A program made the position numbers and the translations under genes. The notes below the pieces were generated by a model that did no database searches, was not told the origin of the DNA, and saw only the letters and a program-made list of their open reading frames with translations. Of a stretch of 64,000 nucleotides of DNA, positions 1 to 64,000 are shown one piece after another (position 1 is the first letter of the stretch; every line of letters starts with the position of its first letter). Source of the stretch: Bryum argenteum (Eukaryota; Streptophyta; Bryopsida; Bryales; Bryaceae); contig CM073324.1 of the NCBI GenBank assembly GCA_037043015.1, positions 21,654,097 through 21,718,096 on the forward strand, written 5' to 3'.

Positions 1-89
1 TCCAGGGATTCTGAAGATGAAATCACATCGGCTGATGGGGCTCCGAGAAACGCTCGTAGCACTGAAATACGGGGGTCCGGGGGGTAAGC

Positions 90-289
90 GTTCGTAGCAG
101 CTACCAAGGAGGATGGAGGAGGGGTAATGGGCCCCCTAATTTTTTGATGTATAGACATTAAATGCCAAAGAGTAGGCTTCCAAGGGTAATTTGGGGTCGC
201 AGACCTCAAATTTGAATTCAGAATTATCAAAAACGGCCTTGTGTGGTCCCCATGGATTCTAGGGTGCCTCCTTGGTAGCTGCTACGAAC
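90..289. repeat. Short element bounded by 23-bp inverted repeats
   Basis: Positions 90-112 and 267-289 are perfect reverse complements of 23 bp (core GTAGCAGCTACCAAGGAGG). They enclose about 150 bp of unremarkable sequence. The layout fits a very small MITE or a local inverted duplication. No target-site duplication is obvious, so the class is open. It lies about 540 bp upstream of the DUF1218 gene. The rest of 1-828 holds a C-rich stretch (about 430-600) that opens several ORFs with no recognisable domain; it is probably promoter and 5' UTR. Confidence 0.5.
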
Positions 290-828
290 CATTGCCCGGG
301 TCCGGGTAGGGCAGGGTTTGGGTGGGCAGCCCAAAGGCGTGCCAGCAAGAAGCTCGTAGGCTCGTAGGGGTAGATTACAATGATCCCGTCACGACGGCGG
401 CCTCGCGGCTTGCTCGGAGCATGTGTGACAAATATAGTATCACCATGTCCCTCCCCCCAACAGTACGAAGTACGACATCCAGCTACATCCCTCCCCCAGT
501 TGCCCCCTCCCCTCCCCGCTCACCTCACCCCACCCAACTCCGCTCTCCTCGCACTCATCTCGCTCTGCAACAAAAACGATCCTTGCATGCTCCCTTCGCA
601 ACCTCAATCAGTCCCTCCGCTAGCTCTTGTAGTTACTGAGCATGCGGCGGCGACACCCGGAGTCTGAGAACTTCCGGGTGCGAAATCGGGAGCTCCGCGT
701 TTGACGGTTCTTGCGTCATGATATTCTGATTGGAGAATCTTGGGCACTAGGTTTCCGGGCTTGAGCAATTGAGGTCGAAATGGAGCAGGATTCCAGAGGA
801 TGAGGAAGTGAGAGATTCCTTTCGAGCT

Positions 829-1579
829 ATGAAGACGTATGCGGGGTTTATACTGGCGTTGTACCTGTGCCTCGGAGCGTTAGCAGCGTATTTTGGGTTT
901 GCAGCGAAACACACGAGTAACACGAGGGTGAGTGATTGACTGAGTGGGATTAGACGGAGTTACGAGTTTTGTCGATTGGGGTTTTTGACTGTTTTGTTGT
1001 TGTTGTTTTTTTCAGGAGTATCATGTTCATCTTCACAAGGAGATTTGCATCTACCCGGACAGTCCAGCTCAGACGACGGGACTGCTCGCGGGGCTCATCT
1101 TGCTGGTGGGACAAATGCTCGTCATCGCCACATGCGCATGCACATGCCGGTGGAGCAACAAGAAGCAAGTGGAGGGGTTGTACGCATCCATGGTTGGACT
1201 CGGCTGCGTGCTCGGCTGGTAAGGCTCGAATCCACATTCTGGTGGTGATGTTTTGCCAATTAGGGTTGTGTCTGATACAGTTCGGATTCGGTTTTGCAGT
1301 TTCGCCTCGGGATTGTCGGCGGCGTTCTTCGCATCGGGGAGTGCTTTGAGCCGCCCTGCGGAGCGATACCGGGTCCGGCACAAGTCGAACACGTCCTCGG
1401 ATTGCGCGCAGCCCAATTTCACCATAGCCATCGCTTTGGTGTTCGTCACCATCTTTTTCGGCTTGATTTTCTACATCGGAATCATCCAAGAAGCTCGAAG
1501 AGACATGTTGACGACGCCGTCACCGCAACAAGTCACGCCAGTTGCTGACCCGGAGAATCCAACTCCAACTCCTGTATAA
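829..1579 (+). CDS. DUF1218 family four-helix membrane protein
   Basis: Three exons join in frame: 829-927, 1016-1218 and 1300-1579 (193 codons plus stop). The introns are 88 and 81 bp with GTGAGT/CAG and GTAAGG/CAG borders. The protein has an N-terminal hydrophobic segment (about residues 5-25), a second with LLAGLILLVGQM, a third around the Cys-rich GLGCVLGCFASG join, and a fourth with FVTIFFGLIFYIG. It ends in a short Thr/Pro tail. Cys-rich loops between the helices and about 190 residues fit the plant DUF1218 family, some members of which affect lignin or leaf symmetry. Location is probably plasma membrane or ER. The start is the first ATG before the hydrophobic segment. The exact role is unknown. 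Confidence 0.85.
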
Positions 1580-1854
1580 TATTTTCGCTTCCATCGCTTC
1601 TCAGATTGTACAGAGCCCAGTTTTGCTCATGATATTATAGCCAGCTCGAAGCCTGCTATCGGATAATATCAGCAATATAGGCCAAGTCTAGCAACGACCA
1701 AGCGCATGCGAGTTGTAAGATCACACTGTTTTGTATTCTGAGATTTTGACGAATCCGCCAAAATGGCGGTTTTGAATCTGAATCAACTCTTCACATTCCT
1801 TGTGCGTGTCTTCTCACTCTATCATCTTGAAGACTGTAAGTCAGTATTCATCTC

Positions 1855-2480
1855 TAGGTACGTTTTCTTCATGAGATTGACCCCTGTGAGTCGAATAATC
1901 GCAATCCTTGCAGCAAAGCGCACGAGTCCCGATCATCGTGTTTGACCTCAAGAGTGTGTCAGTATCTTTTCCAGTAAAACGTTGGGTGCGTTTTCTTCAT
2001 GGCTTTGACTCGTGTGTGTTGAGACCTTGCAATTCAGCGCATCAGTTTGAATCATCCTCAAGAGTGTGTGTCAATATTCTTCCCAGCATATCGTTGGGTA
2101 CGTTGTCTTCACTCTGAAATGAGTCCTTGCAACAGAGACCATGAGTACGAATCATCGTGTCTGACCTGAAGAGTGTGTATCAATATATTATCTAGTAAAT
2201 CGTCACTCTGAAATGAGTTCTTGCAACAGAGAGCATGAGTACGAATTATCGTGTCTGACCTGAAGAATGTGTATCAATATATTCTCTAGTAAATCGTTAA
2301 ATTTGGTTTCTTCTTCTGAACCATTCTCGCAATTCCTGCAACAAAGCGCACGAGTCCGAATCATCGTGTCTGACCTCAAGAGTGAGTGTCAATATTGTTC
2401 CCAGTAAAATGCTGCGTACGTTTTCCTCATGGATCCTGTGAAACCGGTTTCTTGCAAGAAAGCGCATGAACCATCCGACG
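1855..2480. repeat. Degenerate tandem array, about five units
   Basis: Recurring blocks in the order GCAACAAAGCGCACGAGT, AATCATCGTGTCTGACCT, AAGAGTGTGTGTCAATAT, CAGTAAAACGTTGGGTACG and TTTTCTTCAT repeat about five times at spacings of roughly 80-130 bp. The third and fourth units are the closest pair. The array lies just downstream of the DUF1218 gene and has no long ORF. It looks like a local minisatellite-type expansion, not a transposon, since no terminal repeats were found. Confidence 0.7.
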
Positions 2481-3302
2481 TATCCGGGTTGGCGATAACA
2501 TAATTAGTGATCCCGTGCAACTTTTTCCCATTCCTTGCATGAGAAGCGCACGCGGGGTTGGCTTTGAAGTGTGTTTGATTGCTGAATGGCGGTGCGTGAC
2601 GCGGCACATGAATATGCTCATGTTACTGGAGTGGAGTGCAAATTTAGATGCGGGTGTTTGTGGAGATCGGTGGACGCGCGTGCGGCGTGTGCACGGCACC
2701 AAGGACTGTACGTTGAACTGGATTCGTTGCACGGTATCATGTCCATGGTGGCCGCGCATTCCAAGCGCCGGCGATTTTTCTTTCTCAGGGATACCGGCGA
2801 ACTGGTACTCAGAGCATGCCCAGCCCGTACTGGAGCCAGGGATGGGGTGAGGGGGTGAGGACCCCACCCCATGCCACAACCCTTTAACCTGGTCAATGGG
2901 GTTGGAGTTTCCTAAATTCTAGCCTATCAAATCTTCAAGTTTTTCCGTGTCTTCTCTAGCATTTAAGTGTTCCCTGTAAGCAATGGATGTTTGTCATGTG
3001 GCATAAAATCTATTAGTGGAAAATGTTGTGAAGGTTGAGGATCACGTGGTACACATCTGATTGGTGATGTGTGTGGCAGCGGCAACCGGTGTCTATTCGT
3101 GTCATATGGTTGCAGGCCACGGCGGCCTTGCACGATGGGCACCGGTGAGTGAGTCCCTCACGCCGGTCCGACCGCTGCCGGCCAACGGCATTGTAAATGA
3201 GGTTTTCCCCGCCCGACTTGACGATGCGGGCAGGGCATGCTCTCAACCGTTTAGGTTTTTTTGCAATTAAAGTCTGAATGAAAGAGATTTAGAGAAGGTT
3301 AA
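2481..3302. other. Intergenic stretch without a supported gene
   Basis: This stretch is GC-richer than its surroundings (2500-2870 and 3080-3240), and overlapping ORFs of 70-150 codons are open on both strands. None has a domain, a splice pattern or a match I recognise. It could be the remains of a gene. Confidence 0.5.
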
Positions 3303-3561
3303 GTAACCCCTAAAGGATACTGCTCTACAATGACTACCAAACATGCATTTCTGAAATTGCTGCTTACATGTTTCTAGCTTCGATATTTGAGAAATCTAAC
3401 CGTAGGATTTTTTTCAAAACCATCTAATTACCCTACCTACCTACTTTCATCGCATTTGACCGCACGAATCTTGAGATATATTCAATCAAAGTTCAGCATT
3501 TTGTAAGAACAAAGCTCCTTTTTTTAGGTCAATGCGGGCTTCTTTTTGCTTTAGGGGTTAA
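3303..3561. mobile_element. TTAA-CCCCTAAA MITE, copy E1
   Basis: The ends are TAACCCCTAAAG (from 3304) and CTTTAGGGGTTA (to 3560), a perfect 12-bp terminal inverted repeat around about 245 bp of AT-rich sequence. The left border reads GTAA where other copies have TTAA, so it may be mutated. The interior carries CTAACCGTAGGATT at about 3397-3410, the motif shared with the other copies. It encodes no protein. Confidence 0.6.
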
Positions 3562-4086
3562 AGTAACATGCTCAATAACCAAACAAATTTCAGATTGGAG
3601 ATTCCGTTTTGAAAATAGCCGTAGAGAAAATAATGTGAACAAACTAAGTAACAAGATGGGTGATCCAACAAAGATCAACACTTTTTTGCATACGATAGAA
3701 TTTATCTAAATGAAAGAAGGAAGAGAAAAATAGATAACACCAATTGAAGTTTGAGGATATTAATAAAGAAAAAAGAAAAAAGTCAATGGCTAGCATGTCC
3801 ACACTTTTTAGATTTCTTTTTGAAGGATCACAAGATTAATTTTGATCTTATTCTACTTTTTTCATTTCTTTTGGCTACACAAGAATAGAATAGCGTAAGG
3901 CAAGGGTAAATCTTGTGGGAAGGAGATTTATAGCAACCTTTGGTAACAAGAACCTCTAAAAAAGATTTACCATCATTCTTACGTGATTTAAAGAGGAGTG
4001 ATTTGCTTATAAATACCTCTACCATAGTAATGTGACTAACTCTTGCATGTTTTTGCGACATATCAAGTGGAAGGCAAATATCAATT

Positions 4087-4810
4087 TTATTGTAGATGAT
4101 TCGGCCAAAATCCAATCCAATTCTTATCTAAGAAATTCAACATTTCACGATTAATCTTGTCAATCCCCTTTTTTGTTTTCCTTTCAAAGTATTCAGTTTT
4201 GAGATTTGTACGATGTTCTTGAAGATCTAAACATCTCACTTTCATCTCACATTGATACTCTTCATATCGAAGAAGCCTTTGGATCCATTCCTCTCTACTT
4301 TTTTGAAGGGTGTTAAGAAATCGATGAATTGCAATCTTATTTGCAGGTTCAAGAGCTTTTTCTTCCACTTCATGAGGCTCCGAGAGTCGATACATTAGCT
4401 TCTGGAGGTCACAAAACTCTAAGTCATTGTCGGAGAGGTTGTAAATTTTCTTACTTGATCCATTATGTTTACACCCATATGATGGTTTTTTGTAAAATTT
4501 ATATTTGAAATCATAGACTCCATAGAAGGATTCCATCTTCACTACTTTAATTTTTTGGTTGATACCTCAAGTTTCTATATATGTGATTCAAACAACAACA
4601 AGATATGACGTGTAATTTTATAACATTATTTACTTGTAAAGATATGATTTGCACATTTGAAGTTAAAGTAAATGAGATCAAAATTAGAATAGAAAAGTAA
4701 ATGCGGAATGGAAAAGTAATATACTCTTTTGGCCAAGAAAAAGGTTTAAAATTCTTTGTATTTTTATCATATGCAATTCCTAATGAGATTCTTGGTAAAG
4801 TCATTGGCAT
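4087..4810 (-). CDS. Hypothetical protein, doubtful gene model
   Basis: A 151-codon ORF (4542-4087) on the minus strand is charged and probably helical (EEWIQRLLRYEEYQCEMKVR, then NLKTEYFERKTKKG). Upstream on the same strand, 4810-4547 opens with MPMTLPRISLGIAYDKNTKNF, followed by possible donor (GTAAAT) and acceptor (TATATAG) sites that could join the two. A further ORF overlaps downstream (4115-3828). I recognise no family. The composition is as AT-rich as the surroundings, so this could be an old transposon remnant or chance. Confidence 0.25.
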
Positions 4811-5377
4811 CTACTACTTGAGGTTGTTCAAGTACGGCCGGTCGGATCGAAGCTCATGATGTGTCGTTAGAAGTGGGTTTTTTGTAGGGTTGTGATAATC
4901 GAGTGGATAGCAAAACGGTTCAATGGATCTTGAGATATTGATTTTTTTTGTAATTTTGGCCCCCTAATCATCAGAAATTACAAAAATGACCTTATTATAG
5001 ATTCCACAAAAAAACAAGAGGGGCATGTTCAAAGTAACTATTGAAGTGGGCATGGCAACACTCCAAGGACACAACATCAATGGTGGTATACTTCCTCTCT
5101 GTATGGAAACTATCAATGCTAGTTCCTACCTAGCCACAAGTGCCTTAAGATACCCAATTTCAGATGAAGAAAAGATAGCTCTCCAAAGTTGTAGGTTGTC
5201 TTCAAAATGATCAAATTCAACACCCTTGAGTATAATTTACGGGTTAATGATACATTTCTCATGAAACACATGTGCATCTTCTCATCAATACTGTCATGTT
5301 GTCAATAATTTTGAATCAGTCACTCTCAACAACATGACTACATCCATAGTTACAAAACCTTGTTTTCCTTGTAGTAA
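4811..5377. other. AT-rich intergenic stretch
   Basis: A 61-codon ORF at 5025-5210 is the only reading frame of note and matches nothing I know. No repeats stand out. Confidence 0.4.
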
Positions 5378-5447
5378 AATGAGTCCTCAAACTTCATTAC
5401 CAATTGAATTATATCTATCATTGATTTGAGTGAATGTCTTTTGCACA
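5378..5447. repeat. 70-bp direct repeat, left copy, flanking the NUMT
   Basis: Positions 5378-5447 are identical over all 70 bases to 5657-5726. The pair brackets the nad9 fragment. This copy is probably part of the insertion scar (see findings). Confidence 0.95.
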
Positions 5448-5656
5448 CTTAAAGGAAAGTCTTTTCGTAATGGATGACCCTCAAATCCATAATCTGTTAA
5501 TATACGGCGTAAATCAAGATGATCAGAAAAATAAACACCAAACATATCCCAAACTTCTCGCTCCCACCAGCCCGCTGACGGGAATATATTGACTGTCGAA
5601 CAAATTGGAGTTATTTCGTCCACACTGGTTTGGACACGAATACGTGAGTTATATTG
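5448..5656 (-). pseudogene. nad9: nad9 fragment of mitochondrial origin (NUMT)
   Basis: On the minus strand this 209-bp block reads the conserved core of NADH dehydrogenase subunit 9 (complex I, NuoC family). It runs from [10 protein letters not shown] through [17 protein letters not shown] and [19 protein letters not shown], and breaks off at FPLS. Only about 65 of roughly 190 residues are present, with no start codon and no import presequence, so it is not a functional gene. The frame is still open, and differences from the usual sequence are few (for example YFSDHLD where HPD is typical), so the transfer looks fairly recent. Protein similarity alone cannot tell the donor species. Confidence 0.93.
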
Positions 5657-5726
5657 AATGAGTCCTCAAACTTCATTACCAATTGAATTATATCTATCAT
5701 TGATTTGAGTGAATGTCTTTTGCACA
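5657..5726. repeat. 70-bp direct repeat, right copy, flanking the NUMT
   Basis: This is an exact duplicate of 5378-5447. The sequence beyond it (from 5727) differs from the sequence beyond the left copy, so the duplicated block ends sharply at both sides. Confidence 0.95.
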
Positions 5727-8296
5727 AAGTTTTTAAACAATTCAATCTCATGTATTAGGATAAAAGGAAAAATTAGGCAGATTTCCTTTGATATTTGATA
5801 AGAAACACTCTTTGGAAACTTTTAAGAGGACCCTTAGAGAAGAATTAGGTTGATTGTGACATCATAGAGTTTAAAAAAACTCATGCCCAATTATTTCAAG
5901 CTTAATTCTCTCATTACACCGACCAAACTTGTTACCGACAATAGGCCTCATATTGGAAACACAAAAAATTTCAAATGAGAGCATAAAATAAAATAACTTT
6001 GCTTATGCTGAGTCCCAAAATGCATGGATAGCCACTGATTTAGTATCAACAGGGGATTGCAGAACTTTAGGTGACAAACTTTGCAACTATAGGAGGAGCA
6101 TTCTCCAAGGAAAGACCTAGTAAGTTAGCATCTAAGGAAGAGTGCTCCAAACTGGAGCGGTATCAATAATGGAGCACTAGGCTTCTTGACAGTAGTTGCT
6201 TTTGAAAAGTACGTAAGGCTTCAAACACGATGTGAAGATGGAGATTTGAGTATAAAGCATGAAGTTTCATAGACATTCATCACATTCATCTCCTTCTTCC
6301 TTGATATATATATGACATTTTGTATACTTTACTGAGAAATTTGCTAAACAATAAGCTTCGTTGTAGTTGAATCATTCTAAAAACTTCACATTCAAGAAGG
6401 AAAACCATAGGAACACACTAGGCTTTCATGGCAAATTATTGAAACCTTGATGATTACTTTGAGGTAGTTGTTGCATATTTTTGGAACATGTTTATACATG
6501 TGGTTCAGACTTCAGAGCGCGACGTCACCGACGTGTGGATTACAAGAATTCAATTTTCAAAATATTTATAATCTCCCATTCACAAATTGCATGAACAACC
6601 TAATTCTAAATGAAGCATAAAATGGAGATATAGATTTTCCCGCTAGAGTAACATGAGAACTAATGAGGTCTAAGACACGAACAAGAACATGGATAGGGGT
6701 GCAGTTTAGGGGCGCACTTTAGGACGGGATTTGCAATGAGGACATCATGAATAGGGATGTGGTTTAGGACGCACATCATAAATAGGGATGAGGTTTATGA
6801 CGCGAACCCGATAAAGAGATCCAATTCCTAAATATTTATGTGGGGATGGCAACAACGCCGCAGGCGCGAGCTCGTATCCATTGTACAAAAACAATATAGA
6901 AAAAGAAATCAATAGGAATGATTTGGCTTATGATATATGATTGGCGTAATTTCAAATTGTTTCAATTTACACATAGCTAAATTATATATCTTCGTGCATT
7001 CCCTTGTAAAATTCAGGTGCACTTGTCAAAGGTAACAACAAATAATACTTCTCATATTCCTAAATCCACCAAAACAAGGCCCAAACTTATCACAGAGATT
7101 CATAAAAATTGCACAAAACCCCACCAACACAAGAAGCAAGGCAATAGCACATTCTCAAATGTGAAAAAGGACAAGACGACGTTTCCACAAATGTTGGCAG
7201 ACAAAAGGCCAACATGAAGAATCATTGAACAGATTCATGGCCCAACTTGGCCCGGGGATACATCGAACGCAACAATGAATGGAACATTCCCACTACAAAG
7301 TATCCTTTCTAGTAAACAAAACAAAAAAGCTCGCTCGCAACAATGACGAGTTCCGTCCGACCGACCAGCAATTAAGTTCCCGTATCCGACCACAGAAACA
7401 CGCTCATGCTGCTGGTAATTCAGCTAAGATCCATCACCGTTCTTGAGGAGATTTGCACACATCATCATCTGAAAGAGCATCACTGACATTCCTCGGAACC
7501 TCTTTTGACTAATCATCGCAAAAGCTCAGTTGCAGAACATTCCCCGGCCCCCACACAATCAATGAAGGAATAATGAGCCAGAAACGTACAAAGCTTCGAT
7601 TGAATCGAAAAGTTATTGGGTTACAGGCTCTCCGAAGTAGATGCATCGAAACCAGAAAGTTCAAGGTGTCAAGTTGTGTGTACATAGTGAAGAGTTTATC
7701 AGTAAGTTGATTGTGTGGATGAGATTGGAGGGTCGGTGGAGGTGTATGGCTAGACTACAATTAAGTTCCTTAATGCGAGTTGTATTAATTGATTTGCATT
7801 GTAGAGTCGAGGAGTGTAGAGTGTTGAACTTCCAACTTTTTTACTTGTTTCTCCCTCGAGTTTCACAACTATCGTGGTCAGTAAAAGTGTTTGGATAGGA
7901 ATGATAATCTTGATTTAGTGGTAACACTTGTCAACTTTGGTGGGTAGGTGCTGATTTTTCCAGCTAATTAAAACTATGGAGCCATTTGTAAATTAAATAG
8001 AGTACTGAAATTAACATTGATTTACTTGCAAGAGTAGCAGTTCATGATGTGTCATTCATAGGTGTCAAATTTATTATACACACAAGTTGTGCATCTAAAA
8101 AAATTCTTAATAATCAACATGTATTTATGGAGTCTTTTTGCATTTCAAAATTCATTGTGATTGAGTAAGATTGTTCTTGATTAGCTATGGTTCATAAAAG
8201 GTTTCTTGCTTAAGGTTAGTTAATTCTTCAAATGCATGAGGAAGTGAGTACCGTGAAATTTTAGTGATTTTAGGCAACCCTCGAATACTTGTCATG
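5727..8296. other. Gene-poor stretch with a GC-richer island
   Basis: Mostly AT-rich with no convincing ORF. The part at about 7230-7650 is GC-richer. On the minus strand near 7525-7455 it reads EVPRNVSDALSDDDVCKSPQ and then R and a stop, preceded by an AG acceptor-like site. This could be the last exon of an otherwise unseen or lost gene, but there is no other support. Confidence 0.3.
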
Positions 8297-8383
8297 CTAT
8301 TGTACAAAGATTTACAATGAGAGATCATTTGAGAGATGCTCTTTCAGAAAAGAGATCTCCAATTTTTCCGGACTATGGTGCTA
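8297..8383 (+). repeat. 84-bp tandem unit split by the foldback transposon
   Basis: CTATTGTACAAAGATTTACA opens at about 8294. The same start CTATTGTAC recurs at 8381, where the transposon begins. The continuation AAAGATTTACAATGAGAGGT resumes at about 9353, past the transposon. The simplest reading is two tandem copies of an 84-bp unit with the element inserted in the second copy. Confidence 0.6.
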
Positions 8384-9356
8384 TTGTACAGTACCCACCA
8401 ACAAGTTTACGTTCAGAATTGAGACAAGAGAACATGTTGCAATCTTCAAACAATTACCACGTTCACAAAAATGATCCAAATTGCCAACTACAAATTGTAC
8501 TGTAGGGATAATGTAGTATTTTATACCATCATTACAAGAAATTTCAATAAATATTAGAAATTCTATTTTAATATATGACTTTTTAACATATTATCTATTA
8601 TATTCCCGTAGCTCTTATAACAAGCTACTTTTGGTGAGGCATGACACAATGGTAAACTTCCAACATCTCAAAAAATAGCTTTTTCGATACACTATCTACA
8701 TATGCAATTGCTTCTTACAAAGAACTTGAATTGTATCCCCAAAGAAGCTCAAGATTGGACTTTTGTACTCTAAGTAGATGTCAAGATAACCAAGAGCAAC
8801 TTCAAATGATCATATCCAGAACCTAGAATATCCAAATTCCATCAAACTACCTCCAAAGTCTTCAAATCGTAACAAATATTATCAAAACTATCTCTTTCAT
8901 GCCAATCCAAGCTCCATGTGTTAAAAAATCCATGAGCAATCATTGCACTTCAAAATGTGTATGTAACTTTTTCAATAAGAGACAACATCAAGGTTTATTA
9001 CATCAACTCAACTCAATATTTGTAATTGTGAGCCACATATATGTAAAGGGCATCAAAAGAGGTTTCTAAAGAGATATTAGTACTCTCTTCCTTAACAAAC
9101 CTCTCCATGTAATGGTCTTCATAAGAGCTAAAGGTAGTTTTTAGAAAGTAAGTTAGAAGATACTAAAGTTGTCAAATGAATCTACACATTTTTTGGAAGT
9201 TTTTCATGTATTGGTAAAGAAAAATGCAGTACCTTCTTTCATACTTCATGATTTGCAATCTGGATAGATTTTACAAAAATGGTGGTCATTTGAAAGTTGA
9301 AGGTATGTTATCTCTTCATGCTCTGAACGTAAACTTGTTGGTGGGTACTGTACAAA
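8384..9356 (+). mobile_element. Foldback DNA transposon, copy 1 (973 bp)
   Basis: The ends are near-perfect inverted repeats of about 33 bp: GTACAGTACCCACCAACAAG from 8386, and its complement ending at 9354. Inside, the two halves remain partly complementary for several hundred bases. For example, GATCCAAATTGCCAACTAC near the left end matches the complement of the right half near 9250. There is no transposase ORF. Borders read TA then CAGTACCC, so a Tc1/mariner-type TA target duplication is possible; a 4-bp GTAC duplication fits equally. A second copy lies inverted at 44531-45500. Confidence 0.85.
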
Positions 9357-10020
9357 GATTTACAATGAGAGGTCATATTAGAAGATGCTCTTTAGGGAAA
9401 AAAAAAAGCTCAAATTCTACACCAATGTGGTGATTGGATGGTTGTTGAATATACCAGTCAATGGTAGAGCTCCAACAATGGGTAGAGCAATAAGATCCCA
9501 AGGATTGAATTTAAGTCATAATACAAATAGAACATGTTGGAGAAAGAGAAAAGGGCATCTTTTAGATTGGCATGTGCAACTAGCTATCAAATTTGTGAGA
9601 GAAATTGCAAGAAATTTGATACAACATTGAGATTGATACAGTGAGAAAATTAATCATGAATATGCCGGGCAAGAGAGATGCAGTTGTTTATCAAGCAAAA
9701 GGTGGCTATACACACTGGTTTTTATTACATTTGTACATCAAGTTTTTAAGTAACCATTACCGAACCACATTTTAGTTTAATATAGCTTGATTTGTAGCTC
9801 ATGACTTTATTTACAATGAAACTGGACAACCACTACGCTTTTTCCATAAAGAATTGGACACCCACATCATGTGTTTTGGATTGGCATTTTTGATCGAGAA
9901 TGCTATGTTATATGTTTGTTGTAACTATATGATTGTATGTTTAAATTGTTAGAACTTGAATGTGAGTTATGTAGGAAAACGAGCTCATATTGGCAGAGGA
10001 AGCATCCTGTCCAAACACTT
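9357..10020. other. Intergenic stretch, possible eroded coding remnant
   Basis: The plus strand from 9385 to 9630 stays open and reads basic, protein-like sequence (MGRAIRSQGLNLSHNTNRTC, then KGHLLDWHVQLAIKFVREIA). I recognise no family. It may be what is left of the gene or element into which the foldback transposon inserted. Confidence 0.3.
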
Positions 10021-10251
10021 GTGCTGACCGTTGTATGTAGGTTCGCGGCACCGACAGTCACAACATTAGTGCATTGCACACATGAAACAAGCTAAAATAA
10101 TGTTGATCAATCCTGTCCCGTTCTTCAGTCACAGTTATCTCTCCATCGAAACAACAACCGTCTCAGTGTACAGAGTTTTCAATCTGAACCTGTCAACGTA
10201 GAAACGGCAGTGTCTTTGTACTGTGATGGAACTGGCTCGGGAAGTGCACTT

Positions 10252-10367
10252 CAACAAGCTGCACAGCAGAGGTGTATGACTCTACAACCACGTTGCAATT
10301 CTTGAGGATTGATTGCCACGGCGTGGACGTAGTAGTCTTGCACCCCTGCTGTCACACTAGTTGTTGT
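10252..10367. ncRNA. MicroRNA-like hairpin 1
   Basis: Arm A (10264-10285, CAGAGGTGTATGACTCTAC) pairs with arm B (10329-10351, TAGTCTTGCACCCCTGCTG) across a loop of about 43 nt. The stem continues outward through CAACAA/TTGTTG and inward through CCACG/CGTGG. Mismatches and bulges in the core are few. The size and near-perfect 21-nt duplex fit a plant microRNA precursor. Either strand could be transcribed (see the promoter entry). Confidence 0.75.
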
Positions 10368-10387
10368 AAAAGGAACCTAGCAGCTGA

Positions 10388-10822
10388 TTAACCCCTAAAC
10401 GCCCAAGGGGGGGTAAAGCTCCTAACAATTGGTAATAATGCTGATTTTTTCAAAACTGTGTAAAAACAAATAAAAGATGAAAATGGAAAATCCAACCGTA
10501 GGATCTTCTTTGGAGCATGGCAATTAGAATGACCTCCAAGGTTGCATGCCATTTGGAGGTATGGATTTCAAGATCCATGCAAAAAAGGGGTGAAGATCAC
10601 ACCACAAAACTTTCATGAAAAATCTCTTTCGCCCACTCTTACAAATTGAGGATCAAGGTTTTTACTATTTATCCAAGGAGGGAGTAGAGTAAACCCACCG
10701 AGGAGTTGAGCAAAAAAAACGGCGGATGAAAAGTCGATGGGATGAAAGCAGGGTTGTGCACCAAAGACGGAGCCTCACATCCAGAATGTCGAAAAACGAC
10801 ACTGTGGGCGCTTAAGGGTTAA
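10388..10822. mobile_element. TTAA-CCCCTAAA MITE, copy E2, inside the hairpin array
   Basis: Bounded by TTAA on both sides (10388-10391 and 10819-10822), with ends CCCCTAAACGCCCA and its degenerate complement TGGGCGCTTAAGGG. The interior holds TCCAACCGTAGGATCTT at 10491-10507. It sits between array units one and two. Removing it and one TTAA gives CAGCTGATTAAGCTCTGTC, which lines up with CAGCTGATCGAGCTC in the other units. This supports a TTAA target duplication. Confidence 0.8.
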
Positions 10823-11004
10823 GCTCTGTCAGATCGTCAAAATGCGCAATTGTCACACCGAAACAAAAATCTCTCTCCACACAAAAACCGCCTCAGTCTA
10901 CAAAGTTATCAACCTGTAATGCACAAGCTAAATCTGTCAGTGTAGAAACGGCAATCTTTCTCTTCGTACAGAGACAACTGTGATAGAACTCGGCTACCGA
11001 ATTT

Positions 11005-11065
11005 CACCTTCGAGAGTAATTCAACAAGCGGCACCTCTGCTGTCAGAGTTGTATCAAAATGAACC
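11005..11065. ncRNA. Array unit with its hairpin deleted
   Basis: At about 11020-11060 the outer flank CAACAAGCGGCA runs directly into CCTCTGCTGTCAGAGTTGTA. The outer left flank is therefore joined to the far end of arm B. Arm A, the loop and most of arm B are missing, while the rest of the unit is normal. Confidence 0.6.
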
Positions 11066-11233
11066 ACACAGAATTGATCGAAGCAGCTGATCGAGTTCTG
11101 TCAAAGTGCCATTGTCACACCGACACAATAACACACTTGCTAGATTACCACGTACTCTCAACACCCTGTCATTGTAGAAACGGAATTCTCTTCGTACAGA
11201 GAAAGCTGTGATGGAACTAGCTCGGAATCTTCA

Positions 11234-11339
11234 CCAACAAGCGACACGACAGAGGTGTACGACTCTACAAACACCGACGTCGCATTGCGCTTCAGCGAGG
11301 ACGTAGTAGTCGTTCACCTCTGCTGTCACACAAGTTGCA
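11234..11339. ncRNA. MicroRNA-like hairpin 2
   Basis: Arm A is at 11248-11268 (ACAGAGGTGTACGACTCTAC) and arm B at 11303-11327 (GTAGTCGTTCACCTCTGCTG). The core duplex AGAGGTG.ACGACT is continuous except for one mismatch, with a short bulge at each side. This is the best-paired copy of the five. The loop is about 34 nt. Confidence 0.8.
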
Positions 11340-11493
11340 GTAAAATGAATCTGAAGCAGCTGATCGAGCTCTTACTCCTGCTAAACTGCCACACAACAAC
11401 CGCTTTAGTAAACAAAGTTTTCAATCCAGAAAACGGCATTCCTTCCTCAGTGTGATTGAACTAGCTTCTGTAGATTTACCTCCCCCGAGGAAT

Positions 11494-11596
11494 TCAACAA
11501 GCGGCACAACAGAGGTGTACGACTCTACAACCAGGTTGCATTCTGCTTCCAACGGGACGTAGCAGTCATGCACCCCTGCTGTAACAAGTGTTGTAA
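11494..11596. ncRNA. MicroRNA-like hairpin 3
   Basis: Arm A is at 11507-11528 (ACAGAGGTGTACGACTCTAC) and arm B at 11559-11581 (GCAGTCATGCACCCCTGCTG). The loop is about 30 nt. The lower stem continues with CAACA/TGTTG. Confidence 0.75.
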
Positions 11597-11770
11597 TAAA
11601 ATGAACCTCACAGAAATGATCGAAGCAGCTTCTAGATACATTTTGATCTAGGTTGTCACACCGACACGGTAATCTCTCAAACACTCCGACACCAAATTGG
11701 CCGCTTCAGTAATCAATTCGAGCAAAACCAGCTGCCTACTTTACATTTTCACAGAGACTACATCGCAATT

Positions 11771-11896
11771 CAACAAGCGACACAACAGAGGTGTATGACT
11801 CTACAACCACGCTGCAATTCCTCTGACACGATTGATTGCATCGACGCCCGGACCGGGGACGTAGCAGTCATTCACCCCTGCTGTCACACATGCTGT
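11771..11896. ncRNA. MicroRNA-like hairpin 4
   Basis: Arm A is at 11783-11804 (ACAGAGGTGTATGACTCTAC) and arm B at 11861-11887 (GCAGTCATTCACCCCTGCTG). The loop is the longest of the set, about 56 nt. Confidence 0.75.
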
Positions 11897-12098
11897 AAAT
11901 AGAATTGCACCATTCTATACTACCGATTCTAGGTTGCCACACCGACACAACAATCTCCCAAACACTAGTGCAAGACAACCATTTCCACTAACTAGTGTTC
12001 GAAAGTCTGTACTTCCGCACTAGTGAAAATTATCAATCCTGTTCGAAAACGCCACTCTGCTGATACTCATTCTACGAACTCAGAAAACGAAGAATTCA

Positions 12099-12199
12099 GC
12101 AATCGGCGCAACAGAGGTGTATGACTCTACAACCAGTCTCGATGATCGTGCCTCAATCTGGACGTAGGAGTCCTGCACCCCTGCTGTCACAACATGCTG
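12099..12199. ncRNA. MicroRNA-like hairpin 5
   Basis: Arm A is at 12109-12130 (ACAGAGGTGTATGACTCTAC) and arm B at 12164-12190 (GGAGTCCTGCACCCCTGCTG). The loop is about 33 nt. This copy lies nearest to the TATA-like motif at 12331. Arm A is nearly invariant in all five copies while arm B varies at several positions, so arm A (or its complement on the minus strand, which would begin with U) is the better candidate for the mature small RNA. Confidence 0.75.
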
Positions 12200-12330
12200 G
12201 AACAACCCATTCAACCTGATCATTCGAAACAGAGACACAGACTCTATAACTTATCAAAAAGGTTCAATCTACAGTTACAGATCAAGACGAGCGGTGCATT
12301 CAATGAGATGAGAACGAATGGAATGGTGAA

Positions 12331-12339
12331 TTATATATA
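12331..12339 (-). promoter_or_regulatory. Possible TATA box for the hairpin cluster (minus strand)
   Basis: The minus strand reads GTATATATAATTCACC here, a good TATA consensus. It lies about 130 bp before hairpin 5 if the cluster is transcribed leftwards. A start near 12300 would yield a primary transcript carrying all five hairpins. In that orientation arm A would be the 3p arm and could give a U-starting 21-mer. No comparable motif was found at the other end. In AT-rich DNA this motif can arise by chance. Confidence 0.35.
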
Positions 12340-12419
12340 CTCTCACATGTGTACTAGGTTTGACGTCATCAAGAAATTTATTATTGGGCTAGTTCGTCAT
12401 TCTTTATCATGAAGGGCTA

Positions 12420-13651
12420 CTTTTGTAAGCATGATTAGTGGCACCTAGCTAGAAGCCACTAATCTCGCGGATCCCGCCGGTACAATCAGTTTCTTAATTA
12501 GATTTCTTTTTATCGATATCGGCATGGATTGTTATTAATAGTAATTCCTCAACTGTATGATCAGGTTTTCTTCAACCAGAATGTTCTAACAGATTGTCCC
12601 CTCGTTGCTTCTGAACGGGGGGGCTTCACTAACTAGTAAGTTACTAGTAAGTTACTAAGCGATGATTGTTTGTTTATATGGAATCTCACGATGACTTGTT
12701 GCCTCATATGACCCACGTCCTTTCAACCTTTGGTAGTGATAGTTGTATTCTGTTTTTTTATAAGAAATTTGATGGTTAAACATTACATTGTTTGTTTGGG
12801 AATGAATGAATGACGTAAATTGTCAAGAAACCAACGTGGGTATTCTCAACAACCGTAGGTCGAACGGGCATTTTATTCACGCAAACCCCACACTAGTCTG
12901 GTGTTCTTATTTATTTATTTATCTATTCAAGGTATGAAGATAATTTGACATTTAGATGTTCATGATTGTTTTTCATATAAAGACTGTCTCCTACAAGTTT
13001 CGGCAAAATGACCTCTTTTTATTTCAAGATTGACCCATTGTTTCCAAGTAGCAAAAACTCTATATTGACCAGTAGAAGAATGGAGTTTCTGCTACTTGAA
13101 AAGGACGAAGTTTCGAAAAGTATTCTCACATTCACTCAAATATCTCCTTCTAAACATTTATGTCATAAGAATACATGATCATAAAAATACATAAGTAAGA
13201 GTTGTTGTAATATTAACATCAAATCGAAAGAACAACAAATAAATCTCAAACATATTGTCTATATATGTACATTTGAGAGAGGAAAACAAGAAGTCAAACT
13301 TGTGTTTCCTCATTCATTCTCGATTTGATGAACATTATCGTTTCATTCGTTGACAGAAATGAAGAAGAATTTGTCAAAATATGGGGATATAAAAACAATT
13401 CAAAAATTCAAAAATTAATTTGTGTTTGGGATCCAACAAAAAAACACAGCATCTCGGTCATGTATTACTGAACCCTGTTTTCAATGTAGATGCTCATTGT
13501 GCACAAGGCTCTTACTATCTCCTTTTTTATCATTCTTTCCAGATATTTTACATGCACCACTTATTTTAGAATTCACTTCTCCATTACCTACGTATGGTTA
13601 GACATTTAAATAATAAAAATAAATTATAATTTGAAAATGATGGGCATTTTA
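12420..13651. other. AT-rich intergenic stretch
   Basis: No gene is seen. A short imperfect hairpin (CAAGTAGCAAAAACTC / GAGTTTCTGCTACTTG) lies near 13047-13101. Confidence 0.5.
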
Positions 13652-13913
13652 TCAACCCCTAGAGATCCTTCGTGCAAAATCGTGCAAAGAATGACCTCCT
13701 TTTACTTCAAGACCGAAAAATCTTAATCTGAGCGATATTCAGATGATCCATCCGCAGGATCTTATAGTTAACTTGACATAGTACTTACATGCCCAATTTG
13801 AACCGTCGATTCTTCTTCATGTGTGAGATTATAACGGTCAAAGTTGGCTGAATTTTGTTCCTCTTGGGAATCATCGAAACCCGTTTCCAGTTTTAAGGAT
13901 CTGTCGGGATTGA
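13652..13913. mobile_element. TTAA-CCCCTAAA MITE, copy E6 (decayed)
   Basis: The ends have drifted: TCAACCCCTAGAGATCCTT at the left and AAGGATCTGTCGGGATTGA at the right. The interior is clearly homologous along its length to copy E3b, including TTGAACCGT, GAGATTATAA and GGTCAAAGTTGGCTGA. The shared motif appears as GATCCATCCGCAGGATCTT at about 13746-13764. Confidence 0.75.
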
Positions 13914-16900
13914 AAAACCACTTGCCAAAAAGTGCCATTTTGATATATCAAATCCATTATTGAGACGTATTTGGTTATATTTCAAGAATGCACCCATGGC
14001 TTCTTTGCAAAATCATTATCCTTGTAAGAACATTCTCTCATTATACTAAATTCTACTCTCCTAAAATACCATTTCTCCAAATTATTAGTTGTTACCTACT
14101 AGAGTACTAGGATAATTGCATACTTGTGTCAAGATTCTTCCACATACATCCATCTTTTCTTCATACTTCTAATGTTCTTAAAACATTCTAATTATATATA
14201 TGCAAAAAAGTACGTATATTAATTTCAGACATAGATACTTATTCTTCGAAATTTGAAAGTACAAGAATATTCTCATAACCATGATTTTCATGAAATTTCA
14301 AATTCAAGGCTTCAAGCCAAAGTGTGAACGAGCCCCTCATAAAAGACCACATTGGCATGATCCAAATGGTCTGTAGAAGATCACCCTGAAAAGGTCAACA
14401 TAAAGGCACCATGTTGAAGATTTGAATCATAATAAAATCTTCACAATAACCGAATTTTCATTAAAACAAATTGGGCTATGGAAAGTGGGCGTTTGATTTT
14501 CAAGGGTAAGCCTGACATCGCGACATGAAATTCGGCCACCCCCCTGAAATTTAGGTAGGTAGGTACTTCGAAACGTGTGCGCGCATGTCATGTGGAATCG
14601 CTAAAACTTTTGCGTATGTTTAATGGTGCATTGTGGGCGTACCAGCGCATAGGCGCGAGTGCCATTGTTGACCAAGTTACCCACAACACAAAGCTTGCAT
14701 ATGCGGCGACAATAGTTGCGCCAAGGCCATTGGACAAGTTTTTTCCAACGCTCGAGGTTCGAAATTTGTGTCTAAGGTACATGGGTCGACCTTGTCTCGT
14801 ATGACTATCATGCCATTGGCAAACGTTTTGTGGGTGCTCAAAGTGAAGGGGGCAAACTTGTTCATTGTCCAAAGAGTTGTAGAATTAGGTGAGCTTTATA
14901 GGGGTGTTTTTTTGTCGATACGCATGTAAACTTGCCTTTGTGGAAGTTCGAACCTTCTATAAGTACCCTTTTCAAGTACCATTTGTATGAACGATGTTGA
15001 TTTTCCCCATAATGGACATATAACTTAATATTTTATTACGTAGTTGAATTATTGATGACCCTTGGTTTGAGATCTTCTTGAATCATTCCAGAAGGGAGCA
15101 AAGTCTCCGAGAGTGTAGGAGCTTTGTGTGGAACTTATGGTACCATTTGTGTGACGATTGCATTATTCTAATGTATGGTGCATTATTCAAGGAGCATGCT
15201 TTGAAATCGACCAAATTGCTATACTACTTGAGATATCTTTAGTTGACTTTATACTTCACAAACTTAAAATTGAAGAGGGATTATGAGTTCAAGTTGGATA
15301 TGTGTGTAGGAAATCAAATTACGACCCTACTCTTGAACCTACTCTCCAAGGTTTAGATTCATATACATGGGGCCTAAAGTAGAAACGGATTGCTTTGGGC
15401 AATTTTGCAACAAGGATCTTCACGAATCAACACAACAAATGCTCTTTTTGATTTTGAACTGTAGAGTACTTTCAAAAAATAATAATTCTGCTAAGATAAA
15501 CCAAATTGATAGTTTTGGTGAATTGAGCAAATAGTCAATCAATACCAAGTTGTTGTAATATTAACAAATGATTATTCTAGTTTATTTGCATGAAAATGCA
15601 AGAAGTAAACATCTTGTGGCATTTAACCTTGATATATTGCAAGATATGTGTTTTTGAATTTGATTTGATTTTTTTCGGCATTTACTAGAAAACTTGAGTT
15701 GATTTTGACGGTTATTTTTAAAAACCTACAAATATCAAATATTTTAGTTATAAATTTGACCTTGTTGAGAATGATGTCAATGATACTCCCCATCAAATTT
15801 AAAGGTAGTGGATGATATAAGGGTCATATAGAAAACACCCTACATTGCAAAGAAATACAGTACTTAGAAATTACACTATCTTTTTCTCCACTCAAGAATT
15901 TTTGGGTTATCTTTGCTAAAATTGAGAAACCAACTATGTATGTTAATTTTATTTTCTTTTCATGAAGAGAGAGACAACTATTTCAGAATTTAAATTTTGT
16001 ACAATTTAGAAGCGCTATGGCTTCATTACAAAATGATATTAAAAGCGCACCTATGCGAAAGTGGGCCCTTTTAATGAGTATTGCAAAATAATATTTCTTG
16101 AAAGTCAGCACAATTCCCTTTTTCTCTCCAAATTGCTCAGAAATTCCTAAAAATGTTTCATTTATTTCCATAATTAATCTTGATTTTTTTTGCAAAGCTT
16201 TCACAATCTCTATTTAGAAAAAGGAAAAGAATAAAAAAAAACTAAAGCTTTAGGTACATGCTTAACATTTATATTTGTTTCAATACTGAAAAGATGGTCT
16301 TCGTATACACTGCAAGTATACTTCCACCCAAGCTTAGCAATGAGTTTTCAGAGTTCACACCTTAACTTTGTTATATTTTGTCAAAGGATCACAACAAATT
16401 TCAAAAACTACTCAAACACTTATTATGGTACTAGTAACATAAAATACTCTTTTTTTCAATATAAACTACTTTACTATCTATCATTCACTTGTATAAACTT
16501 CAACTACATGATGGAAGAGACCAGGGTTCAAGAAATAATTTCATCCTTTCTAGCTAATATCCCACGGTTCCCTTGTCCAACCCCGTTTTAGGTGAAACTA
16601 TATACTGGCAATTTTCTCATTTAATATTATGAATAGAAAATTTCTTGTAATTTTCATCAATTTTTAGCAGGGTTGTCTTGTGCGACAAACTCAACACAAC
16701 GTCGAACACGACATGTGAGACAGACAACAAACCCTTTGTTTGAGAATATACAATATTCCTAGAATAAACTTAGAATATTCTAAAATCTGCCCACATATTC
16801 TTGGATATTCGAGCATATTTCATCTAAATTGTTTAATGTACCAGACACCTGACAAACACGACAAACACTCGTGACAACTCGACAAACATTGCCGAAAATG

Positions 16901-17041
16901 TGTCGAAGAAGACAACCCTAGTTTAGCCGGTGTTTTGAAGAACCAGCCGGTAATGAACTAGCCATTGGTTTTCCCAATCATTGGAAGAGACATGGGAAAC
17001 ATTAACCAATTTTATTTATTTCTAAACATTGTTGCATGTTC
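13914..17041. other. Gene-poor stretch
   Basis: AT-rich, apart from a slightly GC-richer patch at about 14560-14880 with overlapping short ORFs on both strands (for example RIGASAIVDQVTHNTKLAYA at about 14650). I could not assign these to any family. They may be an old gene remnant. Nothing else stands out. Confidence 0.45.
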
Positions 17042-17310
17042 TTAACCCCTAAACGACCACGGCCACCAATTCGGCTTTTACGGTCAAGGCCAAAAAAAAT
17101 TCAGAGTCAACTTCAAATGTTACGATCTCACATCCAGTGATGATCCAACGGTTGAAAATTTTTACACTGCTACCTATGGTAGTTTACTTCAAGATCCTAC
17201 GGTTGAAGTTATCAAAAATTTCCAAAAAAATTGGACGTACCCGCATTAGTACATAGTGGTCAGTGTTGGGATTTCAAGCTCCCAAAACATCGTGGATCTT
17301 TATGGGTTAA
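17042..17310. mobile_element. TTAA-CCCCTAAA MITE, copy E3a
   Basis: TTAA flanks (17042-17045 and 17307-17310) enclose CCCCTAAACGACCACGGCC ... GTGGATCTTTATGGG. The element is homologous to E4. It carries GATGATCCAACGGTTGAAAA and AAGATCCTACGGTTGAAG, two inverted forms of the shared motif. It abuts E3b, and the two share one TTAA. Confidence 0.85.
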
Positions 17311-17574
17311 CCCCTAAAGATCCTTGATACAAAATTGTCTAAATTATCACAAAGGACCCTCTTCTACTTCAGGCCCGAAAAAACTCAATCTAAGCATTAA
17401 TTAGAAGATCCAACCGTAGGATCTTGAAGTGAACTTGACCCTATACTCATATGTCAAATTTGAACCGTTAATTATTTTCCGATTTTGAGATTATAATGGT
17501 CAAAGTTGGCTGACTTTTTTTTCTGCGGAAACCTCAAAAAGCCATTTCGGCTTTCTTGGATCTTTAGGGGTTAA
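17307..17574. mobile_element. TTAA-CCCCTAAA MITE, copy E3b
   Basis: It starts at the TTAA shared with E3a and ends at TTAA 17571-17574, with ends CCCCTAAAGATCC and GGATCTTTAGGGG, a perfect 13-bp terminal inverted repeat. It belongs to the same subfamily as E6. The shared motif AGATCCAACCGTAGGATCTT is intact at about 17406-17425. Confidence 0.85.
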
Positions 17575-18195
17575 ATAAGAACATATGCCACAGACATATT
17601 CTCAAATTTGTAAATTTAGTAACAAGAGAATACTTTTTCATAATGGTATGCTGTATTCCTATTCACAACAGAAAGTATAAATAAAATTAAAGCAATTTGC
17701 ACGTTTTAAACGCAATTCTGAATTATTCAAATTCCAAAAGGGACTCATGAATCAATTAGAAGTTCATTCCTACCTGTTCATAGGTTTTTTACTCATTTTT
17801 TTATTTTTTATTGCTTATAAAGTGTTATTCAAATTTCATCCTTACATTATTGTAATAACCTTATCGTAGTTCAAATATGGAATCATGAGGCTACATAGAT
17901 AGCAAGATTATGATTTATTAATAGTGAAGGAGGATTGTAAACTTTCATCATTTTCACTTTGGAGTAAAAATGCTCTTTACAACACTGAAATTTACATTTA
18001 GAGTTGTGTGCACTAATTGATATGTAACCACTATAACTTTTTACTTTTTATCAAAGAATTTACTAACTATGTTCACAAGTTTGAGTAATATATGTAGTCA
18101 TTTCCTCAGTAAAAAAATTCATGAGAAGTACAAAGTTATAGGGGGCCCTAATTTATATAGTGTAGACTATTTTCATAAGAAACCTCTTATTAGAA
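17575..18195. other. AT-rich intergenic stretch
   Basis: No gene, repeat or structured element was recognised. Confidence 0.5.
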
Positions 18196-18448
18196 CCTCA
18201 ATTCCGTTAAAATGGCACTATGCCATGTGCCATTTTGTCACACCAAATCTTACATATATGCTCACATGGAATGGTGTATTCTATAATATCACGATTTTTT
18301 AAATGATATCAATCCTTTATATACATTGTCACTCATTTTCCATAATATCACCTTTACATTCTGTTATATCACATCGTTTTAGAACATCAGTTCAGAAAGT
18401 TGAGGTGTGCCATTTTAGCGGCATAACGCCATTTTAACGGAATTGAGG
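18196..18448. mobile_element. 253-bp MITE with 29-bp terminal inverted repeats
   Basis: The ends are CCTCAATTCCGTTAAAATGG (18196) and its complement CCATTTTAACGGAATTGAGG (ending at 18448). The terminal repeat extends to about 29 bp with one or two mismatches. The interior is AT-rich and non-coding. No clear target duplication is visible, and it is unrelated to the TTAA family. Confidence 0.8.
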
Positions 18449-21152
18449 ATTTAGGAAGTTGTTCACGTACATCTCAAAAACACCCTAGTACCAAAAATAA
18501 TAAATAAATATATTTATTTTTTAATATTCTTTTCTTTTCTTTTGGCTCTATAGTTGGCGTTGCAATTCTAAAATTGTCTTATTTTTTAAGATGAATTTAG
18601 AGTTTAAAATGCATGTCATGTCTTGGAACAGTTTGATGAACCCGGAAATTCTTTATTTCCCTTCCATTGTAAGAGGAGTTTATCTAATCTAACCTAATAA
18701 ATCTTTTGCGTTACGGCCCTTCACTCATAGGTAAAATGCCGATGTCAAAAATGAAAAAAACAATTTTTGAGGAATTAAATTATGTTATTCTCTTAGTTAA
18801 GGATTTAGTGTTTAGGGCTCAATTGATCTTTTTAAAAATTGCTCCACTCCACAACACAAGCAAAAGAGATACAAATCATGCATCACAATGGAGCTATAGT
18901 ATCTAAATCATGCATCACGATTGGGCTATAGTATCTGAAGAACAAACTTGCAAGCTCATTTCAAATTTGAAAGCTAGAATAAACATTCAAATTGAAGCAA
19001 AGAATGGTAACACTTATTTGTAAATTATGTATAAAGTATTTGTAAATTTTTGGATTCCTTTCACTGATGAATGTGTACACTTGCATTGAAGATTTAGTAG
19101 TCTTCATTGTAGACACAACGCACTTAACGGTTCTCAAATCAAACCATTTTTGAGTGCACATGCAATGTTCAAAGTTGATAAAAAAGTTGTCCCTCATTGA
19201 TGAATTTGTTAATCATCTGGAGGATACTCTACAATACTTCATAGTCCCTGCGGTCATCTCCACACTTGGAACATCCAAGTAATAGCCTATTCCCATGTAA
19301 GACCCGTCCCCGTAAAATTAACACCAAGGGTCTCAAAGAAACAACACATTCCCATGCAACCCAACCCCTAAGTAAGTAGTTTCACAGGAACCTGTATTAT
19401 TTCAAGGGCTTGCCAAAGGGAGGTGGCAAGCCCTTGAAATATACAAAACCTATAATGCAAATTTGGAGGCTTTATCCACTTATCTCTGCCTTTTTGAGAA
19501 TGAATAGTGCTTTCTCAACTGAAGGACCTGTCGTTATTCCCTCATAAGGAGGACTTAAATCTGGAATTTAAGTGAAGACATGTAAATGGCCCATCATGAT
19601 CTTCCCTTGATAGTGGCCCATGATTTTCCAAGGCTTCTACAGTGGACCAGCATCGTCCTCTCTCATCTCCCGCACCTTGATTTCTGCCACTCCTCCCTCT
19701 ATCGCCTCTGATAATGGCAATCCAGCTCGATCAGACTCAAAACCATTGCAAACACCGCATTGCAAACTCGTGAAGGGATGTAATGAAAGCCTCTTGCAAT
19801 TGTGAGACAGTACCTGCTTTGAGCGCTAATTTGCAAGCTTACTTATAGTTGCTATATATAACAACCCAGTGACTGTGCTCTAGCTGCTCTCACATTCATA
19901 AAGCTCTTGCTTAGAAATCCACATCTTCACGAAATCTAGGGATGTTCAGGAGGCCAAAATCGGCGTTGAAGTAGGGTTCGAATATGCTTTTCCAAGTCTC
20001 TGACTTCAATGTTGTAATGCTTGGAACATGCATGAAGAAGGAAGATGAAGTGGTGTTCACATGAACTAAGAAATTAATCAAGAGTAGGTCGACACTCAAG
20101 AGTGTGAGATTGATTTCCTAAGCTGTGGGTGATACAATGCAAATAAAAGATTCATGCTTTCCATTGATCACCGAAACGAAAGATATCCATCATTCCATTC
20201 AAACTTTGAAATATCTCATCGCTTTCGAAGGCTTCAAAGCAGATGTCAAACTAGTCACCTTCTTGCGGTGCATTCAAAAAGTGAAATTTTAGAATTCGAA
20301 TCACAATTTGTATGAGTGATTTTGTGCTTTAAAAGGATTGTGGTAGGAAGGTTGGGGTTGTACATAACCTTGTAGGAGGTTGCAAGCTCATCATTGATTG
20401 AATCATTCATGATGCCCAACTTCAAAAAGTGCACTATTCATGATGCCCAAGTCCAAAAGATGCTGCACATTATCCATTTAATAGGGTTAATGCTCTAATG
20501 AAACAGCAGTTACAAAGGCATGCTTCAATTCACCACCTATTTCTATTCAACTACGTGTCAAAGAAATTCCACATGCTCATATGATATTCGGGATCCAGCA
20601 AAATTGATCTGCTTTTGACTCTTGAATACAAATGAGAAAGATAAACTGTAGATTCTATATTATACTCCGCTCTTCCATTGCTATAGCTTTGTATTGATAG
20701 CTTATTTGACTGTGTTTAATCAAATTTTGATCTTATACACGAGTATGATACTCTTAACGACTTCAGAAAAAACACCATACCTAACAGGTTGGCGTGAATA
20801 TAGTGTTTGTTCGACCTACCCTCAAGTGACATAACAACATTGGTATAGGAGATACCCTTGACCATAAATTGAATCGATGAAAATTGTAAAAAAAACATTA
20901 TAGCGACATAGAGGAGAAATTTACCTAAATAGTGTGCATCTTTGTAATACCAAGGATCCGAACAACTATATTTTTTATATAGTGGTGGAATTCATTCAAA
21001 AAAAATCGTCACGTATAATTCTCATTGCCAATTGTTTTTCTGTAAAACGAAGAGAAAAACATAAAATGATTCCCCAAAAATTGTGTTTTCATTTTTTGAC
21101 ATTGACATTTTACATACGATTTTACATTTTACATTGAAGCACTCAAGGGCCG
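18449..21152. other. Gene-poor stretch with two small tandem repeats and a hairpin
   Basis: A roughly 35-bp duplication centred on AATCATGCATCAC...GGGCTATAGTATCT occupies 18873-18938. A roughly 38-bp imperfect duplication with TTCATGATGCCCAA lies at 20405-20460. No ORF has recognisable content. Confidence 0.5.
19399..19440. terminator. Strong perfect hairpin of unknown role
   Basis: ATTTCAAGGGCTTGCCA at 19399-19415 pairs perfectly with TGGCAAGCCCTTGAAAT at 19424-19440 (17 bp) around an 8-nt loop. Pairing resumes further out with one bulge. It is too short for a plant microRNA precursor. Nothing nearby needs a terminator, so the feature type is only a placeholder. Confidence 0.4.
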
Positions 21153-21433
21153 TCAACCCCCTAAACGAGCAAGGCCACCGATTCGGCTTTTACCGTAAAG
21201 GCAAAAAATATTTACAGTCAACTTCAAATGTTATGATCTCACATCTAATGATGATCCAACGATTGAAAATTTTTACACTACTACCCATGGTAGTCTACTT
21301 CAAGATCCTACGGTTGAAATTATCAAAAATTTCCAAAAATATTGAACGTACCCCATCAGTACATAGTGGTGAACTGGTGACTGGTGAGTTGGGATTTCAA
21401 GCTCCCAAAACATCATGGATCTTTAGGGGTTAA
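21153..21433. mobile_element. TTAA-CCCCTAAA MITE, copy E4
   Basis: TCAA-CCCCCTAAACGAGCAAGG at the left and GGATCTTTAGGGG-TTAA at the right. It is homologous to E3a over its whole length, including AAGATCCTACGGTTGAAA. A short tandem expansion (GTGAACTGGTGACTGGTGAG) near 21370 is unique to this copy. It lies about 270 bp outside the giant inverted repeat. Confidence 0.85.
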
Positions 21434-21740
21434 CGCAAAAGATTTGATAAATATCACTCACAATGGAAGTCTGTGAATCAAAGAATGTCGAGGGTTCACA
21501 ACACTATTGCAAGACATGTTGGAAGGTATCGTACATTCCCTTGGCTCCTAGGACCCAAACTTTCTTGTTCTAGGATTTGTTTTTGACAAAATTTATCGAG
21601 TTGGAACTAAATCAATTCTGAGGTAAAAACTTTGAGTTTATCCAAGATGGTGTGAATTTGTGGCATGCATTCTTATACTAACTCTTGTATTTGCTTTGTG
21701 AAACCTATTAAGTATTACCTCTTATGAAAGGAGCCAGAAA

Positions 21741-21900
21741 CACATATTTCGTTATAATGGTAACATTCACTAATTTTGAGAAATTAGAGTTTAGCTCGAG
21801 TCGAGCTAAATGTACACACAGAGTACATTTGGCTCAAATCAAGCTCAATTGTCATCGATTTGATACTTTGAATATTCTCATAATTATAACGAAATAGGTG
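21741..21900. mobile_element. 160-bp MITE inserted only in the left arm
   Basis: The ends CACATATTTCGTTATAAT and ATTATAACGAAATAGGTG form an 18-bp inverted repeat with one mismatch. The mirror arm reads straight from CTTATGAAAGG to CAAATACTTTCTG with only a few bases between. The insertion therefore happened after the arms formed. A GAGTCGAGCTAAATGTACAC...GTACATTTGGCTC inner repeat lies inside. Confidence 0.75.
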
Positions 21901-22925
21901 TTCAAATACTTTCTGCCTGCCTGCCTACCGACGCTCCTACCGTGTGGAGGGAACTCCGTATGCATGAAAATGGTGAGCTACGTCGATACTTCGATTCATC
22001 GCATTGAAACGTCTGTAAGGCAGGTTGAATGTGCGAGGACTCAACACTTTCAGAAATTTAGAGCTGAACCTCTTGCATTAAAATCTACAAACTTGTACTA
22101 AGCTAACTTCATCAAGTCGACACAGCAAACCTTCATCCCGTGGTGTTAACATGCAAGCTATCTTCATCAACGGCATCGATCTGACACTACTACACTAGAT
22201 ACTTAGTTACTCGCCACTAACAACCTCGAAAAGTCCAAAACATCGAACCTTCGCTGCATCTCAAGCCAGACGCGCGCAACTTAAATTCGAAGAGAAATTC
22301 ACTGACTCTAACCATAACGTACGTGGAGATGACCATGACGCGAAGAACTCTCTTTGTGAAAGATACGCAACATCTCGACTATTACTGCTGTCAAGTTTAC
22401 AACTGCAGTAACCGCATCACGAGTTTCCTTGCGCTTCTTATCATCCTGACTGTTCTGGAACCTGGCTTGCAAGTACGGACGGAAACGCGGGAAAATGATC
22501 AAGACAAAGATCGAAGCATGGACTGACAGGATATCAACTGTTGATAGTGTTGGAAGCAACTATTTTCATGCATACGAAGTTCTCGCATGAAAGGACGACG
22601 CGGGATTTTTTTCAATTGTACTGAAAGTCGCCACGCACCACGTACAGTTTGCCGCCGCGCTCCTTTCAAACTAATTACGTGAAAGAGTTGCCTGCACCTC
22701 GCCTTTCAGAGGAGAATTACTAAGCAGCGGAGCGCTCCATACCTGATCGTGGAGTCTCTTGACGACGAACAGCAATTGCTTCTTCTTCTTCGTCTACCTC
22801 CTTCTTCAGCTTCAGTTAATTACCCGACGGCCATTAATTAGGTTTCTCACTAAACCACTCACTAATTCAATTTCCGTTCTCACTAAGCAGTATGCCATGG
22901 AGAAGTCACAATCCTGGTCCGGTTA

Positions 22926-23356
22926 CCGTAACACCATAGCTGGTTCGTTCTTAAATAATTCCAAAAATAACAAACGAAAAAAAAACGGAAATTCCATGCC
23001 TTCAAGAACGAATTTCAGGAAAAATAATCTCAATATAAACCGAAAATTGAGAAAATAGAGTATGATGATTCTGGAGGATTGTGGACTTATTCTTCCGCCC
23101 TCCAAAAATGGGTAAATGACAAAACTATGCGCTGGCCCCATTGATGTAGCTACCAAATCTATTGAATTCAAGTCTTGCTTAGTCTTGTCATTATGAAGCT
23201 CCATTCACAAATAAACCCCCTTCTCTGCCCCGAATTCTTTTTCTCTAAAAATATTGAGACGAATTTTTAAAAATTCAATTTGCGAGAAACGAACCTTATT
23301 TTTTCAAAAAAAATGATTCTCGTTCACCAGAGAACGAACCAGCTATGGTGTTACGG
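22926..23356. mobile_element. 431-bp MITE with 26-bp TIR and TA target duplication
   Basis: The ends CCGTAACACCATAGCTGGTT (22926) and AACCAGCTATGGTGTTACGG (to 23356) are perfect complements, extending to about 26 bp. It is flanked by TA on both sides. The mirror arm preserves the empty site CCGGTTATCCCGC. This fixes the insertion point and the 2-bp TA duplication and points to the Tc1/mariner (Stowaway-like) class. No transposase is encoded. Confidence 0.9.
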
Positions 23357-23415
23357 TATCCCGCTTAGTGTATCTGTTTGAGAGCTATAGGCCTATAGCT
23401 GATCATAACTTACTA

Positions 23416-23814
23416 CACTAAAAATTATATTTGGTGTCGGCAACACTAAACACGAACAACAACACCAATTATCAACAAGGGTAGAATTGTAGCAACTCTA
23501 ATTGTCAATTCGAACACCAATTGTGAACAATAGTGAGAATTAAAGAATTGAAAAGTGAAGAAGTTGACATTTAGTGTTAGGTTTTGATTTGGTGTTAACC
23601 AACTTGCAACTTTGGTGGCTAAAAGGGAGGCTACCATTAAGATATGGTGGCCCCCCAATACACTAATTGTTACAAGTTGACTATAAAAGGGAGGCTGCCA
23701 TTAAGAAAGTATAGCCCCCAATACACTAATTGTTCACAAGTTGACTAATAGTGTTGGAGCATAATGGTGGTAACTACACCAATTGTCATCCAACACTAAA
23801 TATAATTTTTAGTG
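23416..23814. mobile_element. 399-bp MITE starting CACTA, TA flanks
   Basis: The ends CACTAAAAATTATATTTGGTG and CACTAAATATAATTTTTAGTG form a 21-bp inverted repeat with one mismatch. The mirror arm has the uninterrupted sequence CTTACTAGTAACTG, so the target duplication is TA. The CACTA start recalls En/Spm elements, but those usually duplicate 3 bp, so the class is uncertain. Confidence 0.85.
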
Positions 23815-25680
23815 TAGTAACTGTAATTACCATTTCAGTTTGAATGGACTTGTATTGACAAGTTTTGGTTTAGGTGAAGTTGTCAATGTGAGAAATGGAA
23901 GGAGTTAGACAGTGTTGGAATTTGAAACCTTGAATATTATATATTTTTTTGTTGGTTTATTATTGGTGAATGTTAAATGCCTACTTTGGTCACAATCAAT
24001 TTTCAGTGGGTCAGAGTTAGGTAGAAGTAACATAAATTAGTGAAAGTCACCTCCTTTGTTTCTGTTTAGGCGACATTTCTATTTCCTGTAAGTTGAACTG
24101 GTCTAAATGTATGTAGGCCACATCCTCGGTGTTTATTGCCGAGCATATTGGCCAAATCATCACCTTCTTTGTTCCCATTTAGGTGACAATTCTATTTGTT
24201 TTCACTTGAAGTCTTGAACGGGTCTAAATGAATATAGGCCACGTCTTCTTCAATTATTGCCAAGAATATTGACCGAGCTCGCTTTATTGTATCAGCATCT
24301 GCATGTAAAGGTATGGTTGCTCTTTGTTGCCCTACGTGAAGAATTTGTAGGCACTGCCAACCACTTGCATTGTCCTCTTTTCCAAAATAAGAAGCAAAAT
24401 TCATATAATTACCCTGTAAGACAAAGTACTGCGCAAAAGATAAACAAATGTGAAGTTCTTGAAGGTATAGAAAAAAACCAAGAGAAAATCATATTCACAC
24501 TTACCCCTTCCTGTTATTCATACTTACTAGTGTAGAAGTCATGTTTGTAAGTATATCGATAAGATTCCAATCATATACATTTATAAGTCATATACTATAT
24601 CCTAAAGTTACATTTTTCAATATACATTAGAAAAATGAAAATTTTCACTTTACATCAAAAGAGGGGTAAAACATAAATTTTAGACTTTTATCCAATTTTG
24701 GGTCAATAGCGCATAGTGTAAACCTACATCTTCACTTTACCAATATCATTCACTTACCATGTATTGGTACTAGCATACTTTTGAATCTTGAACTAAAAAT
24801 GTATAGAACCAAAAACTACCAGTATCAATGGGCTTGTATGACCATCATGTATTCCTGCTTTTTTTACAATCAGGCTAGTTTATGTGCTCCTATCATGTTA
24901 ATGTGTGAATTTCTTTAGTACATCAGTTTGGCAATTTCTTATTAGTAAGGGCTGGTTTCTACCATACGGATTGATATCCACCTGAGTGCTGTACAACTGT
25001 GGTACTAGGGGAATGTGAATGATATAATACACGGTCCAAGCAAAGCAAAGCGAACAGTGTACAAGGATTGTGGTTCATATATTCAGAACCTGTGCGAGAT
25101 TCATGTATGTACTCCTTTCGAACAGAAGGCCGCAGCAGGCAGGGTGTTCGACAAAGACATGGCACCCACTTGCAACGACCAAAAGACATTGTACTCTCAC
25201 ATCATCAATATGGGTCACCATGTCTTTGGTGTGGACACACACACACACAAGTCATGAGTCAGAACCCATCCATCCTATCTTCAGTTTTTCACCTCAGCAT
25301 TCACTAATTGGTAACCCATTCTAATTAACTACTGAACAGGCTTGAGAAGACCATCCATCCATCCATCCCAGCTTCAGTTTAAACCTCAGCATGTTACTAA
25401 TTGGTAACTCACACTAATGAACTGAACAGGCTGCCTCGGGATCGGAGACTGATTAGCAGCCATGCACACTAATCATGAAATCAGATTTGAAGGTAATAAA
25501 TTCTCCCTCCTGAATAATCTAATAAGCACAAGTATCTGCTGATGATTAGCTTCTTGTTAGAACCAGGCTATGATAAAAATGATGATCACATAGCATGATT
25601 GATAAGCCTGGCTTTTCTCCAAATGTGGGGGATGGGATTCAAATCTCTCACTTTTAATGAGGAAATTGAATGAAAGCTTT

Positions 25681-25800
25681 GCGGTTTTGATGTCGCATCT
25701 TCGCGGTTTTGATGTCGCATCTTCGCGGTTTTGATGTCGCATCTTCGCGGTTTTCACGTCCCATCTTCGCTCGCGGTTTTCACGATTTTCACGTCCGATC
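25681..25800. repeat. Short minisatellite in the left arm
   Basis: Three copies of a 22-bp unit (GCGGTTTTGATGTCGCATCT, then TC) are followed by one 26-bp unit (GCGGTTTTCACGTCCCATCT, then TCGCTC) and fragments. The mirror arm has four and ten copies. Confidence 0.9.
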
Positions 25801-25803
25801 TCC

Positions 25804-25869
25804 GCTCACGAGCGGTAGACGTCATTCCAACGCAACGAAGCGAGCGAATGACGTCTACCACTCGTGAGC
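25804..25869. repeat. 23-bp stem hairpin in the left arm
   Basis: GCTCACGAGCGGTAGACGTC at 25804 pairs with GACGTCTACCACTCGTGAGC ending at 25869. The 23-bp stem has one mismatch, and the loop is about 20 nt. The mirror arm (28834-28868) keeps only a shortened version, so one side was lost or gained after duplication. Confidence 0.75.
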
Positions 25870-26158
25870 AAATGATAAATTCAGAGGCTGATTATAAGCT
25901 GCCAATTGAATGTAAATAATGCTAGCAGGAGTCTGATGGAGGTAATCAAGTTAATTGATGTGTACATTTGTCTGGAGACATGCCTGAAAATAGAGGCTGC
26001 GTCGGAAAGATGTTGCATTTTCAGATTGTGAGTTTTATGGGCATTACCATGAAATGAAAATTTTGAAGTTTTCAAGGGTAAATATGTTTGATCAACTTGG
26101 TGTACTTTGTGCAACTGACCCATTTCTGAATCAATGCCTGGATCAGAGAAACTTGCCT

Positions 26159-28546
26159 GGTGAATGATCGAATCAAGATGTGCTCGAGATGCCAGATCAA
26201 GTCAAGCTTGTGTGTCTGTCTTGCAGTCTGTCACTTCGCCTCTGACTTGCTAAAGTGCACTCAGACAGGCCCGTTGTCTTTTGACAAGGAAACTGAGCTG
26301 AGCCAGCATGGGGCTCCGGCTCTTTTCTTGGCAAACTGACTCCCTCTGCTCCACTATGGTACACTGTCTGTGATAATAAGGAGGTAATACATTTTTATAT
26401 CAACAGTACTAAAGATAAGAAGCAGCTAGATTAGATTTGTGATGTTGAAACTTGTACCGTGAAGTAGGGCTCATGTAATTTGTGGCAAAGTTGGCATCAT
26501 TAGGAATGAATCTATCTTGTTTTACTCTTGGGGCGAAACGTTCATTTGCAATAGAGCTATAGTGAAACTACCTATTGTCGTGCACTTAAGGGAAAGTGAG
26601 AGACTTGGAGTGAGAAATGAGTGGGTTACTATTTTTCAGCGATAAGGAATAGAAGCCTAAAGGCGGGCACCCTATATATGTATGCATGAGGTACATGCAA
26701 GGGAGGTCAGATCTTCGTAAATGCAAGATCCTTATGTGTCCGCCTTTCGGTAGGTGCCTGCCTTTAGGTGGTTTCACCATATGCGGATGAGCTAAGCTGG
26801 CACCGACCTAGTGGAAATCTTCACTATGAAAGCAGTCGTTTGCTTGGTTGTGGAATATGTACCGACAATGTTTGCATCTACTTAGCTAAGTGATTGCCAC
26901 ATCTTGCATATATATAGTTCTTATATAATTTTATCAATGTTCAATCTTACAACGTTCCTTGTCAAATAATCAACTCAACAACATCTATGTTGTTATAGCT
27001 TGTATACTAATCAAATCTGATGTATATACAATCTCTTGAAGACTTACTAGTATGCGCTTTTTGTAAAACGGTGTACTTTCCCAACCTTGTGCCTTTAGGG
27101 GTTAAAATTACCAATTGTCCTTTTTCCCCTCTTATATCGATTTTATAATTAAACACAAGTGAATACTTACTCAGTAAGTTTACAGTTACTAATCACCTCC
27201 AAACTTCACCACATCATCATCTGAAAGTTCACTTTTTTTTTTCACTAAACAATGAAATGACGCAGATGAATGAGCATGGGAAAAAGGTTGTTTATCTCAA
27301 GCTTGTGAGAGTATTATTTTTTATTATTTTTATTATTTTTTAATTTTAATTTTTTTGGGGTAGCGGTCAGGGTACCCGCACAGGCCGTGACCATCTAGGT
27401 ACACATCACATCAACTCATTTGGCCCTTGAATAGGGTAAAAGCGGATCCATCCACTGTAACACTGATTGCTATAAGTGAAGTATGATTTTGAATGTGATG
27501 GCTATCCCCATGTACATAAGGATGGTTTTTTAATATTACAATAAAAATAATATTAATTCTGGCTCACTTATTTACTTCGGTCACCAGTAAATGTACAAAT
27601 TGAGGGAGATGTGTGGCCTTCTCGGACTTTGGAGATATCGTTTGCCTTCCTTTGTACCCATTGCCACCAATATTTACTTTGACTTATGAGATGTACTACT
27701 TGGTTAGAATGAGAAAAAGAATAGGATGTGTTACAAGGGTATTACTTGTCTTGATAGACAACATACCCAAATATGAGGTTCATCTCTTAGTAACTATCTT
27801 TGGAAGTTGCTTTATATGAAATAAAAAAATCACGATATTTGTTATACAAAACATTTAAAGACCATGTGCATAAACACACAAAATTTTGAAATGCAACAAG
27901 GATCCAATAATATGTGGAGTACACGGCAAGCAATTTTGTGCAAGGGGTCTAGTTATGGACATTTTTTCCTTCGTAGAATTTAGGGCAACTTTCACCATTG
28001 ATAGGCCATTATCTCCGCAAAAAATTTAATTCTCTTGGTTTATTTATTTTTTGGTTCATAGAGGTTATTGAGATGAAGGTAGACTACTTTCTAGTTGGTG
28101 ACTTTTTCATTGCAATAAGTCTAATGGTAGCATGATCTTCACTTCAAAGTGAAAACGATGGAATTTTGTGATCACTAATACTTAAAGATCTTGCAATCTA
28201 TGAAGCATCATGACTCAAAATTTAACCCACATGATGTACACTACAAAATTGTACGATTGAGATCTTACTAACTCACCTTGGTTTCCATTTTATGATCCTC
28301 CTTTTGTACCTACTTTTTTCTATTATCCGTATCCACCAGAGATTAGAAAAACAATGATATTTTCCGAGTACCCAGAAGTGGTTAACTGATGCATCTAGCT
28401 GTGGACATTTAGACCTACAGTAGGTGGCTTGTCACATCAAACCTACACGCGCTGAGCTGGACCACCTGTTTCCTGCCATGTCAGCAAATTGGAGAGTTCA
28501 ATTAGAAGTGGAACATTAGTAAGTAGTCTCCAATTTGAATACAAGT
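26159..28546. other. Spacer of the giant inverted repeat
   Basis: About 2.4 kb of single-copy, AT-rich sequence lies between the arms. It includes a low-complexity T/A run at 27300-27360 and, at about 27095-27107, a lone CTTTAGGGGTTAA end of the TTAA MITE family without a partner I could find. No gene was recognised. Confidence 0.7.
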
Positions 28547-28891
28547 TTCTTTAACTCAGACATTCATTCAAAAAGGGTCACAAAGTACACCATGTTGATC
28601 TCTGAACAAACATATTCACTCTTGTAAACTCTAAATTCCCATTTCATGGTAAATAATGCCCATAAAACTCACAATCTGAAAATGCAACATCTGTGCTGCA
28701 AACCCTCCACAAAACATATTTTCAGGCATTTCTGGAGACAAATCTACACATCATTGACTTGATTAACTTGATCAGAATCCAGCATTATCTACATTCGGCA
28801 GCTTAAATATCAGCCACTGAATTTATCATTTGCTCACGAGTGGTAGACGTCATTCGCTCGTGAGCGGAGATCGGACGTGCAAACCGAGAGC

Positions 28892-29233
28892 GAAGATGGG
28901 ACGTGAAAACCGCGTGCGAAGATGGGACGTGAAAACCCCGTGCGAGGATGGGACGTGAAAACCGCGAGCGAAGATGGGACGTGAAAACCGCGAGCGAAGA
29001 TGGGACGTGAAAACCGCGAGCGAAGATGGGACGTGAAAACCGCGAGCGAAGATGGGACGTGAAAACCGCGAGCGAAGATGGGACGTGAAAACCGCGAGCG
29101 AAGATGGGACGTGAAAACCGCGAGCGAAGATGGGACGTGAAAACCGAAGATGCGACATCAAAACCGCGAAGATGCGACATCAAAACCGCGAAGATGCGAC
29201 ATCAAAACCGCGAAGATGCGACATCAAAACCGC
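28892..29233. repeat. Expanded minisatellite, 26-bp and 22-bp units
   Basis: Ten head-to-tail copies of a 26-bp unit (GAAGATGGGACGTGAAAACC, then GCGAGC) run from 28892 to 29145. Four copies of a related 22-bp unit (GAAGATGCGACATCAAAACC, then GC) follow to 29233. Copies are nearly identical. Because 26 is not a multiple of three, all frames are read in turn. This explains the long Arg/Ser/Phe-rich ORFs, which are not genes. Confidence 0.95.
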
Positions 29234-31419
29234 AAAGCTTTCATTCAATTTCCTCATTAAAAGTGAGAGATTTGAATCCCATCCCCCACATTTGGAGAAA
29301 AGCCAGGCTTATCAATCATGCTATGTGATCATCATTTTTATCATAGCCTGGTTCTAACAAGAAGCTAATCATCAGCAGATACTTGTGCTTATTAGATTAT
29401 TCAGGAGGGAGAATTTATTACCTTCAAATCTGATTTCATGATTAGTGTGCATGGCTGCTAATCAGTCTCCGATCCCGAGGCAGCCTGTTCAGTTCATTAG
29501 TGTGGGATACCAATTAGTAACATGCTGAGGTTTAAACTGAAGCTGGGATGGATGGATGGTCTTCTCAAGCCTGTTCAGTAGTTAATTAGAATAGGTTACC
29601 AATTAGTGAATGCTGAGGTGAAAAACTGAAGATAGGATGGATGGGTTCTGACTCATGACTTGTGTGTGTGTGTGTCCACACCAAAGACATGGTGACCCAT
29701 ATTGATGATGTGAGAGTACAATGTCTTTTGGTCGTTGCAAGTGGGTGCCATGTCTTTGTCGAACACCCTGCCTGCTGCGGCCTTCTGTTCGAAAGGAGTA
29801 CATACATGAATCTCGCACAGGTTCTGAATATATGAACCACAATCCTTGTACACTGTTTGCTTTGCTTGGACCGTGTATTATAATCACATTCCCCGAGTAC
29901 CGTTGTACAGCAGGTGGATATCAATCCGTATGGTAAAAGCGTACACACTGAAAAAATTTAGGTTGAATTGCAATAATTTACTAGTAATAAGAAATTGCCA
30001 AACTGATGTACTAAAGGAATCCACCCTTCATATGGACACATTAACATAAATAGGAGCAGGTAAACTAGCTTGATTATGAAGGAAGTAGGAAATGACTGTA
30101 GCTAAAGTGACATGATGGTCATACAAGCCCATTCTGGTGGTCTTTGGTTCTATACATATGCTACCAATACATGCTAGGTGAACAATATTGGTAAAGGGAA
30201 GATGTAGGTTTACACTATGAGTTATTGACCCAAAACAGGATAGAAGTCTAAAATTTATGTTTTACCCCGAGTCGTTTGATGCAAAGTGAAAATTTTCATT
30301 TTTCTAATGTATATTGATAAATGTAACCATAGGATATAGTATATGATTGACTTATACATGTATATGATTGGAATCTCATAGATATACTAACAAACATGAC
30401 TTCTAGAGTGGTAAGTATGAATAAGACAAAGTGGCACATATGAATAAGGTTTTCTCTTGATTTGTTCTATACCTTCAAGAACTTGATAGATATTTACCTT
30501 TGCATAGTACTCTGTTTAACAGGGTATATGATTTTTACTTCTTATTCTGGAAAAAATCTGATTGTTATATAGCACAATGCAAGTGGCCGGGAGTGCCTAC
30601 AAATTCTTCACGTAGGAAAAGAAAGAGCAAATGTACCTTTAATAGGAGATGTTGATACAATAAAGCAAGCTCGGTCAATATTCGTGGCAATAATTGAAGA
30701 GGAGGTCACGACCTATATTCATTCAGACCCGTTCAAGACTTCAAGTGAAAGTGAATAAAATTGTCACCTAAACAGGAACAAAGAAGGTGATGATTTGGCC
30801 AATATGCTCGGCGATAAACAAAGAGGACGTGGCCTACATACATTTAGCCAGTTCATCTGACAGGAAATAAAAATGGTCACCTAAACAGGAACAAAGAAGG
30901 TGATTTTCACTAATGTATGTTACTTCTACGGTTCTATCTTATTCTGACCCACTGAAAATTGATTGTGACCAAAGTAGGCCTTTAACTTTTAATAAACCAA
31001 CAAAGGAATATATGATATTGAAGGTTTCAAATTCCAACACTAACTCCAACTATATTCCATTTCTAACATGATTCACCTGAACCAAAATTTGTCAATACAA
31101 GTCTATTCAACTGACTGATAAAACTGAAATGGTAACGACAGTTACTAGTAAGTTATGATCAGCTATAGCTCTCAAACAGATACGCTAAGCGGGATAACCG
31201 GACCAGGATTGTGACTTCTCCATGGCATCCATTAGCTGGCATACTCCTTAGTGAGAACGGAAATTGAATTAGTGAGTGGATTAGTGAGTAACCTCATTAA
31301 TGGCCGTCGGGTAATTAACTGAAGCTGAAGAAGGAGGTAGAGGAAGAAGAAGCAATTGCTGTTCGTCGTCAAGAGACTCCACGATCAGGCTATGGAGCGC
31401 TCCGATGCTTAGTAATTAT

Positions 31420-32080
31420 CCTCTGAAAGGCGAGGTGCAGGCAACTCTTTCACGTAGATGGTTTGGAAGGAGCGCGGCGGCGAACTGTACGTGGTGCGTT
31501 GCGACTTTCAGTACAATTGAGAAAATCCTGCGTCGTTCTTTCATGCGAGTTAGAATTGCGTATTTACGTGACAAAATTCGAAAGTAGAAACGCTAACAAC
31601 TGTGTCAGTCCGTGCTTCTAACTGTCGATCTTTGTCTGAGTCATTTTCCCCAGTTTCCGTCCGTGCTTGTAAGCCTTTCAGGCTTCAGTATTGGATAATA
31701 TGAAGCGCAAGGCAACTTGTGACATCTGCGTTTACTGCCGTCGTAATCCTGTTAGCATTGAGGTTCTTCTGCAAGGCGACGGAGGCGCAGAGAACTCTTT
31801 CATGTGGCTAGATAGTTTGTAAGGAGCGCAGCGGTGTTCTGTACGTGGTGCGTTGCAACTTGTTCAGTCAAACGTGAAAATCCTGCGTCGTTCTTTGAGT
31901 TGCGTGTTTCCATGCGGAATGCGAATTTCTTGTTGCTTTCAACACTTGATACTATGTCAGTCCATGCTTCGATCTTTGTCTTAATCATTTTCCCGCGTTT
32001 ACGTCCGTGCTTGCAAGCCAGGTTTCAGTACAGGATGATAAGAAGCGCAAGGAAACTTGTGAATAATGCGTTTACTGCAG
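31420..32080. repeat. Tandem duplication of ~330 bp in the right arm only
   Basis: Two diverged copies of a segment contain GAAAATGA.TCAGACAAAGATCG, AACGACGCAGGATTTTC and CACCACGTACAG. The left arm has one. Divergence between the copies is higher than between the arms in other places, so the duplication may be old and the left arm may have lost a copy. Confidence 0.7.
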
Positions 32081-32598
32081 TCGTAATCCTGGCAGCAGTA
32101 ATAGTCGAGATGATGCGTTTCTTTCACATAGAGAGTTCTTCGCGTCATGGTCATCCTCACGTACGTTATGGTTCGAGTCAGTGATCTTCTCTTCCAATTT
32201 AAGTTGCGCGCGTCTGGCTTGAGATGCAGCGAAGGTTCGATGTTTTGGACTTTTCGAGGTTGTTAGTGGCGAGTAACTATCTAGTGTCAGATCGATGACG
32301 TTGACGAAGATAGCTTGCATGTTAACACCACGGAATGAAGGTTTGCTGTGTCGACTTGATGTAGTTAGCTTAGTACAAGTTTGTAGATTTTAATGCAAGA
32401 GGTTCAGCTGTAAACTTCTGAAAGTGTTGAGTCCTCGCACATTCAACCTGCCTTACAGACGTTTCAATGCGATGAATCGAAGTATCGACGTAGCTCACCA
32501 TTTTCATGCATACGGAGTTCCCTCCACACGGTAGGAGCGTCGGTAGGCAGGCAGGCAGAAAGTATTTGGCACCTTTCATAAGAGGTAGTAATAGGTGA

Positions 32599-33643
32599 AG
32601 TGGTACTGTCATCAGACGGCAAAATTATCACGCACAGTCATGCTTGCAGCGTACCTCTTGATGTTCCTCGTACGGTAACTCAAACAACTGTCGAGATACG
32701 GAGTTACTGTAAAACCTCTTGCAGATGAGTATGGTCTGTGCTGCACCAGACTCGCTTCGTGTGGAGATGACGTCTTGACTGCAGCTTCGGACTCCTTATA
32801 TCTGATGAGTAGCAACTTCTTGATATAGAGGTTGACTGTGCAAAAGATACTTCGTCTTTCGCACTTTAAGGCTTCTTAAGAGCTAGTCCAATGTATACAG
32901 GGCATACCGATAATTTACGATATCAAATAGTTCGCGGACGACGTCGCTAGCTCATTGCTTTCTTGACCAGTTTATTTTGGACTGCACACAAAACCTGGAA
33001 ATGATAGGCAAAGTTGTACCGACAGTATGTGTACTTAACCGCATCATGGAAAGTTGGTAAGAGATGAGACTTTACGTTGCTGTTAGCGCACCCGATTTGT
33101 GAAGCTCAAAGCGTTCTTCTTAAGCCCCAGGATAGGTTGTCTCTAGAAGTTCGGAACTCTTTGGCAACTTCAACATGCGTACGTAGGTTCAGTACTCAGT
33201 GCCTTGCAGCTCCTGAACGAGGTTAGAATATTATGATAGAATCAACACTTGCAGCGTATAGGTTTTCACTCTGTTGCACTCTTAGTTGTACAGATTAGTG
33301 TCTCAAAGATCTAGAAGGAGAAGATTGTGAAACAACTGCTGTCCGTGACAATTTCATTAAGAAACGTTGTGACGTCCCAAAAGTGAGTTGGACGTCCGTG
33401 ATAATGGTTGCAGGATTCCACTTCGACGAAATAGTGGATTTCACTGATCTGAATGATCGAATTGTTGCTATGACGTTAAAGTGAGGTCGAGATATGCAAA
33501 TCACAATAAAATTGGTATAATCATGACACGATCTGTGGAAGTGCGCCTCTCGTGGTAATTGTCACCTGATGAATACTTACGCTGCTTTTTTGAATCGACA
33601 GCATCATATCAGTTGAAGGTAGAGCGTTCGTAAGCGACGAATA
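32599..33643. other. Upstream region of the KNOX gene
   Basis: About 1 kb of mixed-composition sequence without a supported gene. It should hold the KNOX promoter and 5' UTR. No TATA box could be assigned with confidence. Confidence 0.5.
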
Positions 33644-36600
33644 ATGGCTTTCAACAATTTATCTGGTGATGCCTCCTTGCAGCAATTTCCGGAGCTTTGG
33701 GAAAGCTCCAGATTCTCACAAAGGCAGGATGATTTGGAACCAGATCAGCATAGAAGGGCGAGTTTCGACGAAAGACAATTGCCTGAATCTCAAGAGCCAA
33801 ATATGGAATTGCATCACAATATGGAGAATCAACTCAATGCCGGCCTTCTTGTAGATGATAGAAACAATGGAGGAAGTCAGATAAACGAATCGGAGGCGGC
33901 AGAAGAAGACAGCCGCCTGCTGGAAACTGAGGAAGGAATTGTGAAGAGTGGACCAACTTGGCTCAATAGTGCTGTTCTGAGGCAGCAGAATCAAGTTGCC
34001 GAAGAACGAGAATACATTGATCAAGATGCAGCGGAGAAGTGGTGTCCCGTTTGTTCTGCCAGCGGTTCACAGACTTGTATGTGTGCCATGCCGATGCATG
34101 CTGGTGATAGACTCAATGCGATGGCTTTCCAGAATCAGAATACCTACACCCATTGGTTGTCGATGCAAGGAGCCAACATGCATGGTTCGCAGCACCGAAC
34201 AGGGGAGCTTGATGGAAAGGCTGCTGATTTTGAGATTAATCCCCAATCTACGAGGATGGCCACTGAGCTGAATTTGTCTCCAGCCGGGCATGGGAGAGAT
34301 TTTTCTCAATTTGCGGACTTGCGGCACACCGTAGGGGGCAGTTCAAAATATGCTGAAGAGTACGTCGAAAGAGTGGTACATCAGGTAATTTTCACAATAG
34401 CGTACATGAACGAAAGACTCAAGGAGCTTTCTCCACATTACGTTGGCAATTCTACACCTATGCGCGTTTTGATTGCATTGTGCAGTGTTTTACATCAATC
34501 GACTAACTATTTCGTACACTTTTCGTACAATTTTTTTCCTGTTCTGCTCGCTCCCTTTCTTCGGTGTCTGAAATGCTCAGGGAATGTGAGAAATATTGCA
34601 CACAGTGGCCGAAACTGCTCGGCCCCGTTCGCTTCCTAATGTACATGACCTTTACAGAGCGACTGGGAATGTGCAACGCAAAAGCTGGAGTGGGAGCAGG
34701 CCAGAGACAAAGCATTGATTGTGGCTCATCCACTGTATCCAGAGTTGCTGAATGCACATGCGGCTTGTCTCCGAGTGGGAACCCCGGTGGATCAGCTCCC
34801 ACATATTGAGTCCCAATTAGCTCAAGCTGGGCACGTTACAAATAAGTACTCGGTTCTGCATCCTGAACAACTCGAGATCGCGCAAGATGATAAACTCGAG
34901 CTTGATCAGTTTATGGTATGTCCAATTTCTAGTTGTCTGATCCAACTTCGTGGTGAAAACTACTTTATTCTCTCCAAGCAGGCATGTGAAATTCTACGGC
35001 GGTTTAATACATATATGTTGACCATCAGTAGTCGACCAGCCAGAATCTGTTACCACATTGAGAACATTCTAAGTTTGTCTGATGCAGACTCAGTATATCA
35101 TGCTTCTCTGTTCGTTTAAAGAACAACTGCAACAGCACGTCTACTCTGATGTTACTGAGGCAATGATGTCCTGCTGGGAGCTCGAACAGGCCTTACATAC
35201 ACTCACGGGTAAGCCAAAACAGAATTGATACCCCACACTGATTTCAGATATGAACATTAACACGATTAACCCTTATTACAAATTGCTTGATAGTAGCCTT
35301 TGCTTCGCCTGCAGTGGAATCTGAAATTACATGTGTATTGACGGACTGATTGGAAAGAAAAAATAAATTGCACCATCTTCAGGTAGCAAGCGAGAATTAA
35401 GTGAGACTCGTTTCTAGGTTCTCTTATATTTTCACTTTTAAGACGGGCTAAGTACGACTTCCAACACTGACAGTACTTCCAGATTGAGCTTTCTGTTCTT
35501 GAATTGTCTCCTTTAATCGGATAAGAACCTGGAAGCTATCGTTATGAGGACGCAGCTGTAAGCTGAACATACTCTTTCTAAACTTCTGGAGGAAAATGAC
35601 ATTCTGATAATCTGAACTCTATAGGATACAGAGAATGTCTTACTGACTAATCCTGATGTACTTGTGTTGCATAAGCGGGATGTCTCATTTTCTCAGACCT
35701 TATGTCGATTGATGTGACCTTCATTGTGCATCAATGTAAGGCGTTTGTTCTGACCTTTGATGTGTCTTCCATCAAATCGAGGACATTGACCCTTGCCATT
35801 GTGTCCTTGGCGATTAATGAGTAACTGTTAAGTGTGTTTTCAGTGTTCTCAATCAATGTGCGAGGCTTCAGTGAATAATCTCTTGATTTTCATCTGTTCA
35901 GGGGTCTCTGCGGGAGAGAGCACGGGGGCAACAATGTCAGATGACGATGAAGACTATGACAGTGACTATGGTGCATATGATTCCAGCATGGATCCTGGAG
36001 ATAGTGGAGGTTTTGGCCCTCTTGTGCCTACAGAATCAGAACGTACACTCATGGAACGTGTACGCCAAGAACTCAAATACGAGCTGAAGCAGGCAAGTCC
36101 TTAGACCTAAGGTCACTGAACAAACACTCACTCCAGAAGATCTTAATTCATACTCTTAGGTCAGAGCAGGATCTTGTGTCGGTCTCAACAACATGTTAGG
36201 GAGCATTTGAACGCATTGATGGTTAGCAAGCATTAACTTCATATCTTCTTGTTACCAGGGTTACAGAGCAAGGATTGTTGATGTTCGAGAGGAGATTTTA
36301 CGCAAACGACGAGCTGGGAAGCTGCCGGAGGGCACCACGACGGTTCTAAAGGCTTGGTGGCAAGCACATTCCAAGTGGCCTTATCCTACGGTACACAATA
36401 GTCAGTGTCGGTTCATGTACATAGATATTAAGTCATAGATCTATGAAGTACATCATGCGTTGCTATACACATATATTGCTGGTCCAAATACTCAGACTTT
36501 CTGTAACTCCTCCGGAACTGTTTTGCATCGGTCTAAGCAGGAGGATGAGAAGGAGAAGCTGATACAGGAGACGGGTTTGGAGTTGAAGCAAGTCAACAAC

Positions 36601-36684
36601 TGGTTCATTAATCAACGTAAGCGGAACTGGCACAGCAATCCGCTGTCGTCATCTTCTGAGTTGAAGAGCAAACGAAAAAGGTGA
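33644..36684 (+). CDS. KNOX2: Class II KNOX homeodomain transcription factor
   Basis: Six exons join in frame: 33644-34384, 34658-34915, 35088-35208, 35902-36092, 36259-36390 and 36541-36684 (528 residues). The N-terminus MAFNN and the motif [11 protein letters not shown] are typical of class II. The KNOX1 domain (about residues 266-310) contains [20 protein letters not shown], and KNOX2 (about 325-375) contains [23 protein letters not shown] and the ELK region [13 protein letters not shown] follow. The TALE homeodomain (about 450-512) has the three-residue PYP loop and [10 protein letters not shown]. Intron 4 begins GC instead of GT. Class II KNOX proteins partner BELL proteins; in mosses they set diploid identity. 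A GTGAGC donor overlapping the stop codon leaves room for a longer, alternatively spliced C-terminus. Confidence 0.95.
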
Positions 36685-38053
36685 GCAAGTAGCGCACCAC
36701 TGAAGTTGCTTTCTCAATACATTCATCGGAGCACTTCAATGTAGAGACTAAGAGGGATCTAACAAGGTTGTATTTACCTGCGCAGCTGGTGATTGCAGAC
36801 ACAAGCCACAGTTCAGGAGGCTTTCAAGTAAGTTATTTGTTATTTACAGCTTTTAAAGCCAAGTTGGAGTCGGGCATCGATTCGCGTTTCCAAGAGTTGA
36901 CAGACAAGCTCAAGCTGTGTGAAGACTGTGAAGACTGTGAAGACTTTACTTTTTCCGATGTGCTTAACGCAGGAGGAGATAGAGGGGCTTGCAAATTTTG
37001 GATCTCACCTGCTTTATTAGGATCTCATTCTGCACAAGTGCATATTTTCTTACAGGTCCTGCATAACAATCCCTCGAACTATTTATTTGCTGAACAGAAT
37101 GTGCTACAATCAACCGTCTCTGGTTATTGGACTTGTTTTCTAGATATATTAGAAACGAACTTATATATTAGTTGAAGGTTCTCTATTGTTACGAGTGCAA
37201 GAAGTTATCACGCTATCTCCCAACATGGTATTTCCAAACGAAGTAACAATTTTCAAATGCTATCTCCCAACACGTCTCCAAATTGATACTATCCAAACTA
37301 AATCATAATCTCCAAAACATGCCTTCAATTTGATAAGTGAATTAAAACTATTGCCTCCTTTTGGCCCCAAATACATGGGAACTATTGTAGATTCAAAACA
37401 AGAGAACCTACAATAGTTGATTATCACTAGAATGTGCCAATCGGTACTATTCCATCTCTTAGTACTCCCTCTATTTCATAATATAAGGTTGTATAAATGA
37501 GAAAATCAATATGGTAGCGACCTCTTATTATGAGACAAAAGGTTTAATTCCATCTACAATTTATCTCCCTCACAATTACAGAAGGAAGAACGTATATATT
37601 ATTAAACTCAAATACGAAGGAGTTTGCATCATTGAACTTGATTCTTAAAGCCGCCCTTACAAAGTAAGCAAAATACAGTACACATTTGTCCGTCACTTGC
37701 TCACCAACTTAACAAGATCTCTAACTAGTGTCATCCACAAAGATAAAGACACAATTTTCCAAATCATACAAAGAAGTGGGTGGTATTAAAAAGAATGAGA
37801 ATAGTCACATAACACTTTGCACCTTCTAGGCTTACAGAGCATCTGCTTCAATGTCTCTTTCCCTAGCAATGGAGGAATCATTCCACATTCACTATTTCTG
37901 CCTCCTGTAAAGTTATTGTACAGTCAAATTACTGGATTAATTACATATAAATCAAGTCACTGACCGTCTCCGCAGTGAAGTCTGCGCTTTAGTCACCATC
38001 TTCACAATTGGGCAGACATTCAACAGAGATCAGGACAGGATGAAGATGGTTTT
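36685..38053. other. 3' UTR of the KNOX gene and intergenic DNA
   Basis: An open frame at 36768-37175 has no domain and contains a GAAGACTGT x3 microrepeat near 36920. It is most likely 3' UTR. Beyond about 37200 the sequence is AT-rich with nothing recognised. Confidence 0.5.
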
Positions 38054-40649
38054 TTACATGGAAGCTTCACTACGGTGATACTGCGCACCAGTTTTGCAGC
38101 CCCATCCGAGTGACAGATTGTTCTCAGTCAAATCATCTTCCGTTCTGAGCGATACTCCATAGTATGTCAAGTGATCTGCAATGCTGTTTCCCATCACTGA
38201 CCTGCCCACCCACACCCCCCAAATTTATCACACCATCTACCATATGATTTACAGAATAAGCTTTCAAGAGGAGCTAGTAAGGAAGGAATACAGGACGGTT
38301 CATATCACTTTGGTAGCTATATTCATCAGACTCCAGTACTTTTACTGATTGATGTTTTCGTTACCTGCTGCAGGAAGTATCCTCGCCGGAGTCATCGCAA
38401 ACGCGTTCGAATTCATAATCTAGGCGGCCTAATGCAAGCCGATAGATCCACACCTGCCAAAATCATCATACTCAGCCACTATCCTGACATGCTTCTGACG
38501 ACATAATCTCCAGTTTCATTACAGAAAGATGGTGGATCTGGAGAACGGGAACTAGTACAGAAGCTTATGGCACGAAAAGAGTGCATCCATCAGTAAGATT
38601 TTAATAGGGTGACCACACATCCACTTCCAGAAAGGCAGCTCAAAACACCCTCTTGAATAAAGTGAGGAGTTTCTAAGTCCCATTTGTGAAAATGCAATGC
38701 CCATTATGAACCATTTCCATGGCTGTTATCTTTCGGGAGTAAATATCTGCCGTATAAGACTCTTTGGAAAATCATGGGAGTTAACATTTTCGAAGGCTAA
38801 GTATGGCGTTTTCACGAGTGAGAGGGGTACCTCAGTGGCAAAGTGGTGGTACGTCTTCTCTCCCAGCCACGCATAATAAGGAGGCAAATGAGGCACAATA
38901 TCATGAGCATGCGTCACACGGATCGTCGATGGCACATACTCGCTATAATACATTGCGAAAGCAGAGTTTCCCACTCGAGGTTGCCCGAATGTCACCACTT
39001 CGATGTCCCTCAACGCATAATGCGCCTTTTTCAAACCAACAACAAAGTCAGAAGCTTCATTACACCAACCTGTTACATATCTCATCAAACGGTGAAGAGC
39101 GAGACTCACAGCGAGATCGAGTGCACAGAAGGTGGCCATGGCACCGCCCATGGAATGGCCAGTGATCATGATACTAAGCTCACTTCGAGTTCGTAGTATG
39201 TCGATTACAGCATCCAACACGCGCTCCCGTAACGTCGTATTGTGATAGGCTGAATAGAATCCACTATGTACCTGGAAAACATAGTTTCATCACTTGATTG
39301 TCCTCAAAAGCAACTACCTTTGAACAAGTGGTATGAAGAATGTATTGCCTACCATTGCATCTGTGGGCCCTGGATAATTCAGATCCAGCTCTTTGAAATA
39401 TAAGTCTTCTGCCCAGTTTTGCATACTGCCACACCACATACCACAGAAAGCTAAGTCGAGAACTTGAAGGATATGCTAGAATTGCAAGAAAAAAGAAACA
39501 GCACTTACCTGGTGTCCTGTGTCCCACGAAAAGCAATTACTATGGCATTCAGATTCTCGGCTATTCCAACAAAAGCCTGCATGATCACAAAACTGCATTT
39601 AGAACAATCGTACAGTTTAACCCTTTCAGGACAAGTGCTTGATTTTGAAGCAATTTGCGATATCATCATCTTTTCTTGATCTAAAACATGAAATAGCCGA
39701 ATTCAAAACCTGCTTTCGCTTAGGATGTACCATATGGAGTTATAGAAAGCATTTTCATAACCACTTCCAAGAGAATGTACCAAATGTATACACAACGTAG
39801 TGATGTAATCAAAAGCTTCGTTCCTAAAAGGGATAACCTCTAACCCATGAGACCACCTGATTCTGAGTGATAAATCAAAAGGATACTTTAACAATTTCAG
39901 AACGAAAACTAAAACGAAGTAATGCACATTGTTAGGACAAACATACCTGAAGACAGTGTGTATCTCTGATAAGTGAATGGATTTTGAAACCCTGCGCCAA
40001 AACAAGAAAAAGAAGGCATGATTTTATCATTCAAAATCAAAATTCAAAGAGCCAATCTATAACCATCCCGGTCTGACGTACCTTGGTCTGACCCTTGCAA
40101 CGGGAACATGTCCATGTTAAAAGCGATACGTCGTCCACAGTATAAACCTGGTATAAACATGATAAAGAGCAAGTCAATGAAAATTGCGGTTCGAAACACT
40201 CAAAAGCTCAGTTTAGTTTGAGAATTACTGTACCGCAGAAGCGTACTCCACTAGCACGAGTGTCTTCGCCCTATTGTATCCACCAACCTTCTGACCTGTC
40301 CACAAACCAAGCTCCTCAATCTCTTAAAATCCTTCACCCTTAAAAGTCTAGTCTGCTTCGAAGTACATATATTCTGTAAGATTATAGAGTTGGTATGATT
40401 CATTTAGTACAACCTCAAATGAAACTTATATTGCCTCGAATATCAGGCATCTTTCTCGTGCTGACATTTTTAGGGTATCACAGAACCTAAAGAAGGAAGT
40501 AAAGAATACTGTCTGCATCCCAAGGCTTGATACATTTTGAAATGGTCCCAAAACCAAGCGTAGCACGAACCTGTTTCCGCTGAAACTGCTACTAATGAGA
40601 ATAAAAACAGTATGATACATCCATACTGCAGTTTTTGATTGTATCCCAT
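38054..40649 (-). CDS. Secreted class 3 (fungal-type) lipase
   Basis: Ten exons join in frame on the minus strand: 40649-40571, 40295-40234, 40147-40082, 39991-39947, 39576-39509, 39425-39353, 39271-39110, 39025-38831, 38453-38365 and 38201-38054 (328 residues). A signal peptide (CIILFLFSLVAVSA) opens the protein. Then come EYASAVY, TWTCSRCKG, LNAIVIAFRGTQ, the nucleophile elbow GHSMGGAMA (catalytic Ser), TFGQPRVGN, the Asp-bearing HDIVPHLPPYY, the Cys-rich VCDDSGEDTSC and the His-bearing ADHLTYYG. Order and length match the plant triacylglycerol lipase-like group of Arabidopsis At5g18640. It probably hydrolyses acyl esters in the secretory pathway or wall. Natural substrate is unknown. An upstream ATG (40859) meets an in-frame TGA after five codons, so it is at most a small upstream ORF. 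Confidence 0.93.
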
Positions 40650-41487
40650 TCCAAACACCGACACCTGCAAAAGAGCTGGGAAATCAGAGCTACGAATCTC
40701 TCTCAAATCACAACCTTCCGAATCGAGAGCTACCCAGCTGATTAATGACACTTTTCGCCTAACCCTAAAGCTCACCGCTATAGAGAAGAGATCCTCCACC
40801 ACGTTTGCTGGCACATCATCAAAGGATTGTTGTCGAAGCGATCATTCCGATTCCGCCATAGCTGAATAAACTAGTGATTGTTTGAGCAATTGCTTGAAAC
40901 AGACGACGATGGTGAGGAAGCCACAAAGAGATTGGTAGTGGAGGACACGCTACGACCGACTTATTGTAAGAGTCTAGTGGGATTCCGTGAGTGAGAATCT
41001 TCGGAGCGAGAACCCAATCCAGAAAACACGGAATTGTGGGTCACAAATTGGCGACACGGATCTCACGCCACCGTGGGAATGAGGTGGTTGTGTGTGAGGG
41101 CCCTTCTTTATTGGTTTTGTGATTCTTTACCTTTTAATTGGGTAACGTGGAAAGTGGCTTAGTATCTTGATGATGTAAAGAAGAAATAGAATACCTATAT
41201 AGGGAAGCTGAAGTATAATTATGCATGTAAGAGAGTCATAGTTAGGGTTGGTTTATACCATGATTTTGTAAAGAATTTCAATTTCAAACAATCAAATTTG
41301 AGATTTCTCCTCAACTTCATAACCGATGACTTCTCTAGGGTAGTTTAAATATGACTAATGTGAGTAAAGTGGTGTAGTATATTACAGTGTCATAGTCTCT
41401 GATGTGAAAAGAATGGGTGCCTATGCAAGGAAGCTGTAACTATGGGTTTTAAGCAAGGGATTAATTCCTAGACTTCGCTGGGGTTGA
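40650..41487. other. 5' flank of the lipase gene and intergenic DNA
   Basis: The part to about 41100 is GC-richer and likely holds the lipase promoter and 5' UTR. The rest is AT-rich without a gene. Confidence 0.5.
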
Positions 41488-42126
41488 AATTTATGTTTTG
41501 CCCCCTCAAAGTTGCCCTCTTGTTATGCAAAGTGAACATTTTCATTTTTCTAATGTATATTGAAAAATGTTACCATATGATATAGTATATGATTGACTTA
41601 TACTTGTATATGATTGGAATTTCATAGATATACCGTACTTACAAACATGACTTCTACACTGGTAAGTATGAATAAGACCAAGTGGCAAGTATGAATAAGG
41701 TCTTATCCTGAATTTTTCTATAGTTTCAAGAACTTCACAAATGTTTATCTCTCTGCGCAATACGTTGTCTTACAGGGTTTATGATTTTTGCTTCTCATTC
41801 TAGAAAAAAAATTGATTGTTAAAGCACAATGTAAGTGCCGCCAATGCCTACAAATAGCAACCGTACCTTTAGATGTGGATGTTGAATGATACAATAAAGG
41901 GAGCTCGGTCAATATTCTTCGCAATAATTGAAGAGGAGGTGGCCTATATTCATTCAGACCGGTTCAAGACTTCAAGCAAAAAGAAATAGAATTGTCACCT
42001 TAACGGGAACAAAGAAGGTGATGATTTGACCAATATACTTGGCAATAAACAAAGAGAACGACGCCAACATACAATTAGACTAGTTCAACTGACAGGAAAT
42101 AGAAATGTTGCCTAAATAGAAACAAG
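41488..42126 (+). repeat. Third, partial copy of the giant-repeat arm
   Basis: This segment matches about 30255-30895 of the right arm (same orientation) and the corresponding part of the left arm. Shared blocks include TTCATTTTTCTAATGTATAT, TATATGATTGGAAT.TCATAG, GCTCGGTCAATATTC and GGAACAAAGAAGGTGATGAT. Similarity stops abruptly at both ends. It shows that part of the arm is a dispersed repeat in its own right. Confidence 0.88.
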
Positions 42127-42495
42127 CTCTCTATATATACTAAGCTAGAGGACTATGTTGATGAAAAATCTTGGAAGCAACCATTGAACCTTCTGAAAAC
42201 TTGAGAGGCGAAAACTTGAGAGGCTTTCAGAATTCAGGAAAGTAAAATGACATAATCAACTAAATATGGACAGTCCACGGTTTACAATTAAGAACAATAG
42301 TTGCAAAATGAATTCTAGAATCTAGGTTCTATGAAGATACTCTTTAAATATAGATTTTAAGGTCATGGATGGAGGGATCTCCCCATGCTTTAAAGTCCAT
42401 AAATAAGCCCAAAGTTCATATTTACTTAAATGATGCATTAAAGCAAAAGCTTCCTGAATCTAGGAAGAAAAAGCTTATGAAGTTTTTAAGTGCTA

Positions 42496-43386
42496 TTAAC
42501 CCCTAACTTTCCTTGAAGCCCGAAATGGGTTCTTGCAATTCCGGGCAGCCTAGATGAAGGGGTTAGAAGTAATATTTTTGCCTAAGAATTTTATCAGGTC
42601 CTCCTTATACTGCAAAGTGTATGTGGTAAAATTTGCAAAGTCATATTCCAATTTTTGAGTCTTCTAGGACGATCCTTGGGTCGCAAGCCGAGATGGGGCA
42701 GCTCAAAAAAGTAACTTTTTTGATATTTTTTTTTTTTGAAACATGATCATTACAAAATCACTACTCAAATTTCAAAGTGACTCAAGTCAAAAAGTTTACC
42801 GATTTTACAAGGGCAGCCTCCAAAAAAATTTCGGAGCTTGAAACCTCAAAACTGCAATTCTGTACCTCTAAGCACTCGTGGGGGTGTAAACCGATTTCTT
42901 TTTCTTTTTTAAAACTTCCAACCGTAAGATCTTGTACCAAAGAATATGCGTGATTACTCTTTAAAAAATTGACCGTTGGATGTTTACCATTTGAGAGATC
43001 GGTACATCCAAAGTTTGTCTTCCAAGTCTTTGGGTATTGCGAAGATTGGTTTTAAATTTTTTGGAGGCTGCCCTTGTAAAATTGGTAAACTTTTTGACTT
43101 GATTCACTTTGAAATTTGAGTAGTGATTTAGTCATGATCATGTTTCAAAAAAAAAATATCAAAAAAGTTACTTTTTTGAGCTGCCCCATCTCCGCTTGCG
43201 ACCCAAGGATCGTCCTAGAAGACTTAAAAATTGGAATATGACTTTGCAAATTTTACCACATACACTTTGCAGTATAAGGAGGACCTGATAAAATTCTTAG
43301 GCAAAAATATTACTTCTAACTCCTTCATCTAGGCTGCCCGGAATAGCAAAAACCCATTTCGGGCTTTAAGGAGAGTTAGGGGTTAA
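42496..43386. mobile_element. TTAA-CCCCTAA MITE, copy E5, with ~340-bp arms
   Basis: TTAA flanks (42496-42499 and 43383-43386) enclose ends CCCCTAACTTTCCTTGAAGC and the matching complement. Inverted similarity continues inward for about 340 bp on each side (for example GGCAGCCTAGATGAAGG, GACGATCCTTGGGTCGC and GATGGGGCAGCTCAAAAAAG with their mirrors). The unique centre is only about 200 bp and holds CTTCCAACCGTAAGATCTTG. The whole element could fold into one long hairpin. It is non-coding. Confidence 0.92.
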
Positions 43387-44530
43387 ACACTTTCTGAATT
43401 TTCAACGCTTAACTTGTACTAATCGTAGAGTTCAATGTTTTAATTTCTAATAATGGTATTTTGGTATGATTTTTATATTATATTTATTTTTCTTATAACG
43501 TATCACTTGTTCTATTTTAACACAATATAAACACATAGTATTTAATCAAAGTAAGAGGATTATAATAATTATCGTTTGTTAAAACTAACAATGGGTGTAT
43601 TAGTGTGTAAGTAAAAAAAAGGTATCTAGGGTGACGTTATCGTAAAGGTCAGGACATTGAAGGGTAAGAACATTGAGGAATTAAGGGTAATTAAAATCAA
43701 TTACCTCTATTATATTTGTCAAACACTATTCATAATTAATTAACTTTAACTCTAGTTTATTAATCAAATCAAGGTTAGAGACTAATCAAGACTAGAAGCA
43801 TTAATTTATCAAATTTAGTTAACTAATCTCTTGTTATTTACTTACGATTAATTATGTTAATATAATGCCAATTAGGTTTTATATATCAATACCAATATTT
43901 TAATTTGTGTTTAAGAGTGTTATGTGTTGTTAAGAATGACTTTTGTTATATATTTTGATTATTTCTCCTATTTCTCTTAGTTTTCCTCTACTTAAACAGC
44001 CAGAAACCCAATGTTTTTTGAAACTAATTCTTTCTACCGGACGACAGAGGTTGGATCAAAAAATATCGCATCCTAAAGTTTTGGGTTGACATCCAAAATG
44101 ATCATATTCAACATTTGGCACGTTTAGGGGCTAAGCTAGAAGTACATAGAAGTGGCCATCCACAACCATTCAACAAATTTGCATGCAAAATCCCACCATG
44201 TACATGATTTTAATTTTATTTTTAAAAAAATCAACACAGTCAAGGCAATCATTAATCACCACAAGTTACAAATCATTGATTTATCATAGTACACCTTCTT
44301 GATAACCAAGGAGCTATCTACACAAATAGGTACTCATGCTTGCAACCTTTGAAAAGTCACGATATCTTCGTCTAAAATGAGAAACTTGTGATTCCACTTT
44401 GGTTCACTTTCTTTTTAATTTTCCTAATCAACTGATATTGATTCCTCAACATGTTCATCAGCAAGAGTATGTAAATTTCCTAAGATTCCAATAATCAGTA
44501 TTCCTACCTATTCCATCATCTCCTGTGAAT
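43387..44530. other. AT-rich intergenic stretch
   Basis: No gene is seen. A degenerate lone end GTTTAGGGGCTAA of the TTAA MITE family lies at about 44122-44134. Confidence 0.5.
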
Positions 44531-45500
44531 GTACAGTACCCACTAAGAAGTTTACGTTCAGAGCAAGCAGAGATTACATACCCTCAACTTTCAAATGATC
44601 ACCATGTTTGTAAAATCTATCCAAATTGCAAATTATGAAGTGTGAGAGTAAGGTAGTGAAGTTTTCTTTACCAATGTATGAAAAATCTCTATAAAAAGTG
44701 TAAATTGATTTGATAACTTTAGTATCTTTTAACTTACTTTTGGTATCTACCTTTAGATGTTATGAAGATCATTTCATGGTGAGGTTTGTTGGGAAAAAGA
44801 GTATTAATATCTCTCTAGTAACCTCTTTTGATGCCCTTTACATATATGTGGCTTACATTCACAAATATTGAGGTGAGTTAGTGTGAGAGACCTTGATGTT
44901 GTCTCTTATTGAAAAAGTTACATAAACATTCTAAAGTGTTGTGATTGCTCATGGCCTTTTCTTACACATGAGGCTTGGATTAGCACGAAAGCGATAGTTT
45001 TGATAGCGTTCGCTACATTTCGAGCACTTTGGTGGTAGTGTCATGGAATTTGGTTATTCCGGTGGTAGTTATGATCACTTGAAGTTGCTTTTGTTTATCG
45101 TGACATTTACTTAGAGTACAAAAGTTCAATGTTGGGCTTCATGGGGGGTACAATTCAATGTTTTTCTAAAAAGGAATTGCATATATAGAAAGTGTATCGG
45201 AATAGCTTTCTTTAGAGATGGTTGAAGGTTTTCATTGTTTCATGCCTCAACAATAGTAGCTTCTAATAAGAGCTAAGGATAAATAGTAAATAATATGTTA
45301 AAAAGTTGTATATTAAGATAGAATTTCTAGTTTTTATTGGAATTTCTTCAAATGATGATATAGAATACTACATCATCTCTCCGATACAACTTGTAGTTGG
45401 TAATTTGGATTATTTTTGTGAACATGGCAATTGTTTGAAGATTGCGGCATGTTCTCTTGTTTCATTCCTGAACGTAAACTTGTTGGTGGGTACTGTACAT
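44531..45500 (-). mobile_element. Foldback DNA transposon, copy 2 (970 bp)
   Basis: Inverted relative to copy 1 (8384-9356) and roughly 85% identical by eye. Its left end is GTACAGTACCCACTAAGAAG and its right end CTTGTTGGTGGGTACTGTAC. Both copies are flanked only by GTAC (or TA) in common. The right end stops 10 bp past the stop codon of the minus-strand gene that ends at 45511, so the element occupies that gene's 3' UTR. Confidence 0.88.
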
Positions 45501-45510
45501 GGTGGATGCC

Positions 45511-46893
45511 TTAGATCCCAAGCCGGTGAGAATATACATAGATGAGTATCGCTACGAGCAGTACAAGTAAAGCGAGAGGAATGTGTTGCGCCACTGGGGA
45601 GGTGACTCTGCGACCTGACACAAAACTCCTTTTTGCGTAGATGGGACCCTGCATTGCGAGCTGGTGGCCAACATCCTCACGCCTGTCGAGTCTGCAGATG
45701 AAAGAATATCAGCCTTCAATCCAAAAAGACATACACTAGAAGCTACCATATGACTTACTTCGATCTAAAGAGACATACACAGTCGCATCACCGAAATAAC
45801 GAGTTGAAAGCAGCTAATATTGCATGTACATGCAAGACCAAGACATGCATGAGGGTGTTAAGCTACCTAGTGGAACCTCCGTAATTCATCCCATCAACAG
45901 AACCGTCGGCAAGATTTGCAATTTCCCACCCTGGCATTGCTCTCCTCAATGCATCACGGTGGTCATGCACTTCTCGTACTGTAACCAGACGATACCCTCG
46001 AGGTAACGGTTCGTTGATGGGGAACAACGTGAAGGTAATGAGTGGCCCAGGGTCGAGCTCCTGAGTGGTTAGGCTGTGACTAGCATCTTCGACAGTGGCA
46101 CTGGAACTTCGAGTTGCTAGCTGGTGGCCGATATCGTCACGCTTGTCCAGTCTGCGTTTGGAAAAAACCATCAGGCTTTGATCCAAATAGATACCGAAAT
46201 TACGCTATGGTAGCAGCTCACAAGTACAAGATAAACACATGCACGAGGGCGGTTACCTAGTGGAACCTCCGTAGCGCATCCCATCGACGGAACCGTCGGC
46301 CAGATTCGCAATCTCCCACCCTGGCATTGCTTCCGTTAATGCTTCGCGGTGGTCATGAACCTCTTGTAGTGTAACCAGACGATACCCTGGAGGTAACGGT
46401 TCATTGGTGGGGAATAAAGTGAAGGTAATGCGTGGCCCCCCGTCGAGCTTTTGCGTGGATTCCTGAGTGGGAAGGTCGTGACTAGCATCATCGACAGTGG
46501 CAATGGAAGTTGGAATTGCGAGCTGGTGTCCGACATCGTCACGCCTGTCCAGTCTGCGAGTGGAAAACATATCAGGCTTCGATCCAAAGAGACATACACA
46601 TTGCGTCACCGAAATTGCGAAATAAAAAGCAGCTCTGTAAACAACGAGTATCGCCTGTACAAGACAAACACATGCACGAGGGTGTATACTTAGTGCAACC
46701 ACCGTATCCCATCCCATCGACAGAACCGTCGGCTAGATTCGCAATCTCCCACCCTGGCATTGCTCCCTTCAATGCTTCGCGGTGGTCATGTACTTCTCGT
46801 ACAGTAACCAGACGATACCCTGGAGGTAACGGTTCATTGATAGGGAACAAAGCGAAGGTAATGCATTGCCTAGAATCACCGAGACTGTCCTCC
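45511..46893 (-). CDS. Membrane-anchored protein with three tandem repeat exons
   Basis: Four phase-compatible exons are supported: 46893-46690, 46553-46257, 46151-45867 and 45691-45511. All junctions split a codon after its second base, so exons can be added or lost without shifting the frame. Each of the first three carries one domain copy: ITF.LFP.NEPLPPGYRLVT, then EVHDHREAL, then MPGWEIANLADGSVDGM and YGG. The last exon repeats LDRREDVGHQLA and ends in a membrane helix (IPLALLVLLVAILIYVYS) and HRLGI-stop. I do not recognise the domain. The first coding exon and start codon could not be placed; an open frame at 47363-47184 is a candidate. The gene diverges from the kinase gene across a short shared upstream region. 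Confidence 0.75.
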
Positions 46894-47423
46894 CTGCTTC
46901 AGAGCAAGTTAGGCTTGTGAGAAAGTACGAATTGCAAATTCAAGCCATCCCGAAGCACGAAATCTCTCTTACATTTATGTAGCCGAAGTAGAAGCCACAC
47001 TATATCCGATTAACCCAGCACCCACGCCGTAAAACTTCACAGAAGCCCTTATTCAAGTCGCCAACTCCGCGCTGTGGTGCACCCGAACCTCAAACCCACA
47101 ACTTCACATGCACAGCGTACACGAGTGATAATGGCTTTTGACAAAGATATTACAAAGTGACGACGCCAAAGCTCTCGATCTTAAAGCTCAGAGTGCGATG
47201 ACGAAGTCAATCCCCTGTAGGATCTACTGTAGAATCCACGGTATCGAGAAATGATTTTTAATCCGCGAATCCGCGTGGGCTCGCTGGACAGCGTATTCGA
47301 CGAGCTAGCTCTTTCTGCGCGTCGTTGGCTTATCTTTCTGTTCCAGGTTTTCACCTCCGGTTGCATGCCTTCTGTTTCCACACCTTCTTACTGTGCACAG
47401 TACATAATGAGGAGTTGGACTGA

Positions 47424-49215
47424 ATGACAGTGTGGGTCACTCTCCTTCTGCTTTACATTTGGAGCAGCGCCTCTTCATGTCGGAGCTTGGACATGGACAT
47501 GGAGTCGGGAACCCGAACGGCCTTTTCCATGTTGAGATTGGTTGCGGGGAAATTCTGGGAATTCCTCTGCTACATATTTCTAATGCCCATCAGGTTTGTT
47601 GGTCTCATTCTTTTCAAATCTACTTCTTATTGAAATCTGGGGTTTTGTTTCCTTCTTTCTTGATTGCAAGGTTTCGATCTTCAGATTATATCTAGCGAGT
47701 TCTTTAATTAGGTGGCTCCTCGTCTTGTGTCGGTTTCGGCTCCGCTCGTTGTGTCGAACTTCGCATCTATTTCGTAAATTTCAGGTATCAGCTAAGTTTG
47801 CATAACAAATCTTGATAGCCATTTTGCTTCAATACCTGTCCACCAATTCAATACCTGACCACGAGTTTTTTGGAAGTTTGTGGACGAGTTCACATTCAGA
47901 GTATTACTCCTGGCACATCGAAGGAATGATCAAGAAGGGGATGAGCGACGAGGACGCAGCCAAAAGCCATTATACGCAAACGTGGAAACCAACAGAGGAG
48001 GAGGAAGCTGTCGTAGAAGCTAATAAGGAGCTCTTCGAGAGTCATATGAAGAAGCCATGGGGTAGGTTCTTCACGAAGATGGACAATTCCACGGAAATAA
48101 GCAACAAGCCGATTGCAAAGGGAGGGCAGGCCGAAATCTTTCTCGAGAAGCAGGTCTCCGGCGAGCCGAAAACATACATGGGTCGGACACAGCATCTGTT
48201 GAAGGTTTACAAGTACCAGACATCCCTGCAGCTTTTGCTGGAGGAAGGAATGCCAAAAGGGATGCTCGAGGAGCACGTTCTCACCAGGCAACGTCTGAAC
48301 GAGGCGGTGGAATCCACCGACGGAGAGATAGAGTTCCGGACAGTCTTCAATTCCGGAAGACCTTCCACACAGTTACGAATGCACCGGTGCAACATATCTC
48401 ATATTGTGTTGTTGAAGGACGGACGGCTTGCCTTTCGACTTGCACAGTATTCTGCTGATCTGCGAACGTTCATCAATCGTCTCAAAATGAAAGACAACGA
48501 GAGCCCGCCATTCTCTGATGATGTTGCTGTTCTGTGTATGCTGCAAATCGCCATTGGGATGCGAGATCTGCACAATGTCGACATTGTGCATTGTGACATC
48601 AAAGCAGCCAATGTCTTGATCTCGAACTCACTGCATGGACTTGAGCCTGTAGAACAGTTACGTGAGTATCCATTGTATTGTTGGCTGGCAGATTTTGAGT
48701 GTTCGGTTGGATGTTTCGGGACGGGGTTTTGGAATGCGCCAGAGATATTGCGGTATCTCAAGTTCTCATTAGGATATCCTCATAAGGAAGAAAAGGTGGA
48801 GGAGGTTCTCAAGGAGGAGGTTGCGAAGGAAGAAGCTGAGGAGGAAAAGGATCCCGATGAAGATGATCTCAAGTTCCTGAAGGAAAAGGATAAGGAGCGT
48901 CAAGGGGAAGTCACCAAACATTTCACCAAGAAAACTGATGTTTATAGTTACGCAATGACGTGTTATGAAATTTTAACAGGTCTCATGCCTTTCGAGCGCG
49001 GACGAGAAGCTAAGGAGCATGAAGTTTTTGATCCTCCTTACAAGAGGCCGAAGTTACCTGGTGACATCAAGCCTTGGATGCGGAATTTGCTGGAGAAGTG
49101 TTGGAATCAGGACCCTCTTGAGAGACCTACGTTTGAAGAAATCGTGAAAATGATAGAAGAAGCTGAGCCATCTTCAAAAGAACGTGTTTTGAGACTCTGG
49201 ACTCATGCGCGATGA
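47424..49215 (+). CDS. Atypical protein kinase with acidic activation-segment insert
   Basis: The main exon carries a kinase domain. It has a glycine-loop variant IAKGGQAEIFLEK, the lysine strand HLLKVYKY, the catalytic loop HCDIKAANVL with its Asp, LADFECS in place of DFG, and GTGFWNAPE. About 60 residues rich in Glu/Lys separate APE from KKTDVYSYAM. MPFERGR and WNQDPLERPTFEEIV close the domain. The ORF opens at 47812, but a better model splices 47424-47593 (donor CAG-GTTTGT) to 47877-49215 (acceptor GGAAG). That gives 502 residues with a hydrophobic N-terminus (VTLLLLYIW; FWEFLCYIFLMPI), so a membrane-tethered kinase is possible. DFE for DFG suggests altered metal binding; activity is uncertain. 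The upstream exon is inference. Confidence 0.85.
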
Positions 49216-49484
49216 TCTCTGAAGATACACAGCTAGCCTGGGTTCCGAAAAATTTGCCATGTTATTTTATTCTCGTGAATAAACTCCATAATTACTCTTC
49301 TGACATGCAAAGAAAAGCCAGTAAGAGATCTTTTGGAATCTAGCAAATACTTAAAATGAGAATATGAGTACCACAGGTCTCATGTGGGAAACTTGCAGCA
49401 TTATCACGAAGGCATCTAGAGCCGGTATCACATAAGCATCATCGGATACCGGATGGTCTACTTAGCCACATCAGTCTTCGATCC
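49216..49484. other. Convergent 3' ends
   Basis: This short gap separates the 3' ends of the kinase gene (+) and the next gene (-). AATAAACT near 49278 could be the kinase poly(A) signal. Confidence 0.5.
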
Positions 49485-50197
49485 CTAACAAACGATGATA
49501 CAGTTTAGAAAGACAACGACAAAGATGCCAAAGAGGAATCCCATAACATCGAAGTAGCGCCGTTCTTCCAAGAACCATTTCCGAGAACCTGCATCGATCA
49601 GATCGATCGGCTCTGTAGATGTTGCCTTTACTGCCAAATTTTCAAATTTGAAGGACTCTCCCTTTCTCAGAAGCACATCGATTTTGTACTGGAGTCTCTG
49701 CATTCCAAAATCAAGCTCAGCAACAAAACGTTCCGCACAAGTGAACACTCATTAATGAACTGTCTAGTTCAAATTCAATCAATTTCTCATTTGCAGATTA
49801 TCAACTAGGGGCGAGGATCACTTACTGTAGACTCTGATTCATCCTTTTCGCGCTTCTTCTTCATCTTCTGATAGTCGCGAAACTTGTCGTGAACGCTAAG
49901 ACCGGCACCCACGATAGCGAGCAGGGAAAACAAAGCAGGAAATGAAGCAAACCCACACTTGCGTGCATTCGCCTTCGAAGCCAACGTATTCATTATCCCT
50001 CCTTGAACGACCAAGTAAAACGATATCAACAGATAGATCTCATTCTTGGCAGCCTGGGCTCTAGCTCGTTTGCTTTCAATACTAGTTTGTATCAGTTTCA
50101 GGTTTTCATCCCACCGCTTCAGGAGAGCCTTAAGCTGATCTTGCTTCCCATGAATCTGGTTCAGCTTCCAAGCCTGTTCGTAGACAACTTCTGCCAT
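49485..50197 (-). CDS. Coiled-coil protein with membrane segments, unknown function
   Basis: Two exons (50197-49826 and 49697-49485) join in phase 0 to give 194 residues. The intron is 128 bp with GTAAGT/CAG borders. The protein begins MAEVVYEQAWKLNQIHGKQD, followed by a helical, coiled-coil-like region (KALLKRWDENLKLIQTSIES). Hydrophobic segments come at NEIYLLISFYLVVQGG and FPALFSLLAIVGAGLSV. A Lys/Glu-rich linker (KMKKKREKDESEST) follows, and a C-terminal membrane helix (GFLFGIFVVVFLNCIIV) ends the chain. It resembles a plant-only family of short transmembrane proteins, but I cannot name it. An upstream in-frame extension to 50341 lacks conservation features, so I chose the ATG at 50197. 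Confidence 0.75.
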
Positions 50198-50341
50198 TGA
50201 ATTGGACTGATACTGCGCCTTAACTCGATCGTGAGCGCACCAACATGCAAAAGCAGGCCGAGACTCACATGGATGACGGGGATGTGGTCTACAGACCACC
50301 TGAAATGACGGGCACAGTTCAGAGTCCACCGAGTATTTCAA

Positions 50342-51198
50342 CGTAGGGTATCTTGAAGATGATATTATAAGTTACACTTGCTACGGACGTTGTCAACATT
50401 CATGATGATGGACCACGACTACCGATGTGTACAGATTCGATCTTCCGTGAATGGGGAGTTCCAGATAAAAAATACTTCTGCAACAGTCTCACATGCAAGT
50501 TGTGTTGAACAATGATTAGCACTGGTATGAGCCAAGGTCAAACAATCGGTATGATATGCGACACTGACATCGCTTGACCCTTACACCCCCATCATGCCCA
50601 TCATGGGTCTGAAACGGGCAGCCCAAAATTGGATCACAGCATCTACTGGACTTAGGCATCATGAACAGTGCCCTTTTTGAACTTGATGAGCTTGCAACCT
50701 CCTACAAGGTTATATACAACCGTGAATATCTCCTTATGAGGAATTTTGGAACATGTGGAAAAACTCTACCACCTACAGAAGTTTTCAACTTCACGCAATC
50801 TACAATTAGTAGCTCAGATGCTGACCAAAGTCCAATCGACCCGGTTAACCCTTGATACATGCAAACTTCGAGTGGATTCCATTGTCCCACACTTGTCCTC
50901 TCAGGGATTGCAACGCACTGAAATTCAGGTTACGACAAGGTGCCTTGGATTCCTGTGAAATCTACGCTGTCCACTCTGAACTGGGCGCTTCATTTGTTGC
51001 TGGCATCACTCAAGTCTTGAATGCTTTCCATCGATGCATGGAAGTCTGTCTCTACTCGATGTTGTTGTCGAGGTTTTCGCACATTGAGTTGCAATCTCAG
51101 TCGTACTTTTAGTGTATGGTTACCGTGCCCTCGTATTTCGGCTCCATCACACTACCTCTGGGTTCGTCTAGTTTCTAGCCTAGTGCTTGTCCGCTGCG
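50342..51198. other. Intergenic stretch, no gene supported
   Basis: Overlapping short ORFs on both strands (50650-51110) have no recognisable content. The last 100 bp are presumably the 5' UTR and promoter of the next gene. Confidence 0.5.
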
Positions 51199-52145
51199 AT
51201 GTCTACAGAGGTTAAGATTGAGAATGGTACTAAAAGCTCCACGCTGAGGCTTTTCCGACGTACTGGCAGTCACATGATACCGCTGAAAACCCTGTGTCCT
51301 CTGAGTGAAAACCCTCAGTCCTCTTCCTATATGTTACCGTATCAAGATGGAACCAATGTATTCGTTCACGTGGAGTACGAGTTGGAGACGGAGAATCAGG
51401 GAAACGGAAAAGCTAAACTGCGTCAGAGGACATACAAGGATGCTGGTGTTCGAATCGACTCGACAATATTGCGGGAAAACAGCGGCATCATAGTGGTGGA
51501 CTCCGAAGCGGCTCAGGGTAGCTCCGACGAAAAGAAGTTTGAACTGCGGTTAACACCCCGGTAACGACTGAAATGATGAATCTTGTTCCTAGAGTAGTGG
51601 GTTTGATTTGACACTACGAATGTCTGAGAACTGAAGCAGGAATGTTTGTCAGTTTGCTTTGACACTACGAATGTCTGAGAACTCAAGCAGGAATGTTTGT
51701 TGTATGCAGAGCGGTTAAGTATGAACAAGGTTGGCTCGTGACTCTCGTTACGACAATCTTCAGCCGCTTGAAGTACTACGTATATAGTGAATCCAGGAAC
51801 AGAATTTCGGCCACCCAGCCTCCAGTCCCTACTGCCGAGCCTCCTGCCAATGCTACCGAGCCTCTTACCGATCCTCCTGCCAATGCTACCGAGCCTCTTA
51901 CCAATCCTCCTGCCAATGCCACCGAGCCTCTTTCCGAGCCTCCTCCCGAGCCTCCTTCCGAGGCTCCTGCCATTGCCGCCGGGCATCCAGTTGATGTCAC
52001 TGACGCAGGCTGGGGACAATGGGTGCCTTTGCCAGTATCGAGTGCTTTCAACTATATTGGAGGTTTCTGGACACATTCATATTCGAAGAATCCAAATGAG
52101 AGCATGTTGCCAATTTCTAGTAGAGATGCTAACTTCTCCGTGTAG
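51199..52145 (+). CDS. Uncharacterised protein with Pro-rich NAT-repeat tail
   Basis: Two ORFs fuse into one gene. Exon 1 (51199-51560) ends CCCCG before a GTAACG donor that overlaps the apparent stop. Exon 2 (51710-52145) starts after TATGCAG and continues in the same phase (265 residues). Residues 1-121 (MSTEVKIENGTKSSTLRLFR to FELRLTPR) look like a single beta-rich domain, possibly related to small bryophyte-expanded families such as DUF7748; I am not sure. A hydrophobic or amphipathic segment (WLVTLVTTIFSRLKYYVYS) follows. Next come three 11-residue repeats of the form PPANATEPLT plus D or N, then a Pro/Glu stretch. NAT is an N-glycosylation sequon, so the tail could be extracellular. If the splice is wrong, exon 1 alone encodes 121 residues. 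Confidence 0.65.
51607..51708. repeat. 51-bp tandem duplication inside an intron
   Basis: TTTGACACTACGAATGTCTG starts at 51607 and again at 51658. The units differ at only a few positions. The pair makes up most of the 149-bp intron of the gene above, just before its acceptor. Confidence 0.9.
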
Positions 52146-53626
52146 CATTCAAACTCTAGCCAAGTGCATCATCTCATCATTGATTGATACATGTGGAAAC
52201 CAACGTTTGGTAGTGTACAAGTCACATAAGAAGTCACTTGCTACTTGCTATTATTTAGGGCCGTGCCAGACGAGAGGGAGAGGAAGTTTGACATCTTCCT
52301 CCAAGATGGTACTGTGCCTACCCTTCCTTTTCCTTGATTTTCTCCTGTGGGCTTCCAAGCACTAGTGTCCGATAGTTTTGAAATGCATTTATTGTTTTAT
52401 TGTTTCATGTCACGTTACTTTATTGCTATGGAGATCCCAAAGCATTATCCAAAGCTAGAAAGTTGTTTCATATCATTGTTGCCTCTCCCCATACTTCCTC
52501 TCATGTGGCAAGCACTTGCTCATTTGAAGCAATACAATTCATCCAACTCACTGCCTTTCCTCTCGTGTGGCAAGGCCCGACCTTCGAGTAAGAAAGAAGA
52601 AGTTATGTTCAATATGCATTTTGTGAAGATCACGACACGAGGTCTCGAGCAAGGCAGCATGCATTCGGGTTCATTTCAGTTGTGCATTGACTTTCTACGA
52701 AAATACGAGATTTAACTAAAAAGATGCCTTCACGTTGGTACGGGTGCTGATCAAGAGATGAACGTTGGAAGGCCTTTCTTCGAAGGAGATAGGCGAGAAG
52801 TTCGATCCCCACGGATGTACAGAGTTGACTTCAGGAAAATTACATGGTGGTTGAGGATTGTGAGGCTTCCCACATGATGCACTATTACAAGATTAGGAAC
52901 TTTATCGATACAAAAAATTGAATGTATGTCATGCTACTATGGTAACATACATGCAAATATTCAAATTGAGTAAACATAGACACATTGTGGAACTACGGAG
53001 GCAGTTTTGGAGATGCTGTTGATTGTGTACCGAGGCTGCCAGAAAAGCTTCATAATCCTCAGGTAGGAATTCGTTCGCAGCTCGCATTGTTTAACGCGAT
53101 CATTGTACTTCAAGTATAATCACCTTCTCTTCTGGGATCGAAGGTATCAATGACATTCTAGCCATCAATCAGCGCAATAAGTTGCTGAACTCCAGCCTCG
53201 AACTCCTACACGGTGGCAAGACTTCATGATTCATACAAAGATTGAATTCTTGGTTCTAATTAGCTGTCACGTAATCCACGAAGCAATGCAAATGGCACTA
53301 CAAAATAAAAGAGTGCTCGAGAGAGACTTACCTTCTACTTCGGCTCTCTACACATTTGTTGACCAGCTTGAAGGGCTTTACTCAATGATTGTATACCGAG
53401 ATTCACCTCAGTTACTCCTTGCTAGACAATGAAGCGAAAATGTCTCAGAATTTGAAGCTTCAATTCTACCGTTGAAGTGCTGGCTTCGCCATTGATATGT
53501 TATTCACCAGATATGCTACCTGCCATAGATAGTTACATTTGAAGCTCCAGGAGTGAGACTTCAATTTTGTTGCTGAGAAATCCTCGCACGGAGTAAACTC
53601 TGATCGCCACTTGTGGACATACATCT
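52146..53626. other. Intergenic stretch
   Basis: Nothing recognised. A 122-codon ORF at 52347-52715 and one at 53226-53432 lack domains. A possible exon-like stretch (NYGGSFGDAVDCVPRLPEKL) before a GTAGG donor at about 53063 has no partner. Confidence 0.4.
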
Positions 53627-55282
53627 TCAAGGTAGTGCTCTGCGTCCCTGCAAACAGCCCGACAAAAACTGTAAGGCTCAACTATGGATGATCAACCTCA
53701 AGCTTGAGTCAAAACGTTGGAGAGAGAGTAAACCCTGCACTACGAAGTAATATTACACAAGCTATTCTACAACTGTTGATCATTGAAAATCATCTGAGCG
53801 CTTATGATCGAAAATAATCGAACACGTTTGTCAGATCGATCATTGAATTGATCTTATGTTCGGTTATTGCGCCATGACATGATACAAAAAGCTCAGTATA
53901 CTACTTCCAAGTCTCTGAGTAAAAATTGTTGTAAACGGTGAGTTGTTCGCAGCTTTGCATGTGATGAGGCTCCTAAGTGCTGATTCTTGTGATGCATTTT
54001 CTCAACATCTCAGACATGTGTATCGTTCTAGGCATTGTGGAAATGGAAGAGAATGGCGAATCTGAATTACCTGATGATCAAGGATGGTGCAGGCCTTGGG
54101 ACACGACTCTGAAAGCACCTTCACCACCGCCGTATGACCCTGCATCGCTGCCCATCGAAACACTCGTTATACTCCACACACACAAACACTGGATACTACG
54201 AGGTGGCAAGGCTCATTGCAGAATGCGAGGATGCTTACAAGCTTTGTGCAGGCAAGTGTGGCCATCACTATCTTGCGCCTCCACGCTTGCGCCGTAGTGC
54301 ATGAGAAGCTTCACCACCTCCATGTGCCCCGCATACGCTGCCCTGTGCAGGCTTGTTGCTTGCCCTGCTCTTGTCCTCCTGTCCACTTCCGCCCCACTCT
54401 GCAGCAAAAACAGCACCTCATTCTCATCTTCTCCTTGAAAGATCTCCTTCAGCCTCAAAGCTGAGAATTTAGGGTTTCCTAACGTCGCCGTAGAACTATT
54501 ATCTCCTCAATTCTCTCACCTCCACTCAATCAGCAGATGTGGTTGCTCTCCATGGAACCTTTGTGTAACAAACAGTTTTGTGCACTATTTCTAATATGTG
54601 TGATCATGGGATCGCTTGGAGATGAGGATTTAGGGTATTTTGACCTCGTCATAGAACCAGTCGTCCCTGAAATCGCTTACCTCTCATTGACAATTCTCTC
54701 ACCTCCACTCAAACAGCAGAATCTGATTACTCTTACTAATGAGCTCTCTCTCCATGGATACTTTTTGAAAATTATGATTTTGTGCATACTGTTTCTCATA
54801 TGTGTGATCACTTGATCTTGAGCTTCTCCTTGAAACCTCTCCTTCAAGATCTAGGGTTTCCTACCCTCGTCATAGAACCATTATCCACTCAATTGATAAT
54901 TCTCTCATCTCCACTCAATCAGCAACATTATGTGGTTGCTCTTCCCAATGAATTCTCTCTCCATGGATCCTTACGATTTTGTGCGTACTGTTTCTGATAT
55001 GGGATGGTTTGATTCTGTGCGGACCTGGAGGAGGAGGAGGCAAGCAGGGGCATGGCCATGGCGGGCAGCGTAGTGTAAAGGAGCGTAGCCTGAGTTGGTG
55101 TCATCGCCATTGACATTTGCCCCCCGAGATAACAATCCTCGCATGCGCCCCACGTCGCCGACTTGCGCCGCGCCCGCGAGGCTTCTCTGGAAATCCATTT
55201 CGTCCAGCGACGCCGTCACGCCCGCGTGTGCGCCTCCTGCGCAACAGTGGCATGTTTCTCCCTTCTCCTTGTGCCCGTTCAT
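53627..55282 (-). CDS. ANKRD39: ANKRD39-like ankyrin repeat protein
   Basis: Four exons join in frame: 55282-55025, 54398-54239, 54147-54071 and 53647-53627 (171 residues; human ANKRD39 is 183). The N-terminus carries GETCHCCAGGAHAG and then SLDEMDFQRSLAGAAQVGDV, the position and wording of the human TLEEMDFERG motif. Ankyrin repeats follow: GYAPLHYAARHGHAPACLLL, then TSLHRAAYAGHMEVVKLLMH, then TCLHKAS plus MQGHTAVVKVLSE, ending DHQGRRALP. Intron 1 (626 bp) is filled by a tandem repeat. Ankyrin stacks bind proteins; the partner is unknown. The start was set by alignment to the ANKRD39 N-terminus. The frame stays open upstream but has no ATG. The last 7-codon exon is the least certain part. 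Confidence 0.85.
54430..54990. repeat. Three ~190-bp tandem units in the ANKRD39-like intron
   Basis: Each unit carries TTAGGGTTTCCTA or a variant, TAGAACCATTATC, CAATTCTCTCACCTCCACTC, AATCAGCAG, TGGTTGCTCT, CTCCATGGA and TTTTGTGCATACTGTTTCT. Starts are near 54430, 54625 and 54820. The array lies almost entirely in intron 1 and explains the short plus-strand ORFs there. Confidence 0.8.
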
Positions 55283-56486
55283 CTTTTGAAAGAGAACGAG
55301 AATCTCCTTCAGTCGCCTGGAATTATCAGTTCGTGGAGGATCGATTGGGTCTATCGGCGCCTCGATTGCGAAATTGGGAGTCCGCGACAAGCAGGCGATG
55401 CCGGGCTCACTCGGAGAGCAAGAGCATCCCCAACAGGGCCTGGAAAAGAGCCCGTCAAAAGAAGAAGCCCACCCAAAAAATGAAATTGAAATCCAACGGT
55501 GGTGGATTTAGGAGATACAACTTCTCAAAGACCATGTAATTTTTGGGTTGACTTTTTGGGCCTAGGGATGCTTAGGGGTCGTAACACACTTTCCGGTTTT
55601 GGGCCCGTTCATTTGACGAGAGCTCCCGTCCCGTAATGCCTACTCCAGAGAGGGGATTACGGCATAACACCATTTTCACCTTACAGAAAAAACTCAGGCA
55701 ACACAAGAATTTTCATAGAAATTGTACGATGAACATTATAATACATAAGCAAAGCAAATACAAAGGAACTGATAAATTTTATCCCAATGTTTATTGATGA
55801 AAATGAACGGACTAAGTCTAAATGGCACTTGAAAAGTAGCGCTTTTCCAACGGAGGAAGTCTTATCATGCTATGGTATGCTAATTCCATCAATATCAATA
55901 CCATAATCTATCACAATGCACAAATCCCTATAATTTCAAATTGCTTCAAACTGCGACCATTCTCTGCACACTGACCCAGAAACTCAGAAGTTGCTTTCGT
56001 ATATACATCAATAACGAGAAACCTTCACATCAACCTTGTACACGAACCCACAAACAAGGAAGTCGAACTCAAATGTAGCCAGAAACCTTTCCAACAACCT
56101 TTTGCAAAACAAAAAATAAGCCTATGTAAAGTATAAAAAGATCAAGTAACAATCATATCATAACCATAATATGTAGAAATTTACCTAGAGAAGATTGATT
56201 ATACTAATATTGACACCAGCATCCAAGGAACCATAATGATTGAACACGTTACCGCCCAAGACATTCCCAATCTTAATTCCTTTGCCAACCTATAAAAACA
56301 AGAGGAATCATCCTTAATTAATAAATACCCAATATACAAATAAAAAAAAAACGCAAAATATGAATAAATTAACAAACATGTTCGTAGTTCTAAGCACAAT
56401 TGTCTCCACCATTCGAGGAATGCATCACATGGACGTCACAGCCATTCACACTTTTATTCATAGTGCCTTCAACACCAACTTTAGAG
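55283..56486. other. Intergenic stretch upstream of the ANKRD39-like gene
   Basis: The part to about 55460 stays open in frame with the ankyrin gene but lacks an ATG; it is probably 5' UTR and promoter. From 55500 on, nothing is recognised. Confidence 0.5.
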
Positions 56487-56898
56487 TCACCTCCTTTCGA
56501 CGAATCTCCCAGAGTAGAAACCGCAGTCTTCAGATTCATGAAAAACCACAATGGAGTAAGAAAATGAACAGAATAGAACAACATATGAAAAGAATGATTT
56601 ACTCACCAATACTATTTTCGTCTTTATCTCCTCTTCCCCAAGAACTTCATGAAACTTCACCAGCTGCCCACTTTCAGAAACCACATTAGTACCAGTAATG
56701 ATACGTTGGCACGCACTCATAGATGCCTTGTCAGATCCAACACCATATTGCTTGTAGCTTTTGACATCCCTATGGCCCGTAATTCGCATTCCCTTCTCAC
56801 ATGGAATGTTAGCCGCTTCCATTTTGGGAATATCCATTCATCTTACAGTCTTGTTAGTGATCTTCCGGCTCTGGAAAAAAAACCGACTAAAAAAATTA

Positions 56899-56947
56899 GC
56901 ATCAAAATGTTAACGAGTAAAAAAAAATTTCGTTAACATTTTGATGC
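56899..56947. repeat. Perfect 18-bp hairpin
   Basis: GCATCAAAATGTTAACGA (56899-56916) and TCGTTAACATTTTGATGC (56930-56947) pair perfectly around an A-rich 13-nt loop. It lies in a presumed intron of the decayed recombinase gene. It could be a tiny MITE remnant. Confidence 0.7.
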
Positions 56948-56953
56948 CATTTT

Positions 56954-56986
56954 GTAATGCCATTGTTGTGTGGTGTTGTGTGGTAT
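56954..56986. repeat. 33-bp inverted copy of sequence at 57485-57517
   Basis: GCCATTGTTGTGTGGTGTTG and flanks repeat in inverted orientation at 57485-57517, with one mismatch in 33 bp. The distant copy lies at the end of an exon-like block of the recombinase gene. A piece of exon may have been copied backwards into the neighbouring intron. Confidence 0.75.
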
Positions 56987-59858
56987 GTTAACAAGAATTT
57001 ACCTTCAAATCAATTCCAGCTGAATGTACTAATGTCAAGACAACCTTCCCAAAGTATTCTTGCCAACAGGGCGTGGTTGATACCAAACTGTATCAAATTT
57101 TTTCAATTTCATTTTGGGAATTAAGAATAGATGATGAGGTTTATCGCCAAAAGGAGTAGTAGGAATGTCAACTGCAGGGCGATGAGTTATCAAGCTCCTC
57201 CAAGCGGCTCAAACCTTTAAGTTAGAACAATCGACAGATTTTTGTAGTGAATGCGAAGCACAACTCAATACACTGACCTTAAATTTTTTTGAAAATATTG
57301 ATTTATACGTGAAGACACAATAAATTATCGCTTAAATAATTGGAACAAAATTACAGCAAACAATGCAAAATGAAAAGAAAACCAACCTCAAAATCTCCAC
57401 ATGATCCTCACTCAAAAGTTTGAATTGATTAACATGGCAATTCTGAATCTCATCTTGCCCACAAATGAAGACATCCCTTACTAAATACCACACAACACCA
57501 CACAACAGTGGCATTACACCCACTAGGAGTGTCAATGTCCGCAAGTTTAAAATTCTCAATAAGCGCCTCCTCTGCAAGTGTCAAAAGGTCGACAGTTTGT
57601 GCTCTAACACCAAAAACCCGCTTAAATGAGCGCTGAACAACAGTCGTTCTAGCAACGAAAACCTTATTGAATCTCAAGTCTTGAAATACATCGAAGGGAA
57701 TCTCCAATACATAAGTCTTCAGGATCATCTTCTCTTGTTGATGACGAATAACGCGACCAATAGCACACAACATAGTGTGCAACCTAAAAAAGTACATCCA
57801 ACAATTAGAAAACAAAAAAGAATAAAAAAATTACAAAACTCATAAACCGTATTCAAATAACAAATTTGCTTATGAGATAAGATGATAAAGGGACCCGTCC
57901 TCTTTGGTAACCTACAACACAAAGTCATGCAAGATCTGAACAAAAATTGAAACATCTGGTAGTTCAGATAATTCGCCAATACTAAGACTTGTGGCATCTC
58001 CCATCACAGTCCTCCACTTGTCAAATGCTTTCAAAGCCCATCTTTCACTATGCGTACTCCTTCTCTTCCCACCACCAGCAACGTGGTTAACTTCTTCATA
58101 ATCAGGTTTACGAAATCGAGATGGCCGAGCACCACTACCACCACCACGAGACTCTTCACGAGGTTCTTCAGGAAAATCCCCATCCTTTGGTGCAAATGAT
58201 CCCTCATACCGTTTGAATCATCTTCGTCCTAATGCTTACAATTTGAAGGAGGATCGACCTCATCATCAGGCGCATCTTCCTCGTCCTCTAAACAAGCCAT
58301 CAACATTTAAACCAATCAATAAATATACAAAAGTTTAAAGGAGTACAAATAGACTAGAATAACTATAAAAGGCAAACCTAACCTTCTTCGTATGATGAAG
58401 TTGTTAAATTCAATTCAACTGCATCATCGCATCTGATTAGAGAGAATAGGAAACTTTGCCTCAAAAACATCTGCAAAAACATGACTCATAATTCAGCTAC
58501 AGAAACGAATATCATACATATACAAGTAGAAAAAGTAAAGAAACGAACCATCGGCACTTCCGACCGCAAAGTGCACAACCCATGGCACTAATATCCTCTA
58601 GAAACCAATAAAATAAAGAATATTAATGTATATAAAAACAACAAAAAAACAAAAAAACTACATTGCTATGGGCAGCTTGATAAGGCCAACATTCCCGTAT
58701 GAAGATAGCTGCAAGATTTTGAAAACTATTAAATAGAATTAATTATTTGTTTATGATAAAAATGGAAGTAATAATTAAATCATAATAATATATCATTATG
58801 TATCAAGTTTGATAAGAAACGAAAAAGATACAAGAATGGTGCTACCAGACGGCGACTAGCCGGGCTACCGCCCAGCAGCCGGCTAAGGCCAGCATTCATT
58901 TAAAGACAATTGGAGACAACTCACCTTGACCTCTTTGGACTACTTCTCTAGATTTGAGTTCATTCAATCCCTTTGTCACTTTAGTTCCTTCGTTCTTGAA
59001 CTACGTCTCACGTTATACATTAGATTGCATTCTTTTCATATTAGATTCTAGATATCATGTGGCATTCAAAGTACTATTTAACTACAATGAGATTAAATAC
59101 AAATCAATCTCCCATTCTATTAATATACAAAAAGAGAATAAAAAATTAGGAAGAATACTTGTGTCAAGTGCTCGTTGTATGACAAATTGCACAAGTCGTC
59201 AATTTCCATCTCTTTCTCTTCAGCTGCCATCTCAATTACAATTTTAGGTGATTCTGGAATGCATTCTGGAAATTCGTCTTTGACTTTGGAATGTGATGCC
59301 ACTTCTCGAATGTGGTAGAGTTTAGCTTTGTCATTTGTTGGCGCGCTCTCAAGCGCAGGTAAACTGCCTAGAAAATACTTTGAGTTATTATCTAAATGTC
59401 ACAGGTACATATTTAGACAATGCAACATACTAAACCAACAATTGGCACAATACGTAGTACAAGAGAACATGAACACGAGGAACATGAGGCAAACACTACA
59501 CGTGACTTGTCTTTGTTTTGGCCAAGCTCTGTACCAAGTATACAACAATAAGATCAAAAAATAAGAATTAGTAACAAGACAACCAAATCAGGATAAGAAA
59601 CACATGAATAAGAAATCTGCAATTAAAAAGAACCAATACTTACAGTCGTCAGCCTCTGCCTTTTGGAACAAAAGGAACAATGCTGGATTGTACAATGCCT
59701 AGGCTGAAGAGGAATGACATTGGAGCAACATTATAGACAATAAGATCCTCTCGCAGCTCTTCCGCTTGATCAACCATTTGAACTTCCTGTTTGACCTTCT
59801 TTGCTTCGGGTCCAACCTTTCTCTTTGTCCTCCGTGGAAGATTACTAATGTCCTCCAT

Positions 59859-61700
<1,842 letters not shown>

Positions 61701-61713
61701 CCTTAAACCTTAA

Positions 61714-61729
61714 ACCCTAAACCCTAAAA
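61714..61729 (+). promoter_or_regulatory. Telo-box upstream of the PPR gene
   Basis: ACCCTAAACCCTAAAAC, preceded by two degenerate copies (CCTTAAACCTTAAA), lies about 200 bp before the start codon. AAACCCTAA telo-boxes are known promoter elements of plant genes for translation and organelle functions, which fits a mitochondrial PPR protein. It could also be a short telomere-like repair insert. Confidence 0.5.
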
Positions 61730-61930
61730 CTGGTCAGGCAAACTAGACTGTCTTGAGAGCAATCTTGACCCCCTGAATGTTTGAGTGCGGATCATGAGAA
61801 GGTTGGAATTTTGATGCTGGGTTTCAAGAACATGAAGCTCATCAAAAAAGCGATCAATATCAGGCAGGAATTTTGAGTATCAGGATTCGGAAGTGGAGAT
61901 TCAGTGGTTGTAGTAAAGAATGTGGCTGCA

Positions 61931-63894
61931 ATGATGAGGGGTCGCGTGCTCTTGCGAGGAGCACTACGAGCGGCATCATCTGCTTGGAATCAGACGTCCG
62001 TTGTGACGCGTCATTCGAATTTTTCAGCTTCAGGTGCGTACTTCTACAATCCTTAACTCTCAAACTCATGCTCGATCAATCGACTACTGGTCGTTCGCGT
62101 GCGATCAACCTCAAACCCCTAAATCCTGAACCTTGCATTGCCCAGAACATTCAAGCATTTGATGCATTCATCGGCGATCAATCATTTGAGGTGTCCATAA
62201 GCGAGTGGTAGTGGAAACCGTTCATGCACTCTGCAGGAATTAGCTGTTTTTTTACATGAAATTAACGATTGTAAAAGTTAGTGTCAAATTTTGATATTAT
62301 CTACGGGATCTCGACAAATTTCTTCAGATTCAATTTTCATTACTATGCCTGGATTGGAAATTTACAGTCCACTGCCATAAGCTGTGCTTGGATAAGACTA
62401 AGCAGTTAATACAATACAAAACTTTGCTGCTTCTAATCTTTTTGACAACATTGTCATTAAGAGCAGTTTTACACCGAAAGCCTTTCTTAGTTTAAAGAAT
62501 CATCACCTAATCAAGAACAGTGCCTTAGGAAAGCAGGTGAGCTCAGTAACTCACTTCGAAATGGCCAAAAATACTTCCTGTGTAATTATTTGATGGAATT
62601 TTACAACAAACATCGGAAGGAACCGCCTTTCTTTTGAAACGTAAGTTACCATTTCAAGCTTACACCTCTTGTTTGAATGAGTTGCTGCTGGTAAAATAGA
62701 CCTTTTTGGGCCCTTACAGAGTGGGCTTTTTTTGTTTTGACAGCCTTAAGCCATGTGGAAGAACTATCAACAGGACCGTATCGACAAAGTTCGAATGCAT
62801 TAAACTATGCACCGGCACATGAACACTTGGAACAATATGAACACTTGGAACAATATGAACACTTGGAACAAGACCCGGGAATAACGAAGCTCTTCGAGCT
62901 TGTGAAGCAGGGAAGCTTCCAAGAGCTCAAGGCAGCTCATTTAGATGTATACCAATATTCCCGGCTTATGACCCTATGTGTAAAGCATCTGGGAAATGAG
63001 ACTGCCTTGCCTATCTTTGAGCTTATGGAGCAAGCTGGTGTCACTCCCAATGTCGTGCCTTACACTATCGTCATTCGAGCTCTCATGAAACTTGCGGTAA
63101 GCTCAAAACCACATATCAAAAACATGATATCATGTAGTATTGTAAAGTAATCTTTAATATAAAGAACATCTGGAAGTATACATTATAAAGTAGAGTGCTC
63201 TAAGATGGAGCATATCATAAGGCAGATTGCTTCAAACATGGAATAGTACCAATGCTGGAGTTCTAGGCTTCTTCACTTTGCAATTAGTACCATATACTCA
63301 TAGTGAACATTAGTACTCACATTGTCATTTTAGGGCACCATTTTGGAAAGACCTACAAGTTCAACTTAAAAAATTTATAGCAGATTGTAGAAGAGTCTAA
63401 AAATGATGCTTCCACTTTGTTCATCCTTCCACTTACTTTGCCCATGCACAAAAACTGCTTACACTAACTTCATGCTGAAATTTGAGCCATTATTGAGCAC
63501 CTGTTGGAATTGCTAGGTACTGATTGAATGTTCGTCACTGCAGGATGTTGAGAAATTTTACCATTTTGGAAATCAAGGCGTAAAGGAGGTGGCCAAGAGT
63601 GAGGCACTGGCATCCAAGGCTTTGGAACTGCTTCGTGAGATGCGGAGCAGAGGGATAAAGCCAAATGAGTTAACCTACAAGCCAATTATGTCTTGGCTTC
63701 CTGCAAGAGGGCGAGATGCTCAATTTCAGGAGCTTAAGCAGCTAATGGCCGAAGATGGAGTTCCTTTCAAGGGAGTATTCAAGTTTTATGAGATTCGCTT
63801 GGCTCTAAAAGTTGGTGACTTAAAACTTGCCGAGAGACTCTACGTCAAAGTGAAGAAAGAAAATACTAAGATAGCTTCTTCTTTGGATGGTTAG
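61931..63894 (+). CDS. Short PPR protein with mitochondrial-type presequence
   Basis: Three exons join in frame: 61931-62033, 62744-63096 and 63544-63894 (268 residues). Exon 1 encodes an Arg-rich, acid-free presequence (MMRGRVLLRGALRAASSAWN) typical of organelle import. Exon 2 starts with ALSHVEELSTGPYRQ, has EHLEQY repeated nearly three times (18-bp units at about 62821-62870), then LFELVKQGSFQELKAAHLDV and a PPR motif ending AGVTPNVVPYTIVIRALMKL. Exon 3 has a second clear PPR motif (ALELLREMRSRGIKPNELTY) and a weaker third. PPR proteins bind organelle RNA; with so few motifs the target is unclear. A TGA in frame upstream fixes the start. A GGTTAG donor-like site overlaps the stop, so further exons beyond the window cannot be excluded. 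Confidence 0.8.
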
Positions 63895-64000
63895 CTTTTT
63901 GAACTTTACTCTTTTTATTTTGCAATGTAAAGGTTGATTTTTGAGTATTACTGATGGGACAGGTATGAGGCAGGTCATTTTTTGAGTACCTATTCACAAG
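63895..64000. other. Window end, 3' flank of the PPR gene
   Basis: AT-rich sequence, probably 3' UTR. Nothing else is seen. Confidence 0.4.

Follow-up and report, generated by a model that had tools for sequence, protein, structure and literature searches.

miR1223 is attributed to the moss Physcomitrella patens in the excerpt of PMC7088424 that deals with it, where ppt-miR1223 is printed as UUGUAGAGUCAUACACCUCCA (table columns as we interpreted them, not the miRBase entry). Onion and mulberry sequences that bear the name miR1223 in literature excerpts differ from this printed form at several positions. A literature search by the exact letters of the conserved arm described below found nothing, and a search for "miR1223" returned no moss paper by title. 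According to a passage of PMC9291395 citing Axtell et al. (2007), 25% of the P. patens miRNAs are polycistronic, thus clustering in itself is not unusual. The locus described here is like those polycistronic moss loci in that several hairpins of the same strand stand in a row. Plant microRNAs are generally recognized by precise 20–22-nt guide and passenger reads in replicate libraries and by a target that is cleaved or repressed.

In the window, that is, the whole 64,000-nt stretch of Bryum argenteum DNA that was analyzed, located at C4:21654097–21718096, five tandem hairpins occupy positions 10255–12195 (Table 1). A 20-nt arm, CAGAGGTGTAYGACTCTACA, fits a single pattern with one two-fold position in all five units (10267–10286, 11250–11269, 11510–11529, 11786–11805, and 12112–12131), its copies following each other at distances of 983, 260, 276, and 326 nt. 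No occurrence of this arm is expected by chance, as 100 dinucleotide shuffles contained no match even with up to three mismatches allowed. The complementary opposite arm was found in all five units, and part of it is also present in a sixth unit that has no hairpin. Considering the results presented below, we concluded that the array is very probably a moss miR1223 cluster encoded on the minus strand, this estimate covering both identity and strand. What is added is a new cluster of an already known moss microRNA family. The sequence-only reading had described five tandem foldbacks with one near-invariant arm and a complementary, more variable opposite arm, which agrees with all five copies, and its proposal of a tandemly expanded plant microRNA family is supported by covariation, by the geometry of the duplexes, by the matches in Rfam, and by another cluster in the genome. 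Its suggestion of an unrecognized, possibly lineage-specific family gave way to the match with RF01941, miR1223, known from P. patens in the excerpt of PMC7088424.

Table 1. Features of the putative miR1223 array and its surroundings (positions in the window; W1 is first in the inferred order of transcription)
Feature	Position	Strand	Predicted mature 3p	RF01941 score	Basis or remark
TATA-like motif, candidate promoter	12333..12339	-			motif match only; 137 nt upstream of W1
MIR1223 hairpin W1	12100..12195	-	12112-12132	39.9 bits, E 2.3e-7	Rfam, fold, duplex
MIR1223 hairpin W2	11774..11892	-	11786-11806	42.3 bits, E 4.4e-8	Rfam, fold, duplex
MIR1223 hairpin W3	11498..11588	-	11510-11530, G at nt 11	40.8 bits, E 1.3e-7	Rfam, fold, duplex
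MIR1223 hairpin W4	11238..11334	-	11250-11270, G at nt 11	37.9 bits, E 9.5e-7	Rfam, fold, duplex
Sixth unit without hairpin	11011..11052	-			repeat-family members; 5′ arm joins sequence that elsewhere follows the 3′ arm
MITE, 435 bp	10388..10822	.			TTAA at both ends; between sixth unit and W5
MIR1223 hairpin W5	10255..10360	-	10267-10287	45.5 bits, E 4.5e-9	Rfam, fold, duplex
Decayed fragment resembling S3 3′ arm and basal flank	7719..7761	- (array's strand)			local score 46

Folding each unit, as the sequence-only reading had proposed, gave a hairpin stronger than its shuffles in all five cases. The z-scores on the minus strand were −5.15, −4.77, −3.61, −4.11, and −3.65, and none of the 200 shuffles folded as well for any unit, while on the plus strand they were −3.90, −2.98, −3.12, −2.55, and −2.59, with 0, 1, 0, 3, and 4 equally good shuffles out of 200. 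When random 100-nt stretches of the window were drawn 1500 times, only 0.2–0.67% matched the per-nucleotide folding of the minus-strand hairpins. The minus strand was superior in z-score and in Rfam score in 5/5 units and in plain MFE in 4/5, the exception being W5, which folds slightly better as plus. The three hairpins of the related cluster described below likewise had better MFE on their named (plus) strand. Moreover, several differences between the arms are read as G–U pairs on the minus strand and as A–C mismatches on the plus strand. Since the minus strand is better supported, we placed the conserved arm on the 3′ side; the sequence-only reading, which had favored the other strand, had printed its reverse complement. 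The predicted mature RNA is 5′-UUGUAGAGUC(A/G)UACACCUCUG, 21 nt long, on the 3′ arm.

At the gathering score, Rfam gave no match anywhere in the 64-kb window. In E-value mode, however, the five hairpins were the only strong Rfam matches in the window, all to RF01941 (MIR1223) on the minus strand (45.5, 42.3, 40.8, 39.9, and 37.9 bits, E 4.5e-9 to 9.5e-7) and all covering model positions 1–102; as plus-strand sequences they matched the same model more weakly (35.7 to 26.6 bits), as expected of a hairpin. The gathering score of this family is 77, and because all five hairpins lie below it, the covariance model alone cannot settle their membership. The placement of the guide arm on the 3′ side and the layout of the hairpin are the same as in MIR1223. 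Over nucleotides 1–19, the guides of W1, W2, and W5 are identical to the ppt-miR1223 printed in the excerpt of PMC7088424, and those of W3 and W4 agree with it at 18/19 positions owing to the G at nt 11; in contrast, the window guides end in UG and the printed ppt-miR1223 in CA. The window hairpins also differ from the family in the sequence of the basal stem and in two features of the 5′ arm, namely one extra bulged nucleotide and a G for A in CAGCA(A/G), which closes the mismatch at guide nt 19.

A sister cluster of three hairpins (S1–S3) was found about 1.9 Mb away on the same chromosome (C4:19776569–19777279, plus strand). These scored 77.1, 61, and 80.8 bits against RF01941, so that only two of the eight hairpins in the genome, both in the sister cluster, reach the gathering score. 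The guides of S2 and S3 are likewise identical to the printed ppt-miR1223 over nt 1–19, and the A-type guide is common to both clusters, while that of S1 has G at nt 13, as in the Rfam consensus, which contains the S1 mature arm exactly and is 0.94 identical to S1. The presence of the same mature arm in hairpins above the gathering score supports the membership of the window array. The hairpins of the two clusters can be aligned with each other (pairwise identity 0.68–0.86 over aligned positions; best BLAST E 1.8e-12, for S2), and when 5.5 kb of the sister region was compared with window positions 7000–15000 at E 1e-3, the matches were confined to the hairpins and about 10 nt around them, except for the decayed fragment at 7719–7761. 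In the 258.8-Mb genome, exactly eight sites match the 20-nt guide core with no more than one mismatch, all of them in the two clusters. A genome search with RF01941 at E ≤ 1 gave 17 matches, counting both strands, 16 of them in the eight hairpins, but only 50 of 13,948 candidates were scored and distant MIR1223 members may therefore be missed. The remaining one, at C2:6665396 (31.6 bits, E 0.0018), was rejected, being an inverted repeat that lacks the guide. Matches below the cut-off, and none above it, also appeared in 3 of 14 bacterial control genomes searched at E ≤ 1. Judged from the sequences, of the two clusters it is that of the window that has diverged, which suggests that the gathering score of RF01941 may miss diverged members. 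miR1223 would be represented in this moss genome by a diverging five-hairpin cluster and a three-hairpin cluster.

Every window hairpin can form a duplex of a 21-nt guide and a 22-nt passenger with 1–3 internal mismatches and one asymmetric nucleotide, and guide nt 1 is unpaired in all five. The criteria that Axtell and Meyers reportedly set out in 2018 are a hairpin shorter than 300 nt, at most five mismatches, at most three asymmetric nucleotides, and the guide and passenger within one stem. By these structural criteria, with lengths of 91–119 nt and the duplexes described, 5/5 hairpins have the form of a plant microRNA precursor. The bulged passenger nucleotide is C, G, G, A, and A in W1–W5, respectively; the same bulge (C) occurs in S1, while S2, S3, and the Rfam consensus have none. 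The mismatch at guide nt 19 is closed by CAGCAG in the window hairpins versus CAACAA or CAGCAA in S1–S3 and the consensus. The excerpt of PMC6572396 states that 22/21 duplexes usually arise from an asymmetric bulge; in these, the 22-nt strand is the miRNA and is able to initiate the production of siRNAs. The parallel is only partial, because the longer strand here would be the passenger. We consider it improbable that the window cluster is a specialized miR1223 branch, with the bulge kept in 5/5 hairpins as a 21/22 duplex while its identity drifts. If this were true, the bulge could alter processing or enable this branch to elicit secondary siRNAs, in contrast to the precursor of the Physcomitrella type, which has no bulge.

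The array has also lost and gained sequence. The 983-nt step after the first arm copy is accounted for by the 435-bp insertion together with the unit whose hairpin was lost, the junction in the latter sharing GTG as read by eye. The insertion is a MITE with the termini CCCCTAAACGCCC and GGGCGCTTAAGGG, and its TTAA ends suggest a piggyBac-type element. With 40 of 512 candidates scored, the genome contains at least 41 matches to it with 95–100% identity, each of which starts at query positions 1–5 and ends at 437–440 of 440; the left terminus with TTAA was seen in all 12 loci looked at, and the right terminus was read in the window. The MITE is young and abundant. The piggyBac-type transposase domain PF13843 had at least 116 matches among 775 candidates in the genome, mostly without a stop, and PiggyBac is listed among the angiosperm MITE superfamilies in the excerpt of PMC10004981. 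The sequence flanking the MITE is found uninterrupted in two other units as GCAGCTGATCGAG(C/T)TCT, thus the insertion probably occurred later than the tandem duplication. The decayed fragment at 7719–7761 scored well above the maximum of 30 in 500 shuffles and of 27 in the other scanned stretches of the window, and was not recognized by Rfam. An array in which a hairpin was lost and a transposon was gained illustrates, within a small locus, how a moss microRNA family undergoes birth and death. Otherwise the locus represents ordinary moss microRNA biology, in which the divergence of the duplex and the changes seen within the array are of modest interest.

These traces of decay raise the question of whether the array is a silent miR1223 duplicate, with the sister cluster supplying the RNA. 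This explanation is nested in the miR1223 reading and concerns expression only. It would agree with the lower family scores (37.9–45.5 vs. 61–80.8 bits), the lost hairpin and the inserted MITE, and the additional fragment about 2.5 kb off, and yet the guide arm has remained near-invariant in 5/5 units while the flanks and loops diverged. Among W1–W5, 1/21 columns of the guide vary and 5/24 of the passenger arm. In the alignment of all eight hairpins, a 27-pair stem has 95.8% of its 215 cells paired and 6/27 pairs are changed on both sides (shuffle mean 1.9), values that none of 500 shuffles reached, and sliding one arm by 1–3 columns lowers the pairing to 33–48%; these alignment controls overstate the significance, because related units and mutually dependent columns were compared and the structure came from the same alignment. 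Such two-sided changes preserve pairing, which also speaks against decay. Recent duplication or conversion could have kept the arms alike, but the flanks would then be expected to be alike, too. We regard a silent duplicate as unlikely.

The same pattern bears on the possibility that the array is a plain tandem repeat or a foldback transposon without microRNA function. Some flank sequence is indeed common to the units and the genome is rich in MITEs, but when the five units were aligned with 110-nt flanks, the best 21-column window coincided with the mature arm (20/21 columns invariant), a concentration that none of 10,000 column permutations attained, a control that assumes independent columns. 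The Rfam microRNA match of all five hairpins and the restriction of the guide core, within one mismatch, to the eight sites of the two clusters are also contrary to such an origin, which we consider very improbable; the constraint pattern is more in keeping with a microRNA gene family than with a plain repeat. The possibility that the plus strand encodes a repeated protein segment, with the arm readable as E-V-Y-D-S-T in every unit, can practically be dismissed, as the W1–W5 lengths (96, 119, 91, 97, and 106 nt) differ by non-multiples of three, stops break the frame in 3/5 hairpins, and the changes preserve base pairs.

Hairpins, strand preference, family match, covariation, and the near-invariant guide arm were observed directly, and the best-supported account of how the miR1223 array would act is the ordinary plant microRNA mechanism. 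Using the minus strand, RNA polymerase II would synthesize a single primary transcript, or more than one, beginning near 12.3 kb, where the candidate promoter motif of Table 1 lies. Further TATA-like motifs occur on this strand 560 and 1998 nt upstream of W1, while on the plus strand none was found in the 2000 nt before 10255; in the sister cluster, TATA-like motifs are located 346–352 nt upstream of the first hairpin. PolyA-like hexamers are present on the minus strand at 9811, 9781, and 9726. From the 3′ arm of each of the five hairpins, a Dicer-like enzyme would release the 21-nt guide, presumably excised opposite the 22-nt passenger with its one-nucleotide bulge. The guide, which begins with U, would be loaded by Argonaute and would then repress complementary mRNAs.

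Prediction of such mRNAs, another proposal of the sequence-only reading, was carried out on 50 loci and yielded no well-paired coding site. With at most three mismatches, 27 guide-like sites (eight of them the hairpins themselves) were found in the genome versus 76 for the reversed control pattern, thus guide-like sites are not enriched. All 27 sites and 30 of the 94 obtained by a wobble search, with seven in common, made up the 50 scored loci, among which no convincing coding target was found. The sole site outside the family with two mismatches (C10:8460838) has no frame longer than 74 aa, and two further sites have two mismatches and two wobbles in a 120-aa frame (C10:4714436) and three mismatches in a 103-aa frame (C5:14914700). 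Two loci were rejected, a frame that we read as GARP/LUX-like, in which the site appears to be at a splice acceptor (C9:10265892), and one that we read as kelch-like, with four mismatches (C3:21351556). The wobble pattern had 94 sites versus 16 for the control, but two repeated sequences, present in 22 and 21 exact copies, account for 43 of the 94. When paired with the guide, each leaves one mismatch and five to six G–U wobbles. The 22-copy repeat lay in copia-type retrotransposon frames, by our own reading, in all five scored loci of that kind. As each repeat family represents one event, the wobble sites in copia-type frames were read as chance, and the excess was not counted as evidence of targeting, although some of these sites may conceivably be targets.

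Several other features were recorded in the window. ARAGORN found no tRNA in it. A kinase ORF lies at 47806–49215; among the 120 of 251 matches listed, its best named relatives are Ceratodon purpureus proteins (43% identity), eight other proteins score higher (up to 55%), and Physcomitrium patens lower. At 28862–29237, units of 26 nt (11 copies) and 22 nt (5.3 copies) form tandem arrays that are mostly inside a 132-aa minus-strand open frame, and the same 22-nt unit forms an array in the opposite orientation at 25677–25770. The dinucleotide AT is perfectly repeated 65 times at 60358–60487. A KNOX1 domain at 34649–35119 (56.4 bits), approximately 22 kb from the array, is part of a KNOX homeobox gene.
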